DNA of 64,000 bases, from NCBI RefSeq assembly GCF_000376805.1, contig NZ_AQXT01000002.1, positions 1,922,001 through 1,986,000 of the forward strand. Direction: 5' to 3'. This DNA comes from Henriciella marina DSM 19595. Its GTDB lineage: Bacteria > Pseudomonadota > Alphaproteobacteria > Caulobacterales > Hyphomonadaceae. Shown piece after piece: positions 1 through 64,000 of the stretch; the stretch's first letter is position 1; each line of letters opens with the position of its first letter. Under the pieces are notes generated by a model that was not told where the DNA came from, did no database searches, and worked only from the letters and a program-made list of their open reading frames with translations. The position numbers were made by a program, and so were the translations under genes.

Positions 1-777
1 GTCGCCGACTCTCACCTCGCAGAATATGCGCGCCGCCTCTATCCTGACCTCATCATTCCAATGAGCCTGACAGAAACCCGTCCGATGGGCTGGGTCTATA
101 ATTCCAACATTTCCGGAATGGATCAGGCACTTGCCGGCTGGTTCATGGAAGCTCACGCAAGCGGCTACCTTGAAGAGCTGGACGAGCACTGGTTCGGCCA
201 CCTCGATGAGTTCGACTATGTCGAGGTTCTGCGCTTTGTTGAGCGGATCGAAGAACGCCTGCCGCGCTACAGGACCTATTTTGAGGCTGCGGCGGAAGAG
301 AAGCCTTTCGACTGGATCCTGCTTGCCGCCCAAGCCTATCAGGAGTCTCACTGGGATGAGAATGCCGTCAGCCCGACTGGCGTTCGGGGACTGATGATGC
401 TGACGCGGCCAACGGCCCGCGAGGTTGGCATTGAAGACAGGCTGGACCCGGCTCAAAGCGTTGATGGCGGTGCCCGCTATCTGCAGCGGCTTTATAACCG
501 CCTGCCAGAGGCCATTGATGGATCTGACAGGCTCTGGTTTGCGCTTGCCGCTTACAATGTGGGTATGGGTCACGTTTACGACGCCCGAACGCTTGCCCGC
601 AGGCAAGGCCTTGATCCCAACAACTGGGAAACGATGGAGCGTATGCTGCCACTGCTGACGCGGCCAAAATACTACGGTTCGGTGAAACACGGCTATGCAC
701 GCGGCTATGAGCCGGTCCGTTATGTCGAACGCATCCGCGACTATTACAATATGCTCCGGGCAAACGTCCCGGTCTGA
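1..777 (+). CDS. mltF: Membrane-bound lytic murein transglycosylase F-like, 3' part
   Basis: The reading frame is open from base 1, so the gene starts before the window; 258 residues are visible. The first residues look like the end of a periplasmic solute-binding-type domain. They are followed by a lytic transglycosylase (SLT) domain with the catalytic-Glu motif QESHWDENAVS (Glu about residue 115 of the visible part), then the G-M-M-L and AAYNVG motifs. This arrangement of binding-protein domain plus SLT domain is that of MltF, which cleaves peptidoglycan glycan strands at the outer membrane to give 1,6-anhydro ends. The protein ends RANVPV. A strong intrinsic terminator follows 42 bases downstream. 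The family call is firm; membrane anchoring cannot be seen because the N-terminus is missing. Confidence 0.9.
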   Translation, partial: VADSHLAEYARRLYPDLIIPMSLTETRPMGWVYNSNISGMDQALAGWFMEAHASGYLEELDEHWFGHLDEFDYVEVLRFVERIEERLPRYRTYFEAAAEEKPFDWILLAAQAYQESHWDENAVSPTGVRGLMMLTRPTAREVGIEDRLDPAQSVDGGARYLQRLYNRLPEAIDGSDRLWFALAAYNVGMGHVYDARTLARRQGLDPNNWETMERMLPLLTRPKYYGSVKHGYARGYEPVRYVERIRDYYNMLRANVPV

Positions 778-819
778 ATTGCCGCCCGCACCGATCTTCC
801 GAAAGGCGGGGTATGAGGG

Positions 820-854
820 GCCCGTCTCGCCTGTTAGGCGGGACGGGCATTTTT
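820..854 (+). terminator. Rho-independent terminator after mltF
   Basis: A 13-base stem (820-832 with 836-848, one G-U pair) closes a GTT loop and is followed by ATTTTT. The T run is only on the plus strand, so it fits termination of the mltF transcript. Confidence 0.9.
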
Positions 855-862
855 ATGGGCCA

Positions 863-937
863 GATCTTTTCCAGCCAGGCGCCTTCGGCGGCACCGGTGA
901 CGTCGTCCATGATTTGCGTAATCCGGACATCTTTCGT
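863..937 (-). pseudogene. Decayed remnant of an ethylmalonyl-CoA mutase-like C-terminus
   Basis: Read on the minus strand, these bases encode about 24 residues, KDVRITQIMDDV followed by EGAWLEK, matching the last residues of the intact mutase at 2985-4973 (KDFMITEIMDDV, EGAWLEK) at 16 of 24 positions. The stop codon of the intact gene is lost: the frame reads on into the terminator at 820-854. Upstream (above 937) no further similarity is visible. I take it as the scar of a lost paralogue or a partial duplication. It has no start codon or ribosome site of its own and is unlikely to be expressed as a protein. Confidence 0.7.
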
Positions 938-947
938 CAGGTGAAAT

Positions 948-967
948 GCGCAACTTATTGGTTGCGC
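948..967. promoter_or_regulatory. Inverted repeat, candidate operator of the SRPBCC/ArsR operon
   Basis: GCGCAAC-TTATTG-GTTGCGC is a perfect 7-base inverted repeat with a 6-base spacer. It lies 45-64 bases upstream of the SRPBCC start, and a second partial repeat GGTTAC...GCAACC lies at 981-999. The second gene of the operon encodes an ArsR-type repressor, which typically binds such dyads over its own promoter. Binding by this regulator is inference. Confidence 0.45.
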
Positions 968-1011
968 TTTCTAAAGATGCGGTTACAAGATAAGCAACCA
1001 AGGAGTTGCTT

Positions 1012-1455
1012 ATGGCCGACCGCATTGAGAAATCCGTGTCCTTGAAGTCGTCCATCGAGCAGGTCTGGGACGCGATCACCGATCATCGAAAGTTTGGGGA
1101 ATGGTTCAGGGTGGACCTGCATCAGCCCTTCGTCGAAGGGCAAACATCCCACGGCCAGATGACCTATCCAGGCTATGAGCATTTCAAATGGGAAAGCCGG
1201 ACGATTGCCATCGTGCCGAAATCCTATTTTTCCTTTGTCTGGTACCACGACAATCTAGAAACAGGCCCAGACACGCCGCGGCTGGAAACGCTCGTAGAGT
1301 TCAAGCTGAGGCCGGACGGAAATGGCACGCAACTGACAATCATCGAATCCGGTTTCGACGATTTCCCCCCCGAAGTCGGAAAGGTCGCGCTCGAAAGCAA
1401 CACCGGGGGCTGGGAAGAGCAGATCAGCAATATCCGCAAATTTGTCGATGGGTGA
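1012..1455 (+). CDS. SRPBCC (AHSA1/START-like) domain protein
   Basis: A 147-residue single-domain protein of the SRPBCC superfamily, whose members form a deep hydrophobic ligand pocket. The N-terminus (IEKSVSLKSSIEQVWDAITD) and the C-terminal helix with GGWEEQISNIRKFV are typical of the AHSA1-like branch. ATG at 1012 is chosen over TTG at 1006 because AGGAG sits 6 bases before it. It overlaps the start of an ArsR-family gene. ArsR-SRPBCC pairs are common in alphaproteobacteria, but usually with the regulator first; here the order is reversed. The ligand is unknown. Confidence 0.8.
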   Translation: MADRIEKSVSLKSSIEQVWDAITDHRKFGEWFRVDLHQPFVEGQTSHGQMTYPGYEHFKWESRTIAIVPKSYFSFVWYHDNLETGPDTPRLETLVEFKLRPDGNGTQLTIIESGFDDFPPEVGKVALESNTGGWEEQISNIRKFVDG

Positions 1456-1780
1456 AATGTCTATAGGGACCGGCCGGTCTGACGTATTCAGCGCCCTCGG
1501 CGACCCAACCCGGCTCGCTATTGTCGAAAGACTTAGTGATGGCCAAAGCCGGTCAATATCAGAGCTGGCGCTGGGTGCCGGAATGAGCCGACAAGCCGTG
1601 ACCAAGCATTTGAGAGCACTGGAAACGGCTGGCCTTGTTGCCAATGACCGTATCGGACGCGAAAGCCGCTACACACTCGATCCACGCAAGCTCGACGACC
1701 TGGCGAGCTATCTTCAGTCTGTGTCACGCCACTGGGACGAGGCGATCAGTCGGCTGAAAGCATTTCTGGGCGAGGACTAG
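1448..1780 (+). CDS. ArsR-family winged-helix transcriptional regulator
   Basis: A protein of about 110 residues with the ArsR signature: SALGDPTRLAIVERL, then a winged helix-turn-helix with recognition helix SRQAVTKHLRALETAGLV and a wing GRESRYTL. The alpha-3 region (ISELALGAGM) has no cysteines, so it lacks the metal-thiolate site of classical ArsR/SmtB and probably senses something else. ATG 1448 overlaps the SRPBCC stop, implying translational coupling; ATG 1457 is an alternative start. It likely represses its own operon through the dyad at 948-967 (inference). Confidence 0.85.
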   Translation: MGEMSIGTGRSDVFSALGDPTRLAIVERLSDGQSRSISELALGAGMSRQAVTKHLRALETAGLVANDRIGRESRYTLDPRKLDDLASYLQSVSRHWDEAISRLKAFLGED

Positions 1781-1812
1781 CCATTGAGGCGGCCCGAAGC
1801 CCCAGTAAAGGG

Positions 1813-2886
1813 CTAATTCCTGGATGTGTCGTCGAGCAGGTCAGCGTTGATACCCATGGAGCCCATGCGCTCTTTCCAGCGTTGGCGGGCAAGCTTCTGC
1901 ATATCTTCAACGACATCCTGTTCATCGATGATTTCGAGACCAAGCAGGGTTTCGACGATGTCTTCAAGCGTCACGAGGCCGAGGACGGTCCCGAACTCAT
2001 CCACAACCACGGCGATGTGGCTTTTGTCCTCCATCAGAAGGCTGAAGGTGGCTGACGCTGTCTTGCTGTCAGAGATGGTGAGGATATTGCGCTTGAAGGA
2101 GCCAAGCGTCGCCGCGAAATCATCGCGGGCCTGCGCCACGAGAAGGTCGTTTTTGAGAACGTAGCCTGTCATGTCGTCGCTATCGCCAGCCGATACGAGG
2201 ATACGCGAGAATGGCTTCTCAGAGTGTTTCTGGAAGAACTCATCGACGGTCATCGTGGCGGGCACGGAAAAAATTACAGGGCGCGGCGTCATGATATCTT
2301 TCACCGACAGGCGGTTTAGCTTCATCACATTGTTGAGGATGCGATGCTCGCGCGCATTGATGGCGCCCTCTTCCGCGCCGATGCTGGCCATGGCCTGCAA
2401 TTCGTCGCGGCTGAACGTCGGTTCTCCGTGTGCACCGGCCGACACAAGACGGGTCAGCTGTTCGAAGATGATCACGAATGGCGTGAGGATGATGGTGAGC
2501 CACCAGATGAGCGTGCCCATGAATGGTGCCAGCTTCTGCCAGTAGGCAGCGCCGATCGATTTCGGAATGATCTCTGAAAACACCAGTATGAGCAGGGTGA
2601 GCACACCGGACGTCACACCGAGATAGGCATTGCCAAACACGACAGCGGACTGTGCCCCGACGCCCGCGGCACCGACCGTATGCGCAATCGTGTTGGCGGT
2701 GAGGATGGCCGCCAGCGGCCGGTCGATCCGGTCACGCAGCTTGGCAAGCACCTTGGCTCCCGGCTTCTTCTGCTGCTCGAGCGTCGCGATGAAGGAGGGC
2801 CTGACTGAGAGGAGCACGGCCTCGGCGACAGAACAGAAAAATGAGACGCCGATCGCAATTGCGAGATAAACAAGAAGGAGGGTCAT
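1813..2886 (-). CDS. CNNM/CorB-like transporter with DUF21 and CBS domains
   Basis: A 357-residue protein with an N-terminal DUF21 membrane domain of about three to four helices (residues about 1-140), containing SVAEAVLLSVRPS near the start and SEIIPKSIGAAY. A tandem CBS pair (about 190-320) carries IMTPRPVIFSVP and HIAVVVDEFGTVLGLVTLED. This is the CorB/CorC-CNNM family, linked to Mg2+ and other divalent cation export. It lacks a C-terminal CorC_HlyC domain, because the protein ends soon after the second CBS motif. It is transcribed alone. Older annotations call this family 'hemolysin', which is misleading. Confidence 0.85.
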   Translation of the reverse strand: MTLLLVYLAIAIGVSFFCSVAEAVLLSVRPSFIATLEQQKKPGAKVLAKLRDRIDRPLAAILTANTIAHTVGAAGVGAQSAVVFGNAYLGVTSGVLTLLILVFSEIIPKSIGAAYWQKLAPFMGTLIWWLTIILTPFVIIFEQLTRLVSAGAHGEPTFSRDELQAMASIGAEEGAINAREHRILNNVMKLNRLSVKDIMTPRPVIFSVPATMTVDEFFQKHSEKPFSRILVSAGDSDDMTGYVLKNDLLVAQARDDFAATLGSFKRNILTISDSKTASATFSLLMEDKSHIAVVVDEFGTVLGLVTLEDIVETLLGLEIIDEQDVVEDMQKLARQRWKERMGSMGINADLLDDTSRN

Positions 2887-2984
2887 GGTGCTGTCAGGCG
2901 GTGAAAGCCCGTAAGGTCTCCTCTGGAAGACTGGGTTGCAAAATAGGTCTGCGCGTAACGCACAATGTGCCTGGGGTGTTGCAC

Positions 2985-4973
2985 CTAAACCTTTTCAAGC
3001 CAGGCGCCTTCGACAGTGTCGACGACGTCATCCATGATTTCCGTGATCATGAAGTCTTTCGGTGTGTAGACGCGGCGAACGCCCATCTGTGTCAGCGCGC
3101 GGGCATCTTCTGGCGGGATGATACCGCCGACGACCAGCGGCACATTCTCCAGACCGGCCTTGCGCATCTCGGCGATGGTGTCGCGCACAAGATCAAGGTG
3201 GCTGCCAGAGAGAATTGAGAGGCCGACCACATGGGCGTCCGCTTCCTTGGCCTGCGCCGCGATGTCGGCAGGCGTGAAGCGAATGCCTTCATAGACGACT
3301 TCCATGCCGCAGGCGCGCGCCCGGCTGGCAATCTGTTCGGCGCCATTGGAATGACCATCGAGGCCCGGCTTGCCGAGCACATAGGTCAGTTTCCGGCCAA
3401 GCTGCTCGGAGACTTTCTCGACGCGGGCGCGGGTCTTTTCGATATCTTCATCGCCGCGCGTTTCGACGGTGAGCGCAACGCCGGTCGGACCGCGATACTC
3501 GCCGAAAACCTCACGAAGGGCGGTGCCCCATTCGCCTGTCGTGACGCCAGCTTTGGCGGCGGCGATCGACGGCTCCATGATGTTCTCACCAGAACGGGCG
3601 GCATCCTGGAGCGCGGCAAGCGCGGCCTTTGCCGCGTCTTGATCGCGAGACTTCCGCCAGTTTTGCAGCGCTTTCACCTGCCCCGCCTCAACCATCGGGT
3701 CGACCGTTTCGATCATCTTCTCGCCAGCGCTAAGCGGGCTGTCGGCGGTTTCCTGATAACGATTGACGCCGACAACTGTCTGGGCGCCGCTTTCGATGGC
3801 GAGAATGCGTTCCACATGCGCGCCGACCAGCTCGCCTTTCATATAGGCGACCGCGTCGACCGCGCCGCCCATCTCATCGAGGCGGGCAAGCTCTGCGCGC
3901 GCGCCGTCTTTCAGCTCTTCGGTCTTGGCATCGACGACATGGCTGCCATCGAACAGGTCCTCGAATTCGAGGAGGTCGGTTTCGTAGGCGAGGATCTGCT
4001 GGAGGCGGAGCGACCATTGCTGGTCCCATTCGCGCGGCAGGCCCATGGCTTCGTTCCAGGCCGGAAGCTGGAGTGCGCGGCAACGGGCGCGCTTGGAGAG
4101 CGTGACGGCCAGCGCCTCGATCAGGATACGGTAGACATTGTTCTCAGGCTGCTGCTCGGTAAGGCCAAGCGAATTGACCTGCACGCCATAGCGAAAGCGC
4201 AGCGCCTTCTCCTCGGTGACGCCATAGCGCTCGCGGCCAATTTCTTCCCAGAGGTCGGTAAATGCGCGCATCTTGCAGAGCTCTGTCACGAACCGCACGC
4301 CTGCATTCACAAAGAAGGAAATGCGGCCAAAGACCATGGAGAAATCATCCTCCGGCACCTGGCCGCCTGTCTTGACCGCATCGAGCACGGCGCAGGCGGT
4401 TGCGAGTGCGTAGGCAAGCTCCTGCTCTGGCGTCGCGCCTGCCTCCTGCAGATGGTAGGAGCAGACATTCATCGGATTCCATTTGGGCACTTCGGTATAG
4501 CACCAGGCGACCATGTCCGAGATGAGCCGCATCGATGGCTCTGGCGGGAACACATAGGTGCCGCGAGAGAGGTATTCCTTGATGATGTCGTTCTGGACAG
4601 TGCCGCGCAGTTTCGCCCGGTCGTCGCCGCGCTCGTCGGCAAGCGCCACATAGAGCGCGAGCAGCCAGGCGGCCGGCGCGTTGATCGTCATGGAGGTGTT
4701 CATTTCCTCCAGAGGCAAGCCCTCGAAAAGCGTGCGCATGTCACCGAGATGGGCGACCGGCACGCCGACCTTGCCGACCTCGCCCCGGGACAGGATATGG
4801 TCGCCATCATAGGCGGTTTGCGTGGGCAGATCGAAGGCGATCGACAGGCCCGTCTGGCCGCGCGCGAGATTGGAGCGATAGAGCGCGTTGGACTTGGCTG
4901 CGGTCGAATGACCGGCATAGGTGCGGAAAATCCACGGCCGATCGGCATCATGCTGGTAATCGCCACTGCTCAT
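2985..4973 (-). CDS. ecm: Ethylmalonyl-CoA mutase (MeaA-type, coenzyme B12 dependent)
   Basis: A 662-residue single-chain mutase. The N-terminal barrel begins RPWIFRTYAGHSTAAKSNAL and contains IAFDLPTQTAYDGDH; the MeaA/Ecm branch has YAGHSTA here. A C-terminal cobalamin-binding domain shows DGHSNG (about residue 539), GLSILSGSH and VVGGIIPP, the usual DxHxxG...SxL...GG set. Length and motifs match ethylmalonyl-CoA mutase, which converts (2R)-ethylmalonyl-CoA to methylsuccinyl-CoA in the ethylmalonyl-CoA pathway for C2 assimilation. The pathway's carboxylase/reductase gene lies about 2 kb away. A remnant matching its 3' end lies at 863-937. Methylmalonyl-CoA mutase is the main alternative and is less likely because of the motifs and the neighbour. 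Confidence 0.92.
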   Translation of the reverse strand: MSSGDYQHDADRPWIFRTYAGHSTAAKSNALYRSNLARGQTGLSIAFDLPTQTAYDGDHILSRGEVGKVGVPVAHLGDMRTLFEGLPLEEMNTSMTINAPAAWLLALYVALADERGDDRAKLRGTVQNDIIKEYLSRGTYVFPPEPSMRLISDMVAWCYTEVPKWNPMNVCSYHLQEAGATPEQELAYALATACAVLDAVKTGGQVPEDDFSMVFGRISFFVNAGVRFVTELCKMRAFTDLWEEIGRERYGVTEEKALRFRYGVQVNSLGLTEQQPENNVYRILIEALAVTLSKRARCRALQLPAWNEAMGLPREWDQQWSLRLQQILAYETDLLEFEDLFDGSHVVDAKTEELKDGARAELARLDEMGGAVDAVAYMKGELVGAHVERILAIESGAQTVVGVNRYQETADSPLSAGEKMIETVDPMVEAGQVKALQNWRKSRDQDAAKAALAALQDAARSGENIMEPSIAAAKAGVTTGEWGTALREVFGEYRGPTGVALTVETRGDEDIEKTRARVEKVSEQLGRKLTYVLGKPGLDGHSNGAEQIASRARACGMEVVYEGIRFTPADIAAQAKEADAHVVGLSILSGSHLDLVRDTIAEMRKAGLENVPLVVGGIIPPEDARALTQMGVRRVYTPKDFMITEIMDDVVDTVEGAWLEKV

Positions 4974-5155
4974 TTGTACGCTCCTCCATTATTGCGCCGC
5001 AACATGTACCGAACGTAGCGTCAGGGCAAGTTCTACCAGTTGGGGGATTGCATGCGCGCACGGGCAAAACAATCTTGCGTCAAGGTGGTGCTGCGCGAGC
5101 ATGTTCTGCGCCAATCAGGATGGCGGCCAGCGGCGGCCGCGCAAGGAGTTATCGA

Positions 5156-5683
5156 ATGACAGGCCTTATCAGACTGAGCCTGATCCTGCGGCTGGCGGCG
5201 ATTTTCGCCCTGCCGCTCGCCATTCTGACAGCCGTGATTCTGGAGCGCAGTCCGACCATGGTCATCCTGATCGCGGCGGCGATGACGGCTGTGCGCCCAG
5301 TGGTGCTGCGCGCCGTGAAATCCAAGCCGCCAGCCTGGCCGAGTTTCCAGAAGCTGTCGGTCAAGTTTCTGGGGTTCACCATGCTTGGCGGTGTTCTCTT
5401 CGTCGCGTTTGCCGGGATTGGCGCCCTCTTTACCGAGATCGACCTAGAGAGCCGGCTCGGCTCGACTGACGCGGCCATCATCGGGTTCTGGGCCGCGTTC
5501 GCGGCGATCTGCCTTGCGATACCGGTAAAGCTGCTCGACGGGGTGATCGATACATCGAGCCATTCCATGCGGCTTGGCCCCTTCGGGATTACGCCTGACG
5601 GGTCTGACCCTGCAGATGGCGGCGGCGAGATCATCGAGGGCGAAGTGATCTACAAGGACAAGCCGGGCGACACGCGCAGATAA
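5156..5683 (+). CDS. Unknown small integral membrane protein
   Basis: A 175-residue protein that I do not recognise. ATG 5156 is chosen because AAGGAG lies 8 bases upstream; the frame is open further upstream but without membrane-like sequence. Four hydrophobic segments are visible (LSLILRLAAIFALPLAILTA, TMVILIAAAMTAV, FTMLGGVLFVAFAGIGALF, IIGFWAAFAAICLAIPV), followed by a charged, acidic tail with EIIEGEVIYKDKPG that probably faces the cytoplasm. The SemiSWEET gene follows on the same strand 64 bases downstream. Function is not assignable. Confidence 0.7.
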   Translation: MTGLIRLSLILRLAAIFALPLAILTAVILERSPTMVILIAAAMTAVRPVVLRAVKSKPPAWPSFQKLSVKFLGFTMLGGVLFVAFAGIGALFTEIDLESRLGSTDAAIIGFWAAFAAICLAIPVKLLDGVIDTSSHSMRLGPFGITPDGSDPADGGGEIIEGEVIYKDKPGDTRR

Positions 5684-5747
5684 TCTCGCAGACACGTAGG
5701 TGCGGCCATGGTAAAGCGGCCGCCATTCGGGGCAGCCGGGGGCGAGC

Positions 5748-6029
5748 ATGGCGGAACTTCTGGGACTTGTTGCAGCGTTCCTGACGACTGCATCCTTTGT
5801 GCCGCAGGCGATCCTGGTCCTGCGCACGCGCAATACCGATGGCCTGTCGCTCTATATGTATATCCTGTTTACCACGGGCGTCAGCTTCTGGCTGGTCTAC
5901 GGCGTCCTGATCGGAAGCTTGCCCATCATCATTGCGAACATCATCACCGTGGTGCTCGCCTCGATGATCCTGACCGTGAAGCTGATGAACACCCTGTCGG
6001 CACGGCGCGCCGCGATCAGGTCCCGGTGA
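5748..6029 (+). CDS. SemiSWEET-family sugar transporter (PQ-loop)
   Basis: A 93-residue, three-helix protein with the bacterial SemiSWEET pattern: ASFVPQAILVLRTRNTDGLS in helix 1 (the PQ motif) and TGVSFWLVYGVLIGSLPIII in helix 2. SemiSWEETs dimerise to form a facilitative sugar channel in the inner membrane. Its 3' end overlaps the 3' end of the convergent aminotransferase gene by 14 bases. The substrate cannot be deduced. Confidence 0.88.
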   Translation: MAELLGLVAAFLTTASFVPQAILVLRTRNTDGLSLYMYILFTTGVSFWLVYGVLIGSLPIIIANIITVVLASMILTVKLMNTLSARRAAIRSR

Positions 6030-6903
6030 GCCAGGGCGCGCGCGCCGCGATATCTGCGCCGATGCCGCGATAGTAGACTTCCTGGACGCGGCGGGTAACG
6101 GGGCCGGGCTTGCCGGACCCGACAGGCTTATGATCCAGCTCCACGACAGGCAGGACGAGGCCGGTAGCCGACGTGGTGAAGATCTCATTGGCAGCGCCGA
6201 GCTCGTCAATCGTGATGGCCCGTTCCTCGACCTGCATACCTTCGCGCTTAAGGTGGGCGAGGACAGACTGGCGGGTGATACCGGGCAGGATCTCGCGGCC
6301 GAGATTACGGGTGACCAGCCGACCTTTATCCAGGACCACCCATAAATTGGCTGAGGCAGCTTCGGTGACAAAGCCGTCCTCCTGCATGATCGCGCCGAAG
6401 GCCCCTGCCCGTTCAGCCTCGCGATAGGCGAGGGCCTGCGAGAGAAGCTGGGTGGTCTTGTAGTCGCGCCGCTTCCAGCGCTGGTCTTCGATAGTGATGG
6501 ACGCAACGCCGTCGCGGGCGCGCTCCCCGATGAGATTGCGCGCCTCGCAGAACATGAAGAGGCCCGGGAGGAGAGTTTCAGGCCCGGCAAAGTCGCGCTT
6601 GCCATAGGCGCCGCCTGTGATCTGCAGATAGACGAAGCCCTCACTGACCTGATTGCGGGCAAGAAGATCAAGATGCAGGTCATGGAGGCTTTTGCAGACC
6701 TCCGCTGACGGTATCTCGATGCCATCGAGCGTCCTGACGAGGCGGGCGAGATGGGCCTTAAAATCGATCAGCTCGCCGCCGAAGACGGCCGTCACCTCAT
6801 AGGCAGCCTGCGCAAAAAGAAAGCCGCGATCGAAGGGCGACAGACACGCCTCACCCTTTTTGACGAAGTCTCCGTTCAGATAGACGATTTCGGCTGGCTG
6901 CAT
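6016..6903 (-). CDS. Class IV aminotransferase, D-amino-acid transaminase type
   Basis: A 295-residue PLP fold-type IV enzyme. The N-terminal FDRGFLFAQAAYEVTAVFGG is typical of D-alanine aminotransferases. The probable PLP lysine is in RRDYKTTQLLSQ, and the phosphate-binding region is EAASANLWVV followed by REILPGITRQSVL. The family exchanges amino groups between D-amino acids and 2-oxo acids and supplies D-Glu or D-Ala for peptidoglycan; branched-chain aminotransferase or aminodeoxychorismate lyase relatives are alternatives. It is divergent from ccr across a 157-base shared promoter region. Confidence 0.82.
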   Translation of the reverse strand: MQPAEIVYLNGDFVKKGEACLSPFDRGFLFAQAAYEVTAVFGGELIDFKAHLARLVRTLDGIEIPSAEVCKSLHDLHLDLLARNQVSEGFVYLQITGGAYGKRDFAGPETLLPGLFMFCEARNLIGERARDGVASITIEDQRWKRRDYKTTQLLSQALAYREAERAGAFGAIMQEDGFVTEAASANLWVVLDKGRLVTRNLGREILPGITRQSVLAHLKREGMQVEERAITIDELGAANEIFTTSATGLVLPVVELDHKPVGSGKPGPVTRRVQEVYYRGIGADIAARAPWLTGT

Positions 6904-7060
6904 GAACTTCCGTGCCCTGTTCCTGATTGTATGATGTTGCGCTGCAGCAAAATTTTCCTTGCCTTGGCGTCAATGATTTGGTCAGTGTCCCGCCATCGAG
7001 GACGTTTGTGAAGCAAGACAAAAAAATTGCTCGCATGAGGAAAATCGGAGGATTTGTAGA

Positions 7061-8332
7061 ATGAGTGTTGCGACAATCGCGCGTGAGAAGAAAGATATTT
7101 ACGAACTTGGCGAGATTCCGCCGGAGTTCCATGTACCGAAACTCATGCATGCCTGGGCCATTCGCCGTGAGCGCCACGGGCGCCCGGCAACCGCCATGCA
7201 GCTGGAGCAGGTGCCCGTCCCGGAGATTGATTCGGACGAAGTGCTCGTGCTCGTCATGGCCGCAGGGGTCAATTATAACGGTATCTGGGCCGGTCTCGGC
7301 GAGCCCGTCTCGCCTTTCGATATTCACAAGGCTGATTTCCACATTGCAGGCTCTGACGCTGCGGGCGTCGTCTGGGCGGTTGGCCGCAAAGTGACCCGCG
7401 TGAAGCCGGGCGACGAAGTGGTCATTCACTGCAATCAGGATGATGGCGACGACGAAGAATGCAATGGCGGCGACCCGATGAACTCGCCAAGCCAGCGTAT
7501 CTGGGGCTATGAGACGCCAGACGGCTCATTCGCGCAGTTCTGCCGCGTGCAGGCCCGCCAGTGCATGCCGCGTCCGAAGCACCTCACCTGGGAAGAAAGC
7601 GCCTGCTATACGCTGACGCTCGCAACCGCTTACCGGATGCTGTTCGGCCACCGTCCACATATCGTCAAGCCGGGCAATAATGTGCTCGTCTGGGGCGCTT
7701 CCGGCGGACTTGGCTCGTTCGGGGTGCAGCTTTGCGCTGTGACTGGCGCGCACGCCATTGGCGTCGTGTCCGATCCCGACAAGTTCGACTTTGTCTATTC
7801 GATGGGCGCCAAGGGTGTCCTGAACCGCAAGGACTTCAATTGCTGGGGCCAGTTGCCCACCGTGAACGGGCCTGATTTCTCTGACTATATGCGTGAGAGC
7901 CGCAAGTTCGGGAAAGCCATCTGGGAAGTCACCGGCAAGAAAGATGTCGATATCGTCTTCGAACACCCTGGCGAAAGCACCTTCCCGGTCTCGGTTTTCG
8001 TTGTGAAGCGCGGCGGCATGGTCGTTATCTGTGCTGGCACGACAGGCTTTAACCTGACCATGGATGCGCGCTTCCTCTGGATGCGCCAGAAGCGGGTGCA
8101 GGGGTCGCACTTTGCCAACCTCGCGCAGGCCTCGGCGGCCAACCAGCTGGTCATCGACCGGCGCATCGACCCCTGCATGTCGGAGGTTTTCCCATGGGCA
8201 GACATACCGGCGGCACATGAGAAGATGCTCGATAACAAGCACCTGCCAGGCAACATGGCGGTGCTGGTCACCTCACCAAAGCCGGGCCTTCGCACGGTTG
8301 AAGACGTGCTGGCGGTCAGCGGGCAGAGCTAA
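7061..8332 (+). CDS. ccr: Crotonyl-CoA carboxylase/reductase
   Basis: A 423-residue medium-chain dehydrogenase/reductase. The N-terminal half reads GVNYNGIWAGLGEPVSPFD and AGSDAAGVVWAVG. The NADPH-binding loop is VWGASGGLGSFGVQL, and the late motif GSHFANL is typical of Ccr. The enzyme reductively carboxylates crotonyl-CoA to (2S)-ethylmalonyl-CoA using NADPH and CO2, the committed step of the ethylmalonyl-CoA pathway. A strong GGAGG ribosome site precedes ATG 7061, and an intrinsic terminator follows 30 bases after the stop, so it is probably monocistronic. With ecm nearby, the pair indicates growth on acetate or C2-yielding substrates without relying on isocitrate lyase. Confidence 0.95.
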   Translation: MSVATIAREKKDIYELGEIPPEFHVPKLMHAWAIRRERHGRPATAMQLEQVPVPEIDSDEVLVLVMAAGVNYNGIWAGLGEPVSPFDIHKADFHIAGSDAAGVVWAVGRKVTRVKPGDEVVIHCNQDDGDDEECNGGDPMNSPSQRIWGYETPDGSFAQFCRVQARQCMPRPKHLTWEESACYTLTLATAYRMLFGHRPHIVKPGNNVLVWGASGGLGSFGVQLCAVTGAHAIGVVSDPDKFDFVYSMGAKGVLNRKDFNCWGQLPTVNGPDFSDYMRESRKFGKAIWEVTGKKDVDIVFEHPGESTFPVSVFVVKRGGMVVICAGTTGFNLTMDARFLWMRQKRVQGSHFANLAQASAANQLVIDRRIDPCMSEVFPWADIPAAHEKMLDNKHLPGNMAVLVTSPKPGLRTVEDVLAVSGQS

Positions 8333-8362
8333 GCAGGCCACCCCCTCACATCTGAAGTTCCA

Positions 8363-8396
8363 CCCCCGGCGTTTTACGACGCCGGGGGTTTTCTTT
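8363..8396 (+). terminator. Rho-independent terminator after ccr
   Basis: A 10-base perfect stem (CCCCCGGCGT at 8363-8372 with 8379-8388) with a 6-base loop is followed by TTTTCTTT. It ends the ccr transcript. Confidence 0.93.
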
Positions 8397-8490
8397 GCAT
8401 CTTATAAAGCTGACGCTGGCGTCACCTCTTGCCCGCAGGCGGCGACCGGCCCACAGTGTCGCCAAACATACCGCTTGAGGGAGGGCCAGA

Positions 8491-9993
8491 ATGATCAAGA
8501 AAATCCTCATTGGAGTGAGCGCCGCAATTGTGTTGCTGGTCGCTGTTCTGATTGTCCGGACCATGAGCTATGGCGGCACGCCCGATGGCGTTCAGCAGGT
8601 CCAGCTTCCTGAGCCCCCCTCCATTTCGGCTGAAGCCGCGGCGCAGAACCTCTCCCGCGCGATCCAATTTCGGACAATTACGCTACGCTCTGGCGACCCG
8701 CGCGAAGGCCAGGAAGGCCCGTGGCTGGAGCTGCAGGCCTGGCTGGAAGATACCTACCCGGCCTTCCATGCGGCCGCACCGAAGGAAACCGTGCCGGGTG
8801 GCTATACCGTGCTGTATACGTGGGAAGGCAGCGACACCTCACTCGATCCGCTGCTCTTGATGGCGCACCAGGATGTGGTGCCCGTGAATATCGGCACCGA
8901 GGGCGACTGGACCGGCGCGCCTTTCGCTGGCGAGATTGTCGATGGCTACATTTATGGCCGCGGCGCGATGGACGACAAGGGCTCTCTGGTCGCGCTGATG
9001 GAAGCGCTAAATGCGCTGGCCGAAGACGGTTTCCAGCCGCAGCGCACGATCCTGGTTCAGCTTGGCCATGACGAGGAAGTCTCTGGCTCTGGCGCAGAAG
9101 CCGGGATCGCGCTGTTGAAATCACGCGGTGTGACGCCAGTGATGGCGCTCGATGAAGGCTTCATGGTGATCGAGGACAATCCGATCACCGGTGGCACGCT
9201 GGGCCTGATCGGTGTCGCCGAGAAGGGTTACCTCACCGTGCAGCTTACGGTCACGGCGGCCGGCGGACATTCGTCCGCACCGCCAAAGGATAGTGCAACG
9301 GTACGGCTCTCAAGGGCGCTGATCGCGCTGGACGAGAACCAGATGCCAGCCGACCTCGCGAAAGCGCCAACATCGGACATGATGGCAGTCATCTCCACCG
9401 ACCTCGGCTTTGTGCCGCGCATGGCGATGGCCAATCAGTGGCTGTTCGGCGGCATGGTCGAAGGGCAATTCTCTGGCTCTCCGCAAGGCAATGCGATGGT
9501 GCGCACGACCACGGCGCCAACCATGCTGTCTGGTTCTGCCAAGGAAAACGTCCTTGCCCAGCGCGCGACGGCGATCGTCAATTTCCGGGTCCACCCAAAC
9601 AATACGATCGAGGATGTGCTGGCCCATATCGGCAATGTCACATCCGACATTGAAGGGCTGGAATACGCGCCGGTCGATGGTGGCATCGGGTCCGAAGCCT
9701 CTCCGGTAAGTGCGACGGACAACCGGGCTTATGGTGTCCTCAATGCGGTCGCCCGCGCGACAGGGGACGGCGCGCCTGTGGCCCCTGCCCTCGTCATTGG
9801 CGCCACCGATGCGCGCTATGCCAGCGCCATTACCGAGGATGTCTACCGGTTTGCGCCAAGCATCGTCGGGCCGGCTGATCTTGCCGGTTTCCACGGCACG
9901 AATGAGCGGCTGAGCGTAGAGAATATGGGCAATCTTTCTCGCGGCTATGCGCAGATCATTCTGGCGATGGATGAGCCTGAACCGGCTGAGTAA
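8491..9993 (+). CDS. M20 family zinc peptidase with N-terminal membrane anchor
   Basis: A 500-residue protein with a hydrophobic N-terminal segment (residues about 4-24, signal or anchor). The M20 metallopeptidase domain shows the metal ligands LLMAHQDVVPV, the bridging Asp in YGRGAMDDKGS, and the catalytic/metal pair HDEEVSGSGAEAG; a dimerisation insert starts near GHSSAP. It resembles the carboxypeptidase S / PM20D1 branch, which hydrolyses peptides or N-acyl amino acids. A GGAGGG-type ribosome site lies just before ATG 8491. It likely acts in the periplasm. Substrate is not assignable. Confidence 0.87.
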   Translation: MIKKILIGVSAAIVLLVAVLIVRTMSYGGTPDGVQQVQLPEPPSISAEAAAQNLSRAIQFRTITLRSGDPREGQEGPWLELQAWLEDTYPAFHAAAPKETVPGGYTVLYTWEGSDTSLDPLLLMAHQDVVPVNIGTEGDWTGAPFAGEIVDGYIYGRGAMDDKGSLVALMEALNALAEDGFQPQRTILVQLGHDEEVSGSGAEAGIALLKSRGVTPVMALDEGFMVIEDNPITGGTLGLIGVAEKGYLTVQLTVTAAGGHSSAPPKDSATVRLSRALIALDENQMPADLAKAPTSDMMAVISTDLGFVPRMAMANQWLFGGMVEGQFSGSPQGNAMVRTTTAPTMLSGSAKENVLAQRATAIVNFRVHPNNTIEDVLAHIGNVTSDIEGLEYAPVDGGIGSEASPVSATDNRAYGVLNAVARATGDGAPVAPALVIGATDARYASAITEDVYRFAPSIVGPADLAGFHGTNERLSVENMGNLSRGYAQIILAMDEPEPAE

Positions 9994-10010
9994 CCGAACG
10001 CTGTTTCCCG

Positions 10011-10047
10011 CCGCTCGTCCTTCGACTTCGCTCAGGATGGGCAGCGG
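10011..10047. repeat. Intergenic imperfect hairpin resembling a dispersed bacterial repeat
   Basis: Between two convergent genes lies an imperfect stem: CCGCT...TCCT pairing with AGGA...AGCGG around CCTTCGACTTCGCTCAGG. The core resembles a short palindromic repeat often seen between genes in many bacterial genomes. Only one copy is in this window, so the dispersed nature is inferred from general familiarity. Confidence 0.4.
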
Positions 10048-10065
10048 GTCGGGCGAATTCTGGCG

Positions 10066-10941
10066 CTAGCTTTCTCCGGGCTCATTCTGCTCGGATTCAA
10101 TTCGGTCCACGCGCGCTTCGAGCGCTTTTTCGCGGCGTTCGAGCTTTGCGGCCTGGCGGTCCCTTAGCTCATCTGAGAATGCGCTGGCGAACACCCCGGC
10201 CGGAAGCGCAACCATGCCGATGCCGGCGATCGCGATCACGGAGGCGAAGAAACGCCCAAGCGGCGTGATTGGATAGACATCGCCATAGCCGACTGTGGTC
10301 AGCGTTGCGATGGCCCACCAGATGGCGCGCGGGATAGAGGCAAAGCTCTCCTGCTGCTCACCACCAACGCCTTCGACGAAATAGAGCAGCACGGCAGAGA
10401 CGTAGACGAGCGCCATGGCCATGGCGAGCGTTGTGAAAAGCTGCTGGCCCGCACGCCTCAGCGTTGCGCCGAGTACGTCAAAGGCAGGGATGAATCGCGC
10501 TATCTTGGCAAGCCTTGCAAGCCGCAGCACGCGCAGCACCATGACGATTTGTGCGCTGGCATCATCGGGTGCGAAGAGAAGCCAGAGCAGCTCTGGCAGG
10601 AAGGCGACCAGGTCGGCGAGCGCATACCAGGAAAAAACATATCTGATCCTGCCACGGACACCCCGGTAGCGCGGATTTTCGCCTGCGGCCCACAGCCGCA
10701 AAAGGTATTCCAGCGTAAAGATGATGACGATGGCGATGTTGAAGGCGCCGATTACGCGCATCCAGCCATCGCTCATTGTCGGCTCTGTCTCCAGCGCAAG
10801 CGCGAGGAAACTCATAAGCACCAGAATGACGATGAAGAGGTTGAACGGTGAGAGCCCGAGCTTGTCGCGTGCGTCCGGCTCCAGCTGGACGTAGAGACGC
10901 TTGCGCAGACCAATCTGCGTCATGATGTGTTGCATCGCCAT
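10066..10941 (-). CDS. Voltage-gated-type potassium channel
   Basis: A 291-residue protein with six membrane segments. Segment S4 carries regularly spaced arginines (RVLRLARLAKIARF), the pore loop holds the K+ selectivity filter TTVGYGD, and a charged C-terminal coiled-coil-like tail (KLERREKALEARVDRIESEQ) follows, probably for tetramer assembly. This is the bacterial Kv/ion-transport family. The AIWWAIATLTTVGYGDVYP pore is canonical. It is transcribed alone; it starts about 45 bases upstream of the pheT stop region on the same strand. A start a few codons later (ATG of MTQIGLRK) is possible. Confidence 0.9.
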   Translation of the reverse strand: MAMQHIMTQIGLRKRLYVQLEPDARDKLGLSPFNLFIVILVLMSFLALALETEPTMSDGWMRVIGAFNIAIVIIFTLEYLLRLWAAGENPRYRGVRGRIRYVFSWYALADLVAFLPELLWLLFAPDDASAQIVMVLRVLRLARLAKIARFIPAFDVLGATLRRAGQQLFTTLAMAMALVYVSAVLLYFVEGVGGEQQESFASIPRAIWWAIATLTTVGYGDVYPITPLGRFFASVIAIAGIGMVALPAGVFASAFSDELRDRQAAKLERREKALEARVDRIESEQNEPGES

Positions 10942-10986
10942 CGCCGCTCGCCCCCCGTTGAGAAGGCGAGCTTAAGCGTGGCAGGC

Positions 10987-13383
10987 CTATCCCCGCAATA
11001 CGCCGCCGGTGGCCTTGTTGACGCTTGCGACGATGGCTTCGGCGATCTTGTCGATCTCCTTGTCCTTCAGCGTCTCCTGGTCCGGCTGAATGGTGACCTC
11101 GATTGCGACGGACTTCTTGCCCTCATCGACGCCCTTGCCCTGATAGACATCGAACACATCGACCGCCGAGATAAGCTTCTTGTCGCCTGCGCGGGCCTGC
11201 CGGACGATTTCCGCGGCCGGCACATCCTCATCCACCACGAACGCAAAGTCGCGGCGTACTGGCGTCAGCCCAGCGCGTTTCAGAACGGGCCGCGTCTTTG
11301 TTGCCTTCGACTTCATCATGGGCAGAGCGTTGAGATTGAGCTCAAAGCCATAGACCGGTCCATCGACATCGAGTTCTTTCAGAACGCGCGGATGAAGCGC
11401 ACCGAAATGGGCAATCGTCACTTTCGGCCCAAGCTTCAGGCAGGCTGCCTGGCCCGGATGCCAGTGTGTCTGGCGCGGCGCTTCGATCTGGAACCGCTCT
11501 GGCGGCTGGTCGAGCTCTGCCAGCAGAGCGAAAAGATCGGCCTTGGCGGCAATCGCGTCATACTGTGCGAGCGTACCGCTCCAGTGACGTGCGGCGACCG
11601 GGCGTACCAGTGCAGCAACGACATTGCGCTGGTCCTTTGGGCCATCGCCGACATAGACAGGGCCCGCCTCGAATAGGCGCATTTCCCGCTCACCCCGGTC
11701 AGCTCCGCGCTGGGCAGCGACGGCGAGGTTGGCAAGAATGCTCGGCCGCATCTGGTTGAGCTCGCTGGCGACCGGATTGGAAAGCGTCAGCGCATCGCTG
11801 CCACCGCCGAAGAGCTTTGCCTGTGCCTTCGGCATGAAGGACCAGGTTACCGTCTCAAGGAAACCGCGAGAGGCCATGACGCGGCGGGCAGAGCGGATGC
11901 GCGCCTGCGTCGGTGTCACAACAGCCTTGCGGCCGCCGTCCAGCATGGGCAGCGACTGGGTCGGCAGCTTGTCATAGCCGGTAAGCCGCGCGACCTCTTC
12001 GACGATGTCGGCGGACTGTTCGATATCGAACCGCCAGCTCGGCACAGTGAGATACCAGGCCTCCCCGGTATCCTCGAGACCGAAGCCCAGATCCTTCATC
12101 ATCTTCTTGAGGTCTGCCTGCTTGATCTCAAGACCTGTCAGACGCGCGACATCGCGCCGGTCGAAAAGCACTTTCGGCTGGGGCGCGGGGGGCTGGCCGG
12201 CGATCTTTGTGGATGAGACCTCACCGCCACCATACTCCTTGATGAGCATGAGCGCGAAATTCAGGCCATCGACGCAACTCTGCGGGTCGACGCCGCGCTC
12301 AAACCGGTAGCGCGCATCCGAGATGATGCCGGTATCCCGGCCAGTGCGCGCGGTACGAAGCGGGTCGAACCATGCGCTTTCGATGAAGACGTCGGTTGTG
12401 TCTGCGCTGACGGCGGTGGACTGACCGCCCATCACGCCGCCAAGCCCGATCGGACCGCTCTCATCAGCGATAACGCACATCTCGGTGCCGATCTCATAGG
12501 TCTTGCCATCAATGGCGTCGAGTTTCTCGCCAGACTTGCCGAGGCGTGCCGTGACAGCGCCCGTCAGCTTGGCGGCGTCATAGGCGTGAAGCGGACGCGC
12601 GCGGTCGAATGAGATGTAATTGGTGATATCGACGAGCAGCGACCGCGGCGTGATGCCGAGCGCCTTCAGGCGCAGCTGCATCCACTCTGGTGACGGGCCG
12701 TTCTTTACACCGCGCACCAGCGCGCCAGCAAAAATCGGGCAGACATCAGGCGCCTCGAGCTGGATGTCGACAGGGCAATCAAAGCTGCCCTCGACCTTTT
12801 TGATCGGGTTTTCGATGAACCGGCCTGCACCAGCGGCGGCGAGGTCTCGGGCGATGCCCTGTACGCCGAGCCAGTCTGGCCGGTTCGGGGTGACTTCGAA
12901 GTCTATGACCTTGTCGGTGAGACCGAGCGCCTCGGCGGCGGGGGTGCCGACCTTCCAGTCGCCTTTGAGGTCTGCGATACCGTCATGGTCCTCGCCGGCT
13001 TCAATCTCCTTGGTGGAGCAGAGCATGCCGTGGCTCTCGATCCCGCGGATCTTGCGCGGTTTCTTGTCGAGGGCGAAATCGAGACCCGGAATATAGGTGC
13101 CAAGCGGGGCGTAGATCGCCGTCATCCCGGCGCGCGCATTCGGGGCGCCGCAGACGATCTGCCTGGTGCCATCCTTCGTCTCGACTGTGCAGATGCGCAG
13201 GCGGTCGGCGTCAGGGTGCGGCTCCGCTGCTGTGACGTGCGCGACCGTGAAGTCGGCGAGCTTCTCAGCCGGGTCTTCGACATGCTCGACCTCAAGCCCT
13301 GCCTGAAGCATCTTTGCCAGAATGTCGTCCATCGGCGCCTTGGTGGCGAGATAGTCCTGCAGCCATGAGAGTGTGAACTTCAT
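10987..13383 (-). CDS. pheT: Phenylalanine-tRNA ligase beta subunit
   Basis: A 798-residue protein with the full bacterial PheT layout: N-terminal tRNA-binding OB domain (CGAPNARAGM, IRGIESHGMLCS), the B3/4 editing region, the B5 domain, a catalytic-like core, and a C-terminal anticodon-binding FDX-ACB domain (RRDFAFVVDEDVP). It forms an alpha2-beta2 enzyme with PheS, charging tRNA-Phe and hydrolysing mischarged Tyr-tRNA-Phe. Only 3 bases separate its start from the stop of the upstream hypothetical gene, so it is cotranscribed with it. Confidence 0.97.
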   Translation of the reverse strand: MKFTLSWLQDYLATKAPMDDILAKMLQAGLEVEHVEDPAEKLADFTVAHVTAAEPHPDADRLRICTVETKDGTRQIVCGAPNARAGMTAIYAPLGTYIPGLDFALDKKPRKIRGIESHGMLCSTKEIEAGEDHDGIADLKGDWKVGTPAAEALGLTDKVIDFEVTPNRPDWLGVQGIARDLAAAGAGRFIENPIKKVEGSFDCPVDIQLEAPDVCPIFAGALVRGVKNGPSPEWMQLRLKALGITPRSLLVDITNYISFDRARPLHAYDAAKLTGAVTARLGKSGEKLDAIDGKTYEIGTEMCVIADESGPIGLGGVMGGQSTAVSADTTDVFIESAWFDPLRTARTGRDTGIISDARYRFERGVDPQSCVDGLNFALMLIKEYGGGEVSSTKIAGQPPAPQPKVLFDRRDVARLTGLEIKQADLKKMMKDLGFGLEDTGEAWYLTVPSWRFDIEQSADIVEEVARLTGYDKLPTQSLPMLDGGRKAVVTPTQARIRSARRVMASRGFLETVTWSFMPKAQAKLFGGGSDALTLSNPVASELNQMRPSILANLAVAAQRGADRGEREMRLFEAGPVYVGDGPKDQRNVVAALVRPVAARHWSGTLAQYDAIAAKADLFALLAELDQPPERFQIEAPRQTHWHPGQAACLKLGPKVTIAHFGALHPRVLKELDVDGPVYGFELNLNALPMMKSKATKTRPVLKRAGLTPVRRDFAFVVDEDVPAAEIVRQARAGDKKLISAVDVFDVYQGKGVDEGKKSVAIEVTIQPDQETLKDKEIDKIAEAIVASVNKATGGVLRG

Positions 13384-13386
13384 CGT

Positions 13387-14007
13387 CTATTCCACTTCCG
13401 GGGTCGGTTCGGTTCGAGGGGCGCGCGCCTGATTGGCGACGGCTTCAAAAATGTCTGTTTCACTGCGCTCGCAGCTGTCGGCGCGCTCGGCGCGCGTCAT
13501 GCTGACGCCCATGCCGAGACCTTGCGTGGTCCAGCAGCGGTTGAAGACCGAGCAATAGCAGATCTCAACGTCGAGCTCGCTCCAGGCAGCCGCGGCTGCG
13601 TTGCGCTCGTCCGCCGAGACCATATCACGGGGCCAGTCGACGCGGAGCGGAATGACTTCGTCGCCAGGCGCAATGGCGCGGCCGATCAGGCTGGACCATG
13701 ACTGTTCATAACCGGGCGGGAATTGCGCGACATAGGGGCCAAGACTGTCGATCGCCTCGCCTTCCTTCAGCATATCGACCCGCTCAATCAAGGCCGGGCC
13801 AACGCCGCTATTGGAGAGACGAAGCCCCATGGATGTCGTCTCGGCACTCGACGAGACGAAACCCTCGAGCTGCACGACGGGATACACCGCCCCATGCTGC
13901 TGGGCGCGCATGACGCGGCCCTGGTCCCAGGCAATGAAGACCGCGATTGCGCTGGTCAGAACCGCGCAGACTGCGATCAGCATTTCTGCCTTGTTGCCGT
14001 TTCCCAT
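13387..14007 (-). CDS. Unknown membrane-anchored protein between pheS and pheT
   Basis: A 206-residue protein that I do not recognise. One hydrophobic segment (AEMLIAVCAVLTSAIAVFIAW, residues about 8-28) anchors it; the rest looks like a soluble domain with LRLSNSGVGPALIERV and a cysteine-bearing stretch (EICYCSVFNRCW). The remainder probably faces the periplasm. It lies within the pheS-pheT operon (16 bases after pheS, 3 bases before pheT), a position normally without any gene. A role in translation is not implied by anything in the sequence. Confidence 0.75.
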   Translation of the reverse strand: MGNGNKAEMLIAVCAVLTSAIAVFIAWDQGRVMRAQQHGAVYPVVQLEGFVSSSAETTSMGLRLSNSGVGPALIERVDMLKEGEAIDSLGPYVAQFPPGYEQSWSSLIGRAIAPGDEVIPLRVDWPRDMVSADERNAAAAAWSELDVEICYCSVFNRCWTTQGLGMGVSMTRAERADSCERSETDIFEAVANQARAPRTEPTPEVE

Positions 14008-14023
14008 AGCCGGTGCCCGCCTT

Positions 14024-15097
14024 CTAGCTCAGTCCGCCAGAGACGCTGGGCGATAGCCATGGCCGGAAGCCATAATGACGGCTCCAGCCTGCGTCGGCTT
14101 CGAAATAGGGACGAAGGTCCGGCATGCCGTATTTCAGCATGGCGAGCCTGTCGACGCCCATGCCGAAGGCGAAGCCCTGATACTCGTCCGGATCGATGCC
14201 GCAATTGCGCAGCACGTTCGGATGCACCATGCCGGAGCCGAGGATCTCCATCCAGCTGTCGCCCTCGCCGATCTCGATCGAGTCGCCGACCTTGGTATAT
14301 TTCACGTCCATCTCTGCAGATGGCTCGGTGAACGGGAAGAAGTGCGGGCGGAAACGCGCCTCGACATTGTCGACCTCGAAGAAGTCGCGCACGAAATCGA
14401 TGAGGCAGCCCTTGAGGTGGCCCATATGGATGTTCTTCTCGATCACGAGCCCTTCGACCTGATGGAACATCGGCGTATGGGTCGCGTCCCAGTCATTGCG
14501 GTAGACACGGCCGGGCACGAGAATGCGGATCGGCGGCTTGGTGCTTTCCATCACGCGCACCTGCACGGGGCTGGTATGCGTGCGCAGCACTTTAGGCGCG
14601 GCGCCTTCCTGCGGGTCGAAGAAGAAAGTGTCGTGGGTCTCGCGCGCCGGATGGCCTTCGGGGAAGTTCAGCGCGGTGAAATTGTGCCAGTCATCTTCGA
14701 TGTCGGGCCCTTCAGCGACGGTGAAGCCCATATCGCCGAAGATGGCTGCGATCTCTTCAAAGACCTGCATGACGGGGTGCAGCTTGCCTTCTGGCGCGGC
14801 CAGCGGCGGCAGGGTCATGTCGATGCGCTCTGTCTGAAGTTTCTTCTCCAGCTCGGCTTCTTCAAGTGTTGCCTTGCGCGCCTCGACGGCGTCGGCGACG
14901 CGGTTACGGAGCCCATTGAGCTTCGGGCCCATCTCCTGACGCTCTTCAGGGCTCATCCCGCCAAGCGTCTTCATCAGGCCTGAAATCCGGCCCTTCTTGC
15001 CAAGTTCGGCCACACGAACGGCGTCGAGGGCAGCAAGATCACTTGCTGCCTCAATCGCGCCGAGCGCTTCTTTTTCGATCGTTTCGGTGTCGGACAT
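14024..15097 (-). CDS. pheS: Phenylalanine-tRNA ligase alpha subunit
   Basis: A 357-residue class II aminoacyl-tRNA synthetase subunit. An N-terminal coiled coil (residues about 1-85) is followed by motif 2 ([30 protein letters not shown]) and motif 3 ([21 protein letters not shown]). It binds Phe and ATP and carries out aminoacylation together with PheT. ATG 15097 lies only two bases after the T run of a terminator hairpin and has no ordinary ribosome-binding site, suggesting attenuation (see 15098-15152). The gene order rplT-pheS-pheT is the same as in E. coli. Confidence 0.97.
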
Positions 15098-15152
15098 GAA
15101 AAAGCCCCGTTGGGTTTAGGCCATACGGGGCTTTTCCGCCCCGCCTTGGCGG
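15098..15152 (-). promoter_or_regulatory. Transcription attenuator upstream of pheS
   Basis: Read on the minus strand from 15152: CCGCC-AA-GGCGG hairpin (segments 1:2), CGGGGC (segment 2, 15143-15138), GCCCCG (segment 3, 15131-15126), and CGGGGC followed by five T (segment 4, 15109-15099). Segments 3:4 form an 11-bp terminator (AAAAGCCCCGT with ACGGGGCTTTT). Segments 2:3 form a competing 6-bp antiterminator. The terminator ends two bases before the pheS ATG. E. coli pheST is known to be controlled by attenuation, which makes this reading plausible. I find no convincing start codon for a Phe-rich leader peptide. Confidence 0.65.
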
Positions 15153-15187
15153 TCGGAAATAGCGGAGAAATGCAAGAAGCGGAACGC

Positions 15188-15553
15188 TTAAGCTGCGAGC
15201 GCGCCCTTGGCTTTCTCCACCAGGGCGCCAAACGCGTCTGGTTCGTGCACGGCGAGATCGGCCATAACCTTGCGGTCAACCTCGATGCCCGCCTTGGTCA
15301 GGCCGTCGATGAAGCGCGAATAGGTGAGCTCTTCGTCGTGGATACGGACAGCCGCATTGATGCGCTGGATCCAGAGCGAACGGAAGGTGCGTTTCTTCTG
15401 CTTGCGGCCGATATAGGCATACTGGCCAGCTTTCCACACGGCGGCATGCGCGGTGCGGAAGGTATTCTTGCGGCGGCCATAGTAACCTTTGGCGGCCTTC
15501 GTGATCTTCTTGTGGCGGGCGTGAGCCGGCACTTTATTACGTGAACGGGGCAT
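15188..15553 (-). CDS. rplT: 50S ribosomal protein L20
   Basis: A 121-residue basic protein starting [19 protein letters not shown] and containing [16 protein letters not shown], which is standard bL20. It binds 23S rRNA early in large-subunit assembly and in many bacteria represses its own operon. It follows rpmI by 49 bases. Four bases after an AGGAGG-like site comes ATG 15553. Confidence 0.98.
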
Positions 15554-15602
15554 CTTGGCCTCCTGCTAGTTCAATTCGGTTCGAGTTCGGTTCGTGCCCG
15601 GC

Positions 15603-15803
15603 CTAGAGGCCGTATGGCAGGTACTTCTTGACGCGGTACTCGTCAGCCTTGGACACCGGCTTGGTGCCGCGGTTCTGGCGGATGTACTTTGCGTTGTGGC
15701 TCATCAGACGGTGACGCTTACCCGCGACGCCGTGCTTGAGCTTGCCTGTAGCCGTGAACTTGAACCGCTTCGCAGCGGCCTTCTTGGTCTTCATCTTCGG
15801 CAT
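15603..15803 (-). CDS. rpmI: 50S ribosomal protein L35
   Basis: A 66-residue basic protein, [20 protein letters not shown]..., ending VKKYLPYGL, matching bL35 in length and sequence. ATG 15803 is preceded by AGGAG on the minus strand. The frame is open further upstream, but that extension is not L35-like. It is cotranscribed with rplT. Confidence 0.98.
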
Positions 15804-15897
15804 TTCGATCTCCTGTAGGGGCCTCAAAGGACCCTCTGTCTGGTCGTTCAGAGCCTGCAGGCATGCCGTTTTAGCCCGCAGTACTCGAAAGAGGGGG

Positions 15898-15926
15898 CTT
15901 ATGACGGAAAGGTACGGCGGAATCAA
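15898..15926 (-). promoter_or_regulatory. Candidate sigma-70-type promoter for rpmI-rplT
   Basis: On the minus strand TTGATT (15926-15921) and CATAAG (15903-15898) are separated by 17 bases, a good fit to -35/-10 spacing. It leaves a leader of roughly 85 bases before rpmI, long enough for L20-type feedback. Assigned by eye. Confidence 0.45.
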
Positions 15927-15960
15927 GCCATCAGCGCGCCTGACGCTGTGATCAATCAGG

Positions 15961-17051
15961 TCAGCTTTCGGCGTCCTGCTTTGAGCCAACCTTGCCATCG
16001 GTCTCGTGCTCGACATCGACATGGATGTCGTGGCCCAGCATGTCCTCCACATAGAGCATCTTCACCATCACGAAGACGACCACCGCCAGCGGCGTGGCAA
16101 ACAGCATTCCGACAAAGCCCAGAAGCGCACTGAAGGTCACAACCGAGAACATGGTAAGCACCATGGGCAGTGAGACCACGCGCTGCTGTACGTAGGGGGT
16201 GATGACGTTCGACTCCAGCTGCTGGACAAGGAGGTAAACCCCGGCGGCCCAGAGCGCTGTTTCAGGGCTGACGGAAGAGGCTGCCAAGATACCGGGAACG
16301 GCTGCGATAATCGGACCGACGATTGGTACGAACTGGGCGACAAAAGCGAAGATTCCGAGCGCGGTCGCCGCTGGAACACCGATCAATGTTAGGCCGAGCC
16401 ATGTCAGCAGGCCAACAACAGTCATGGAAACCAGCTTATCAGCCAGCCATTGAGCGCCCGCCCGCTTGCATTCAGAGCATGACGAAAGCGCGGCTGCTGG
16501 TCTGCCGGAACGAGGATCACCAGACCGTCGCGGTACCGGGCCGGATGGGCCGCCAGATAGAGCCCGCCCGCCAGCACCACAATCAGACTGACCGTGCCGC
16601 CAAAGGCGCTCGCCAGGAAGGCGGGCGTGCCGCTGGCAATATCCAGCGCCTGCGACCCGGCCGGAAACATGTCAGCCGTCATGCGGCCAAGCTCCGAGGC
16701 CTGAAGGCTGCTCTGGAGGGCATCGATCCGTTCAGGCAGAATGGTGAGAAGTTCCTCGGCCTGGCTGGTGAATTTGAAGCCGAAAAACACACCCACGCCG
16801 ATCAGAGAGCCAGCAACCATAACAACCGACACAGCAAGGCAGAGCGGTGCCGGCATGGGTGTATGTTTGCGGAGCGGATCCATGATCGCACGCAGCAGAA
16901 CGGCGACGATCACAGCGCCAAAGACCTGGACCAGCACGCTCGCCAGTTCGGCAATGATCATGGCGAGCATGATCGTCGCCAGAACGAAGAGCGTGCGCGT
17001 GATAAAGACGCGATCTAGCGCGCGGCGATCGGCAGATGGTGTGTCACTCAT
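15961..17051 (-). pseudogene. AI-2E/PerM family exporter gene split by a frameshift
   Basis: Two frames together make one AI-2E (PerM/TqsA-type) transporter: 16422-17051 (209 residues, from MSDTPSADRR to LNGWLISWFP) and 15961-16425 (154 residues, from MTVVGLLTWLG to KQDAES). Family members read continuously through this point (typically GWLxGxLxSMxVVGLLTWLGL); here about four bases appear to be missing near 16436-16441 of GGCTGGCTGATAAGCTGG. The downstream frame starts with ATG sharing an ATGA overlap with the upstream stop, so two coupled half-proteins are conceivable. Both halves keep membrane helices and the conserved PIVGPIIAAVP motif. Sequencing error is an alternative. Confidence 0.8.
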
Positions 17052-17232
17052 TCAGGTCCGTTTCGCCCAGCGTCGTGTCCCTAAGCCATTACGCCTTGGA
17101 CATACCAACCATAGGCCATGACGAACGCCAGGCAGAAGGCCTAGCGTTCTCAACATGACGTTCCTGACAGGGAAATGTTCCGCGCTGGCGACTAGCAGGT
17201 CGATTGACCAGCCGGCCGTCTTCGGAGAACGT

Positions 17233-17260
17233 ATGAAGCTACGAGACCCTCGAGCTTCAT
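17233..17260. terminator. Hairpin just downstream of infC
   Basis: ATGAAGCT (17233-17240) pairs with AGCTTCAT (17253-17260), with inner CGAG/CTCG. It lies 11 bases after the infC stop. There is no T run on either strand, so it may be a processing or stabilising hairpin rather than an intrinsic terminator. Confidence 0.45.
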
Positions 17261-17270
17261 GCGCGCGCCA

Positions 17271-17813
17271 TTAACGCGGTGCCATCACCATGGTCATCTG
17301 GCGGCCTTCAAGCTTGGGCTCGAGCTCGACCTTGGCGATCTCGTCGAACTCTTCCTTGACCTTCTGAAGAAGCTCCATGCCGAGATACTGGTGGGCCATT
17401 TCGCGGCCACGGAAGCGCAGGGTGACTTTTACCTTGTCGCCTTCCTCAAAGAAGCGCGTCATCGACCGGGTTTTCACCTCATAGTCGTGAACATCGATGT
17501 TCGGACGCATCTTTATTTCTTTAAGCTCGGCCGACTTCTGCTTCTTCTTGGCAGCAGCTTTCTTCTTCTGCTCTTCATAACGAAGCTTGCCATAGTCGAT
17601 GATCTTGCAGACCGGAACTTCCTGATTAGGCGACACTTCGACAAGGTCGAGGCCAGCTTCGGCGGCGGCATCGAGCGCGGCCATCAGCGGCATCACACCC
17701 TGCTTTTCGCCTTCAGCGTCGATGAGCAGAACTTTCTCTGCCTTGATGTCCCTATTGGTGCGCGGACCTTTATCTCTTTTCGATGGCGGCGCCGCATGCG
17801 GTCTACGTGCTAT
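17271..17813 (-). CDS. infC: Translation initiation factor IF-3, ATA start
   Basis: Full-length IF-3 of 180 residues. Recognisable features are [13 protein letters not shown] near the N-terminus, the linker, [18 protein letters not shown], and the C-terminal [23 protein letters not shown]-3 binds the 30S subunit and rejects non-standard start codons. No ATG lies in frame before the conserved N-terminal domain. The codon in the right place is ATA at 17813-17811, with AAAGGAG 7 bases upstream. Non-standard infC starts (ATT in E. coli) allow IF-3 to limit its own synthesis, and ATA would do the same. The resulting N-terminus ARRPHAAPP resembles other alphaproteobacterial IF-3s. Confidence 0.93.
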
Positions 17814-17873
17814 GGCTCTTCTCCTTTGAGCAGTTAAAACAGTGCCGTAATATGCCTCTAACGGCGAGGCTTT

Positions 17874-18908
17874 TCAAGATTGAACGACCGTCTCACGTCC
17901 AGGAATGACACCAAGCATCTGAACGGCCTGCCAGACATCGCGCACGCTGAGCTCGTCGAGCGTTGGCGCTTCGCAGATAATCATGGCCGCGCCACGCGGC
18001 GACGCCTTGTCCGGATCGCTTTCGCTTGTTGCGAAAAGCGCAACGCCGGGACAACCGGAAAGCGCCGCCATATGCATTGGACCGGTGTCGTTTCCAACGG
18101 CGAAAAGCGCCTTTTCGGCAAGTGTCACAATCTGGAAGAGGCTGGTGCGGGTCACGAGGTTCTTTGTGCGCGGCTCAGCCTGCTTGATCGTCTGGGCAAT
18201 ATCGGACTCTGCCTTGCTGCCGATCAGGACGGGCGTCACGCCTGCCTCAGCGATGCGGGAAGCGAGACCGGCAAACCGGTCCGGCGACCAGCGCTTGGCG
18301 GCGCGGTGGCTGGAGGCGCCGGGAATGATCAGCGCGTAAGGGCCATAGATAGAAAAGTATTCAGGCAACAGCGATGGCGTATCCCCGAGCGAGCGGCGAA
18401 CGAACGACATGTCAGGCATGGGCGGCCATGTGCCATCAACATGCTGGGGCCCGAGACCTGCAACCTTCAGCTGGTCGCCCAGCCGGTCGATGCTGTGCAT
18501 ATCGCCGCGAGCGGCGTCCTTGTGCTCGAACGCAGCGCCGCTGGCATGGCCCGACCAGAGCGGCGGGTTGCGCATCGGCATGTTCAGCGCCTTGAAATAA
18601 TTGGCTGTCCGCCCCGACGTCTGAAGGTCATAGACAATATCGTATTTCTGCGCGCGGATGCGCTTGAGAAGGTCTCGCGTCGCCTTCATGCTGGCTGGGC
18701 GGCCATCGGTCTCGATCTTCTGGAAAAAGCCTGTGGCCTTGGCGAGCTGCTCATAGGGCGGTGTCGTCAGCAGCGTCAGCTGCGCCTTCGGGTGCGCCGC
18801 GCGGATAGCGCGCATGGCGCCAAGCGCCAGCACGAAATCGCCGAGCGCACTCAGCTTGATAACGAGGACGCGCCTGGCTTTCTCTCCAGGATTGACGCTT
18901 TTGCTCAA
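17874..18908 (-). CDS. Glycosyltransferase family 9 (heptosyltransferase-like)
   Basis: A 344-residue GT-B fold enzyme with the ADP-heptose:LPS heptosyltransferase pattern: VLVIKLSALGDFVLALGAMRAI at the N-terminus, ALIIPGASSHRAAKRW in the middle, and the donor-binding VGNDTGPMHMAALSGCPGVALF. Family 9 enzymes add heptose to lipopolysaccharide inner core on the cytoplasmic side of the inner membrane. It overlaps the upstream glycosyltransferase gene by 4 bases, so the two are coupled. The exact sugar donor is unproven. Confidence 0.88.
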   Translation of the reverse strand: MSKSVNPGEKARRVLVIKLSALGDFVLALGAMRAIRAAHPKAQLTLLTTPPYEQLAKATGFFQKIETDGRPASMKATRDLLKRIRAQKYDIVYDLQTSGRTANYFKALNMPMRNPPLWSGHASGAAFEHKDAARGDMHSIDRLGDQLKVAGLGPQHVDGTWPPMPDMSFVRRSLGDTPSLLPEYFSIYGPYALIIPGASSHRAAKRWSPDRFAGLASRIAEAGVTPVLIGSKAESDIAQTIKQAEPRTKNLVTRTSLFQIVTLAEKALFAVGNDTGPMHMAALSGCPGVALFATSESDPDKASPRGAAMIICEAPTLDELSVRDVWQAVQMLGVIPGRETVVQS

Positions 18909-20092
18909 CTCAGAGGCTCCTCGCGTGCGTCGAACACGCGTTCGTAAACGGATAAGGTGGCGGCCTGCAGGCCGCGCTTGGAAAACCGGTCTTTCACATA
19001 GAGACGCCCGGCTTCTCCGAGCGCCTGTCTTTCCGGCGCTTCCAATGCAAGGAGCGCGCCGATCGCGGTCGCCAGCGACGAGGGGTTGCCGGGCTCAACC
19101 CTAAGTCCGGTTTTGCGGTCGACAATGATCTCCCGCTGACCGCCATGGTCCGCCGCAATTACCGGCTTGCCCATGGCCGACGCCTCAGCGGCGACACGCC
19201 CGAAGGCCTCTGGCCGGATGGAAGGCGCAAGCACGATATCACTCGCGGCATAGGCCGCAGCCATATCTTCGGTATGTCCGACAATCCGCACCGCGTGCTC
19301 AAGGCCGAGAGCCGCAATCGCTTTTTCCAGCTCTTCTCGGTATTTGTCCCTGCCCTGCGCATCGCCTGCGAGAATCAAGATCGCGCCGGCGCGCAAGCTC
19401 TCATCGAGCTTGCTGAACGCGTTGATGGCAACAAGCTGGCCTTTCCAGCTCGTCAGGCGGCCGGGCAGGAGAAGAAGGGTTGGGTTTGCTGCTTCCAGCT
19501 GCCAGGCCTGCCGGATCGCATCGACGCGCTCTGATGTTACCAGCCCCGCGTCGAAGACGTCGAAATCGACACCGCGTGGAATGGTGACAAGCCGGGCACC
19601 CTGAACGCCGTGGACGGTCTGCACATGATCTGCGGTCCATTCGGAGTTGGCGATCACGACATCGCCGCGCGCCATGACAGAGTTGTAGACCTTCTTGAGC
19701 GCCGAGCGACCTGAATAGGCGCCGTGATACGTCGTTACAAAAGCCGTGCCCGTCCGCCGCGCGGCCCAGAGCGCGCTCCAGGCGGGGGCACGTGAACGCG
19801 CGTGGACGAGGTCAATGCCCTGATCTTCAATCAGGCTGGCGAGTTTACCCGCATTCGAGATCACGGCGACGGGGTTTTTGGTGCTGAGGCCGAGGTCGAC
19901 ATGCTCACCGCCAGCGGCTTCCAGCGCGCTCACAAGCCGTCCGCCTTCGCTTGCCACGATGGCCCGGCCGCCAGCTTCAATGATGGCTTCTGCGACTTCC
20001 AGCGTTGTGCGTTCCGCGCCTCCTGCCGAGAGCTCGGGGATTACCTGCAGAATGGTCCTGCCGCTCAGATCGGGCAGCGCGGTTACTGTCAT
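18905..20092 (-). CDS. Glycosyltransferase family 4
   Basis: A protein of about 395 residues with the GT4 fold: QVIPELSAGGAERTTLEVAEA for the acceptor side, LLPGRLTSWKGQLVAI, and the donor-binding EAFGRVAAEASAMGKPVIAAD. ATG 20092 (MTVTALPDL) is preferred to GTG 20137 because homologous sequence starts here and a purine-rich GGAAAGAGAG precedes it. It is the first gene of a two-gene unit with the heptosyltransferase-like gene, so lipopolysaccharide or another surface glycan is the likely product (inference). Confidence 0.88.
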   Translation of the reverse strand: MTVTALPDLSGRTILQVIPELSAGGAERTTLEVAEAIIEAGGRAIVASEGGRLVSALEAAGGEHVDLGLSTKNPVAVISNAGKLASLIEDQGIDLVHARSRAPAWSALWAARRTGTAFVTTYHGAYSGRSALKKVYNSVMARGDVVIANSEWTADHVQTVHGVQGARLVTIPRGVDFDVFDAGLVTSERVDAIRQAWQLEAANPTLLLLPGRLTSWKGQLVAINAFSKLDESLRAGAILILAGDAQGRDKYREELEKAIAALGLEHAVRIVGHTEDMAAAYAASDIVLAPSIRPEAFGRVAAEASAMGKPVIAADHGGQREIIVDRKTGLRVEPGNPSSLATAIGALLALEAPERQALGEAGRLYVKDRFSKRGLQAATLSVYERVFDAREEPLS

Positions 20093-20225
20093 GCGCGCAG
20101 TCTCTCTTTCCGGGGGCTGTCTTGCAATGGCTGCCACACCGATAAGCTCGCTCTAGCGCGTTCCGGACCGGCGCGCCAAGCCATTTGCTTGACAATAATT
20201 GCAGCCCGCGCAAGGCGTGGCCAAC

Positions 20226-20984
20226 ATGACGACACGCTTTCTCGACACAGAACAGAACCGCCGCATCGCCTACCGCCACAGCGAGGGGGCTTCAGGGCTG
20301 ACCTTCGTCTGGTTGTCCGGCTTCAAGTCCGACATGATGGGCGGCAAGGTCACAGAGCTCGAAGCGTGGGCCAAGGATGCCGGACATGGCTTTCTGGCGT
20401 TCGACTATTCAGGGCATGGCCAGTCAAGCGGCGCTTTCGAAGACGGCACGATCAGCGCGTGGCGCGAAGACTCGATCGCGGCCATCACGTCGCTGACGGA
20501 GGGCGATCTCATACTGGTCGGCTCAAGCATGGGCGGCTGGATGGCGCTTCTTTCCATGTTGGCGCTGCCTGAACGGGTGAAGGGCATGGTATTGATCGCG
20601 CCTGCGCCTGATTTTACCGAGAAACTGATGTGGCCTGAGTTTTCAGAGGCAGCAAAGTCCGACATCATGGAGCGCGGCCAATACCTGCGCCCGTCTGACT
20701 ATGGCGAGCCTTACGCCATCACGCGCGCATTGATCGAAGACGGGAAAACCTGGTCGATCCTCGACGCGCCTATCGAGTTCAAGGGACCGGTGCGCATCCT
20801 TCAGGGCATGCAGGATCCGGATGTGCCGTGGAAACACGCCGAACGATTGGTGAGCGCCATGACGAGCGACGACCTTGTCTTCCACCTCATCAAGGACGGC
20901 GATCACCGGCTGTCACGCCAGCAGGATATTGCGCGGCTGAAGGCGATCTGCGCGGAGATCGCCTCAGCCGTTGATGAGGACTAG
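20226..20984 (+). CDS. Alpha/beta hydrolase, ABHD10-like
   Basis: A 252-residue alpha/beta hydrolase. Nucleophile elbow is GSSMGGW, the oxyanion/His-Gly region is TFVWLSGFKSDM, the acid is probably in GMQDPDVPW, and the catalytic His is in KDGDHRLSR. This is the bacterial counterpart of ABHD10-type thioesterases, which remove acyl groups from proteins or CoA. ATG 20226 is preferred over TTG 20199. Its stop codon shares the four bases CTAG with the stop of the convergent LysM gene. Confidence 0.85.
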   Translation: MTTRFLDTEQNRRIAYRHSEGASGLTFVWLSGFKSDMMGGKVTELEAWAKDAGHGFLAFDYSGHGQSSGAFEDGTISAWREDSIAAITSLTEGDLILVGSSMGGWMALLSMLALPERVKGMVLIAPAPDFTEKLMWPEFSEAAKSDIMERGQYLRPSDYGEPYAITRALIEDGKTWSILDAPIEFKGPVRILQGMQDPDVPWKHAERLVSAMTSDDLVFHLIKDGDHRLSRQQDIARLKAICAEIASAVDED

Positions 20985-22645
20985 CGCCGGCGACACCGGT
21001 CAAACGCCGTCCCGCTGCGCGAGATATCATGGCCGCCAACCTGCTGGTTCAAAGCAGAAGAGGGCGCATACACAACCAGCCGGTCATCTGCGATGAGCTT
21101 CAGGTCAAAAACCCTGGATGGCTGATCGAACACGAAAGCTGGCTCATCACCCAAGCGGACATAGCCGGTGCGCGGATCGCGATTCAGTGAGGTTTCGACG
21201 ACCAGTCCGCCCGCCGCATTGCCTGTGACGTCGAGATCGGGCCGCGCGCAGCTATCGCCGCGCCGGGCCCAAACACCTTCGATATCGGCCTTGGCAATGA
21301 CGGGGCCGCGATTACCCTCTCCAGTTCCCGCGACGTCCACATTCTCCACGATCAGCGTCGGCCCATCACCGCAGGGCGCCCCGCGCGGTGTCTTGCCCTC
21401 CAAGGTAACGCGCTGCCCTGCCAGGCGGTCAGACGAAAAGTCGGCAAGCTTCCAGATGTCATTGTCATCGGTCCGAAGTGTCATGCAGCCGCGATAAGCG
21501 TCGATCAGCTTGCCGGTAATGGCCCGCTGACCGGGACTTTCGGGGGCTGTACCGCCCCCGCCTATCTTCCGGGCGGAGGACACATCAAGCGGGGTGCCCT
21601 GCATACAGAAGGACATGCCGCCGGTCTCGCCGGTAACTTCTGCACGCTCGCCGACATCCACGGCTTCCGGCTCACCGGTGAGACTGTAGACATCTCCATC
21701 ATCCGTGCGCAGGATCTTGCATTCTACACCGCGCTGAACCTCCCCGCGCACCGTGATAGCACCGTCATTATCGTCACCGCCCGGGATTTCGGTGAGATCG
21801 GTTACGTCCAGCGTAAGCCCTTGCTGACAGATCGAAGCGCCCTGCGCATAGCCCGTCACGCGCACTGTCTCGCCAGGCGTGAAGTCGATACTGTTGCCGG
21901 TCAGGCTGAAAGTGCGCCCGTCGCGCGATGACAGGACCGGGCACTCGACGCCTTCAACGATCCGCCCCTCAGCCGTAATCCGTCGTCCCTCGCGCGCCTC
22001 GTCCTGGCGGGTCACATCGAACCGCGCCGACCGCGCTTTCAGGTTTCCATCAGCAACGACGAAAATCAGATCATCCCCCGGATCTGCCCAGTCCGGTACA
22101 CGGACGTCGGCTTCGACGCTCCCATTGTTGCTGGCGCGGATATAGTCCAGCGTCTGGTACTCGCTTTCGGCCCGTCCGGCCCCGATGGCGACGCGTGTAT
22201 TGGATGAGAAGCCATCCGCTGCGACCTGCACCCATTCCCCCGGTGCCCCGCTGCGCGGGACGACGCTTGCCGACACATCCTGCCCTGCACTCGGCAACTC
22301 CTCACCGAACGCACTCTCAATGATCGCGCCAATGCCTTGCGCAATGAGCTGATATTCGTCGGATTCACTTTGGTAATCGGGGCGATCCTGCGAGACACCC
22401 TGCCCCGGAATCTGCAAGCGGGCAGAGACGTCCAGATCCCTTGGATCAACGTCCGGATTAGCCGCCAGAAGCGCATCCAGTGATACGCGGCAGCTTTGCG
22501 CAATGCGGTTCATCGTGTCGCCGAACTCAACACGGTATGTCTCCCCGCATGGCGAGTCCTGCGCCATGGCAGTTATGGCGGCCCCGCAGGCGGCAAGTGC
22601 TGCGAGAGAGATGGTGCGTGTAAAGATTGGATGGGTTCTAGTCAT
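20981..22645 (-). CDS. Exported LysM protein with three internal repeats
   Basis: A 554-residue exported protein. A signal peptide (residues about 1-28, ending AMAQD) precedes a LysM domain (about 36-80, TYRVEFGDTMNRIAQSC), which binds peptidoglycan. A beta-rich segment follows at 125-212. Three repeats of about 65-75 residues then start near 222, 297 and 374, each with a cysteine, (R/S)xDDGxxxxLTG-like loop and a GxxVxVTG strand, looking like small OB-fold units. The C-terminal domain (about 445-554) begins IEGVWARRGDSCARPDLDV. Function is unknown; an envelope role is inferred. Confidence 0.8.
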   Translation of the reverse strand: MTRTHPIFTRTISLAALAACGAAITAMAQDSPCGETYRVEFGDTMNRIAQSCRVSLDALLAANPDVDPRDLDVSARLQIPGQGVSQDRPDYQSESDEYQLIAQGIGAIIESAFGEELPSAGQDVSASVVPRSGAPGEWVQVAADGFSSNTRVAIGAGRAESEYQTLDYIRASNNGSVEADVRVPDWADPGDDLIFVVADGNLKARSARFDVTRQDEAREGRRITAEGRIVEGVECPVLSSRDGRTFSLTGNSIDFTPGETVRVTGYAQGASICQQGLTLDVTDLTEIPGGDDNDGAITVRGEVQRGVECKILRTDDGDVYSLTGEPEAVDVGERAEVTGETGGMSFCMQGTPLDVSSARKIGGGGTAPESPGQRAITGKLIDAYRGCMTLRTDDNDIWKLADFSSDRLAGQRVTLEGKTPRGAPCGDGPTLIVENVDVAGTGEGNRGPVIAKADIEGVWARRGDSCARPDLDVTGNAAGGLVVETSLNRDPRTGYVRLGDEPAFVFDQPSRVFDLKLIADDRLVVYAPSSALNQQVGGHDISRSGTAFDRCRRR

Positions 22646-22773
22646 CAGCGGGCTCCCTTGTCATGCAGGGCCCGGCTGTTTCCATGGTAAACCGTGCGGA
22701 AAGGACGGGCCCAGTCTTTGACAATGAGCGAATGTCGCCGCCATCGCGTTCCACTGGTTCGCTGAAAAGTTCA

Positions 22774-22793
22774 GCTCAAGAGGTGCCTTGAGC
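22774..22793 (-). terminator. Probable terminator of dnaJ
   Basis: GCTCAAG (22774-22780) pairs with CTTGAGC (22787-22793); on the minus strand TGAACTTTTC follows, a weak U tract. It lies 3 bases after the dnaJ stop. Confidence 0.5.
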
Positions 22794-22795
22794 GC

Positions 22796-23959
22796 CTAGT
22801 TCGGGCGTTGCTGGTCTTCGCCGGTCATGCCGTCCCAGAATTTCTTGACGCGGCCGAGAAAGCCTTCGCTTTCCGGGTTGCACCCAGCTTCGGAGCATTC
22901 GCAGAACTCGCGGAGCAGCTCTTTCTGGCGGCTTGTAAGATTGCGCGGGGTTTCCACCATCATCTCGACGAAGAGGTCGCCGCCATGACCGGAGCCACGC
23001 AGCGATGGCATGCCCTTGCCGCGCAGGCGTAGCTTGCGCCCGGTCTGCGCGCCCTCAGGCACGGTAACCTTGGCGCGGCCCCCATCGATTGTCGGGATTT
23101 CGATCTCGCCGCCAAGGGCTGCCGTCACCATCGGCACGGGTGCCGGGCAATAGAGGTTCGGTCCGTCACGCTCGAAAATGTCGTGTTCGGACACATCGAT
23201 GAAAATATAGAGGTCGCCTTTCGGCCCACCATTGAGCCCCGGCTCGCCTTCACCGGACAGCCGGATTCGCATGCCGCTCTCGACGCCTGCCGGGATCTTG
23301 ACCTGAAGGGTGCGGTCTTCGCGGACCTGACCGGCCCCGCCGCATGTCTTGCAAGGGTCAGAGATGACCTTGCCGCGGCCCGCACAACGCGCGCAGGTGC
23401 GCTCCATGGTGAAGAAGCCCTGCTGGGCGCGCACACGGCCTGCGCCCTGACAGGTCGGGCAGGTTTCCGGGCTGGTGCCCGGTTCAGCGCCGCTGCCATC
23501 ACATTTGCCGCACTCGACAGCCGTTGGCAGCGTGATTTCGGTGTCCTTGCCGGTAAAGGCATCTTCGAGCGAGATTTCGAGATCATAGCGAAGATCATTG
23601 CCGCGTGCCGGGCCATTGCGCCGACGCGCACCGCCAAACCCGCCGCCGAAGACCTGGCTGAAGATATTCTCAAAGATATCGCCGGGATCACCCTGGCCGA
23701 ACGGATTGCCGCCGCCGGGGCCAGCGCCGCCGCCTTCAAAGGCCGCATGGCCGAAACGATCATAGGCGGCCCGCTTTTCCGGGTCGGAAAGGATTGCATA
23801 GGCTTCGCCGACTTCCTTGAACTTTGCCTCCGCGGCTTCATCGCCGGGGTTCTGGTCAGGATGGAATTTCAGCGCGAGCTTGCGATAGGCGCTCTTTAGC
23901 GTCTTGGCGTCGGCGTCTTTTGAGACGCCCAATACTTCGTAATAGTCCTGTTTGCTCAT
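22796..23959 (-). CDS. dnaJ: Molecular chaperone DnaJ
   Basis: A 387-residue canonical DnaJ: J domain with HPD (KFHPDQNP), a Gly-rich linker (residues about 75-110), four CxxCxGxG zinc repeats ([32 protein letters not shown]), then the peptide-binding C-terminal domains. It stimulates DnaK ATPase and delivers clients. dnaK is not in this window, so dnaJ is not next to its usual partner here on either side. It is transcribed alone, downstream of gltB's region but with its own spacing. Confidence 0.97.
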
Positions 23960-24015
23960 GTCAGGCGATCTGTTGGCTAGTAGGTGTCAGACGTTGCGAT
24001 GACAGTTGGGCGCAG

Positions 24016-24050
24016 CGTGCACGCAGCGCAAGTGCTGGCCTGCGTGCACG
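24016..24050. terminator. Strong hairpin between gltB and dnaJ
   Basis: An 11-base perfect inverted repeat (CGTGCACGCAG at 24016-24026 with 24040-24050) with a 13-base loop lies just after the gltB stop. There is no U tract on either strand, so it may end transcription only with help or stabilise the gltB mRNA 3' end. Confidence 0.5.
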
Positions 24051-24064
24051 TCTGATTCAATGTC

Positions 24065-27000
24065 CTAGACGGCCTGCTGCTCTGGCAGCTTGCTGCCGAG
24101 GATGCGGCTGGCGACCTCTTTGGGAACGATAAAATGCGTCTGGTCCAGCGTTGTGCCCCAGTCCTCCAGAAGGTCTTTTGCCCGCTTTGAGCCTGTGCGC
24201 TCTGCGTGCATTTCCAGAAGCGTGCGATAGCGCTCGACATGTTCTTCGGCCATATCCGCCAGCGGATACCAGTCGATGGAATCGGGGTTTGCAACGTGGC
24301 TGAAAATGGCCTTCGGATCCCAGACCCAGGCCATGCCGCCGGTCATCCCTGCCCCGAAATTATCGCCAACCGCGCCGAGGATCGCGACACGCCCGCCGGT
24401 CATGTACTCGCAACCGTTGGCGCCGCAGCCTTCGACGACCGCTTCAGCGCCTGAGTTACGCACCGCGAAGCGCACGCCGGCCTGACCTGCCGCAAAGAGC
24501 CGGCCATTGGTCGCACCATAGAGGCAGGTATTGCCAATGATGGTATTCTCGGAGGCGACAAGCTGGGCATCACGGCGTGGACGAAGCTGGATCGTGGCGC
24601 CGGAAAGCCCCTTGCCGACATAGTCATTGGCATCGCCATAGACGTCGAGCAGAAGGCCCTGCACCGAGAACGCGCCGAGCGACTGGCCAGCGCTGCCCGT
24701 CAGGCGGATACGCAGGCGGCCTTCTGGCAGCGCGCGCTCCCCGAACTTTCGGACGATCGCAGACGAACTGCGCGCCCCAATGGAGCGCTGGACGTTCTGA
24801 ACGTCGTATTCCAGCTGCATCTTCTCACCGCGGGCAAAGAAGGGCTCGCCATCGCGCAGGATCTGCGCGTCGAGCGTGTCGACCACTTCGGTCCGGTGGG
24901 TGGGCCGGTATACAACTGGCTTGGCGGTCTCAACGCGCACGAGAAGCGGGTTGAGGTCGAGGTCATCGAGATGGGAGGCACCGCGGCTGACCTGCGCGAG
25001 GAGGTCGGTACGGCCGACCGCTTCATCGAGCGAGGAAAGGCCGAGGCTAGCCAGGATATGGCGGACATCTTCAGCCAGGAAGGACATGAGGTTCACGACT
25101 TTCTCGGCCGTGCCTGTGAACTTCTTGCGAAGCGCCTCATCCTGTACGCAGACGCCGACCGGGCAGGTGTTCGAATGGCACTGGCGCACCATGATACAGC
25201 CCATCGCCACCAGAGACGCCGTGCCGATGCCGTATTCTTCGGCGCCCAGCATCGCGGCGATGACGATGTCGCGGCCGGTTCTGAGGCCGCCATCAGTGCG
25301 CAGGGTGACCTTGTCGCGAAGATTGTTGAGCGACAGAACCTGATGAGCTTCGGCAAGCCCCATTTCCCATGGAAGGCCTGCATATTTGATAGAGGTCTGC
25401 GGGCTCGCGCCCGTCCCGCCGACACCGCCGGCGATCAGAATGACGTCGGCCTTCGCCTTGGCAACACCAGCAGCCACCGTGCCAACACCCGACTGGGCGA
25501 CCAGCTTCACGCAGACACGGCAATCGGGATTGATCTGCTTCAGGTCATAGATGAGCTGGGCGAGGTCTTCGATTGAATAGATGTCGTGGTGCGGCGGCGG
25601 CGAGATCAGTGTCACGCCTGGCGTCGCATGGCGGTTTTTCGCGATCAGTTCGGTGACCTTGAAGCCGGGCAGCTGACCGCCCTCGCCGGGCTTGGCACCC
25701 TGGGCGATCTTGATCTCTACTTCGCGGCACTCATTGAGGTATTCCGCCGTCACGCCAAAGCGGCCTGACGCCACCTGCTTGACGGCTGAGTTCATATTGT
25801 CGCCGTTCGGAAGCGGGCGGTAGCGTTCGCGAATTTCGCCGCCCTCGCCCGAGACAGACTTCGCCCCGATCCGGTTCATCGCGACGTTCAGCGTACCATG
25901 CGCCTCTGGCGATAGCGCGCCGAGCGACATGCCGGGCGTGACGAACCGCTTGCGGATTTCATTGACCGACTGGACCTGTTCCAGCGGGATCGAGGTCTGC
26001 GCGCGCGTCTTGAAGTCGATGAGGTCGCGCAGCTGGATGGGCGGGCGGCCGCTCAGCGCGTCGACATAGCGCTCATAGAGCGCATATTCTCCGCGGTCGC
26101 AGGCTGCCTGCAGCATGTGGATGAGATTGCCATCAAGGGCATGTGGTTCACCGGAGGCGCGCAGGCGGTAGAAACCGCCGACCGGCAGCGAGATGACGTC
26201 TTCGTCAAAGGCCAGTTCATGGCGCTCGACAGCATTGTCCTCCAGGCCAGCAAGACCGATGCCGGAAATCCGGCTGGTCATGCCCGGGAAATAATCCGCA
26301 ACCAGTGCCCGCGAGAGGCCAAGCGCTTCGAAATTATAGCCGCCGCGATAGGAGGAGATAACCGAAATGCCCATCTTGGACATGATCTTGAGAAGCCCTG
26401 CCTCGATCGCCTTCTTGTAATTCTGGACGTAGGTATTGAGCGACCCGTCACCCAGAAGTCCGCGCTCATGGCGGTCTGCAATGGCTTCCTGCGCGAGATA
26501 GGCGTTGACGCAGGTCGCGCCGACGCCGACCAGAACGGCATAGTAATGTGTGTCGAGACACTCGGCAGAGCGCACAGTCAGCGAGCAGAACGTCCGAAGC
26601 CCCTGCGAAACGAGATGGCTGTGCACCGCGCCGGTGGCGAGGATCATCGGGATCGCGACATTATCCGGATCCTGGTTTTCATCGCTGAGCACGATGTGTT
26701 CGCGGCCTGCGCGGACGGCTTCTTCAGCCTCGGTCTGGATGCGGGCGAGCGCTTCCTTCAGGGACCGTCCATCGCGGCGGGCCCCCTCTACCGGGAAGGT
26801 GCAGTCGATATGCTCGACGCCTTCGCCAAGGATCTCCATCAGCCGGTGATACATGCCCGTCGAAAGCACAGGGCTTTCCAGCACGAATACGTTCTGCTGG
26901 GTCTCATCCGTCGTCAGGATGTTACCGAGGTTCTTGAAGCGCGTTTTCAGCGACATCACCCGGTCTTCGCGTAGCGGGTCGACCGGCGGGTTCGTCACCT

Positions 27001-28594
27001 GGCTGAAGCTCTGACGGAAGAAGTGCGAGAGCGGGCGGCATTCCTGCGAGAGGACGGCGACAGGCGTATCGTCGCCCATGGACCCGATCGCTTCCTTTCC
27101 GTCTTCTGCCATAGGCGCGAGGATCAGTTCGGAGCTTTCGAGCGTAAAGCCAGCCACCATCTGGCGCCTAAGAAGCGTTTCCTTGTCATACAGACGCGGC
27201 TCATCGCCTTTGATGATGTCGCTTTCCAGCTCTTTGACGTTCTTCAGCCAGTCCGAATAGGGATGCTCGGCGGCGAGCTTGTCGATGATCTCATCATGCT
27301 CATAGAAGCGCCCCTCTTCGAGGTTTGCCGCAATCATGCCGCCAGCACGCACATGGCCGCGGCGAACGACGTCGTGGCCGGACAGCGGGCACATGCCCGT
27401 CTCCGAGCCAACGGCCAGAATACCATCTGAGGTCAGTGCATAGCGGAGCGGTCGAAGGCCATTACGGTCGAGGCCTGCCACAGCCCAGCGTCCATCATAG
27501 GCACAAACGGCTGCGGGGCCGTCCCATGGCTCCATGACGGAGTTGCAATAGGCATAAAGGGCGGCGTGGTCATCAGGGATGATCGAGGCGCGCTTGGACC
27601 AGGCTTCGGGAATCAAGAGCGCCTTCGTCATAGGCGCGGTACGGCCCGCTTTGCAGAGAATTTCGAAAACGGCATCTAGCGCGCCGGAATCCGACAGGCC
27701 CTTGGGCACGACAGGCTTTACGTCCTCGACATCATCGCCGAATGCGCCCGAGACCATCTTGATCTCATGGCTCTTCATCCAGTTGAGGTTGCCGCGCAGC
27801 GTGTTGATTTCGCCATTATGGGCGAGCATCCGGAAGGGCTGTGCCAGCTCCCAGCGCGGAAAGGTATTTGTCGAATAGCGCTGGTGATAGATGGCGATCG
27901 GCGAAACGAAGCGCTCATCCTTCAGGTCGAGGAAGAAATTGTCGATGTCCTGGGCAAGGAACATGCCCTTGTAGATCAGCGACTTGTGGCTCAGCGAACA
28001 GATATAGAAGCTCGGGATGCCAGCTTCGCGCGCCTTGCGCTCAATCCGGCGGCGGCAAAGGTAAAGCGCGCGCTCAAGCTCATCTGAGGAGCGACCACGG
28101 CTGTCGCGGAACATGACCTGCTCGATTTCGGGGCGCGTATCGGCAGCTTTCTGACCGATGACAGAGATGTCGACCGGGGGCTGGCGCCAGCCATAAATGT
28201 AGAAGCCGAAATGCAGGATTTCGGTCTCGACAATGGCGCGGGCCGCTTCCTGATTTCCGAGATCGGTGCGCGGCAGGAAAATCTGGCCGACGCAGATCGG
28301 GTCCTCGGTCGGGTTGTGACCGGTGCGCTCTGCCTGCTCGCGGAAAAAGTCCTGCGGGACCTCGATGCGGATACCTGCGCCGTCACCTGTCTTGCCGTCA
28401 GCGTCGACAGCGCCGCGGTGCCAGACATTCTTGAGGGCCTTGATACCCATTTCGACGATTTCGCGCTTTGGCTTGCCATCAAGCGACGCAACAAGACCGA
28501 CGCCGCAGGCATCTTTCTCATGCTCGGGATCATAGGCGTGAGCCTCAATCAGTTTCTGGCGTTCAACGAGGTATTTGGCGATTGTGTCGGTCAT
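24065..28594 (-). CDS. gltB: Glutamate synthase (NADPH) large subunit
   Basis: A 1509-residue protein with the full GltB architecture. A short propeptide ends at Cys30 (DACGVG), the N-terminal nucleophile of the glutaminase domain after cleavage. Then come a central domain, the FMN/3Fe-4S synthase domain (GGVGGTGASPQTSIKYAG; cysteines in CIMVRQCHSNTCPVGVC), and the C-terminal beta-helix (GANGCEYMTGGRVAILG). It converts glutamine and 2-oxoglutarate into two glutamates, with ammonia tunnelling and electrons from GltD. It lies 49 bases downstream of gltD. Confidence 0.98.
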   Translation of the reverse strand: MTDTIAKYLVERQKLIEAHAYDPEHEKDACGVGLVASLDGKPKREIVEMGIKALKNVWHRGAVDADGKTGDGAGIRIEVPQDFFREQAERTGHNPTEDPICVGQIFLPRTDLGNQEAARAIVETEILHFGFYIYGWRQPPVDISVIGQKAADTRPEIEQVMFRDSRGRSSDELERALYLCRRRIERKAREAGIPSFYICSLSHKSLIYKGMFLAQDIDNFFLDLKDERFVSPIAIYHQRYSTNTFPRWELAQPFRMLAHNGEINTLRGNLNWMKSHEIKMVSGAFGDDVEDVKPVVPKGLSDSGALDAVFEILCKAGRTAPMTKALLIPEAWSKRASIIPDDHAALYAYCNSVMEPWDGPAAVCAYDGRWAVAGLDRNGLRPLRYALTSDGILAVGSETGMCPLSGHDVVRRGHVRAGGMIAANLEEGRFYEHDEIIDKLAAEHPYSDWLKNVKELESDIIKGDEPRLYDKETLLRRQMVAGFTLESSELILAPMAEDGKEAIGSMGDDTPVAVLSQECRPLSHFFRQSFSQVTNPPVDPLREDRVMSLKTRFKNLGNILTTDETQQNVFVLESPVLSTGMYHRLMEILGEGVEHIDCTFPVEGARRDGRSLKEALARIQTEAEEAVRAGREHIVLSDENQDPDNVAIPMILATGAVHSHLVSQGLRTFCSLTVRSAECLDTHYYAVLVGVGATCVNAYLAQEAIADRHERGLLGDGSLNTYVQNYKKAIEAGLLKIMSKMGISVISSYRGGYNFEALGLSRALVADYFPGMTSRISGIGLAGLEDNAVERHELAFDEDVISLPVGGFYRLRASGEPHALDGNLIHMLQAACDRGEYALYERYVDALSGRPPIQLRDLIDFKTRAQTSIPLEQVQSVNEIRKRFVTPGMSLGALSPEAHGTLNVAMNRIGAKSVSGEGGEIRERYRPLPNGDNMNSAVKQVASGRFGVTAEYLNECREVEIKIAQGAKPGEGGQLPGFKVTELIAKNRHATPGVTLISPPPHHDIYSIEDLAQLIYDLKQINPDCRVCVKLVAQSGVGTVAAGVAKAKADVILIAGGVGGTGASPQTSIKYAGLPWEMGLAEAHQVLSLNNLRDKVTLRTDGGLRTGRDIVIAAMLGAEEYGIGTASLVAMGCIMVRQCHSNTCPVGVCVQDEALRKKFTGTAEKVVNLMSFLAEDVRHILASLGLSSLDEAVGRTDLLAQVSRGASHLDDLDLNPLLVRVETAKPVVYRPTHRTEVVDTLDAQILRDGEPFFARGEKMQLEYDVQNVQRSIGARSSSAIVRKFGERALPEGRLRIRLTGSAGQSLGAFSVQGLLLDVYGDANDYVGKGLSGATIQLRPRRDAQLVASENTIIGNTCLYGATNGRLFAAGQAGVRFAVRNSGAEAVVEGCGANGCEYMTGGRVAILGAVGDNFGAGMTGGMAWVWDPKAIFSHVANPDSIDWYPLADMAEEHVERYRTLLEMHAERTGSKRAKDLLEDWGTTLDQTHFIVPKEVASRILGSKLPEQQAV

Positions 28595-28643
28595 GTCTTC
28601 AAACTTCCCTTGAGGGATAATCCTGGCTGCGCGGCCCGTCGGC

Positions 28644-30098
28644 TTACTCAGCGGCGACGGGGGCGGCGGAACGAGTGGAGGCCATCTGTTTCATACGCTT
28701 GTGCATGCTCTCGGCAGCGTCGCGGCCATCCTTGATCGCCCAGACGACGAGCGAGGCGCCGCGGACGATATCGCCAGCCGCATAGACGCCCGGCAGGCTG
28801 GTTTCGAGCGTGGCGAAATCGACCTTGATCGCACCCCAGCGGTTCACGGTAAGGGCCGGCTCATTAAAGAGCTGAGGCAGGTCTTCCGGATCAAAGCCAA
28901 GCGCCTTGATGACCATGTCGGCCTCGATTTCGAAGCTCTCGCCGGTTTTTTCCGGCGACTGGCGGCCAGACGGGTCAGGCGCACCAAGCTTCATGCGCGA
29001 TGCGCGGACGGCCTTCAGCTTGCCCGCCTCGTCATCAACAAGCGCTTCGGGAGAGGCGAGCCATTCGAAGACGACGCCCTCTTCTTCTGCGTTTGTCACT
29101 TCGCGCTGCGAGCCCGGCATATTCGCGCGGTCGCGGCGATAGAGACAGGAGACCGAGGTTGCCCCCTGACGTATGGCCGTGCGCACGCAGTCCATGGCTG
29201 TGTCGCCGCCGCCGACGACGACGACCTTGCGGCCCTTTGCGTCGAGCGTGCCGTTCTCAAACTCTGGCACGTCATCGCCGAGGCCCTTGCGGTTCGACGT
29301 GGTCAGGAAATCGAGGGCTTTATGGACACCCTCGCAACCTGCGCCCGGCACCATGAGATCGCGCGCCTTGTAGACGCCTGTCGCGATCAGGAGCGTGTCA
29401 TGCTCATCGCGGAGGTCGGCGAGGCTATGCGTTTCACCGATGCCAGCATTGAATTTGAACGTAATCCCGCTGTCTTCGAGGCGCTTGATGCGACGTCCGA
29501 CGATATCCTTCTCAAGCTTGAAGCCCGGAATTCCGTACATCAGAAGGCCGCCGCCCCGATCGTAACGATCATAGACGGTGACCTGATAGCCCTTGCGGCG
29601 GAGCTGCTCGGCTGCCGCAAGGCCTCCGGGGCCAGCGCCGATGATGCCTGCCGACTGTTCGCGCTCGCGCGGCGGCTTGATCGGGGTGACCCAGCCCTGC
29701 TCCCAGGCATTGTCTGTAATATAGCGCTCCATGGCGCCGATCGTGACCGTGCCGTGGCCGGACTGTTCGACCGTGCAGATGCCTTCGCAGAGACGATCCT
29801 GGGGGCAAATCCGCCCGCAGATTTCCGGCATGTTATTGGTTGCCTGCGACACCTGATAGGCTTCTTCCATCCGGTCTTCTGCCGCGAGTTTCAGCCAGTC
29901 AGGGATGTTATTGGCGAGGGGGCAGCCCTGCTGGCAGAACGGCACGCCACACTGCGAACAGCGCGCGGCCTGATCTTCAGCGACCTCGCGGGCATAGTCA
30001 CCATAGATTTCCTGGAAATCGCTGCGGCGGGTTTCGGCTGCACGTTTTTCCGGCATGGTCCGGTCGATCTCAGTGAATTTCAGCATACGGCTCGCCAT
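28644..30098 (-). CDS. gltD: Glutamate synthase (NADPH) small subunit
   Basis: A 484-residue NADPH-FAD oxidoreductase. The N-terminus holds Cys-rich 4Fe-4S motifs (CSQCGVPFCQQGCP, CGRICPQDRLCEGIC). FAD-binding GIIGAGPGGLAAAEQL and NADPH-binding VVVVGGGDTAMDC follow, and the C-terminal YAAGDIVRGASLVVWAI closes the flavin fold. It feeds electrons from NADPH to GltB. ATG 30098 is chosen because AGAAGGA lies at proper distance before it; two earlier starts in the same frame lack this. The order gltD-gltB is the reverse of E. coli. Confidence 0.96.
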   Translation of the reverse strand: MASRMLKFTEIDRTMPEKRAAETRRSDFQEIYGDYAREVAEDQAARCSQCGVPFCQQGCPLANNIPDWLKLAAEDRMEEAYQVSQATNNMPEICGRICPQDRLCEGICTVEQSGHGTVTIGAMERYITDNAWEQGWVTPIKPPREREQSAGIIGAGPGGLAAAEQLRRKGYQVTVYDRYDRGGGLLMYGIPGFKLEKDIVGRRIKRLEDSGITFKFNAGIGETHSLADLRDEHDTLLIATGVYKARDLMVPGAGCEGVHKALDFLTTSNRKGLGDDVPEFENGTLDAKGRKVVVVGGGDTAMDCVRTAIRQGATSVSCLYRRDRANMPGSQREVTNAEEEGVVFEWLASPEALVDDEAGKLKAVRASRMKLGAPDPSGRQSPEKTGESFEIEADMVIKALGFDPEDLPQLFNEPALTVNRWGAIKVDFATLETSLPGVYAAGDIVRGASLVVWAIKDGRDAAESMHKRMKQMASTRSAAPVAAE

Positions 30099-30344
30099 GG
30101 CGCCCATCCTTCTCTCATGCAAGTTTGTGCCCTATCGGCGCTGGAAAGCGGCTTTGCAAGGCAAATTCAGCCAGTACATATTATTATGATACGCACTATC
30201 TGCTTCAGCTCTCTATATAGCGTCAAAATTCAAAGTTGGCAAATTTTGTGCATATCAAGTTGATACACAATAGAGGCGGGTGCGTTTTGTCGCGAACCAT
30301 GACAGAAACGCCGGGCCTTATCAGCCTGTGTCCGGAATAGACCT

Positions 30345-31184
30345 ATGTCGCTTCTTCAGCTTGTCATCATTTCAATCGTCCAGGGCATTTCTGAGTGGCT
30401 GCCGATTTCTTCTTCGGCGCACGTCCTGCTGACCGCCAACCTGTTCGGCATTTCCGGTGAAGATGAGCTGATGGTCAACGCCATGGCGCATCTGGGAACG
30501 CTATTTGCGCTCTTTGCCTATTTCTGGCGCGACGCCGGCCGCGTTGTGAAAGGCAGCTTCGAACTGGTTGGCATCGGACGCGAGAATGGCAGGCTCAGCG
30601 ATGGCGGCAAGCTGGCGCTCCTGATCCTCGTTGCGACGCCGCCTGCCCTTGTGGCCGGACTTGCCTATGAGCTCGTTCCCGGTCTCGACTTTCTTCGCAA
30701 CGCCTATGTGATCGCCGGGGCCACCGTGGTGTTCGGCCTGTTGCTCTGGTGGGCCGATGTGAAAGGCGCCCGTGATCGCACGGAAGCTGACATGACGCTT
30801 CGCGACGGTATCCTGATCGGCCTGGCGCAGGCGCTCGCCTTCATTCCAGGCGTCAGCCGGTCAGGCGTGACCATGACGGCTGCGCGTGCGCTCGGCCTGT
30901 CGCGGACAGAGGCAGCCCGCTTCGGCATGCTGTGCGGCGCGCCGGTCCTGCTCATCGCCGGGACCTATGCGTGCCTCAAGCTTGCAACCGCAGATAGCGG
31001 CGAAGTGACCGTACCGTTCTCAGACGGCCTTATCGTTGCAGGCCTCAGCTTCTTCACGGCGTTTGCGTCGATCTGGGCATTGATGGCGCTGCTCAACCGG
31101 ATGAGCTTCCTGCCCTTCGTGATCTACCGCGTCCTTCTGGGGATCGCGATCATTGCGCTTATCCCGATGATGGCTGCGGGCTGA
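30345..31184 (+). CDS. uppP: Undecaprenyl-diphosphatase
   Basis: A 279-residue BacA/UppP membrane phosphatase with the catalytic motifs QGISEWLPISSSAHVLL (E and S/H of the first loop) and PGVSRSGVTMTAARALGLSR. It recycles the undecaprenyl carrier lipid in the periplasmic face of the membrane for peptidoglycan and glycan synthesis and confers bacitracin resistance when abundant. It is divergent from gltD across a 246-base region that holds AT-rich sequence around 30175-30250 suited to promoters. It stands alone. Confidence 0.96.
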   Translation: MSLLQLVIISIVQGISEWLPISSSAHVLLTANLFGISGEDELMVNAMAHLGTLFALFAYFWRDAGRVVKGSFELVGIGRENGRLSDGGKLALLILVATPPALVAGLAYELVPGLDFLRNAYVIAGATVVFGLLLWWADVKGARDRTEADMTLRDGILIGLAQALAFIPGVSRSGVTMTAARALGLSRTEAARFGMLCGAPVLLIAGTYACLKLATADSGEVTVPFSDGLIVAGLSFFTAFASIWALMALLNRMSFLPFVIYRVLLGIAIIALIPMMAAG

Positions 31185-31325
31185 GCCGCGAAAATATGAG
31201 GCTTCGAGACAGCTAACCGCGTGTCCGGACATGAAAATTCTGGTGCCGGGACGTCTTTGCGGTTTCAATCGCGACGATAGCCTTGAACCATGGAGTGGCT
31301 GCGAGGCGCAATCAGGCCGAGTTCA

Positions 31326-31927
31326 ATGAAACAGCACCGCGAAAAGAAATCCGAGACGCTCGAAGTCCGGCTGCCCCACTCCAAGAAGGAAGCCTTCAAG
31401 GCGGCCTGCGAAGAGGAAGGCATTACCGCAAGCCATGCGGTGCGCACCTTCATCGATGCCTATCTGCGGCGTTCGCGGCACATGAAAGCCAAGCGTATCG
31501 CAAAGGATATCTCCATGACCCTCATCCGCAATCCATTGAAGACCACAGGCGGCCTCGCCGCAGGTGCAACCGCTATCGGCGCCTTTTTAAGCCTTGCTCT
31601 GCCGAGCGTCGCTGACACCAATGTTCAGCCTATCAGGCCGCCCATACCTGAATATCCGGTTGGATGGCCGAGCAGCTTATTGGCGCCACGTGTGAGGCGA
31701 CTTTCAACGTCTCGAAAGAAGGCTTCGTCGAAACGGGGATCGAGATCGACTGCACGCACCCGCCATTTATCGAAACAACGCGCAGGGCAATCGAGACGCT
31801 TCGCTACGAACCGAAGATCGTGGACGGCAAGCCTGTCCGGATGACGAATGTCAGCTATGCGCTCTATTACGCCGCCATATCAGGCGACGTGGATCTTTCA
31901 GCACTTGGAATAGAAAAGCCCGAGTAG
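31326..31927 (+). pseudogene. RHH-like / membrane / TonB-C protein gene split by a frameshift
   Basis: Frame 31326-31664 encodes a ribbon-helix-helix-like start (ETLEVRLPHSKKEAFKAAC, ITASHAVRTFIDAYL), then a hydrophobic segment (TTGGLAAGATAIGAFLSLAL), then PIPEYPVGW. The next frame, 31664-31927, continues as a TonB C-terminal domain (GATCEATFNVSKEGFVETGI, then IETLRYEPKIVDGKPVRM). TonB-C domains begin with xYPxxA, so PEYPVG joined to MAEQLIG restores one domain; one base appears missing near 31662. Both pieces are well preserved, suggesting a recent mutation, a sequencing error or a frameshift during translation. The intact protein would have a DNA-binding-like head in the cytoplasm and a TonB-C domain in the periplasm. 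Confidence 0.7.
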
Positions 31928-31946
31928 CCGCCAGGCCCTGAAGGAC

Positions 31947-32948
31947 CTACGCCTCGCCCTTCTGGTGAAACTCACCATAGGCGCGATACCGCCAGAGATA
32001 GGTCGGCACGATGGCCTCGATGCTCTCGACATCGTCGACGCCAAGGTCTTTCAGCGTCAGCGCACCCTCTGCGACCGTATTGTCGGTCTTCAGCATCTCG
32101 ACCTGATCGCCCGTGATAGGCGGCGGGCCGAAGATGCCAGTGGAAATGACCGGAAGTTTCCAGATCGCCCCAAAAGTCAGGCCCATCGGCTTTGCCACGA
32201 AGTAAGGCAGGGTCAGCGGATAACGCTTCCGGTCAACCGTTTTGGCAATGTACTCGTAGATTTCGCGGAAGGTGTAGGTGCGGGGCCCGCCGAGCTCGAA
32301 TGTCTTGCCGAGCACGTCATCGCGGCTGACCGCGGCGGCGATCGCTTCGGCGACATCTCCTGCATATACCGGCTGCAGCTTTGTCTTTCCGCCGCCAATG
32401 GCCGGCAGGAAGGGCGCGACATTGGAGATGGGGTGCGCGGCCATGCCTGCAAATTTGTTGAAAAAGTCGTCTTCCGGCCCGAACACGATGGACGGGCGCA
32501 GGATGACCGCCTCCGGAATGGCATCGCGCACAGCCTTTTCGGCCAGCGCCTTGGTGCGGGCATAATCGGACTCAGAGTCCTCATTCGCGCCGATCGCGGA
32601 GATCTGGACGAAGCGCTTGATGCCAGCGGCGGCTGCGCACTCGGCCACCGTCTGCGCACCGCCAAGCTGGGCAGCTTCAAAGCTCTGCTTGCCCTTCTCG
32701 TAGAGGATGCCGACGAGGTTCACGACAGCGTCTGCGCCCTCTATGGCGCGCTCGACCGAGACGCGGTTGCGAACATTTGCCTGGGCAATGTCGATCCAGC
32801 CCGGAGGGCCTGCGAGGCGGACATCGCCAGCCAGGTGCGGACGGCGCACGGCGATGCGTACGCGGTATCCCGCTTCGACCAGGGTACGCGCCGCATACCG
32901 GCCGATAAAGCCTGATCCACCAAAGAGAGTAACAAGACCTGTCGACAT
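31947..32948 (-). CDS. NAD(P)-dependent epimerase/dehydratase, NDUFA9-like
   Basis: A 333-residue atypical short-chain dehydrogenase/reductase with the Rossmann motif TLFGGSGFIGRY and a GADAVVNLVGILYEKG strand. It contains RPSIVFGPEDDFFNKF, typical of the complex I NDUFA9 family, a supernumerary subunit of respiratory complex I that binds NADPH structurally in alphaproteobacteria and mitochondria. No other complex I genes are nearby, which is usual for this family. Enzyme activity is doubtful. Confidence 0.87.
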   Translation of the reverse strand: MSTGLVTLFGGSGFIGRYAARTLVEAGYRVRIAVRRPHLAGDVRLAGPPGWIDIAQANVRNRVSVERAIEGADAVVNLVGILYEKGKQSFEAAQLGGAQTVAECAAAAGIKRFVQISAIGANEDSESDYARTKALAEKAVRDAIPEAVILRPSIVFGPEDDFFNKFAGMAAHPISNVAPFLPAIGGGKTKLQPVYAGDVAEAIAAAVSRDDVLGKTFELGGPRTYTFREIYEYIAKTVDRKRYPLTLPYFVAKPMGLTFGAIWKLPVISTGIFGPPPITGDQVEMLKTDNTVAEGALTLKDLGVDDVESIEAIVPTYLWRYRAYGEFHQKGEA

Positions 32949-33056
32949 GATCGCTGGACCTCTATTCCGCAGCCTTCGCCATTTCGTAGTCCGCGCCTTT
33001 CAACATGCCACGAGTTGATTGTCCATGCGGCGAAAAGCAAGCCATGTGCGACGCCT

Positions 33057-33404
33057 TTAACCTGCTTCGCGCAGTGTGCTGTCGAGAAGCTGCTGTGAAC
33101 CGAAGGCCTGGCGGAGGATTTCGGTGGCCGTGGCAAGCTCTGCCTGACGCTCCGCGACGAGGCGCTCCTGCGCGCGGACCTTGCCAATAAGCTGCGATGA
33201 ATGCCCGTTGCGCTCTGCCATGCTGACAGCGGCGAAGTCGAGCGGCTGTGCCGGTGCCTGAAGAGCCTCCCGCATCGCGATGAGGTCTGCCCTCGCCCGA
33301 TCAAGCGCGGCCTGCGCCTCTGCCATGGCCTGTTCTGCCCGCTGGCGCTTGAGGCTGACGAGCTTGCGAAGGGAGTTTGCCGTCTTCTTCTCCATCTGTT
33401 TCAT
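33057..33404 (-). CDS. fliJ: FliJ-like coiled-coil protein
   Basis: A 115-residue, mostly helical protein: long N-terminal helix with KLVSLKRQRAEQAMAEAQAALDR and a second helix KVRAQERLVAERQAELATATEIL, i.e. an antiparallel coiled coil with the size and layout of FliJ. FliJ couples the export ATPase FliI to the gate protein FlhA and handles export substrates. It is the last gene of the flgB-to-flhB operon, 11 bases after flhB. Sequence similarity to FliJ is weak, so the call rests on shape and place; ATG 33395 is a possible alternative start. Confidence 0.6.
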   Translation of the reverse strand: MKQMEKKTANSLRKLVSLKRQRAEQAMAEAQAALDRARADLIAMREALQAPAQPLDFAAVSMAERNGHSSQLIGKVRAQERLVAERQAELATATEILRQAFGSQQLLDSTLREAG

Positions 33405-33415
33405 GGTGGCTGCTC

Positions 33416-34492
33416 CTAGAGATGCTCGCGCAGGCGATCGACGAAGCTGATCGCTGCGGCCACGGCGGCGAAGTGTTCACCGCGAATTTCCTCGTCGATC
33501 TCAACCAGCCCGTAGATCGAGCGCGTGGCGGGTGGGTCGCTGTAGATCGGGACATCATGCGCAATGGCGACTTCCCGGATGCGCGCGGCCATATGGTCGA
33601 CCCCCTTGGCAACGACCACCGGGGCGCGGTCGCTGTCCGGCTCCCATTTGAGGGCGACAGCATAGTGTTCCGGGTTGACCATGACGACGGTCGCCCCCTT
33701 CACATCCTGCAGCATCTGGCCCCTGGCGATCTTCTGACCTTTTTCGCGGCGTTGCTGCTTTAAGTGCGGGTCGCCTTCTGACCGTTTCATCTCATCCTTA
33801 ACTTCCTGCCGGGTCATCTTCAGCTTGTTGGCGTGGAGCTGGCGCTGGATGAAGAAGTCGACGCCGCCGAGCGCGAACTGGAAGACGGCGAACAGGATGA
33901 TGACCCCGGTGACCTGCGCGAACGTAAAGCGGAAGAATTGCGAGAGCTGGACCGCGCTGCTCGCATAATAATTGTCGACGAAATAATAGAGAAACATGGA
34001 GGCGAGGAAGCCGGCGAACAGCATCTTCGCGGTGTCCTTGCCAAAGTCGATGAGGCCCTTCGGCCCGTACTTCTTTTTCAGGTTCTCCGCCGGGTTCAGC
34101 TTCTTCATGTCCGGCTTGATCGACTTGAACGAGAACGCGACCGACCCCTGGACCAGCAAAGTGGCAAGCACGAGCACGACAAGGATCAGGAATAGAGGCA
34201 GGCACTGCATCAGCACGCTGGTGATCCAACGCCTCGACTCCGAGCCGCTGCCATAGAAGATGTCATGGGCATAGCTGTCAGCGTGATAGAACATCGCCTG
34301 GAATTCATTGAAGATGCCGCCAGCGAGCACCGAACCGAACAGGGCCGCCGCGATGGCCATGCCGACCATCAGAGAGAAGGTCGTCGCCTCCTTTGACTGG
34401 GCGACATTGCCTTCCTTGCGGGCCTGGCGTTTCTTCTGCTCTGTGGCCTCGAATTCCTTCTCACCGCCACCGCTGTTCTGGTCCTCAGCCAC
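33416..34492 (-). CDS. flhB: Flagellar export gate protein FlhB, NPEH variant
   Basis: A 358-residue protein. N-terminal EATEQKKRQARKEGNVAQSKE is the usual FlhB start. Four membrane helices follow, then the cytoplasmic domain with the autocleavage site: here NPEH (residues 273-276) rather than the usual NPTH. FlhB cleaves itself between N and P to switch secretion from rod/hook to filament substrates. The downstream KGVDHMAARIREVAIAHDVPI and DPPATRSIYGLVEIDEEI are standard. It sits 9 bases after fliR. Confidence 0.95.
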   Translation of the reverse strand: MAEDQNSGGGEKEFEATEQKKRQARKEGNVAQSKEATTFSLMVGMAIAAALFGSVLAGGIFNEFQAMFYHADSYAHDIFYGSGSESRRWITSVLMQCLPLFLILVVLVLATLLVQGSVAFSFKSIKPDMKKLNPAENLKKKYGPKGLIDFGKDTAKMLFAGFLASMFLYYFVDNYYASSAVQLSQFFRFTFAQVTGVIILFAVFQFALGGVDFFIQRQLHANKLKMTRQEVKDEMKRSEGDPHLKQQRREKGQKIARGQMLQDVKGATVVMVNPEHYAVALKWEPDSDRAPVVVAKGVDHMAARIREVAIAHDVPIYSDPPATRSIYGLVEIDEEIRGEHFAAVAAAISFVDRLREHL

Positions 34493-34501
34493 CGCGTCCC
34501 C

Positions 34502-35257
34502 CTAGAGCCAGCCGATGATGGATGGCACCCGGTCGCCCCAGACCACCAGCATCGTCATGATTGAAAAGGCCAGCAGCATGATGCCTGCGCCGATCATAAA
34601 AGGCGCACCGACAAAGGCCACCATCAGAGATGGAAGCGCCTTGTTTATGAAGCCAAGGCAGATGTTGTAGAGGAGGTTTACGGCGACGAATGGCCAGGCC
34701 AGCATGATCGCGAGCGAGAAGGCCTGGAAGCCGTTCATTACAAGGAACATCGGGTCGATCAGGCCAATCTCGCCGGCCGGTATATCGACATAAAGCGATA
34801 CCACGCGGACGAAGACGCTGAGATGGTAGTCCATGCTGAGCAGCAGCGCGGCGCCGGCCATCGACATCATGTTCGCAGTAATCGTCTGGGCCTCGGTTTC
34901 CAGCGCGATGCCCAGCATTTGCGAGAGGCCGATCACTTGCGCGATGATGGTACCGGTAATGGCCAGCATCCAGACGGCCAGCCGAAGCAGCAGGCCGAAG
35001 AAAAGCCCGATCGTCGCTTCCAGCGCCAGATAGTGGAAGAACTCGCCGAGCCCCGATAGGACCGGAAGCTCGACCACGCCGGTGACCGCCAGCGAGGTTG
35101 CGAAGATGAGGATGATCATGGCGCGCACGCGCATCGGCACGGCCTGCTCGCCAATGCCGGGCATGAAATAGATAATGAAGCCCACACGCGCTATGATCAG
35201 AAGGACAGCGCCGATCCAGTAGACCGCCTGTCCAGATGCGAGCAGCGAGTCCGGCAT
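34502..35257 (-). CDS. fliR: Flagellar export gate protein FliR
   Basis: A 251-residue membrane protein with IIARVGFIIYFMPGIGEQAVPMRVR and ILAWPFVAVNLLYNICLGFINKALP, i.e. the conserved FliR pattern with about six helices. It joins FliP and FliQ in the export gate under the MS ring. Its ATG overlaps the flhA stop by one base (TAATG), indicating tight coupling. Confidence 0.95.
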   Translation of the reverse strand: MPDSLLASGQAVYWIGAVLLIIARVGFIIYFMPGIGEQAVPMRVRAMIILIFATSLAVTGVVELPVLSGLGEFFHYLALEATIGLFFGLLLRLAVWMLAITGTIIAQVIGLSQMLGIALETEAQTITANMMSMAGAALLLSMDYHLSVFVRVVSLYVDIPAGEIGLIDPMFLVMNGFQAFSLAIMLAWPFVAVNLLYNICLGFINKALPSLMVAFVGAPFMIGAGIMLLAFSIMTMLVVWGDRVPSIIGWL

Positions 35258-37335
35258 TAGACAACGCCGACGATATAGGGCTTGCTCCTCGAGCCGATCT
35301 CTTCATAGGCGAGGACGGAATTGCGGATGCCCTTGCTGGAGAGCACTGTGTGCAGAAAGCGGCGACGGCGTGATGTCGTCGCAATAGACGGCGTGACGCC
35401 CTTCTGGGCGTATTCATTGAGCTTCTTCTGGATCGAGGTCGTAAGGTCGCCGAAAATGTCCGGTGGCAGCGCGATATCCGAGGCACCGTCTTCCTTTGTG
35501 ACCTCATGGGCGGAGAACTGCTCTTCCCAGTTTGGCCCAAGCTGCAGTAGCGGGAGGCGGCCATCGCCGTCCTGAAGTCTGTCTACGATCTGGAAGCCGA
35601 GGCGCTGACGTACCAGCTCTGCAAGTTGCGACGGGTTGGTGGTGCGCCCCTTCGCCTCGCCGACAGTCTCGATAATCAGGAAGAGGTTGCGGATCGACAC
35701 GCGCTCTTCCAGCAGGAGGCGCAGGACGTTGAGCAGCTGTTCTGGCGTGACCTTGCCGGGGATATACTCATCGAGGAAGCGCTTATTGGCCGCGGCGCGC
35801 TCGGCATCGCTGAGCCGGGTCAACGCGTCCAGCGTGTCCATCATCACAAGACGGGTGAAGATGAGCGAGAAGTTGGACTGGATGATTTCCAGCATATGAG
35901 TCGCCAGCACTTCGGTTGCCTCGATGGCCGGGACGCCAGCCGCGGCAAGCTCAGCGCCCTTGCCGGATGGGAGCCAGCGGGCAGATGCCTGATAGACCGG
36001 CTCCTTGACGCGCTCGCCCTGCAGATGCGGCAGCTGCTTGTCTTCCATAAGGGCGAGCACATTGCCGGGCCGCAGCGTGCCGCCATCGACCTTCACGCCC
36101 TGTATGCGGACGCGGTAGGAATTCTTCGCCAGGGTGGGGTTATCCGTCATGCGGATGGATGGCAGGACGAAGCCATACTCCTCGGCGATATAGCGGCGAA
36201 TCTTGTCGACCCGGCTCTCAAATCCGTCGCTGCCCTGAAGGACGAGCGCGACGAGATCGGGGGCGACTTCGAGGTGGATCTCATCAGAGTGGATAGAGTC
36301 GCCGATGCTGGCAGGCTCCGGCGCCTCGAAATTGTTCTGTTGCTCTTCGAGCTCCGCTGCGCGCTTTTCATGTTCGCGGATGAAATAGGCCGCCGTCCCG
36401 AAGAGGCCTGACGCGACGATGAATGGCAGGAATGGCAGGCCCGGCATGAGCGCGAAGACGCCGAGCAGGCCTGACACAATGAAGAGGACGGACGCGTTTG
36501 CACCAAGCTGCGCGAGAAGGGCGACATCGATCGCGCCTTCATCCTTGCCCTTGGACAGGAGCAGCGCGGCAGACACTGAAATGATCACGGCCGGGATCTG
36601 CGAGACGAGACCGTCGCCAACCGTCAGGATGGAATAATTGCTCAGCGCTTCTGTGACGCTGAGCCCGTGCACAGCGATGCCGAAGCCGATACCCGCAATC
36701 AGGTTGAGCGCCGTAATGAGAAGGCCCGCGACAGCGTCGCCCTTCACGAATTTCGAGACACCGTCGAGCGAACCGAGGAAGGAAGCTTCTTCCTGCTCCA
36801 TCTGGCGGCGTTTCTTGGCTTCTTCATGGCTGATAGCGCCGACCGCGAGGTCACTATCGATGGCGAGCTGCTTGCCGGGCATCGCATCGAGAGCGAACCG
36901 GGCGCCAACCTCTGCCATACGGCCAGCGCCCTTGGTGATCACCATGAAGTTCACGATGATCAGTACGCCAAAGACAACGAGGCCGACGAACAGGTTTCCG
37001 CCCATGATGAACATGGCGAAGCCTTCGATCACATTGCCAGCAGCGCCTGTGCCTGTGTGCCCCTCACTGATAATCAGCTTGGTGGAGGAGACATTGAGCG
37101 CCAGCCGCAGGACGAGCGACGCCAGAAGTACGCTTGGAAAAGATGAGAAATCCAGCGGCTTTTCGATGAAGATCGATGTTGTGAAGATCAGGATCGCAAA
37201 GGCGAAGGACAGGGTCAGCCCGATGTCCATGACCCATGCCGGCACCGGCAGGACCATCACCAGGATGATCAGCATGAGCCCGATCGCAAGGAGCGTCGTT
37301 GGTCTCGCTAGACTGAGAAGGCTCGACGCTGGCAT
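35257..37335 (-). CDS. flhA: Flagellar export gate protein FlhA
   Basis: A 692-residue protein. Eight membrane helices occupy about residues 10-320, with the conserved cytoplasmic FHIPEP-region sequence (NFMVITKGAGRMAEVGARFALDAMPGKQ, positions around 130-160). The C-terminal domain carries TRLVMMDTLDALTRLSDAERAA and LRLLLEERVSIRN. FlhA forms a nonameric ring that receives export substrates and chaperones and uses proton motive force. It follows fliQ by 7 bases. Confidence 0.97.
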   Translation of the reverse strand: MPASSLLSLARPTTLLAIGLMLIILVMVLPVPAWVMDIGLTLSFAFAILIFTTSIFIEKPLDFSSFPSVLLASLVLRLALNVSSTKLIISEGHTGTGAAGNVIEGFAMFIMGGNLFVGLVVFGVLIIVNFMVITKGAGRMAEVGARFALDAMPGKQLAIDSDLAVGAISHEEAKKRRQMEQEEASFLGSLDGVSKFVKGDAVAGLLITALNLIAGIGFGIAVHGLSVTEALSNYSILTVGDGLVSQIPAVIISVSAALLLSKGKDEGAIDVALLAQLGANASVLFIVSGLLGVFALMPGLPFLPFIVASGLFGTAAYFIREHEKRAAELEEQQNNFEAPEPASIGDSIHSDEIHLEVAPDLVALVLQGSDGFESRVDKIRRYIAEEYGFVLPSIRMTDNPTLAKNSYRVRIQGVKVDGGTLRPGNVLALMEDKQLPHLQGERVKEPVYQASARWLPSGKGAELAAAGVPAIEATEVLATHMLEIIQSNFSLIFTRLVMMDTLDALTRLSDAERAAANKRFLDEYIPGKVTPEQLLNVLRLLLEERVSIRNLFLIIETVGEAKGRTTNPSQLAELVRQRLGFQIVDRLQDGDGRLPLLQLGPNWEEQFSAHEVTKEDGASDIALPPDIFGDLTTSIQKKLNEYAQKGVTPSIATTSRRRRFLHTVLSSKGIRNSVLAYEEIGSRSKPYIVGVV

Positions 37336-37342
37336 GGACGAT

Positions 37343-37606
37343 CTAGCCCGAGATCATGGGCAGGACGGAATTGTTGAAGAAATCGAGGCAGAGCTGGGTC
37401 ATGTAGCCAAGCGTCAGAAAGAAGACGACGACCACGGCCATGATCTTTGGCACGAAGGTCAGCGTCATTTCCTGAATGGAAGTCAGCGCCTGCAGAAGCC
37501 CGATCGCAAAGCCGAGGATCAGCGTGATCGCGAGGATCGGCATTGCCATAAGGGTTGCGGTCCAGAAGGCGCCGCGCAGGATTTCGAAGATCGCCAGTTC
37601 GGTCAT
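37343..37606 (-). CDS. fliQ: Flagellar export gate protein FliQ
   Basis: An 87-residue protein with two membrane helices (FWTATLMAMPILAITLILGF and PKIMAVVVVFFLTLGYM) separated by the conserved LLQALTSIQEMTLTFVPK loop. ATG 37606 (MTELAIFEIL) is chosen; the frame is open further upstream but that part is not FliQ-like. It packs around FliP/FliR in the gate. Confidence 0.95.
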   Translation of the reverse strand: MTELAIFEILRGAFWTATLMAMPILAITLILGFAIGLLQALTSIQEMTLTFVPKIMAVVVVFFLTLGYMTQLCLDFFNNSVLPMISG

Positions 37607-37619
37607 GAATAATGGCCGC

Positions 37620-37916
37620 CTAGACCGGCATCCGCAGGAGTTCCTGATACGCCTCGACCACCTTGTCACGAATGGTGACGGCCGCATCGAGCGCCAGCTC
37701 AGCATTGGCGAGCGCCTCGACCATGGCGTGAGGGTCAGCGCCAGAAACGGCAGTATTCATCGCCGTCTGCTCTGCTGCATCCATTGTCTGCTTGAAGCTC
37801 GAAAAGCCCTCAGAAACCGGATTGGCACCCGCCTGTGTTTTGGCTGCGCCACCGGCTGCGTCGGTCGGCTTTACCGTGTTGAGGGCCGCATAGGCCGCGA
37901 AGTTCACACCTGACAT
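37620..37916 (-). CDS. fliE: Flagellar rod/MS-ring junction protein FliE
   Basis: A 98-residue protein with the C-terminal FliE signature: NAELALDAAVTIRDKVVEAYQELLRMPV, matching the family's helix pair. FliE links the MS ring to the proximal rod and is among the first exported subunits. It is 12 bases downstream of flgC in the operon. Confidence 0.92.
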   Translation of the reverse strand: MSGVNFAAYAALNTVKPTDAAGGAAKTQAGANPVSEGFSSFKQTMDAAEQTAMNTAVSGADPHAMVEALANAELALDAAVTIRDKVVEAYQELLRMPV

Positions 37917-37928
37917 CGTTCAGACCCC

Positions 37929-38303
37929 CTATCGTTTGAGAATATCGAGCAGGGACTGATACATTGTCCGTGCCTGCTGAAAGGAATTGAGATTGGCTTC
38001 GTATGACCGGTTGGCCTCGCGCATGTCGGCCATCTCGGTCACGACCTGCACGTTGGAGAGCATGACATAGCCCTCATCGTCTGCCATCGGGTGGGCTGGC
38101 TCATAGCTGCGCTCGCCCTCTGTGCCATCGAGTTCGATGCGCAGCCTGCGGAAGGCGTCGCCGTTCTGGTCGACAACCAGCATCTTGCGCTGATAGCCCG
38201 GCGTGTCGGCATTCGAGATGTTCTGCGAGGTGAGGTCGATGCGTTCAGACTGGACACGCATGCCCTGCATCGCCTGCATCATTGTTGCCTTGATCGGATT
38301 CAT
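37929..38303 (-). CDS. flgC: Flagellar proximal rod protein FlgC
   Basis: A 124-residue protein. The N-terminal motif SQNISNADTPGYQRKML and the C-terminal MREANRSYEANLNSFQQARTM are the two halves of the rod-protein coiled-coil domain. It is 12 bases after flgB. Confidence 0.95.
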   Translation of the reverse strand: MNPIKATMMQAMQGMRVQSERIDLTSQNISNADTPGYQRKMLVVDQNGDAFRRLRIELDGTEGERSYEPAHPMADDEGYVMLSNVQVVTEMADMREANRSYEANLNSFQQARTMYQSLLDILKR

Positions 38304-38315
38304 TCAACCTGCCCC

Positions 38316-38663
38316 CTATCGCCTGCCAAGTGCCGCTCTGAGAAGGTCGAGAGACTTGGTGTAAACCGAGAGTGCCATCTGATGCTGGTCCATTGCTTCG
38401 GCCGATTTGTAAAGTTCGTGCTCAATGCTGACCGAATTGCCGTTTGGCGAGGTCGGTGTGCCGGTGTCCTGGATCCGGAAACCTGCCGCCTGCGAAGAAC
38501 TGAGTGCGGTGCGATTGAGATAATCCTCGAACGACTCAATACTCGTCGCGCGGTAACCGGGATCATCGGCGTGCGCGATATTCTTCGACGCATGCGTTTG
38601 AGCCTCTGCCGCATGACGCGCCATGGCACTGTAGACCTTCAAGACATCCATATTAGAGAACAC
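38316..38663 (-). CDS. flgB: Flagellar proximal rod protein FlgB
   Basis: A 115-residue protein. KNIAHADDPGYRATSIESFEDYL is the FlgB version of the rod N-terminal motif, and YKSAEAMDQHQMALSVYTKSLDLLRAALGR is the C-terminal helix. It is the first gene of the operon flgB-flgC-fliE-fliQ-flhA-fliR-flhB-fliJ, divergent from fliI. ATG 38651 is an alternative start. Confidence 0.93.
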   Translation of the reverse strand: MFSNMDVLKVYSAMARHAAEAQTHASKNIAHADDPGYRATSIESFEDYLNRTALSSSQAAGFRIQDTGTPTSPNGNSVSIEHELYKSAEAMDQHQMALSVYTKSLDLLRAALGRR

Positions 38664-38681
38664 TGGACCGCCCCAACTTGG

Positions 38682-38727
38682 TTAACTCTTTGGAAAAGAT
38701 GCCCGGTTACGTTGAATAAAAGGTTAA
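38682..38727. promoter_or_regulatory. CtrA-like boxes between flgB and fliI
   Basis: TGAA-N7-TTAA at 38713-38727 (7 of 8 matches to TTAA-N7-TTAA) and TTAA-N7-GAAA at 38682-38696 (6 of 8) lie in the 89-base divergent promoter region. CtrA controls class II flagellar operons in Caulobacter and relatives. Matched by eye. Confidence 0.45.
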
Positions 38728-38752
38728 TGAAAAGCGAGATTCTGTTTACGTT

Positions 38753-40108
38753 ATGCAGCACGCCCGATCACAGACGACTGAGCTTTGCCGCATCTGGGGC
38801 CGCGTCAGCGATGTCAGCCCCGGCAATGTCGGCATAACGGGCGTCAGCGCGCACGCCGGTCTTGGCAATGAGATCGAGATCCAGACGCAGAATGGCACTG
38901 TCCGCGGCGAGATCCTGAACATTACGGCCGACCGTGTGACCGCGCTCCTGTTCGACGAGTCCGATGAGGTCCGGATCGGCGACCGGGCCTATATCGACCG
39001 TGAAGCCTCTGTCTCTCCTGGCGATCACTGGATTGGCCGCATCGTCAATTATCGCGGCGAGATCGTCGACACTGAGAATGGCGCGCCGGAAAACCTGCCA
39101 AGCACGCTGATGCGGCGCAAACTGATTTCAAAGGCCCCACCAAGCCATGTGCGAAAGAGCCTTGGGCCGCGTCTCGATACCGGCCTGATGATTACCGACA
39201 CCGCGATACCGATTTGCCAGGGTCAGCGGCTTGGCCTCTTCGCTGGCTCCGGCGTCGGCAAGTCGACCCTGCTCGGCGCACTGGCAAATGGCGTCAAGGC
39301 CGACAGGATCGTGATTGCCCTGATCGGTGAACGCTCCCGCGAGCTCAATGAGTTCGCCAAGGTCACCCTGCCAGCAGAAGCGCGGGCCCGATCCGTCATT
39401 GTGACGGCAACCGCCAGTGAACCACCCGGTGCAAAGAAACGCGCAGCCTATTGCGCGATGGCCGCAGCAGAACACTTCCGCGATCAGGGCCATCACACGC
39501 TGCTCCTTTTCGATTCCATTACCCGGTTCGCCGAAGCTCACAGGGAGGTGGCGCTAGTTGGCGGCGAAGCCCCTGCCCTGCATGCTTTCCCGCCATCAAC
39601 CGTGCGCACAATTGCCGAGCTTGCCGAACGCGCCGGCCCCGGCCCCGAACGAAAAGGCGATATCACGGCGATCTTCTCTGTGCTGGTTGCAGGCTCGGAC
39701 ATGGAAGAGCCGGTGGCAGACATGATCCGCGGGATCCTTGACGGGCATATCGTGCTTTCGCGAGAAATAGCCGAACGCGGACGTTATCCGGCGATCGATG
39801 TCCTGAAAAGCGTCTCACGCGCCCTGCCACGGGCCGCCTCAGGTGAAGAGAACATGCTGCTCAGCGAATACCGACGAAACCTCGCGCTTTATGAAGAGCT
39901 TGCACCCATGGTTCGCGCCAATCTCTATGAGCGCGGCAAGGATGCGGCCGGTGACCGGGCGATTGATCTGTTCGGGGCGCTGGATGGCTTTGTGTCGGAA
40001 CGCCATGATGGCGATAGCCAAGCGGCCTATGTCCGGCTGGCAGATATTCTGAGTGCAGGATTGGACGCAGCAGAGGCGCCAGCTGAGCGCGCGCGAAAGA
40101 CCGCCTAG
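38753..40108 (+). CDS. fliI: Flagellum-specific ATPase FliI
   Basis: A 451-residue ATPase related to F1-beta. Walker A is GSGVGKST (residues 165-172) and Walker B is TLLLFDSITRFAEAHRE; ERKGDITAIFSVLVAGSDMEEP is diagnostic for the family. It forms a hexamer with FliH and FliJ and helps unfold and deliver export substrates. It is a single-gene transcript in opposite direction to the rest of the export genes. Its stop shares CTAG with the stop of the DUF1217 gene. Confidence 0.97.
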   Translation: MQHARSQTTELCRIWGRVSDVSPGNVGITGVSAHAGLGNEIEIQTQNGTVRGEILNITADRVTALLFDESDEVRIGDRAYIDREASVSPGDHWIGRIVNYRGEIVDTENGAPENLPSTLMRRKLISKAPPSHVRKSLGPRLDTGLMITDTAIPICQGQRLGLFAGSGVGKSTLLGALANGVKADRIVIALIGERSRELNEFAKVTLPAEARARSVIVTATASEPPGAKKRAAYCAMAAAEHFRDQGHHTLLLFDSITRFAEAHREVALVGGEAPALHAFPPSTVRTIAELAERAGPGPERKGDITAIFSVLVAGSDMEEPVADMIRGILDGHIVLSREIAERGRYPAIDVLKSVSRALPRAASGEENMLLSEYRRNLALYEELAPMVRANLYERGKDAAGDRAIDLFGALDGFVSERHDGDSQAAYVRLADILSAGLDAAEAPAERARKTA

Positions 40109-40938
40109 AGCAAGCTTAGAAAGAGGTTCTGGCTGGCGATTGAGCCGAAGCCCTGACCGCCGCCAAGCAGTGTCAGGGCGGTGTAGCCAGGGGTCAGCGC
40201 GGATGGGCCGTTATTAATCGTTTCCATGACGTGAAACCGGCGGATAACCGCATCGATATTGTCGGGCGAGACAAGGTCGGAAAGATCAGAAATGCCAAAG
40301 GCGGAGCTCAGCTTGTCGCGAAGGATCTCTGCCTGTTTCTCGATCGGCTGCTTGCTGAGGTCGGATGGCAGATTGAGCGCCTTTTCCAGCACCGTCTTGA
40401 CCGGTACATTACCGAGGATGCGGTAGGCAATGGCATCGTTCGACGACCCTGTGCCTGCGATATCGATAATCTGCTGCTGGTAATTCAGGCCGAGGCGCAT
40501 GTTCTCATCGACATCGCCAACCGCCAGCCTGAACGCTGCGCTTTCGAAATTGTCGCCAAGCTGCTCGATCTTGTCGGCGCTGAGCGACAGGGTTTCATCC
40601 TTGAAGGCGAAGGTCTCTGCGAATTTGGTATAGGCCGGATTGTTCAGCCGGGTGAGGAAGCTGCTTTCAGGATCAGGTGCCTCTTCGAGGGCTTTGCGGA
40701 TAAATCCGCCCTTCCATTCCTCCCCGCCGAGGTCGAACGCTGTCATCGTGACGCGAAGCAACCGGCGGTCGGACATGAAGTCGTCGAGAGAGATCGGCTT
40801 GGAGAGCTTCTCGCTCATATAGGCGCGGTCGTTCTTGACGCTGGCGCTATCGGAAAATGTCTCCAGCTGACGACCATATGTCGACTGGAGGAAAGACCAG
40901 CCTGCAAGGCCCGACATTGGGATCGCTGGCTGCACCAT
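40105..40938 (-). CDS. DUF1217 family flagellar-locus protein
   Basis: A 277-residue protein with the DUF1217 pattern: repeated TFxDETLSLSADKIEQL and DVDENMRLGLNYQQQI helices, with AYRILGNVPVKTVLEKALNLP near the middle. DUF1217 genes occur in flagellar clusters of alphaproteobacteria, function not established to my knowledge. No signal peptide or membrane segment is evident. It follows flbT by 6 bases in the flagellin-flaF-flbT unit, suggesting a role in flagellin handling or assembly (inference). Confidence 0.75.
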   Translation of the reverse strand: MVQPAIPMSGLAGWSFLQSTYGRQLETFSDSASVKNDRAYMSEKLSKPISLDDFMSDRRLLRVTMTAFDLGGEEWKGGFIRKALEEAPDPESSFLTRLNNPAYTKFAETFAFKDETLSLSADKIEQLGDNFESAAFRLAVGDVDENMRLGLNYQQQIIDIAGTGSSNDAIAYRILGNVPVKTVLEKALNLPSDLSKQPIEKQAEILRDKLSSAFGISDLSDLVSPDNIDAVIRRFHVMETINNGPSALTPGYTALTLLGGGQGFGSIASQNLFLSLL

Positions 40939-40944
40939 GGCGCG

Positions 40945-41382
40945 TCAGGCCACCTGTGCCTGTTCTTCCGGATACGCATTCTTGAGACGCGCATGACGGA
41001 ACAGTTCGGTTTCAAGTTCGACGAGATTGCGCATATGACAGAGCGCGGAATAATGATTGGCGCGGCGCAGCATCTCACGCAGTTGCGGGATGGCCTGCGG
41101 GTCGATTGCGCGGAAGACGTCTTCCAGGCGGTCGATCTCACGGAAAAGAGCCGGCAGGACGCGGTCTTCTTCCAGATCGCCCGTAATAAGCAGCTGGATG
41201 GCATAGTAGACCTGCTTGACGGGTGTATTGACTTCGTCAGGCTTCAGCGCGTCGCGGCAGCGCAGGACGCGTGCATTCGCATCAGCGATCCTGAGGCTGG
41301 ACGGCTTGTCTCCATTCTCGAGCAGCGCGCCATTGATCACGACTTTCTCGCCTGCTGCGAGCTTCAATATCAATCCGGACAT
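40945..41382 (-). CDS. flbT: Flagellin mRNA regulator FlbT
   Basis: A 145-residue protein with LKLAAGEKVVINGALLENGD at the N-terminus and YYAIQLLITGDLEEDRVLPALFREI, matching FlbT. In Caulobacter FlbT binds the 5' leader of flagellin mRNA and promotes its decay until the hook is complete. It abuts flaF with no gap and is downstream of the flagellin gene, whose leader contains a candidate hairpin. Confidence 0.93.
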   Translation of the reverse strand: MSGLILKLAAGEKVVINGALLENGDKPSSLRIADANARVLRCRDALKPDEVNTPVKQVYYAIQLLITGDLEEDRVLPALFREIDRLEDVFRAIDPQAIPQLREMLRRANHYSALCHMRNLVELETELFRHARLKNAYPEEQAQVA

Positions 41383-41772
41383 TTAAGCACTTATCTCCAT
41401 CTGGCTTGGGCTGACTTCACCGGACAGCCCTTTCATGATCGTTTCGTTTATCTCGACGAGGTCGGAGATGTCGGTATCGCCTGAGAGCACTGAATAGCTG
41501 ACGCGCCGGACCATTTCGGCGAGCGTCAGAAGGTTGGTGCGCAGGCTTTCATCAAGCCCGTTCTCGGGGCTGAGAAGATCGACGGAAAGAAGAAGCCAAA
41601 GCTGGAGATTGCGATCAATCGCGTCTGCCCAAACGGCAGGAAGCGGCACATCCTGCGCCGCCACATCCTTGAGAGCATTCGTAACTTCGCTGAACAGGGC
41701 ATACTCAATCTGCTTGTCAGATGCCGTACGGCTCGTGACGTTGCTATATGCCTTGTGCGCCAAATTATGCAT
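41383..41772 (-). CDS. flaF: Flagellin synthesis/secretion regulator FlaF
   Basis: A 129-residue helical protein with the FlaF pattern (AHKAYSNVTSRTASDKQIEYALFSEVT and NGLDESLRTNLLTLAEMVRRVSYSVL). In Caulobacter FlaF is needed for flagellin translation and secretion, working against FlbT. It lies 69 bases downstream of the flagellin gene with a strong hairpin in between. Confidence 0.92.
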   Translation of the reverse strand: MHNLAHKAYSNVTSRTASDKQIEYALFSEVTNALKDVAAQDVPLPAVWADAIDRNLQLWLLLSVDLLSPENGLDESLRTNLLTLAEMVRRVSYSVLSGDTDISDLVEINETIMKGLSGEVSPSQMEISA

Positions 41773-41801
41773 GTACCCTCACTCGTGATTACTAAGTGAA
41801 A

Positions 41802-41825
41802 CCGGGCGCCCGTGAAGGCGCCCGG
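41802..41825 (-). terminator. Hairpin terminator after the flagellin gene
   Basis: CCGGGCGCC (41802-41810) pairs with GGCGCCCGG (41817-41825), a 9-base GC-only stem. On the minus strand TTTCACTT follows. It would end most flagellin transcripts and allow some read-through into flaF-flbT. Confidence 0.7.
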
Positions 41826-41841
41826 CCTCAGTTCATTTAAC

Positions 41842-43431
41842 TTACCGGAACAGGGACAGCAGGGTCTGCGGCGCGCTGTTCGCGATGGACAGGGCCTGGA
41901 CACCAAGCTGTTGCTGGACCTGCAGGGCCTGCAGTTTTGCGGACGCTGCTTCGATATCTGCATCGACCATGGAGCCGATACCTGACTTCATCGAGTCGAC
42001 CAGGTTCTGGACGAACTCTGTCTGGCCTTCGATCTGCTTCTGGGCCGAACCGAACGTGGTCGCTGCCGTGATCGCCTTGTCGAGAAGGCTCTCGATCGAG
42101 GTCAGGGCCGCAGTCGCGTCGGTCGAGGTTGCGACGCTGAGGCTGCTCAGTGCGCCAAGGCCACCGGCTGCGGTTGCCGCATTCTGGGAGGCTAGGCCGC
42201 CGAGATTGACATCAACTGTGCCGCCATCGGCCGCAATGGTGAGTGTCGCATCGTCCGTAGCCGGATCGGTTGCATCCGTCACCGTAACCGCAAGATTGGT
42301 GATCGAGGCGTCATCCAGCAGGCCCTTGAGCCCTGCAGCAACGTCGTTGACTGTATCACCGTCGACAGCCGTATAGGTGTAGTCGGTGTTGTCGACATTC
42401 ACTGTGAACGTGTCACCGGCCGAGAGCGTACCGCCCTTGATGGTCACATCGGCGTCTTCGGTGTCAGCAAGCTGGGAAACCGAATTGGTGGCTTCCAGTT
42501 TGGACTCGTCGAACGTGATCGTGGAGCTGGCATTGCCGTTGGCCAGTGTCAGAACAGCCTTGTCGGAGCCATCGCTCGCGTCCGTCGCATCTGTAACCGA
42601 GACCGTCAGGTCAGTGATGCTCTCGGCATCAATGGCCGTCTTGAAGGCCGCTGCGATATCATTGATCGTCTGACCAGATGTCGCCGTAACAGTGACATCC
42701 GAACCGCCAACGCTGAGCGTGAACTTGTCGCCGGCTGCGATCTCGCCGCCCTTGATATCGACCGTGATAGAGCCGCTGGTCGGGATGGTGCCTGAGGCGG
42801 TGGTCGAGAGGTAACCACCTTCGGTCGAAGCCTTGGCGACGTCGGTCGCTGTGATCGTGTCTGCTGTGGACACGTAACCGGCATCCGTGGTCGCCTTGGC
42901 AGCCGCATCAACTGCAGCGGTGGTGGTCAGGTCAACGCGGGACACGTTGATGAAGGCCGGAGCGACATCGCCAGTACTGCCGCGGTCGAGCGATGCCAGC
43001 ACTTTCATGTCGTCGGTACCCTTGAGAAGGTTCTGGCCGTTCATCTGGGCGCCGTTCACGATATTCGTGATCGTCGAGCGGATAGCGGCAACGTCTTTCT
43101 GGATCGTCGCGCGGTCGCTATCGTTGAGGTCCTGCTGGGCGTCAACGATCAGGTTTTTCATATCCTGAAGGAGACTGGTGATCTGCTCTGAGGAGGCGCG
43201 TGCGACACCTACAGTTGCAGAACCCTTGTTCAGCGAAGACGAGATCTGTTCGAAGCTGGAGACGTCAGTCGACATGACCGTCGAGATCGCCCAGATCGAA
43301 GCGTTGTCTTTTGCGGATGCAACCTTTTTGCCCGTCGAGATTTCATTCTGGACGGATTCGAGATTGCGGTTGATGTTGCGCAGGGTTTCAAGCGCAACCA
43401 TCGAGCTATTGTTCGTAAGAATACTGGACAT
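41842..43431 (-). CDS. Flagellin with an enlarged, duplicated middle domain
   Basis: A 529-residue flagellin. The conserved D0/D1 halves are at about 1-170 (LETLRNINRNLESVQNEISTGKKV) and 420-529 (GSAQKQIEGQTEFVQNLVDSMKSGIGSMVDADIE... ending PQTLLSLFR). The middle holds two related units of about 77 residues, at about 221-297 and 327-403, both with IKGGxxxAGDxFT, NDxAAxxK and SIT(D/N)L(T/A)V(S/T)VTDATD, plus a short duplicated stretch at 177-210 (KATTDAGYVST, KASTEGGYLST). The units resemble flagellin_IN-type repeats and would lie on the filament surface. Only one flagellin gene is in the window. Confidence 0.95.
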   Translation of the reverse strand: MSSILTNNSSMVALETLRNINRNLESVQNEISTGKKVASAKDNASIWAISTVMSTDVSSFEQISSSLNKGSATVGVARASSEQITSLLQDMKNLIVDAQQDLNDSDRATIQKDVAAIRSTITNIVNGAQMNGQNLLKGTDDMKVLASLDRGSTGDVAPAFINVSRVDLTTTAAVDAAAKATTDAGYVSTADTITATDVAKASTEGGYLSTTASGTIPTSGSITVDIKGGEIAAGDKFTLSVGGSDVTVTATSGQTINDIAAAFKTAIDAESITDLTVSVTDATDASDGSDKAVLTLANGNASSTITFDESKLEATNSVSQLADTEDADVTIKGGTLSAGDTFTVNVDNTDYTYTAVDGDTVNDVAAGLKGLLDDASITNLAVTVTDATDPATDDATLTIAADGGTVDVNLGGLASQNAATAAGGLGALSSLSVATSTDATAALTSIESLLDKAITAATTFGSAQKQIEGQTEFVQNLVDSMKSGIGSMVDADIEAASAKLQALQVQQQLGVQALSIANSAPQTLLSLFR

Positions 43432-43505
43432 CAGTTATCCCCTTTTAAGTTCCAGATCGAGCCGGTGACCCGACCTCGAAGTTCCAACTCATGTCTTCCT
43501 GACAG

Positions 43506-43544
43506 CAGGCTTTTTGTCCTGAACCACTCTTGGTTATGAGCCTG
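43506..43544 (-). promoter_or_regulatory. Stem-loop in the flagellin 5' leader
   Basis: CAGGCT (outer) pairs with AGCCTG, and inside AACCA-AGAG-TGGTT forms a perfect 5-bp hairpin. The structure lies about 75-113 bases upstream of the flagellin ATG, downstream of a sigma-28-like element, so it is within the mRNA leader. It is a natural target for FlbT, encoded by the next operon. Confidence 0.5.
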
Positions 43545-43547
43545 TTC

Positions 43548-43575
43548 TATCCGGCACAAATGGATAATCGGTTAA
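43548..43575 (-). promoter_or_regulatory. Sigma-28-like promoter element of flagellin
   Basis: On the minus strand TTAACC (43575-43570) and GCCGGATA (43555-43548) have spacing like the sigma-28 consensus TAA(A)...GCCGATAA (about 5 of 8 matches in the -10). A sigma-28 factor is not in this window. Confidence 0.3.
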
Positions 43576-43580
43576 CTGGA

Positions 43581-43964
43581 TCAGGCTTTCTTTGCGTACC
43601 CGCCAGCAGCCTTGGAAAACGCTGTCTTTCCGCCTGCCGATGTATAAGCACCGACATAGGCGTTGGACGTTGCGCCACCGATCCTTGAGACGGCCTGGCC
43701 GACGCCATTGCGAACAGCAGAGAAGAGCTCGGCGTTTTCAGTCGCCAGCCTGACAATGCGCTCCATGCGGGACTTTACATCAGGGACGCCGCGAAGCTGG
43801 GCGGGGTCTGCCATCAACTCATCGAAGGCATTCATCGCCTCCATCTTGGGCTGGAGAAGCCCGCTGGCTTTTCCTGCCGCCCCGGCTTTCAGTGCCTCGT
43901 GCTCTGTTTCGAGGATATCGAGCAGACCGGTCAGGACAGTGTCGGCTTCTGCATTATTGTTCAT
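43581..43964 (-). CDS. FlgN-like flagellar chaperone
   Basis: A 127-residue, mostly helical protein starting with ILETEHEALKAGAAGKASGLLQPKMEAMNAFDEL, which is the FlgN layout (helix, charged linker, helix: KSRMERIVRLATENAELFSAVRNGVG). FlgN chaperones FlgK and FlgL to the export gate. The C-terminus has a Gly/Ala/Ser-rich tail with TAFSKAAGGYAKKA. It overlaps the rod-binding gene by 4 bases. The call is by pattern and position. Confidence 0.65.
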   Translation of the reverse strand: MNNNAEADTVLTGLLDILETEHEALKAGAAGKASGLLQPKMEAMNAFDELMADPAQLRGVPDVKSRMERIVRLATENAELFSAVRNGVGQAVSRIGGATSNAYVGAYTSAGGKTAFSKAAGGYAKKA

Positions 43965-44404
43965 GCGCTTTCCCCGAGGGTCCTGCTTGATTCATATGCC
44001 TCGTCGGCCCGGTCCACAGCGTTGAAACCGAGCGGATGTTTTTCTGCGAGATCGCGGGCAATGGCTTCAACGGCAAACTGTGTGAAGGCCGCAGCGGCCT
44101 GACCACCTGCGCTCGTGAAGGCTTCTTCTATACCCGTGTGGCGAAGCATCTCAGCCCAGAGCATCTGTTCGAAACGCTTATTGGTATCGCCTGCGACATC
44201 TTCAGTCGCGGCCGCGCGCGAGACCTGCGGCGGGGGCGCGCGTAAAGGGCGCAGCGGTTCTGCATAGGATTGGCCGCGAGGCTCAGGCGCCTGCTGAGGT
44301 TCTGCAGGCCGGGCCGATGGCAATTGTGGCAGCGGCGCAGTTGGTCTGCGACGAACAGGAGCCTGCTGATCTGCATTCGGCGTCAGAAGATTGAGAGGAA
44401 TCAT
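43961..44404 (-). CDS. FlgJ-like rod-binding protein without muramidase domain
   Basis: A 147-residue protein. The N-terminal half is Pro/Gln-rich and probably disordered; the C-terminal half carries KRFEQMLWAEMLRHTGIEEAF and FTQFAVEAIARDLAEKHPLGF, the rod-binding (FlgJ N-terminal) domain. There is no peptidoglycan-hydrolase domain, as usual in alphaproteobacteria. It helps cap or chaperone the growing rod. It is first of a two-gene unit, divergent from fliK, with CtrA-like boxes between. Confidence 0.8.
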   Translation of the reverse strand: MIPLNLLTPNADQQAPVRRRPTAPLPQLPSARPAEPQQAPEPRGQSYAEPLRPLRAPPPQVSRAAATEDVAGDTNKRFEQMLWAEMLRHTGIEEAFTSAGGQAAAAFTQFAVEAIARDLAEKHPLGFNAVDRADEAYESSRTLGESA

Positions 44405-44460
44405 TTTTCGGCTTTCCTTTCGCTTTCCTGTCGACAGACCGGTCGATTTCCCGCCGCGCG

Positions 44461-44524
44461 TTAAACCCGCTTTTACCAGTGGTGAGGCAGGTTTGGTTAA
44501 GAGAGCCCTAATCGGGGCTTAACC
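44461..44524. promoter_or_regulatory. Array of CtrA-like half-sites between flgJ-like gene and fliK
   Basis: TTAA-N7-TTTA at 44461-44475. Then TTAA at 44497, CTAA at 44508 and TTAA at 44519, each separated by exactly 7 bases. An inverted repeat GGTTAAG/CTTAACC covers 44495-44524. CtrA consensus is TTAA-N7-TTAA; these sites match at 7 of 8 positions each and lie in the divergent promoter region. Recognised by eye; which of the two operons they serve is open. Confidence 0.6.
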
Positions 44525-44535
44525 GGGGACACTGA

Positions 44536-46134
44536 ATGCCCGCAACCATTGGACTTATCGCCCCCCTGATGCCGGAAAACGGCGGCAGACGGACTGACGC
44601 GCAGAACACCGGGCGCGGGGTCGAATTTGCCCGCAGCATGGAAGCGAGCAGTCAGAGCGGCCGTAAAAAGCCCGAAGACGATCATGGACAATCAGGCGAT
44701 GCAGGCGCCAACACCGCCATAGCGGGTCAACCAGCTCCCGAGGCGCAAGCCGTTGAGACCGAGACGAGCCCCGAGCGCGGGGCAGGTGCCGACGGCGAGA
44801 CGGCTGCCCTACCCCAGGCTGTCGTTCCGGTGCCCAATCCGGCGGCCGAGATAAGCGATAAGCAGACCGGCGATCCTATACCTGCAGGCGATCCTATACC
44901 TGCAGACGTCGCGGCGGAGACTGCCCTTGTCGATACAGCAGAAATCAAACTGGCTAACAGTGCAGAAGAGATAAAAGCTGGCGATAAAGCTGCCCGTGAG
45001 GCCACCGCGCAGCAGAGCGAGCTTGCGCAGGCCGAAGCGCCCGCCGCGGGGGCCGACACGCCGGAACCGACGGACATGTCCAAACAGGCGGTCCAGGCCG
45101 CAGCGAATGATACCGCTCTGCCCGACGCGGAAGCCAGCGATCTGACCGCGCGTCCAACTGAAACGGCAGACTCTGGCGACAAAATAGAGGCCGCAACCAA
45201 AGTCCAGGCCGCTCCAGAGCAGAAAGTCGATGCATCACAATCGGCTGCAGCAGAGGCGCCCACCACAGCTTCGAGCGCAGCTGAAATGACCGATATGGCA
45301 TCGCGACCCGATCTGGGTCTGGCTGGCGACAAGGCGAGCAATGAGGCAAAGCAAACTGATGACGGGCCACTCCGTGCCGCCACTGTCGCCCCGGATCTCG
45401 TGCAGACGGCGAGCAATACCGGCGAGCAACAGGCCGGGACAGACGATCAGCGCCATCGCGGTGCGCAGACGGTCGAGACGGTTTCCATGGCCGATCTCGC
45501 CGATACAGACGCCGCCCCGGCCAGCGGCTTTACCACAGTCAGCGGCGAGGGAGGTGCGACCATGATTCAAGCGTCCGCCGCCGATACAGCGACGCAGGCC
45601 GCCACATCGATTGCTGCAGGCGCAGGTCCGGCGGCCTCAGCCCCTCAGAGCGCCGCAATGGCGATCTCGGCGCCCGGCATTGGCGCCATGATGGCGCAGG
45701 CCCAGGCGACCGTGGTCGCCGCTCCGCAAGAAATCGTCAATGTTTTCAATGACCGGCTTTCGAGCGGCGAGAAACCAGACCGGATCATGGTGCAGCTGGA
45801 CCCGCCAGAGCTTGGCCGGGTTTCCATCGAATTCAAATTTGATGCGCAGGGACTCCAGCAGGTCGCCGTGCGGGCGGAAACAGCCGAAGCGATGCGCCAG
45901 CTAAGGCTGCTTCATTTCGATCTCGTCCAATCGCTTGAACAACATGGCCTGCCCTCAGGCAATATGACCTTCAGCGAAGGCTTCTCGAACGGCTCGGATC
46001 AACAGCCACACAAATTCATGGATTATACCGCAGCCTCTGACGATTACGGCGTCCAGACATTGGCGGCGACGGCCATGCCGCAGATGCGCCAACCGATTAC
46101 GATCGGCGCAAGCGGTCTCAATATCAAACTCTAG
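44536..46134 (+). CDS. fliK: Flagellar hook-length control protein FliK
   Basis: A 532-residue protein. The N-terminal 400 residues are Ala/Glu/Asp/Thr-rich, low-complexity and poorly conserved, acting as a molecular ruler. The C-terminal domain contains the FliK signature (RIMVQLDPPELGRVSIEFKFDAQGLQQVAVRAE, VQSLEQHGLPSGNMTFSEG), which triggers the FlhB switch. A perfect-register 18-base tandem repeat lies near 44872-44907 (two DPIPA(G/D) units). It starts the fliK-flgD operon, with flgD 14 bases downstream. Confidence 0.92.
   Translation: MPATIGLIAPLMPENGGRRTDAQNTGRGVEFARSMEASSQSGRKKPEDDHGQSGDAGANTAIAGQPAPEAQAVETETSPERGAGADGETAALPQAVVPVPNPAAEISDKQTGDPIPAGDPIPADVAAETALVDTAEIKLANSAEEIKAGDKAAREATAQQSELAQAEAPAAGADTPEPTDMSKQAVQAAANDTALPDAEASDLTARPTETADSGDKIEAATKVQAAPEQKVDASQSAAAEAPTTASSAAEMTDMASRPDLGLAGDKASNEAKQTDDGPLRAATVAPDLVQTASNTGEQQAGTDDQRHRGAQTVETVSMADLADTDAAPASGFTTVSGEGGATMIQASAADTATQAATSIAAGAGPAASAPQSAAMAISAPGIGAMMAQAQATVVAAPQEIVNVFNDRLSSGEKPDRIMVQLDPPELGRVSIEFKFDAQGLQQVAVRAETAEAMRQLRLLHFDLVQSLEQHGLPSGNMTFSEGFSNGSDQQPHKFMDYTAASDDYGVQTLAATAMPQMRQPITIGASGLNIKL
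44872..44907 (+). repeat. Two tandem 18-base repeats in fliK
   Basis: GATCCTATACCTGCAGGC is repeated immediately with one base different, encoding DPIPAG then DPIPAD. It is in frame, so copy-number change would alter the ruler by 6 residues per unit. Confidence 0.9.
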
Positions 46135-46148
46135 GAAGGAGTTTTCAG

Positions 46149-46844
46149 ATGAGCGTTATCAATGCAGCGCAGGCGACGCAGATCGTCCAGAGTGCGCAAA
46201 CCGGTTCGGCAGCGGGAGCGCAAAGCACGACAACAAGCGCAACGCCGCAATTCGTCGGCGAGGAGTTCAACGACTTTCTCAAACTGCTGACCGCGCAGCT
46301 TCGCCACCAGGACCCGATGTCTCCGCTCGATTCGACACAGTTCGTCGAGCAGCTGGCGTCCTTCTCGACGCTGGAACAGCAGGTCCAGTCGAACCAGAGC
46401 CTGCAGAGCATGGCCAGCATGATTGGCGATCTGCATTCCATGTATGCCAGTGAATGGCTCGGCCAGACGGTAACGGTCGAGTCGTCCTGGGTCCCCTATT
46501 CAGGCAATGACATCGAGTATTCACTTGATGTGCCTGAGGAAGCCACGCGCGGCGTTCTTAATGTCGCCAATTCTCAAGGAGAGACCGTCTGGAGCGATGA
46601 GATCAAACTCTCTGAAGCCCGCCAGAGCTGGGATGGCCGCTTTGAGAAGGGCGGTGCAGCCGCATCCGGCGATATCTTCGAGTTCGGGATCGATCTTTTT
46701 GCTGGCGACAACTTCCTTGGCACCGTTGCCCCGCAAGTGGTGACAAAGGTGACCGACGTTGGCTCGGAGAATGGGGCGATGCGGATCGGGACGTCATCAC
46801 GCCTGACCGCAGAGCTCGGACAGGTACGCCGCATCGACGAGTAA
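46149..46844 (+). CDS. flgD: Flagellar hook-assembly scaffold FlgD
   Basis: A 231-residue protein. The N-terminal conserved region contains FLKLLTAQLRHQDPMSPLDSTQFVEQLASFSTLEQ, the FlgD signature; the C-terminal domain is a beta-rich FLgD_ig-like part (GVLNVANSQGETVWSDEI). FlgD caps the growing hook. It follows fliK and ends before a strong plus-strand terminator. Confidence 0.95.
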   Translation: MSVINAAQATQIVQSAQTGSAAGAQSTTTSATPQFVGEEFNDFLKLLTAQLRHQDPMSPLDSTQFVEQLASFSTLEQQVQSNQSLQSMASMIGDLHSMYASEWLGQTVTVESSWVPYSGNDIEYSLDVPEEATRGVLNVANSQGETVWSDEIKLSEARQSWDGRFEKGGAAASGDIFEFGIDLFAGDNFLGTVAPQVVTKVTDVGSENGAMRIGTSSRLTAELGQVRRIDE

Positions 46845-46874
46845 TCGCGGGCTACTTGATTTAGGGATTTGGTG

Positions 46875-46909
46875 GACGCGCGCTTCGGCTAACCGAGCGC
46901 GCGTCTTTT
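46875..46909 (+). terminator. Rho-independent terminator after flgD
   Basis: GACGCGCGC (46875-46883) pairs with GCGCGCGTC (46897-46905), with inner TCGG/CCGA and CTAA loop, followed by TTTT. The T run is on the plus strand only. Confidence 0.9.
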
Positions 46910-46915
46910 CCTTCG

Positions 46916-47428
46916 TCAGATATGCTGTTTGGCCATATCGAGGATGAGAACATTTTCGAGGCCGGTCGGGATGATCTCACGCAGATTGGCGAGCGTCATA
47001 GAGCGGATCGTTTCATAGTTTTCGGGCTTGGTCAGATCGCCGAGCGCGACACCGTCATTCGACAGCCGGATGAGGGTACTCATGATGTTGTCGCGCAATT
47101 TAGGCTCCATGCCGTAGAGCCGGTCTGACACGGCTTCATCGATCTCGAGATTGAGACTGATGATGACGAGGCTTTCCACCCGTTCCCCGCGGGTCACTGG
47201 CACGATGAATTCCCGGTTGAACTTGTAGTAGGTCACGGTGCCGGACAGAGACCCATCGCTATCGCTGCCCCCATGACCGCCTTTGCCAGGCGACGCTTCG
47301 GCGCTTTCTTCATGGCTGCTGCTGGCCGAGGCTTCACCGCCGGAGAAAGCGCCTTTCATGAAGAGGCCGCCGCCCGCGCCGAGGACGACGAACAAGACAG
47401 CAATGATAGCGGGAAGGATCTGTTTCAT
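46916..47428 (-). CDS. fliL: Flagellar basal-body stator-associated protein FliL
   Basis: A 170-residue protein with an N-terminal membrane anchor (ILPAIIAVLFVVLGAGGGLF), a Ser/Gly/Glu-rich linker, and a periplasmic domain with TVTYYKFNREFIVPV, SLNLEIDEAV and NLREIIPTGLENVLILDM. FliL surrounds stator units and boosts motor torque. It is last in the fliM-motA-...-flgH-fliL operon, 12 bases after flgH. Confidence 0.92.
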   Translation of the reverse strand: MKQILPAIIAVLFVVLGAGGGLFMKGAFSGGEASASSSHEESAEASPGKGGHGGSDSDGSLSGTVTYYKFNREFIVPVTRGERVESLVIISLNLEIDEAVSDRLYGMEPKLRDNIMSTLIRLSNDGVALGDLTKPENYETIRSMTLANLREIIPTGLENVLILDMAKQHI

Positions 47429-47440
47429 TCGGACAAGCCT

Positions 47441-48151
47441 TTAGAAAGGTACGATTGTATCAAGAAGTTTCGGCACCAGCCGATCCCTGACGGGTTCGGT
47501 CGCCTGACCGGAACTGACATAGGAGAGCTGCGCGTCGGCGATCTTTTCATAGGTCACAGTGTTCATGCGGGTGATGTCCTGCGAACGGATCACACCACTC
47601 ACCGTCAGGACGCGAACCTCGTTGCTGACACGGGTGCGCTGATAGCCCTGGATGACGAGATTGCCGTTTGGTTCGAGACCGACGACCCGTGCGGCAAGCC
47701 GGAAGGTAACCTGTTCGGCACGGTTGATGGCGCCGCTGCCATTGAGCGAAGAGTTGCGGTCATAGTCGACGCCCGGTGAGAGGCTCGCCCCGCCCGGCAG
47801 AACGCCGTTCGCCCATTGCGGCAGACCGAAAAGGGCATCGAGGTTGAAGTCTTCATTAGTGCCGCGCGTGCTCTGAAGCGAGTTCTGCATGCTGGCCTGA
47901 TCGTCCATTTCGACGACGACAGTCAGTAGATCTCCAACGGATTTGGCGCGCCGCATGCTGAGGAGCGAGTTTGCAGATGTCGTCCACAACGAATTGGTGT
48001 CGTTGCTGAGCGGTGCCTGCGGGAATTCGGTTAAGGACTGGACCGGAGGTGGCGGCGCCGGCGCGGCGCTCATCATGATGTCCTGCTTGGGTGATGACGC
48101 GCAGGCGGTGCAGGCCAGGCCTGCGGCAAGGAGGAAAAGTGCTGTTCTCAT
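47441..48151 (-). CDS. flgH: Flagellar L-ring lipoprotein FlgH
   Basis: A 236-residue protein. ATG 48151 (MRTALFLL) gives a proper signal peptide, with cysteines after LLAAGLAC/TAC as likely lipidation sites. The FlgH core contains SLWTTSANSLLSMRRAKSVGDLLTVVVEMDDQA and GNLVIQGYQRTRVSNEVRVLTVSG. It forms the outer-membrane L ring. Its start overlaps the flgA stop by 4 bases. The precise lipobox is not ideal. Confidence 0.93.
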   Translation of the reverse strand: MRTALFLLAAGLACTACASSPKQDIMMSAAPAPPPPVQSLTEFPQAPLSNDTNSLWTTSANSLLSMRRAKSVGDLLTVVVEMDDQASMQNSLQSTRGTNEDFNLDALFGLPQWANGVLPGGASLSPGVDYDRNSSLNGSGAINRAEQVTFRLAARVVGLEPNGNLVIQGYQRTRVSNEVRVLTVSGVIRSQDITRMNTVTYEKIADAQLSYVSSGQATEPVRDRLVPKLLDTIVPF

Positions 48152-48552
48152 TGCGCCAACACCCATCCACCCGACTGGACCACGCCGGTCACCATCTTGC
48201 GGGAATTGATGTTGAGTACGGAAACGGTGTCATTCAGCCCGCCCTCTTCCATGGCGCGGGCCGTGGTCGAGATTTCCAGGCCGCCCTGGATGAATTTGAC
48301 CGTTACCACCTGGTTGCGGCTCACAAGGCGCGGCGACTGGGTATTGTCCATCGTCACTTCCTTGCCTGCATAGACCGTGCGGCGAACCTCACGGCCGATC
48401 AGGGGGCTGTCATAGACAGGCGCGCCGTCTTCAGTGGCGATCATGGCGGGGGTGATGGCACTGCCGGAACGGATAACGTCGTTGGCGACGACCGAACCCG
48501 AATTGGCCATGGCGAGGAAGAGACCGCCTGCGAGCGTTGAGAGAATGCTCAT
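48148..48552 (-). CDS. flgA: P-ring assembly chaperone FlgA (short form)
   Basis: A 134-residue exported protein with signal peptide (about 1-23), then an SAF-type domain: SGSAITPAMIATEDG, VYAGKEVTMDNTQSPRLVSRNQVVTV, and NDTVSVLNINSRKMVTGVV near the end. It is shorter than E. coli FlgA (219 residues) because the N-terminal domain is lacking, as is common in alphaproteobacteria. It helps FlgI assemble the P ring. It lies 4 bases after flgG. Confidence 0.9.
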   Translation of the reverse strand: MSILSTLAGGLFLAMANSGSVVANDVIRSGSAITPAMIATEDGAPVYDSPLIGREVRRTVYAGKEVTMDNTQSPRLVSRNQVVTVKFIQGGLEISTTARAMEEGGLNDTVSVLNINSRKMVTGVVQSGGWVLAQ

Positions 48553-48556
48553 CGGG

Positions 48557-49342
48557 CTACCTCACTCTCGTGGTCGCGGCGAGCATTTCATCGGCTGCCG
48601 TGATCACTTTTGAATTGAGCTCGTAGCCGCGCTGGGCTTCGATCAGCTCGGAGATTTCCTGCACGACATCGACACCTGAGTCTTCAAGATAGCCCTGGCG
48701 GAGGATGCCAACCCCTTCGGTCGCCGGGACCAGCCTGTTTGGCGAGCCAGATGCTTCGGTCTCGCGGAACATATTGTCCCCCATCGCCTCAAGGCCCTTT
48801 TCGTTGACGAAACGGACCAGCGAGATAGTGCCGATAGGCTGGCCTTGAGCTTCAGACGCGAAATAGGCGACAACCTCACCGTCGGTACTGATGGAAATGC
48901 GGCGCGCATCTTCCGGGATGGTGATCCCGTCTGCGAGTTCGAAGCCATCCTTGGTGACGATCTGGCCTTCGGCGCTGCGGTTCAACTTGCCGTCCCGTGT
49001 ATAGGCGGACTCGCCGGACGGCAGCTGGACCTCAAGGAAACCGGTGCCGTCGATGGCGAGATCGAGCTCTGAGCCGGTCTGGCGCAGGGAGCCTTGCGTG
49101 ATCTCCATGGAGACTGATGACGGTTTTACCCCCGTGCCGAGCTGTACCCCCGCCGGCACAACGGTGCCAACTTGCGAGGAGATCGTGCCCGGCGTGAGGT
49201 ATTGCTGATACATGAGGTCGGAAAACTCCGCCGTGCGCGGCCGATAGGCGGCCGTGCTCATGTTTGCGATGTTGTTCGAGATGACGTCGACACGTAATTG
49301 TTGTGCCGCCATACCCGTGGCCGCGATTTGCAGTGATTTCAT
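48557..49342 (-). CDS. flgG: Flagellar distal rod protein FlgG
   Basis: A 261-residue protein. N-terminal IAATGMAAQQLRVDVISNNIANMSTAAYRPRTAEF, the FlgG-type long-rod insert, and C-terminal EISELIEAQRGYELNSKVITAADEMLAATTRVR are diagnostic. It builds the distal rod in the periplasm. It follows flgF by 29 bases with a ribosome site. Confidence 0.96.
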   Translation of the reverse strand: MKSLQIAATGMAAQQLRVDVISNNIANMSTAAYRPRTAEFSDLMYQQYLTPGTISSQVGTVVPAGVQLGTGVKPSSVSMEITQGSLRQTGSELDLAIDGTGFLEVQLPSGESAYTRDGKLNRSAEGQIVTKDGFELADGITIPEDARRISISTDGEVVAYFASEAQGQPIGTISLVRFVNEKGLEAMGDNMFRETEASGSPNRLVPATEGVGILRQGYLEDSGVDVVQEISELIEAQRGYELNSKVITAADEMLAATTRVR

Positions 49343-49371
49343 AGGGTCCTCCCTCGATCCACGTCCTGTGG

Positions 49372-50085
49372 TTAAAGCTGTCGTAAGGTACTGATAAATT
49401 TGGCGATCCGGTCGTCCTCTCGTTCGATCATCGCCTGGCCGGCCTCATAGGCACGCTGTACTTCGATCATCCGCGCGATTTCGAGCACGGGTGAAACGTT
49501 CGACTGTTCAAGCGCGCCCTGGACGACTTTCGGCTCCTCAACCTGCTGAAAGCCGTCATCGGCAGTGAACATCGCATTGCCTGCGCGCATCATCTGACCT
49601 TCAGGCGCCACGACGCCGACCTGGTCGATGATGACCCCTTCAAAAGAGATCGTTCCATCGCCAGCAATGCTGACATTGGTCGCTTCTTCCGGGATCTGGA
49701 TCGGCCCGCCGCCCGCGTTCAGCACGCGGTTGCCGGCTGCATCGATAAGCTCAGCTTGCGCATTCAGCTGGAAGTGGCCGGCGCGTGTCAGGCGTTGGCC
49801 CTGCGGGGTTTCAATCAGGAAATAGCCCTCGCCCTGTACGGCAAGGTCAAACGAGCCGCCGGTGAAACGAAGACCGCCCTGCTCAAGGTCATAGGAATGA
49901 CCCGATAGCGTGCCCATCGAAAGGTCAGAGAGATTGTTGCTTGTGCCCGCTACGAACTCGGCAAAGATCGCGCGGTCAGACTTGTACCCGGTGGTGCTGG
50001 AGTTTGCGAGATTGTTCGCGACCACCTGCATCTCGGTCATAAGGCCGCTCTGGCGGGCAAGGGCTGCGTAAATGGCGTTCGACAT
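49372..50085 (-). CDS. flgF: Flagellar rod protein FlgF
   Basis: A 237-residue protein with the flagellar rod family ends (LMTEMQVVANNLANSSTTGYK near the start; EIARMIEVQRAYEAGQAMIEREDDRIAKFI at the C-terminus) but without the extra FlgG insert. Its start overlaps the stop of the upstream 593-residue protein gene by one base, indicating cotranslation. Confidence 0.93.
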   Translation of the reverse strand: MSNAIYAALARQSGLMTEMQVVANNLANSSTTGYKSDRAIFAEFVAGTSNNLSDLSMGTLSGHSYDLEQGGLRFTGGSFDLAVQGEGYFLIETPQGQRLTRAGHFQLNAQAELIDAAGNRVLNAGGGPIQIPEEATNVSIAGDGTISFEGVIIDQVGVVAPEGQMMRAGNAMFTADDGFQQVEEPKVVQGALEQSNVSPVLEIARMIEVQRAYEAGQAMIEREDDRIAKFISTLRQL

Positions 50086-51866
50086 CAGCGAACCTCCGTC
50101 GGTTCGGACCCGAGCGACTGACGAAGCCGTTCGAGCCGGGAGGAAACATCGGAGAGGGCGATTTCGCCATCCGTGGTGGACGCTGGCGCAGGCCGGGTCT
50201 CAGCAATGCGCAAGGCGCGGACCTGAACGGCTTCGTCGCCGCTTTGCGCGGCCAGTGAATAGAAGCGTTGCGGGACAATCCAGTGGCCCGCCGCCGCATC
50301 AGCCTCAATCAGCATGAGAGCGGTATCCACGTCCCCCGGAATACCGCGGGAGAGGCGCGCGAAGGCGTCGGCATCGCCGCTGCGAATGGCATCGATCAAG
50401 GCAACCTTGCGGATCGCAACATTGTCTGGATGCGCCTCAGTGAGGCGACGAAGACCTTCATGGTCTTCCAGCTGAAAGGCCAGTTCGGCCTGCGCTAGCG
50501 AGAGCGCGGCATCATTACCCAACCGCGCCGAAAGTTTCTCGGACATGGAAGGCAGGCCGAAATTGGCCGCCATGGCAGACGCGCGGGCATAGCGGCCATC
50601 GGTGCCCTCGCGGTCTTCCAGCAGGGCGCCCGCTTTGAGCAGGGCGTCCATGGCCTTGAGATTTACCAGAAACGCTCCGCTTTCGAGATCGGCATCGATC
50701 ATGCCCTCAAAATGCGAGGCGAGACGTTCTTTCGCATCCGGATCACTCGCGGCCGGCAAAGCCGCCAGTCGAAGCGTCATGTCATAGCCGACGGCGCTGT
50801 TGAGGTCCTGCAAGATAATGCCGAGGTTTTCGGAAACCGACGCTTGCGGCGACAGATTGCCGAACTCATGAATATAGTGCTCGACGATATCGCGCTCCAC
50901 GTCACTCGATATGGCCTGGCCATGACGGCGAAGCGCGGCAGCAGCTTCTGTGCGATACTGGGCGCGTCTCAGATAATTGCGCAGATCATGGGCAGCACTC
51001 GCCGCGCCCATCGAGAGGCGCTGCATGGCTTTTACGAACTGTAGCTCATGGCTTGTTGCGATCTCGTCTGCGGTAAAGCTGGTCATCAGCCGTTCGGAAA
51101 GGATCGGACGGTCAAGCCGGTCGAGCGCAGGAATGATAATGAGCGCCGCATTGGCGCGCAGACGAAGCGGCAGACCGCGGAAGGCCGTAAAGTGTTCAGC
51201 AAGAAGGTCTGCGCCAGCCGCATCATTGGCTTTCAGCTTTGCAATCCCAAGCCATAGTCCATCGTCGACATCGCATGCTGCAACAGCGCTCAGGAAAGCC
51301 TGGTTTGGCTGGCCATCGCGGTCGAGCAAATCAACCAGGTGGCGAAGGGCCACGCCGCCTTGGCCATGGTCGCCGGCCAGCTCTGCACGCGCTTCGGTCA
51401 GGAGCCCAAGAGACAGATAAGCCCGCGCCATGAGACGCCCGAGAGCGGTCGTTTGCTCCTCGGTTTCCAGCACGCCGCGCCAACCTGAAAGGTCCTGATA
51501 AGTGGTAAAATCGATGAATTCTTCGAAGTCGTAAGGTGATGTTTCGGGGCAAAGATAATCGACGTTGGCGACTTCGCGGATCGTTTCCGGCGCAGGGGCC
51601 GCTATTGGCGTGTCTGCCGCAGGCTGGACATCACCAGCCGGCTGGTTCTCCACGGGCGCTTCGTCAGCTGAGTCCACGCCATCATCTGTGTGCGGGCGCG
51701 CCGGGCGCAGCAGGCCTTCGCTGATCGCTTCCTGTACAAAACTGTCGAGCTCACCCGGCAGCCGCTGAAGATCATTTGAGCTCTCAAACGGCTGCGACGG
51801 CTCCTGTGCAGAAGCCGCCTGCGCGAACATTGCCGCGCCAATGAGTATGGCGAGTTTGTGCCTCAA
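50085..51866 (-). CDS. Unknown exported helical protein in the motA operon
   Basis: A 593-residue protein that I do not recognise. A clear signal peptide (residues about 1-20, ILIGAAMFAQAASAQ) leads into an acidic, Pro-rich low-complexity stretch (about 25-95), then long helical repeats with patterns such as ALGRLMARAYLSLGLLTEARAEL and the final EIALSDVSSRLERLRQSLG, resembling TPR-type solenoids. It sits between motA (4-base overlap) and flgF (1-base overlap). Rhizobial mot operons carry an exported protein MotC next to motA/motB, and this gene may be a positional counterpart. Similarity to MotC could not be seen by eye. Confidence 0.7.
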   Translation of the reverse strand: MRHKLAILIGAAMFAQAASAQEPSQPFESSNDLQRLPGELDSFVQEAISEGLLRPARPHTDDGVDSADEAPVENQPAGDVQPAADTPIAAPAPETIREVANVDYLCPETSPYDFEEFIDFTTYQDLSGWRGVLETEEQTTALGRLMARAYLSLGLLTEARAELAGDHGQGGVALRHLVDLLDRDGQPNQAFLSAVAACDVDDGLWLGIAKLKANDAAGADLLAEHFTAFRGLPLRLRANAALIIIPALDRLDRPILSERLMTSFTADEIATSHELQFVKAMQRLSMGAASAAHDLRNYLRRAQYRTEAAAALRRHGQAISSDVERDIVEHYIHEFGNLSPQASVSENLGIILQDLNSAVGYDMTLRLAALPAASDPDAKERLASHFEGMIDADLESGAFLVNLKAMDALLKAGALLEDREGTDGRYARASAMAANFGLPSMSEKLSARLGNDAALSLAQAELAFQLEDHEGLRRLTEAHPDNVAIRKVALIDAIRSGDADAFARLSRGIPGDVDTALMLIEADAAAGHWIVPQRFYSLAAQSGDEAVQVRALRIAETRPAPASTTDGEIALSDVSSRLERLRQSLGSEPTEVR

Positions 51867-52729
51867 GCTGCTTGCTTCAGCCCCCTCAATGCCTGTTCGA
51901 TTTCATTGAAGGACGGTCTCACCCGGGCCGGGGCATGGCGTCTTGCCACCTCGACACAGATATTCACCGGGTTCTTGTGAAGGTTCGAAACCAGAACTTC
52001 GCCGATCATCGAGTAAAAGAAGTGCTCTTCGGTCCGAAGACCTTTGATGCGTGACGCAAAAGGCCCGACCAGCCCATAGGCCAGGAAGACGCCGAGAAAA
52101 GTACCGACCAGCGCGCCGCCGATCATGCCGCCCAGAACTTCCGGGGGTTTGTCGATGGACGCCATTGTCTTGATGACGCCGAGCACGGCCGCGACGATGC
52201 CAAGCGCTGGAAGGGCGTCCGCCATGTTGGAGAGCGCATGGGCCCCGGCAAGCTTGTCTTCGAGCAGGCTTTCAAGATGCTTTTCCAGAAGCTCCTCGAC
52301 CTGATGGACATTGTCGAAGTTCATTAGCATGGAACGGACTGTGTCGCAGATCATGTCGATCGCGTCCTCGTCCTTCAGAATGCGTGGATAGCGCTGGAAG
52401 ATCGAAGACTGTTGCGGGTCCTCGATATGCTGCTCAATGTCCACGGGGTTGTTGCGAAGAACGTGAAGAAGCTCTGACATGAGGCAGAGCAGGTCCTGAT
52501 AGTCAGATTTCTTCCACTTCGACCCGGTAAAGGCGGCGACAACGTCAGCACCGGTCTGTTTGATCGTGCCGAAATCATTTGCTGCCAGAAGTGCGCCAAT
52601 GGCCGCGCCGCCAATCATCATGCCTTCGAATGGAAGCGCATGGGTGATGATTTCCATGTGTCCGCCGGCAAGTATATAGCCGCCGAACACCATGCCTACG
52701 GTAAACAAAATGCCAAGTATTGCGTTCAA
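51863..52729 (-). CDS. motA: Flagellar motor stator protein MotA, TTG start
   Basis: A 288-residue stator subunit with four membrane helices. The conserved prolines are in ADALPALGIVAAVLGVIKTM and the torque-loop charges are around KSDYQDLLCLMSELLHVLR. Start: the frame is open to 52807, but that would add 26 residues not found in MotA. TTG at 52729 has GGAGG 5 bases upstream and gives MNAILGILFTVGMVFGGYIL, matching family length and topology. It conducts protons with MotB. A small hairpin (52741-52759) lies directly before its ribosome site. Confidence 0.92.
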   Translation of the reverse strand: MNAILGILFTVGMVFGGYILAGGHMEIITHALPFEGMMIGGAAIGALLAANDFGTIKQTGADVVAAFTGSKWKKSDYQDLLCLMSELLHVLRNNPVDIEQHIEDPQQSSIFQRYPRILKDEDAIDMICDTVRSMLMNFDNVHQVEELLEKHLESLLEDKLAGAHALSNMADALPALGIVAAVLGVIKTMASIDKPPEVLGGMIGGALVGTFLGVFLAYGLVGPFASRIKGLRTEEHFFYSMIGEVLVSNLHKNPVNICVEVARRHAPARVRPSFNEIEQALRGLKQAA

Positions 52730-52740
52730 CTCGTCCTCCA

Positions 52741-52759
52741 TTGCACCGATTGGGTGCAA
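52741..52759 (-). promoter_or_regulatory. Hairpin before the motA ribosome-binding site
   Basis: TTGCACC (52741-52747) pairs with GGTGCAA (52753-52759), 7 bp with a 5-base loop. It falls between fliM and motA, 4 bases from GGAGG. It may set motA translation relative to fliM. No U tract follows. Confidence 0.5.
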
Positions 52760-52772
52760 GTATTCCTCGTGT

Positions 52773-53732
52773 TCAGGCGCCCGTAAGCTCCTGAACAAAG
52801 CTCTCAAGCAGGGGCGACGTCAGCTTTATGGCGCGCCTGCCTTTCCAGTTGCCTAATTCAGCCTCGGCGATTTCGACACTTCCCGTCATCGTCTCGGCAC
52901 ACAGAGTGAGCTTGCCGTTTTCAGCATCCGTCAGCGGAACGAGCTGCCCCACTTCGAAGCGCGAACAATCAGCGACGCTAATCGGCAATCTGGCGAGCAC
53001 GGCATCGAGGCTGATGTTGGACCTGCGAATGGACTTGATAAGCCGGGTCTTGTTGATGGCGGGCCGCGGCTTGGCGCTCTGCGTCCTGGCAATTTCGATC
53101 CGCTCAGCGTGGGCGGTCAGCGCCTCGACATCATAGTAGAGATGAAGGTGGCCGGTTGGCTCAACCGCGCCTCTGGACATGAAGTTCACAGTGATGGTGA
53201 TCAGCTTTACGCCTTCAGATATGCCATCAGCCAGCCCCGCCGGATCTGCGACCATGAAGTCTTCGGGCAAAGGCAGGCCCGCGGGGATAGCGCGTGCCAG
53301 GTCTTCCATCAGCCGGCGGACAGGCTTGTCGCACATCAGGCGGAGGAAGAGCGGCGGGGCGATCTCGACATGTGAAAGGTCTTCCTTCAGCCGCCGGGCG
53401 ACAAAACGCTCTGCCAGCACGGGCGCAATCGAGATCGCGTGAAGACCGCCGGTCCCTGCTGGTAAACAAAAGTAGCCGAATTTTTCACGAATACGCGTTT
53501 CGACCTCACTATTGGTTACCTGCGCACGGGCCCCGATCTGGGCCCTCATTTCGAAGCCAAGCGTCTCCTCGCACCAGGTTTCACATGCGTTCGTCAATGC
53601 CGCCCAGAGAGGCTCACAATGCAGGAGTGACGGGGATAATCCCCCGGCAGACCTCATCATTTTGAGCATTGTTTCAGACACGTTCACCCCTCGGCCAGAC
53701 GGCCCCTTCTCCAGTTCGGGGTGTGGAGACAT
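52773..53732 (-). CDS. fliM: Flagellar motor switch protein FliM
   Basis: A 319-residue protein whose C-terminal third is a surface-presentation-of-antigens (SpoA) domain: VLARLPISVADCSRFEVGQLVPL and GSVEIAEAELGNWKGRRAIKLT. The middle domain (SIAPVLAERFVARRLKEDLSHVEIAPPLF) is FliM-like but divergent; the usual N-terminal CheY-binding motif is not obvious. ATG 53732 lacks a ribosome site; GTG 53681 has GAGGGG 5 bases before it and could be the true start. FliM forms the C ring with FliG and FliN. It is first of the operon, divergent from motB. Confidence 0.82.
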   Translation of the reverse strand: MSPHPELEKGPSGRGVNVSETMLKMMRSAGGLSPSLLHCEPLWAALTNACETWCEETLGFEMRAQIGARAQVTNSEVETRIREKFGYFCLPAGTGGLHAISIAPVLAERFVARRLKEDLSHVEIAPPLFLRLMCDKPVRRLMEDLARAIPAGLPLPEDFMVADPAGLADGISEGVKLITITVNFMSRGAVEPTGHLHLYYDVEALTAHAERIEIARTQSAKPRPAINKTRLIKSIRRSNISLDAVLARLPISVADCSRFEVGQLVPLTDAENGKLTLCAETMTGSVEIAEAELGNWKGRRAIKLTSPLLESFVQELTGA

Positions 53733-53736
53733 TTGG

Positions 53737-53751
53737 TAAACGTTTCGTTAG
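53737..53751. promoter_or_regulatory. Weak CtrA-like box between fliM and motB
   Basis: TAAA-N7-TTAG, 6 of 8 matches to TTAA-N7-TTAA, in the 112-base divergent region. If used for fliM, the GTG start at 53681 would be favoured over ATG 53732. Confidence 0.3.
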
Positions 53752-53844
53752 AGAAGCCGCGCCAATCGGCCAGCCTGCCTAGACGATGCGTCAGACTCTC
53801 TCTGCTAGGAAAGATCCTGAAACTGCAGAAAGCGGGACCAGGCC

Positions 53845-54669
53845 ATGGCACAAACGCCATCAGACGCGACACACGTCACGATTATCAAACGCAAGAAGGT
53901 CATCAAGGCTGACGGGCACCATGGCGGTGCCTGGAAAGTCGCCTATGCCGACTTCGTGACCGCCATGATGGCGTTCTTCCTTCTTATGTGGCTCCTCAAC
54001 GCGACGACCGAGGACCAGCGCAAGGGGATCGCCGACTATTTTAACCCCTCCATTCCGGTCAGCAGAGTTTCAGGCGGCGGCGCTGACGGCCTCAATGGCA
54101 GCTCGCTTGTCGCAGAGGATACTGCCGCCAAGATGGGCACAGGCGCCACGGGGGTTGGCGATGGTCAATCCAAGGAACAGTCCCGCCATACCGACATCGC
54201 GCGCGACCTTGAGGAAATGCGCAATGAGCTTGGTGACGAGACCGAGAGCCTGTCAGAGCACCTTCTGGTGAAGATGACGCCTGAGGGCATCGTGCTGGAA
54301 ATAGTCGATTCCGAAAGCAATCCATTGTTCGAATTGGGCCGCAGCGAGCCGACGTCGCTGATGAAAAACCTTCTCGCTGCGGTTTCAGGCTCGCTTAACA
54401 AGTTCGAGAATGATGTGAAGATCGTTGGCCATACTGATGACCGGCCATTCCGCGGGGCTGGCGGCTATGACAATTGGAGCCTCTCTTCAGACAGGGCGAA
54501 CACTGCTCGCCAGTTGCTCATTTCGAATGGCCTGCCGAGCGGCCGCGTACGTGAAGTTTCGGGCCGGGCCGATACTGATCCACTGGTCCCTGGCGAGCCT
54601 TCGGCAGCTCGCAATCGCCGCATCTCGATCACCATCATGACCGACACCGCAGAGACCGCAGAAACCTAG
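53845..54669 (+). CDS. motB: Flagellar motor stator protein MotB
   Basis: A 274-residue protein. The single membrane helix contains the proton-binding Asp36 in YADFVTAMMAFFLLMWLL; a plug/linker follows and the OmpA-type peptidoglycan-binding domain contains VGHTDDRPFRGAGGYDNWSLSSDRA and SAARNRRISI. It anchors stator units to the cell wall. It is transcribed away from motA and leads into flgE 60 bases downstream, so motA and motB are in different operons. Confidence 0.94.
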   Translation: MAQTPSDATHVTIIKRKKVIKADGHHGGAWKVAYADFVTAMMAFFLLMWLLNATTEDQRKGIADYFNPSIPVSRVSGGGADGLNGSSLVAEDTAAKMGTGATGVGDGQSKEQSRHTDIARDLEEMRNELGDETESLSEHLLVKMTPEGIVLEIVDSESNPLFELGRSEPTSLMKNLLAAVSGSLNKFENDVKIVGHTDDRPFRGAGGYDNWSLSSDRANTARQLLISNGLPSGRVREVSGRADTDPLVPGEPSAARNRRISITIMTDTAETAET

Positions 54670-54697
54670 TTATCCGGTTATTAAACATTCAGCTCCA

Positions 54698-54711
54698 ATT
54701 TCAGGGGAAAT
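54698..54711. promoter_or_regulatory. ATTTC-N4-GAAAT palindrome upstream of flgE
   Basis: ATTTCAGGGGAAAT lies 18 bases before the flgE start. The same layout (ATTTC-GGGC-GAAAT) occurs upstream of fliF at 63987-64000. Identity of a binding factor is unknown. Confidence 0.3.
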
Positions 54712-54729
54712 CTGACAAAGGAGTTGTCA

Positions 54730-56034
54730 ATGAGTATCTCTTCGTCCCTGAATGCAGGAGTAATGGGGCTGAATTCGAACGCCAGCCGTCTGTCCACGAT
54801 TTCCGACAACATCGCGAACTCTTCAACCTACGGCTACAAACGCAGCGTTGCGGATTTCTCGAGCATGGTCATCAACAAGCAGGCTGCAGCCTATGCGGCG
54901 GGCGGTGTGACCGTGAACACCTTCAAGGATATCTCGCAGACCGGATCGCTCATCAATACGGGTAACTCCACCGACATCGCGGTGGGCGGCCGGGGCCTTC
55001 TTCCTGTGACTGATGGCGGCGGCGTCAATGCGCTCGCCTCCGAACGGGAACTCAAACTCCTCCCGACCGGCTCGTTCTATGCCGACGAATCCGGCAACCT
55101 TCGCACCCAGAGTGGCATGTTCCTGCTTGGCTGGCCTGTCGACAGTGACGGCGCCATCGGGACAGTTAGCCGCAACAGCGGTGCGAACCTCGAACCGGTC
55201 AATATCTCCGCCTCGCAATACGTGGCTTCGCCCACCTCGCGGGTTGATCTTGGCATCAACCTTCCAGCTGATGCGACGCTCGCCGGGGCATCGGGCCAGG
55301 CCTATGACCTGCCAATCGAATATTTCGACAATATCGGCCGCGCGCAGACCCTGTCGCTGTCTTTCACTCCGAATGTTCCGGGCACCGCAGCCAGCAACCA
55401 GTGGAAGGTTGAAGTCTACGATAGCGCCAGCACCGGAACCGACCCAATTGCAGAGCTTCAGCTCGACTTTACAGATGCAGTCGATGAAGGCGGTCGCTTA
55501 GACGACGTGCAGCCAGCGACGGGCACTGTATACGACGAAACTACCGGCATCATGACGCTCTCGCTGCCACATGGCGATGTTGAAGTCTTAGTCGGCATGC
55601 CCGGCGGCACGGCGGGCGTCACGCAACTTTCAGCACCCTTCTCGCCAACCAATGTGACCAAGGACGGCGCCCCTATCGGTGACCTCCAGTCGGTTGAGAT
55701 CGACGAAAAGGGCTTCCTTCAGGCGGTCTATAACTCTGGTTATCGCCGCGCGCTTTACCAGATCCCTGTCGGTGACGTACCCAACATGAACGGTCTTCGC
55801 GCCCGTGACGGTCAGGCATTCTCGGTGTCCGCTGAAAGCGGCAACCTTTATCTCTGGGATGCAGGCACAGGCCCTGTCGGGGACGTGGCCGGCTACTCCC
55901 TGATGGAGTCGACGACCGACATCGCCGCAGAACTGACCGATCTCATTGAAACGCAGCGGGCCTATTCGTCCAACGCGAAGATCGTCCAGACCGTCGATGA
56001 GATGCTTCAGGAAACCACCAACCTGAAGCGTTAG
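54730..56034 (+). CDS. flgE: Flagellar hook protein FlgE
   Basis: A 434-residue hook subunit. N-terminal SNASRLSTISDNIANSSTYGYKRS, a beta-rich middle, and the C-terminal AAELTDLIETQRAYSSNAKIVQTVDEMLQETTNLKR are typical. ATG 54730 is preferred over TTG 54724 because AAGGAG lies 6 bases upstream. It is exported through the rod and polymerises into the hook. flgK starts 28 bases later. Confidence 0.95.
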   Translation: MSISSSLNAGVMGLNSNASRLSTISDNIANSSTYGYKRSVADFSSMVINKQAAAYAAGGVTVNTFKDISQTGSLINTGNSTDIAVGGRGLLPVTDGGGVNALASERELKLLPTGSFYADESGNLRTQSGMFLLGWPVDSDGAIGTVSRNSGANLEPVNISASQYVASPTSRVDLGINLPADATLAGASGQAYDLPIEYFDNIGRAQTLSLSFTPNVPGTAASNQWKVEVYDSASTGTDPIAELQLDFTDAVDEGGRLDDVQPATGTVYDETTGIMTLSLPHGDVEVLVGMPGGTAGVTQLSAPFSPTNVTKDGAPIGDLQSVEIDEKGFLQAVYNSGYRRALYQIPVGDVPNMNGLRARDGQAFSVSAESGNLYLWDAGTGPVGDVAGYSLMESTTDIAAELTDLIETQRAYSSNAKIVQTVDEMLQETTNLKR

Positions 56035-56062
56035 GCGAAACGCTGAACGCGGAGCCTGAACC

Positions 56063-57505
56063 TTGAGTCTCTCCAACGCCATCAACGCCGCGCGCACCGG
56101 TCTACAAGTCACCGGCTTGCGCGCGGACATGGTTGCAACCAACGTCTCCAACGCGACGACGCCGGGCTATGTCCGGCGTTCGGTCGTTGTCAGCGAGATG
56201 ATCACGGCGAACAATCCGGCCGGCGTACGGGTGGATGGCGTGGCGCGGTCAGGCAATGATGCTCTTACGGCTCAGCGTATGGCGTCCGGCAGTGATGTGG
56301 CGCAGGCAAGTGTCATCGCCTCAAGCTGGGCCTCCCTGTCCGCAAGGCTCGGCGACACAGTAGATGGCAGCGGTCTCTTTGCCATGGTGTCAGACTTTGA
56401 GTCCGCTCTCGCAACGGCGGCGGCCACGCCGGAATCACAGGCTAATCTGAACGGGGTTGTGGATGCCGCGAAGGCGCTCGCCTCCGAGTTCCGCAGCCTG
56501 TCGCAATTTGTTTCCGCAGAACGCACCGATGCCGACCAGGAAATCGCGAGCAGCGTCAATACTGTCAACGATGCGCTCAAACAGATACAAGCCCTCAATA
56601 CCAAGCTTGGGGCCACCGACCGGACCTCTGCGCGCGCGGCTGCACTCATGGATGAGCGCCAGCGCTATGTCGACACAATCTCCGAATTCCTGCCGATCGA
56701 AACGATAGACCGCCAGGGCGGCTCCATCGATATCGTCACCAAGGAAGGCGTCTTCCTGCTCGCGGGCAGTGCGCGCGAGATCGAGTTTTCACCGGCTTCC
56801 ACGGTCGGGCCAGCCGACAGCATTGCGAGCACTGCGCTGTCAGGGCTCAGTGTTGGCGGTCTCGATATTACACCCGGCCAGCCGTCTTATGGCGCGATTT
56901 CCAGCGGGCTGTTCGGTGCGCTCTTCACATTGCGCGATACTGATCTTCCGGCATTCAACGACCAGCTCGACACGGTCGCGAGTGATCTTCTGGCGCGGCT
57001 CGACAGCGCAGATGCAGGCGGCGCCGGGGCCAATACCAGCCTCCTCATCGATACCAACCCCGGCTCTACCGCAGGCATTGCCGGGCGTCTTGCCATCAAC
57101 CCCCTTATTGACCCGCTGCAAGGCGGACAGCTGTCGCGCCTGCGCGATGGCCTTGATGCGACCACGACGGGCGATGCGGGCAATGGCAGACTGTTCAATG
57201 CCATGCTCGACGCCATGAACACTAACCGCACGCTCACCGCTGGCGGCTTTGAAGGCAGCTATTCAGCCTCAAATCTTGTTGCCGGGTTCGCTTCACGCAC
57301 CGGCCAGATGCGGGTTTCAAGCGAAGCGGTTCAGGCGTCCACGTCCGCCCAGCATTCGATCATGGTCGAAGCCGAACGCGAGCAAACAGGCGTCGATGTC
57401 GACCAGCAGATGCAGCAGCTTCTTGAGATCGAGCAGGCCTATGCAGCAAATGCCCGGGTCATCGAAGTGGCCAACCAGATGCTTCTCAAACTGATGGAGC
57501 TCTAG
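56063..57505 (+). CDS. flgK: Hook-filament junction protein FlgK, TTG start
   Basis: A 480-residue hook-associated protein 1. N-terminal LRADMVATNVSNATTPGYVRRSVVV and C-terminal VDQQMQQLLEIEQAYAANARVIEVANQMLLKLMEL are diagnostic; DQEIASSVNTVNDALKQIQALN is the FlgK helical part. The start is TTG 56063 with GGAG 8 bases before it, since the conserved N-terminus begins there. It couples the hook to flagellin. flgL follows after 1 base. Confidence 0.94.
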   Translation: MSLSNAINAARTGLQVTGLRADMVATNVSNATTPGYVRRSVVVSEMITANNPAGVRVDGVARSGNDALTAQRMASGSDVAQASVIASSWASLSARLGDTVDGSGLFAMVSDFESALATAAATPESQANLNGVVDAAKALASEFRSLSQFVSAERTDADQEIASSVNTVNDALKQIQALNTKLGATDRTSARAAALMDERQRYVDTISEFLPIETIDRQGGSIDIVTKEGVFLLAGSAREIEFSPASTVGPADSIASTALSGLSVGGLDITPGQPSYGAISSGLFGALFTLRDTDLPAFNDQLDTVASDLLARLDSADAGGAGANTSLLIDTNPGSTAGIAGRLAINPLIDPLQGGQLSRLRDGLDATTTGDAGNGRLFNAMLDAMNTNRTLTAGGFEGSYSASNLVAGFASRTGQMRVSSEAVQASTSAQHSIMVEAEREQTGVDVDQQMQQLLEIEQAYAANARVIEVANQMLLKLMEL

Positions 57506-57506
57506 G

Positions 57507-58493
57507 ATGATCAATAATTCCTATCTCACAAATTCGATAACCACCCAGCTCAGCCGGGACATCCAGGATATCCGCTCGCGTCTGGACAGGACGTCCAGCG
57601 AAGCTGTCACCGGCAAGGTCGCGGATGCGACCAAGCATCTGTCGGGCCAGATTGGCAAGGCCATGCTGACGCAGAAGGCCATTGATGCAATCGAGCGCGA
57701 TAATGGACTGCTTCAACTGCGTGAAGCGCGCCTCGACCTGACCCAGCAGAGCCTTGACCGGATGCAGCAGAACCTTGCATCGATCTCGGTTCGGGCGCTG
57801 GACGCTCTCAGTGCGGGCTCACCGGTGGAACGCGATGCGCTCGGCGCGGATGCGCGCGCACAGCTCGATGCTACGATGCTGGCGCTGAATGCACGCCACG
57901 GTGAACGCTTTCTCTTTTCTGGCGATGCGACCGACAAGGTCCCCTTCGGCACCAGCGACGCTTTGATGACGGACATTCGCGCCATTGCGGACGCCTCGAC
58001 CGACAAGGCAGACTTCGAAGCAAGGCTCGACGCTTTCTTCGATGATGATACTGGCGATTTCGCCAACACATTCTATCGCGGCTCCAAGACATCCTCTGAC
58101 GCCGATGCGGTCACAGGTCTCAATCCGGCGATCCGCGACACGATTCGCAATCTGGCTGTTCTGTCGATGGCCGCGTCCAACGACAGTCTGAGCAATTTCT
58201 CAAATACCGAAGCGCTCGACATCATTGCCGGGTCCGCGAACAAGCTTATCCAGGCCGATGCCGACCTGACCCAATTGCGGGCAGCGACGGGCATCCTTCA
58301 GCAGCGCGTCAGTGACGGCATGGATGGTCTGGCCAAGGAGAAGCTGGTCCTCTCCGGCCTTCTGGAAGGCATGACCGCGCGCGACCAGTATGAAGCCGCC
58401 TCTGAACTGAAATCGCTCGAGGCCAGCCTTGAAGCCTCCTACATGCTGACGGCGCGACTGTCGCAGCTCAGCCTCATGAACTTCCTAAGGTGA
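57507..58493 (+). CDS. flgL: Hook-filament junction protein FlgL
   Basis: A 328-residue flagellin-like protein with coiled-coil ends: the N-terminal LSRDIQDIRSRLDRTSSEAVTGK and the C-terminal SELKSLEASLEASYMLTARLSQLSLMNFLR. RHGERFLFSGDATDK is the conserved FlgL middle motif. It follows flgK by one base and precedes flgI by 4 bases, in the motB-flgE-flgK-flgL-flgI operon. Confidence 0.93.
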   Translation: MINNSYLTNSITTQLSRDIQDIRSRLDRTSSEAVTGKVADATKHLSGQIGKAMLTQKAIDAIERDNGLLQLREARLDLTQQSLDRMQQNLASISVRALDALSAGSPVERDALGADARAQLDATMLALNARHGERFLFSGDATDKVPFGTSDALMTDIRAIADASTDKADFEARLDAFFDDDTGDFANTFYRGSKTSSDADAVTGLNPAIRDTIRNLAVLSMAASNDSLSNFSNTEALDIIAGSANKLIQADADLTQLRAATGILQQRVSDGMDGLAKEKLVLSGLLEGMTARDQYEAASELKSLEASLEASYMLTARLSQLSLMNFLR

Positions 58494-58497
58494 TCTG

Positions 58498-59610
58498 ATG
58501 AAGCCGATCCTCGTTCTTCTCGCACTCGCAACCCTCCTGCTTCCCGGTCAGCTCTTGCCGGCAGCAGACGCCCAGACGCGCATTCGCGATGTGGTGGACG
58601 TCGAAGGGGTGCGCCAGAACGATCTGATCGGCTATGGCATCGTGGTTGGCCTGAACGGAACCGGCGACTCGGTTCGCAACTCGCCATTCACCGAAGACTC
58701 GCTCACCTATATGCTCGAACGCCTCGGCGTGAATGTGCAGGGTGAGGACATCAAGCCTGATAATGTTGCCGCCGTTCTGGTGACAGCTACCCTGCCCTCC
58801 TTCGCGCGCAACGGCTCTAGCGTTGATGTGTCGGTATCCTCCATCGGCGACGCGGAAAGCCTGGAGGGCGGCACGCTGGTGCTCACCCCGATGAAAGGCG
58901 CCGACAATGAAGTCTATGCTGTTGCCCAAGGCAGCATCATTGTCTCCGGCATCGATGTGAAAGCTGATGGCGCGCGTGCACGCCGCGGCACGCCCACTCA
59001 GGGCGCCATCCCGAGCGGTGCGCGTGTCGAGCGCGAGATCCCTTACCAGTTCAATGACCGCAACTCGCTTGTCCTGGCGCTGCGCGACCCTGACTTCACC
59101 ACAGCAGCCCGCATCGAAGACACGATCAACGCTGCGGTTGGCTCCCCCGTCGCCTATATGCGCGACCCCGGTACCGTCGACATCGATCTTCGCAGCCTGC
59201 AGGGCTCTCCCTCGCGCGTCCTTGCGAGCATCGAGAACCTGCCGATCGAGGTTGCCATTCCGGCCCGGATCGTCATCGACGAACAGTCCGGCACAATCGT
59301 CCTTGGCAAGGATGTCACCATCTCCCGGGTGGCCATTGCGCAAGGCGATATCTCTATCAAGGTCACCGAAAGCCCGGTGGTGTCGCAGCCGAACCCCTTT
59401 GCGGACGGCGAATCCATCGTCCTGCCGCGCTCCCAGATCGAAATCGGGCAGACGGGCACGCGCAATATCGCAACCCTCGATGCCAATGTTACCCTGTCGC
59501 AGCTGATCTCGGGCCTCAATGCACTCGGCGTCTCACCGCAGGAAATGGGCGATATCATCCGCACAATGAAGGCGGCTGGCGCGCTGCACGCCGATCTGAT
59601 CGTCCGCTAG
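58498..59610 (+). CDS. flgI: Flagellar P-ring protein FlgI
   Basis: A 370-residue exported protein. A signal peptide (residues about 1-22, ATLLLPGQLLPAADA) is followed by the hallmark DVEGVRQNDLIGYGIVVGLNGTGDS and the conserved GTIVLGKDVTISRVAIAQG. It polymerises into the P ring in the peptidoglycan layer with help from FlgA. It ends the operon; fliG is convergent 58 bases further on. Confidence 0.96.
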   Translation: MKPILVLLALATLLLPGQLLPAADAQTRIRDVVDVEGVRQNDLIGYGIVVGLNGTGDSVRNSPFTEDSLTYMLERLGVNVQGEDIKPDNVAAVLVTATLPSFARNGSSVDVSVSSIGDAESLEGGTLVLTPMKGADNEVYAVAQGSIIVSGIDVKADGARARRGTPTQGAIPSGARVEREIPYQFNDRNSLVLALRDPDFTTAARIEDTINAAVGSPVAYMRDPGTVDIDLRSLQGSPSRVLASIENLPIEVAIPARIVIDEQSGTIVLGKDVTISRVAIAQGDISIKVTESPVVSQPNPFADGESIVLPRSQIEIGQTGTRNIATLDANVTLSQLISGLNALGVSPQEMGDIIRTMKAAGALHADLIVR

Positions 59611-59668
59611 GAGATCATCAGCAAGGGTGTGGAAGGTCTTCGGGCGGGTTGACCCCGGTTCTGAGCAA

Positions 59669-60766
59669 TCAGGACGGGGTCTTGCTCTTTTCCATGACGA
59701 TCAGGCCCTGGCGCTTCATTGACATGAGCGTTGTCAGGAAAGAGCGCTGCGTTGCCTCTGCATCTTCGACCGGCTTGCGGTTCGGATCATCCAGCCCATC
59801 GCGGTACTGAATGGCGAGGCGCGAGGAGATGTTCTCGAGCAGGTAGTCCTGGACCCGCTGCGCAGACCCGGTCAGCGTTGAAAGCACCGGCACAAGTGTC
59901 TCTTCGCCCAGTTCCCGGAAGACCACTGGCACAGACTGGCGCGGCAGGATTTCTGGCAGGCCCTCAATCGTGAACATCACTTTCTCGATGCTCTCGAATT
60001 TGTCTTCATATTCCGTGCGGATGAAAGACATGATCCGGGCGCGTTGATGGTTTGGCAGCAGGCTGAGGAGTTCGCCGACAGATTCCGCGTTCGCGCTCTC
60101 ATCCGGCTGGACTTCCTGAACCTGATTGAGAAATTCGATCTCGACCATCTGGGCAACCACTGCCTCGATCTCTGCATCGACCTGCTCGCCGCTTACAAGA
60201 TAGCCGATCGTGCTATCCAGCATCGGCTCCTGAAGATGGCCGACGACTTCCGAGGCGAAGGAGACATCGAGCTTACGAAGGATAATCGCGCTGATGTTCG
60301 CAGTCAGTCCTGAGAGATAGTCTGCCACGATGGAAGGTTTCTTTTCTTCCAGACGTGTCCAGACATCGCTCGACTGAGACATAGGCTTTGGCTTGGCGAT
60401 GCCGCCATTGCCGAAGACGTGATCGATACGGCTTTCATCGAGAAACCCTGAAACGATTTCCTTGGCGCGCGCCTTGCCGCCCCGGAACGAGCCATTGGTC
60501 TGTCGCAGTGCCTGCAGGAAATCCATGACGATGTCCGTCAGCTCTTCACGGCCCAGATAGGAGACCGCTTCAAGCTCGGCGGCGACCTGCGCCAATGCGT
60601 CATCATCCAGTTTTTCGACAATCGGCCTTGCAGCCTGTTCGCCCAACATGGCGATTACGACAGCCGCACGCCGCGCCGGAGGAACCCCCTGCAGCTTGCC
60701 GTTGCCCTGACCGCGCGGCCGCAAGGGCGTCACGTTGGAGGCTGGCTTTTTCACGGCGTCTTTCAT
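59669..60766 (-). CDS. fliG: Flagellar motor switch protein FliG (divergent)
   Basis: A 365-residue protein. N-terminal ARRAAVVIAMLGEQAARPIVEKLDDDALAQVAAELEAV matches FliG domain 1 (FliF-binding). In the middle domain the usual EHPQ motif is replaced by KKPS (residues 142-145). The C-terminal torque-generating domain keeps MFTIEGLPEILPRQSVPVVFREL and ISSRLAIQYRDGLDD. FliG transmits stator force and switches with FliM. It is last in the fliF-fliH-fliN-fliP-fliG operon, overlapping fliP by 4 bases. Confidence 0.88.
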   Translation of the reverse strand: MKDAVKKPASNVTPLRPRGQGNGKLQGVPPARRAAVVIAMLGEQAARPIVEKLDDDALAQVAAELEAVSYLGREELTDIVMDFLQALRQTNGSFRGGKARAKEIVSGFLDESRIDHVFGNGGIAKPKPMSQSSDVWTRLEEKKPSIVADYLSGLTANISAIILRKLDVSFASEVVGHLQEPMLDSTIGYLVSGEQVDAEIEAVVAQMVEIEFLNQVQEVQPDESANAESVGELLSLLPNHQRARIMSFIRTEYEDKFESIEKVMFTIEGLPEILPRQSVPVVFRELGEETLVPVLSTLTGSAQRVQDYLLENISSRLAIQYRDGLDDPNRKPVEDAEATQRSFLTTLMSMKRQGLIVMEKSKTPS

Positions 60767-61560
60767 CCGGCATACCCTCTGACAAGCGCTTCGGTGATCT
60801 TCAGCCAGCCATCGGCCAGCACGAAGAACCCGATCTTGAATGGCAGGGACACAACAGTGGGCGGAACCATCATCATGCCGACAGCCATCAGCACTGAGGC
60901 TACGACGAGATCAATAACAAGAAATGGAAGAAAGATAACAAAGCCGATCTGAAATGCATGCTTGATCTCAGACAACATGAACGCGGTCGCGAGCAGCGGG
61001 AAAGCCGGCTCCGCGCCCTCGACGACGGGCCGCTGCAGGGCATCGCCGAGGATGGAAACCGTGCCCGGCTCAACCCTTGCCGTCATGAAAGTCCGGAACG
61101 GGTCGGTCGCCTGCTGCCAGGCGCTGGTCTCGTCAATGGCCCCGTCAATATATGGCAAGACGCCATTGGCCCAGGCCTCGCTGAAGGTCGGCTCCATGAT
61201 GAAGAAGGTCAGGAAGATGGCGAGCGCCATCAGCATCATGTTCGGCGGCGCCTGCTGAATGCCGAGCGCCTGCCGGATAAAGGAAAAGACGATGATGAGG
61301 AATGGCAGGCACGTCACCATCATGGCGAGGCCCGGCACAAGGCTGAGGACCGTCACCACAAGGAAAAGAATGACGACGGTGCCGCTCAGCCCGCCTTCGC
61401 CGTCGCCGCCAAGCAAAGCATCAATCGCGCCTGCACCAGCATCGCCGGCATCCTGCGCATTGGCCGCAAAGGTGATGAAAAGGGCAAATGCGAGAAGGCT
61501 GGCGAAGCGCAGGACTAGCGCTCCCTCCCTAGCCCTCAGCAGCATCAGCCTCCTCCGCAA
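60763..61560 (-). CDS. fliP: Flagellar export gate protein FliP
   Basis: A 265-residue protein with signal peptide (FASLLAFALFITFAANAQD), then MMVTCLPFLIIVFSFIRQALGIQQAPPNMMLMALAIFLTFFIM and LLATAFMLSEIKHAFQIGFVIFLPFLVIDLVVASVLMAVGMMM, the strongly conserved FliP core. It forms the gate with FliQ and FliR. fliO, usually next to fliP, is not seen. It overlaps fliN by 32 bases. Confidence 0.96.
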   Translation of the reverse strand: MRRRLMLLRAREGALVLRFASLLAFALFITFAANAQDAGDAGAGAIDALLGGDGEGGLSGTVVILFLVVTVLSLVPGLAMMVTCLPFLIIVFSFIRQALGIQQAPPNMMLMALAIFLTFFIMEPTFSEAWANGVLPYIDGAIDETSAWQQATDPFRTFMTARVEPGTVSILGDALQRPVVEGAEPAFPLLATAFMLSEIKHAFQIGFVIFLPFLVIDLVVASVLMAVGMMMVPPTVVSLPFKIGFFVLADGWLKITEALVRGYAG

Positions 61561-61855
61561 TTTCCGTGATCTTCACGGCGATGCCGCCATCATCGGTCTC
61601 GACCAGCTCACCGCGCGCGATCAGCTTGTCGTCGACCATCAGGCTGACCGGATCTTCGATGCGCGAATCGAGGGCAATTACCGAGTCTGGCGTCAGATCG
61701 AGAACTTCCTGCACGCTAAGGCGGCGCTGTCCGATCGAGACCGTCAGCGTGACCGGCACACCATAGATTGCCCGGCGGAACTGATTAACCGGCGAGTCGT
61801 CGCGGCGCTCTCCCGCATCGGGCTTGGACGGCTGGACTTCTGGATTCGCCATCAC
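61529..61855 (-). CDS. fliN: Flagellar motor switch protein FliN
   Basis: A 108-residue protein with the SpoA domain: FRRAIYGVPVTLTVSIGQRRLSVQEVLDLTPDSVIALDSR and the C-terminal IARGELVETDDGGIAVKITEI. It forms the bottom of the C ring with FliM and helps bind FliH. The long overlap with fliP and the 4-base overlap with fliH suggest translational coupling. Confidence 0.94.
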   Translation of the reverse strand: MMANPEVQPSKPDAGERRDDSPVNQFRRAIYGVPVTLTVSIGQRRLSVQEVLDLTPDSVIALDSRIEDPVSLMVDDKLIARGELVETDDGGIAVKITEIAEEADAAEG

Positions 61856-62421
61856 CCTATCTCCCCTTCACTAGGCCTCTGGCTGCGTAGATGCCCAATG
61901 CAGGCTTCCAGCAGACCATCAAAATCGAAGTCGAGACCACCGCTCTTCCAGGAGACATCGACGCGGCTTCCACTGGAGGTCTCCTGTGGCACCACATTGC
62001 AGATCTCCGCCAAACTCTCGGAGCGCTGGATCGCTTCATACAGCTGCTCAGCCAGATGTGGTTCGGCCTTTATGTCAATGCAGACCTCACCGGGTGGGAT
62101 CATCTTTTCCAGATGAAGCGAGATCTCTTCGGCCAGGAAACGCCGCGCCAGTTTCGGAAAAAGACGCTCGGCAATTGCTGCGACCGACGCAGCGGTCTGG
62201 CGGCGCGCATCCGCTTCGACCTTCTCCACCTTGTCGGCAAGGGAACCCAGTATGGCTTCAACTTCGCCCATCTGGCGATTGAAGTGTGTATCCTGCTCGC
62301 GCCGCTTGCGCTCCATCTCACGCGTATGGGCTTCTTCCAGCTCCTCCAGTCGGGAGGTGTGGCTGTGCGGTCTGCCGACGGTATCGAAGCTCGGAAATCG
62401 GGAAAAGACAGCCTCACTCAT
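61852..62421 (-). CDS. fliH: FliH-like export apparatus protein
   Basis: A 189-residue protein. A charged coiled coil (LEELEEAHTREMERKRREQDTHFNRQ) leads into ASVAAIAERLFPKLARRFLAEEISLHLEKMI and a C-terminal part with DIKAEPHLAEQLYEAI. This is the FliH layout: a stalk-like regulator of FliI that docks on FliN. Overall similarity is weak, so identity rests on location between fliF and fliN. It overlaps fliF by 8 bases. Confidence 0.75.
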   Translation of the reverse strand: MSEAVFSRFPSFDTVGRPHSHTSRLEELEEAHTREMERKRREQDTHFNRQMGEVEAILGSLADKVEKVEADARRQTAASVAAIAERLFPKLARRFLAEEISLHLEKMIPPGEVCIDIKAEPHLAEQLYEAIQRSESLAEICNVVPQETSSGSRVDVSWKSGGLDFDFDGLLEACIGHLRSQRPSEGEIG

Positions 62422-63937
62422 TTACGGCGGCCTTCCGGTCTTCATTCAGCCAGGACTGTAAGAGGGCGACGGTCTCGTCGGGCCGTTCACGCGTATAATC
62501 GGAAAGGAAAGCAAACGGATCGGGCGACTCGTCAGCAAGGAGATCGCCAGTCTTTGCCCCTGAAGCGCCTCCCTCCAGCGCCGGGCGCTCGTCTTTCTTC
62601 TGCGACAGGAGCGGGCGCACCACACCAAGCGCCAGCACGATCACCACGAGACCGAGCAGCAGGGCCTGCAAGCCTGACCAGAAATAGTTCTGCACAAGCG
62701 TCTCGACCATGCTTGGCGCCGTCGCCATTTCGGGCACCGCCGCCTGCTGGAACGGCATGAGTTCGACGGTCAGCGTGTCACCGCGCTCTGAATTGAGACC
62801 TGCGCCAGAGAGGATCAGCTGTTCGAAATCAGCAACGATCTGCTCAGCGGCGGCGATGGCTTCGGGGCCCTCGCCCTCCAGCGCAAGCGCCTCCTCATTC
62901 AGGAGGACAGCGACAGAGACGCGCTCGATCTCACCGGGCAGAAGCTCTGTCTCGGTGCGCCGCTCATTGAACTCGTAATTGATGCTCTCGGTCGAGTTGC
63001 GCATTGTGTTGGAGTTGCCCCCGCCGCCCGCGGTGCCCTGCGGCAGATTGCTGGCCGCGCTGAGCGCGCCGCTGCCGCCTGCACTGGACTCGCTAGTGTC
63101 ATTGGTGGTGCGGCTGCGGACAATGCGGGAGTCAGGGTCGACGGTGCGCTCAGAGATCGTCTGGCGCTGGCGGGTGACATCGACATTCACCGAAACCCGG
63201 GCATTGCCGGCGCCGACCCGCGCTTCGATAAGGCGCATGATCTTGTCTTCGATAACGGTGGCCTGACTAGCTGCGGCCATGGATGGCTGCGACGCCTTGC
63301 TGACATTGGGGCCCGCAATCAGGCCCTTAACGGGGTCGATGACCGCGACATCTTCTGGTGCGAGACCTGCAACGGCGAGCGCCACCATATACTGGATGGC
63401 TTCTGCCTGACTGGGCGAGAGATCATGCGTCGTGCTGAGCGTGACCGAGGCCGTCTGCGGCGATTGCGAACGGGTAAATCCGGAGCCAAGATTGGCGCCA
63501 ATGTGCACGCGGGCCGAGGAGACCCCGTCTATGGCGAGGATCGTCCGGGTCAGCTCACCTTCCTTGGCGCGCCAGTAGGCGGCATTGTACATTTCAGATG
63601 TGACAGAAAAGCCGTTCACATCGTCCAGCAGCTCATAACCCTGTACCGACTGCTGCGGCAGTCCCTGGCGCGCGAGCGCAAAACGGACCTGGTCGCGCTT
63701 GCTCTGGGCAATGAAAATTGAATCGCCGCGCAGCTCGTATTCGACGCCCCGCTGGTCCAGCTCCTCGATTATCTCGCCTGCGGTCGCAGGCTCGAGCTTT
63801 GAGTAGAGCAGCGATTTCGGCTCACTCATGACGCCCTGCACAAGAAAGACCATTGCCAGGATCACGCCGAGCGTCGCAGCAGCAAGCGCGAGCTGGCGGC
63901 TCGGTGGCAGGGACTTCAATGTCTCAAGAAACTTCAT
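62414..63937 (-). CDS. fliF: Flagellar MS-ring protein FliF
   Basis: A 507-residue protein. An N-terminal membrane helix (LALAAATLGVILAMVFLVQG) and a C-terminal one (LLLGLVVIVLALGVVRPLL) flank the periplasmic ring-building motifs, with GELTRTILAIDGVSSARVHIG and GLAPEDVAVIDPVKGLI, and ending in the FliG-binding tail. It is somewhat shorter than E. coli FliF (552). It is the first gene of fliF-fliH-fliN-fliP-fliG; 63 bases of upstream sequence are in the window. Confidence 0.96.
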   Translation of the reverse strand: MKFLETLKSLPPSRQLALAAATLGVILAMVFLVQGVMSEPKSLLYSKLEPATAGEIIEELDQRGVEYELRGDSIFIAQSKRDQVRFALARQGLPQQSVQGYELLDDVNGFSVTSEMYNAAYWRAKEGELTRTILAIDGVSSARVHIGANLGSGFTRSQSPQTASVTLSTTHDLSPSQAEAIQYMVALAVAGLAPEDVAVIDPVKGLIAGPNVSKASQPSMAAASQATVIEDKIMRLIEARVGAGNARVSVNVDVTRQRQTISERTVDPDSRIVRSRTTNDTSESSAGGSGALSAASNLPQGTAGGGGNSNTMRNSTESINYEFNERRTETELLPGEIERVSVAVLLNEEALALEGEGPEAIAAAEQIVADFEQLILSGAGLNSERGDTLTVELMPFQQAAVPEMATAPSMVETLVQNYFWSGLQALLLGLVVIVLALGVVRPLLSQKKDERPALEGGASGAKTGDLLADESPDPFAFLSDYTRERPDETVALLQSWLNEDRKAAVNE

Positions 63938-63986
63938 GCGGATATCAGCCCCGACTCTGAATTTTACTCCAACTGGAATGATTAAT

Positions 63987-64000
63987 ATTTCGGGCGAAAT
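63987..64000. promoter_or_regulatory. ATTTC-N4-GAAAT palindrome upstream of fliF
   Basis: ATTTCGGGCGAAAT lies 50-63 bases upstream of fliF, at the window edge. It shares the ATTTC-N4-GAAAT form with the element before flgE. The rest of the fliF promoter is outside the window. Confidence 0.3.

Follow-up and report, generated by a model that had tools for sequence, protein, structure and literature searches.

The window analysed here, a stretch of 64,000 nucleotides from Henriciella marina DSM 19595, contains part of a flagellar gene cluster in which a gene encoding a protein of 593 amino acids (50085..51866) is wedged between motA and flgF. The preliminary description gave no strand for this ORF; it is read on the minus strand, from 51866 to 50085, and begins with a TTG start codon. 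The stop codon of motA (51863..52744, minus; TIGR03818, 346 bits against a cut-off of 303.8) ends at 51863, which creates a 4-base overlap with the studied gene, and the ATG of the proximal rod gene flgF (49372..50085, minus; TIGR02490, 190.5 bits) begins at 50085 and overlaps the stop of this gene, hereafter motK-like, by one base. Both overlaps had already been described and are borne out by the coordinates. All 27 homologous loci share an NTGA overlap with motA (ATGA in 13, GTGA in 7, TTGA in 7), their start codon being ATG, GTG or TTG, which makes the start of the motK-like gene firm and translational coupling to motA likely. Compared with orthologues that are 67-69% identical, codon positions 1, 2 and 3 carry about 0.23, 0.15 and 0.58 of the differences, and roughly 200 codon changes are synonymous. 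The ORF is therefore a real coding sequence whose protein is under selection, and no frameshift or stop was seen across 27 genomes. As for motA itself, the listed ORF begins at a TTG inside fliM and extends to 52807; the ATG at 52744 is probably the true start, given that the TIGR03818 match starts at ORF residue 28 and the MotA proteins of relatives are mostly 288-292 residues long.

Upstream of motA lies the gene of a fliM-like switch protein (52773..53732, minus), assigned by PF01052 and synteny. Its product is very divergent: the C-terminal FliMN_C domain is the sole one recognised (E 5.5e-7), and the E to the FliM equivalog model is 0.046. The motB gene (53845..54669, plus) is divergent from motA and encodes the expected partner of MotK. 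About 1 kb past the window end, at window coordinates 65.1-65.7 kb (G000:C2:1987072-1987737), there is a MotE homologue of 221 amino acids, placed behind fliL and a pflI-like gene and some 13 kb from motA. It matches MgtE_N, as does the MotE of Paroceanicella, and is 36% identical to Sinorhizobium meliloti MotE across 53 residues. In Rhodobacterales, and in one genome of the same order as Henriciella (G052), the fliL-pflI-motE trio is found directly upstream of motA. The cluster encodes two FliL-like proteins, one within the window (46916-47428, minus) and one at L033:1053-1583 (plus). The former falls just short of the FliL family cut-off (22.2 bits against 24.6), and its relatives come after flgH in the related clusters inspected.

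The signal peptide, disordered stretch and helical solenoid noticed in the preliminary description are all recovered by sequence and hydropathy, an AlphaFold2 model and Foldseek/VIA-align. The Sec-type signal peptide occupies residues 1-20 (51807..51866, minus) and was predicted by eye and hydropathy as MRHKLAILIGAAMFAQAASA followed by QEP, with cleavage likely after ASA; the most hydrophobic 15-mer of the whole protein is residues 5-19, and AlphaFold2 places a helix at residues 5-15. The mature protein would thus be exported by Sec to the periplasm. In the AlphaFold2 model, which was built from an 11-row alignment and has a mean pLDDT of 69 and a pTM of 0.48, nearly every position from 1 to 103 has a pLDDT under 50. 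The sole helix predicted there after the signal (residues 36-49) coincides in part with LDxFVxxAIxxGLL, the segment most strongly conserved in the N-terminal region of the family. This conserved helix, LDSFVQEAISEGLL in H. marina (residues 40-53; 51708..51749, minus), lies inside the disordered N-terminal region, and its pattern occurs in 20 of 21 family members, the 21st having a degenerate form, compared with 0.06 occurrences expected per shuffled protein. It is followed by an acidic, proline-rich linker (residues 54-104; 51555..51707, minus) whose disorder is indicated by its composition and a pLDDT mostly below 50. Next comes the solenoid cap (51273..51551, minus), bounded by C106 and C198, the only cysteines of the mature protein. 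These are invariant in the 21 aligned members, 83-94 residues apart, have matching residues in MotK, and probably form a disulfide that closes the solenoid.

Residues 187-560 form a TPR-like alpha solenoid (50187..51308, minus) supported by AlphaFold2, Foldseek/VIA-align and hhalign. The model is all-helical from about residue 186 to 560, with pLDDT mostly 75-91, and its Foldseek/VIA-align matches are TPR/PPR solenoids with Z up to 10.9, a value that helical repeats reach without kinship. No flagellar structure was among the matches listed, and the comparison does not speak against a PflA-like fold. The profile search against TPR families that had been proposed at the outset came back empty, with no Pfam TPR clan match at E<=0.1 in 21 family members, even though the fold is still that of a TPR-like solenoid; Rhodobacterales MotK proteins, by contrast, do match TPR_19. 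Searches of Pfam, NCBIfam and PDB sequences with the single protein gave nothing usable, the curated libraries having no model for it, and PDB profile searches returned designed repeat proteins only (E 0.17-0.56). DUF7242 and DotI/IcmL were rejected as possible families, their matches being far below the cut-off.

Profile comparisons place the protein in a known flagellar family. When the window-family profile was run against 385 alphaproteobacterial genomes, the best match outside the family was a Rhodobacterales protein of 819 amino acids (E 2e-7), the gene of which overlaps motA by 4 bases. In the reverse direction, the MotK profile found a single match at E<=0.1 in the whole genome of the window, namely the motK-like gene (E 9e-7), and hhalign aligns the two families over 409 columns and the whole solenoid with a probability of 97.5% (E 6e-12). 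The family of the 819-residue protein is present in 110 of 148 Rhodobacterales genomes. In all 30 loci inspected its gene comes right after motA, and motE immediately precedes motA where the locus is long enough to show it. The same arrangement has been published for Cereibacter sphaeroides, as fliL-pflI-motE-motA-motK (PMC10954123), and for Phaeobacter inhibens, where the run reads CP2-CP3-motA-CP4 (PMC12363192). It is by this gene order and by domain plan that we call the Rhodobacterales gene MotK, and comparisons were made with these homologues rather than with the C. sphaeroides sequence itself. Identity to them is about 16%, and the invariant residues correspond: C106/C198 to C325/C425, W205 to W432 and P233/R237 to P457/R461 of MotK. 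The motA-X-flgF slot, X being the motK-like gene, also exists in Paroceanicella, where flgF follows MotK, and in G052. The family resemblance further extends to MotK of C. sphaeroides Fla2 (RSWS8N_12065; UniProt Q3IY86) and CP4 of P. inhibens: like the Rhodobacterales homologues in general, these share a gene directly after motA, mostly with a 4-base overlap, a signal peptide, a disordered linker, a pre-solenoid helix that ends in GLL, a TPR-like solenoid with an invariant Cys pair, and a MotE in the same genome. Judging from these matches, the motK-like gene represents MotK, a family already known, in its Hyphomonadaceae form. The preliminary description had put the protein forward as a candidate for an undescribed motor component, unless clear homology to a known protein emerged; such homology was found, with reciprocal profile matches joining it to MotK (E 6e-12; PMC10954123). 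Its other suggestion, a stator-stabilising or ring-associated part missing from model flagella, fits MotK well, a stator partner working with the E-ring protein MotE (COG3334).

The H. marina protein differs from Rhodobacterales MotK in length (593 residues versus 712-883), in the distance of motE-pflI-fliL from motA, and above all in domain plan. In MotK as published, the N-terminus carries an AMIN-like domain with a proposed role in peptidoglycan binding. An HMM of this domain built from 19 Rhodobacterales-type MotK proteins finds matches elsewhere in the same order (G052, 1e-21; G058, 3e-14; G033, 7e-6) and none in the motK-like gene or its orthologues, nor in the other ORFs of the cluster, and the AlphaFold2 model is all-helical. 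The possibility that the domain had become a separate gene nearby was considered and rejected, with no such gene found in the window or in the 20 kb past one end and 17 kb past the other. We thus treat the product as a variant, a MotK homologue without AMIN that departs from the domain plan in the literature. In a MotA tree the AMIN-bearing loci fall outside and at the base, and the AMIN-less loci, from two families, form one group together with two motK-less loci (support 96/87), which suggests one loss; the domain was probably lost once in this lineage. Support for nesting the two motK-less genomes (G056 and G060) inside the AMIN-less group is 91/77; the adjacency of motE and motA in these genomes speaks instead for a branch outside it. 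What is new here is the AMIN-less form of a known family, which keeps the LDxFVxxAIxxGLL helix on a flexible tether; the passages on MotK that we drew on mention neither an AMIN-less MotK nor Henriciella.

Within the genus, the distribution of the gene follows that of flagella. The order fliM-motA-X-flgF is found in 26 of 26 relatives, counting G051, whose flgF lay outside the first locus and was seen on a wider look, and on 10 named Henriciella contigs. Within the genus, 23 of 29 genomes carry the motK-like gene; these are all 23 flagellated ones, and the six non-flagellated genomes that are without it are also without FlgG, flagellar MotA and MotE. This co-occurrence with MotA, MotE and FlgG supports the assignment to MotK. 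MotE is absent from one carrier (G010), the assembly of which is in 590 contigs and 87% complete. The gene is absent from four genomes of the same family with Caulobacter-type flagella, one of which (G033) has a 1181-residue AMIN+TPR protein behind motE in its place. Two related genomes (G056 and G060; L164, L165) have the order fliL-pflI-motE-motA-flgF, in which motA overlaps flgF directly, and no motK is detectable in them; they seem to be natural MotE-without-MotK motors, if no distant MotK is encoded elsewhere. That two related genomes seem to manage without it counts against the MotK reading. In G055 the slot is filled by a 443-residue ORF that has the helix motif and was not detected by the family profile. 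Plasmid-borne Rhodobacterales clusters of Sulfitobacter and Marinovum contain motA with no MotK adjoining it.

What is known of MotK comes from the relatives. Rotation in C. sphaeroides depends on both MotK and MotE, which reside in the periplasm at the pole that bears the flagella and interact with one another and with MotB2; MotK mutants are paralysed (PMC10954123). CP4 insertions render P. inhibens immotile (PMC12363192). The Henriciella copy may well have the same role. Once exported by Sec, the protein would fold in the periplasm as a TPR-like solenoid, presumably closed by the C106-C198 disulfide, and, as its relatives suggest, bind a ring of MotE and the periplasmic part of MotB, whereby MotAB stators would be recruited or activated. 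Of the N-terminal part of MotK only the helix behind the former AMIN domain and the flexible tether would be left. We regard it as very probable that the gene encodes an AMIN-less MotK orthologue which, docked on the MotE ring and on MotB, recruits or activates stators. With the AMIN domain absent, contact with the motor must go through the tethered helix and the solenoid. In Campylobacter jejuni the loop that follows the AMIN domain of PflA wraps around PflB (PMC11870540), which makes the LDxFVxxAIxxGLL helix a sensible candidate contact site. Function without the AMIN domain is not guaranteed, because the domain is present in published MotK and required for motility in PflA (PMC11870540).

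The comparison with rhizobial MotC drawn in the preliminary description is apt as analogy, both proteins being exported and encoded beside mot genes, but fails as kinship. S. meliloti MotC (PRK12798 group) is a periplasmic helical motility protein linked to MotE and protected by it, and a review regards MotC and MotK as homologues from their structure (PMC13023049); an exported, motor-linked helical-repeat protein in a genome with MotE could accordingly be a MotC orthologue. This is very improbable. The profile search against MotC that had been suggested finds no relation: hhalign gives a probability of 0.1-0.4% between MotC and the window family, against 97.5% for MotK. MotC, whether as one sequence or as a five-member profile, reaches 0.1-2% against the window-family or MotK profiles, a result that doubles as a negative control for the way hhalign treats helical-repeat proteins. 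The window protein matches none of the dedicated NCBIfam MotC models at E<=1, and MotC, a protein of 434 residues, is encoded after motB, whereas the motK-like gene follows motA, with motB divergent.

The position directly before flgF, with its 1-base overlap, invites a different explanation, in which a protein co-expressed with flgF, flgG, flgA and flgH aids the assembly of the rod or of the P/L ring in the periplasm and not the stator; the P. inhibens CP4 mutant does secrete fewer flagellar proteins (PMC12363192). The conserved coupling, however, is the NTGA with motA (27/27), while the flgF overlap varies; CP4 mutants still export FliC, FlgE and FlgK (PMC12363192), and C. sphaeroides MotK binds MotB2 and its mutants are paralysed (PMC10954123). 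We therefore consider a rod or cell-wall assembly factor unlikely. The gene could also be a decaying remnant on its way out of a shrinking family, the AMIN domain having been lost and the whole gene missing in G056 and G060. Tree and gene order do point to reduction in this part of the order, and its sequence changes more quickly than those encoded next to it (43% identity to the L008 orthologue, compared with 87% for MotA). Purifying selection on codons, the lack of frameshifts and stops in 27 genomes, the invariant residues and the retained operon slot nevertheless leave decay with hardly any likelihood.

MotK, CC_2058 and PflA are thought to link the stators, the MotE/FlgY ring and, via the AMIN domain, the cell wall. 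In reviews MotE is assigned to the E-ring, and MotK, MotC and CC_2058 are classed together with the spoke protein PflA (PMC13023049, PMC11870540). PflA of C. jejuni, a periplasmic scaffold spoke, resembles the Henriciella protein in its signal peptide, flexible loop and TPR solenoid and as partner of the E-ring protein FlgY/MotE (PMC11870540, PMC13023049), and differs in the beta-sandwich (AMIN) domain that it needs for motility; this likeness is one of description, with no sequence relation claimed. The CC_2058-type AMIN+TPR proteins of Caulobacter-type flagella (1108-1181 residues in G058 and G033) are likewise MotE-linked TPR proteins, but are twice as long, AMIN-bearing, encoded next to motE instead of motA, and accompany another MotA group. 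The MotK paper reports no BLAST link between MotK and this type (PMC10954123), whereas profiles built from Rhodobacterales MotK pick this type up at its AMIN part (2.7e-14, 7e-6) as well as at its TPR part (5e-7, 7e-11), which supports one shared family. The two CC_2058-type genes behind motE are at L168:4183-7506 and L170:7841-11386.

A lineage that has naturally dropped the AMIN domain and keeps the rest under selection is a test of what the domain is for. The order holds motors in which MotK is complete, trimmed or apparently absent, so that what MotK adds to the E-ring becomes a matter of species comparison. A broader and rather doubtful proposal is that the Hyphomonadaceae scaffold has been rewired, with a MotK that lacks any wall-binding domain held in place solely by the MotE ring and by its tethered N-terminal helix, which would contact a further partner, and with G056 and G060 running MotE without MotK.

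Outside the window, the H. marina genome encodes a second MotA-like protein (L171:4734-5618; G000:C2:2347734 onward), which scores 280 bits to TIGR03818, below the cut-off. Its gene adjoins that of a Na+/H+ antiporter, with no MotB match among the neighbours, and occurs in almost every genome of the genus, five of the six without flagella among them; the protein is possibly a non-flagellar proton channel.
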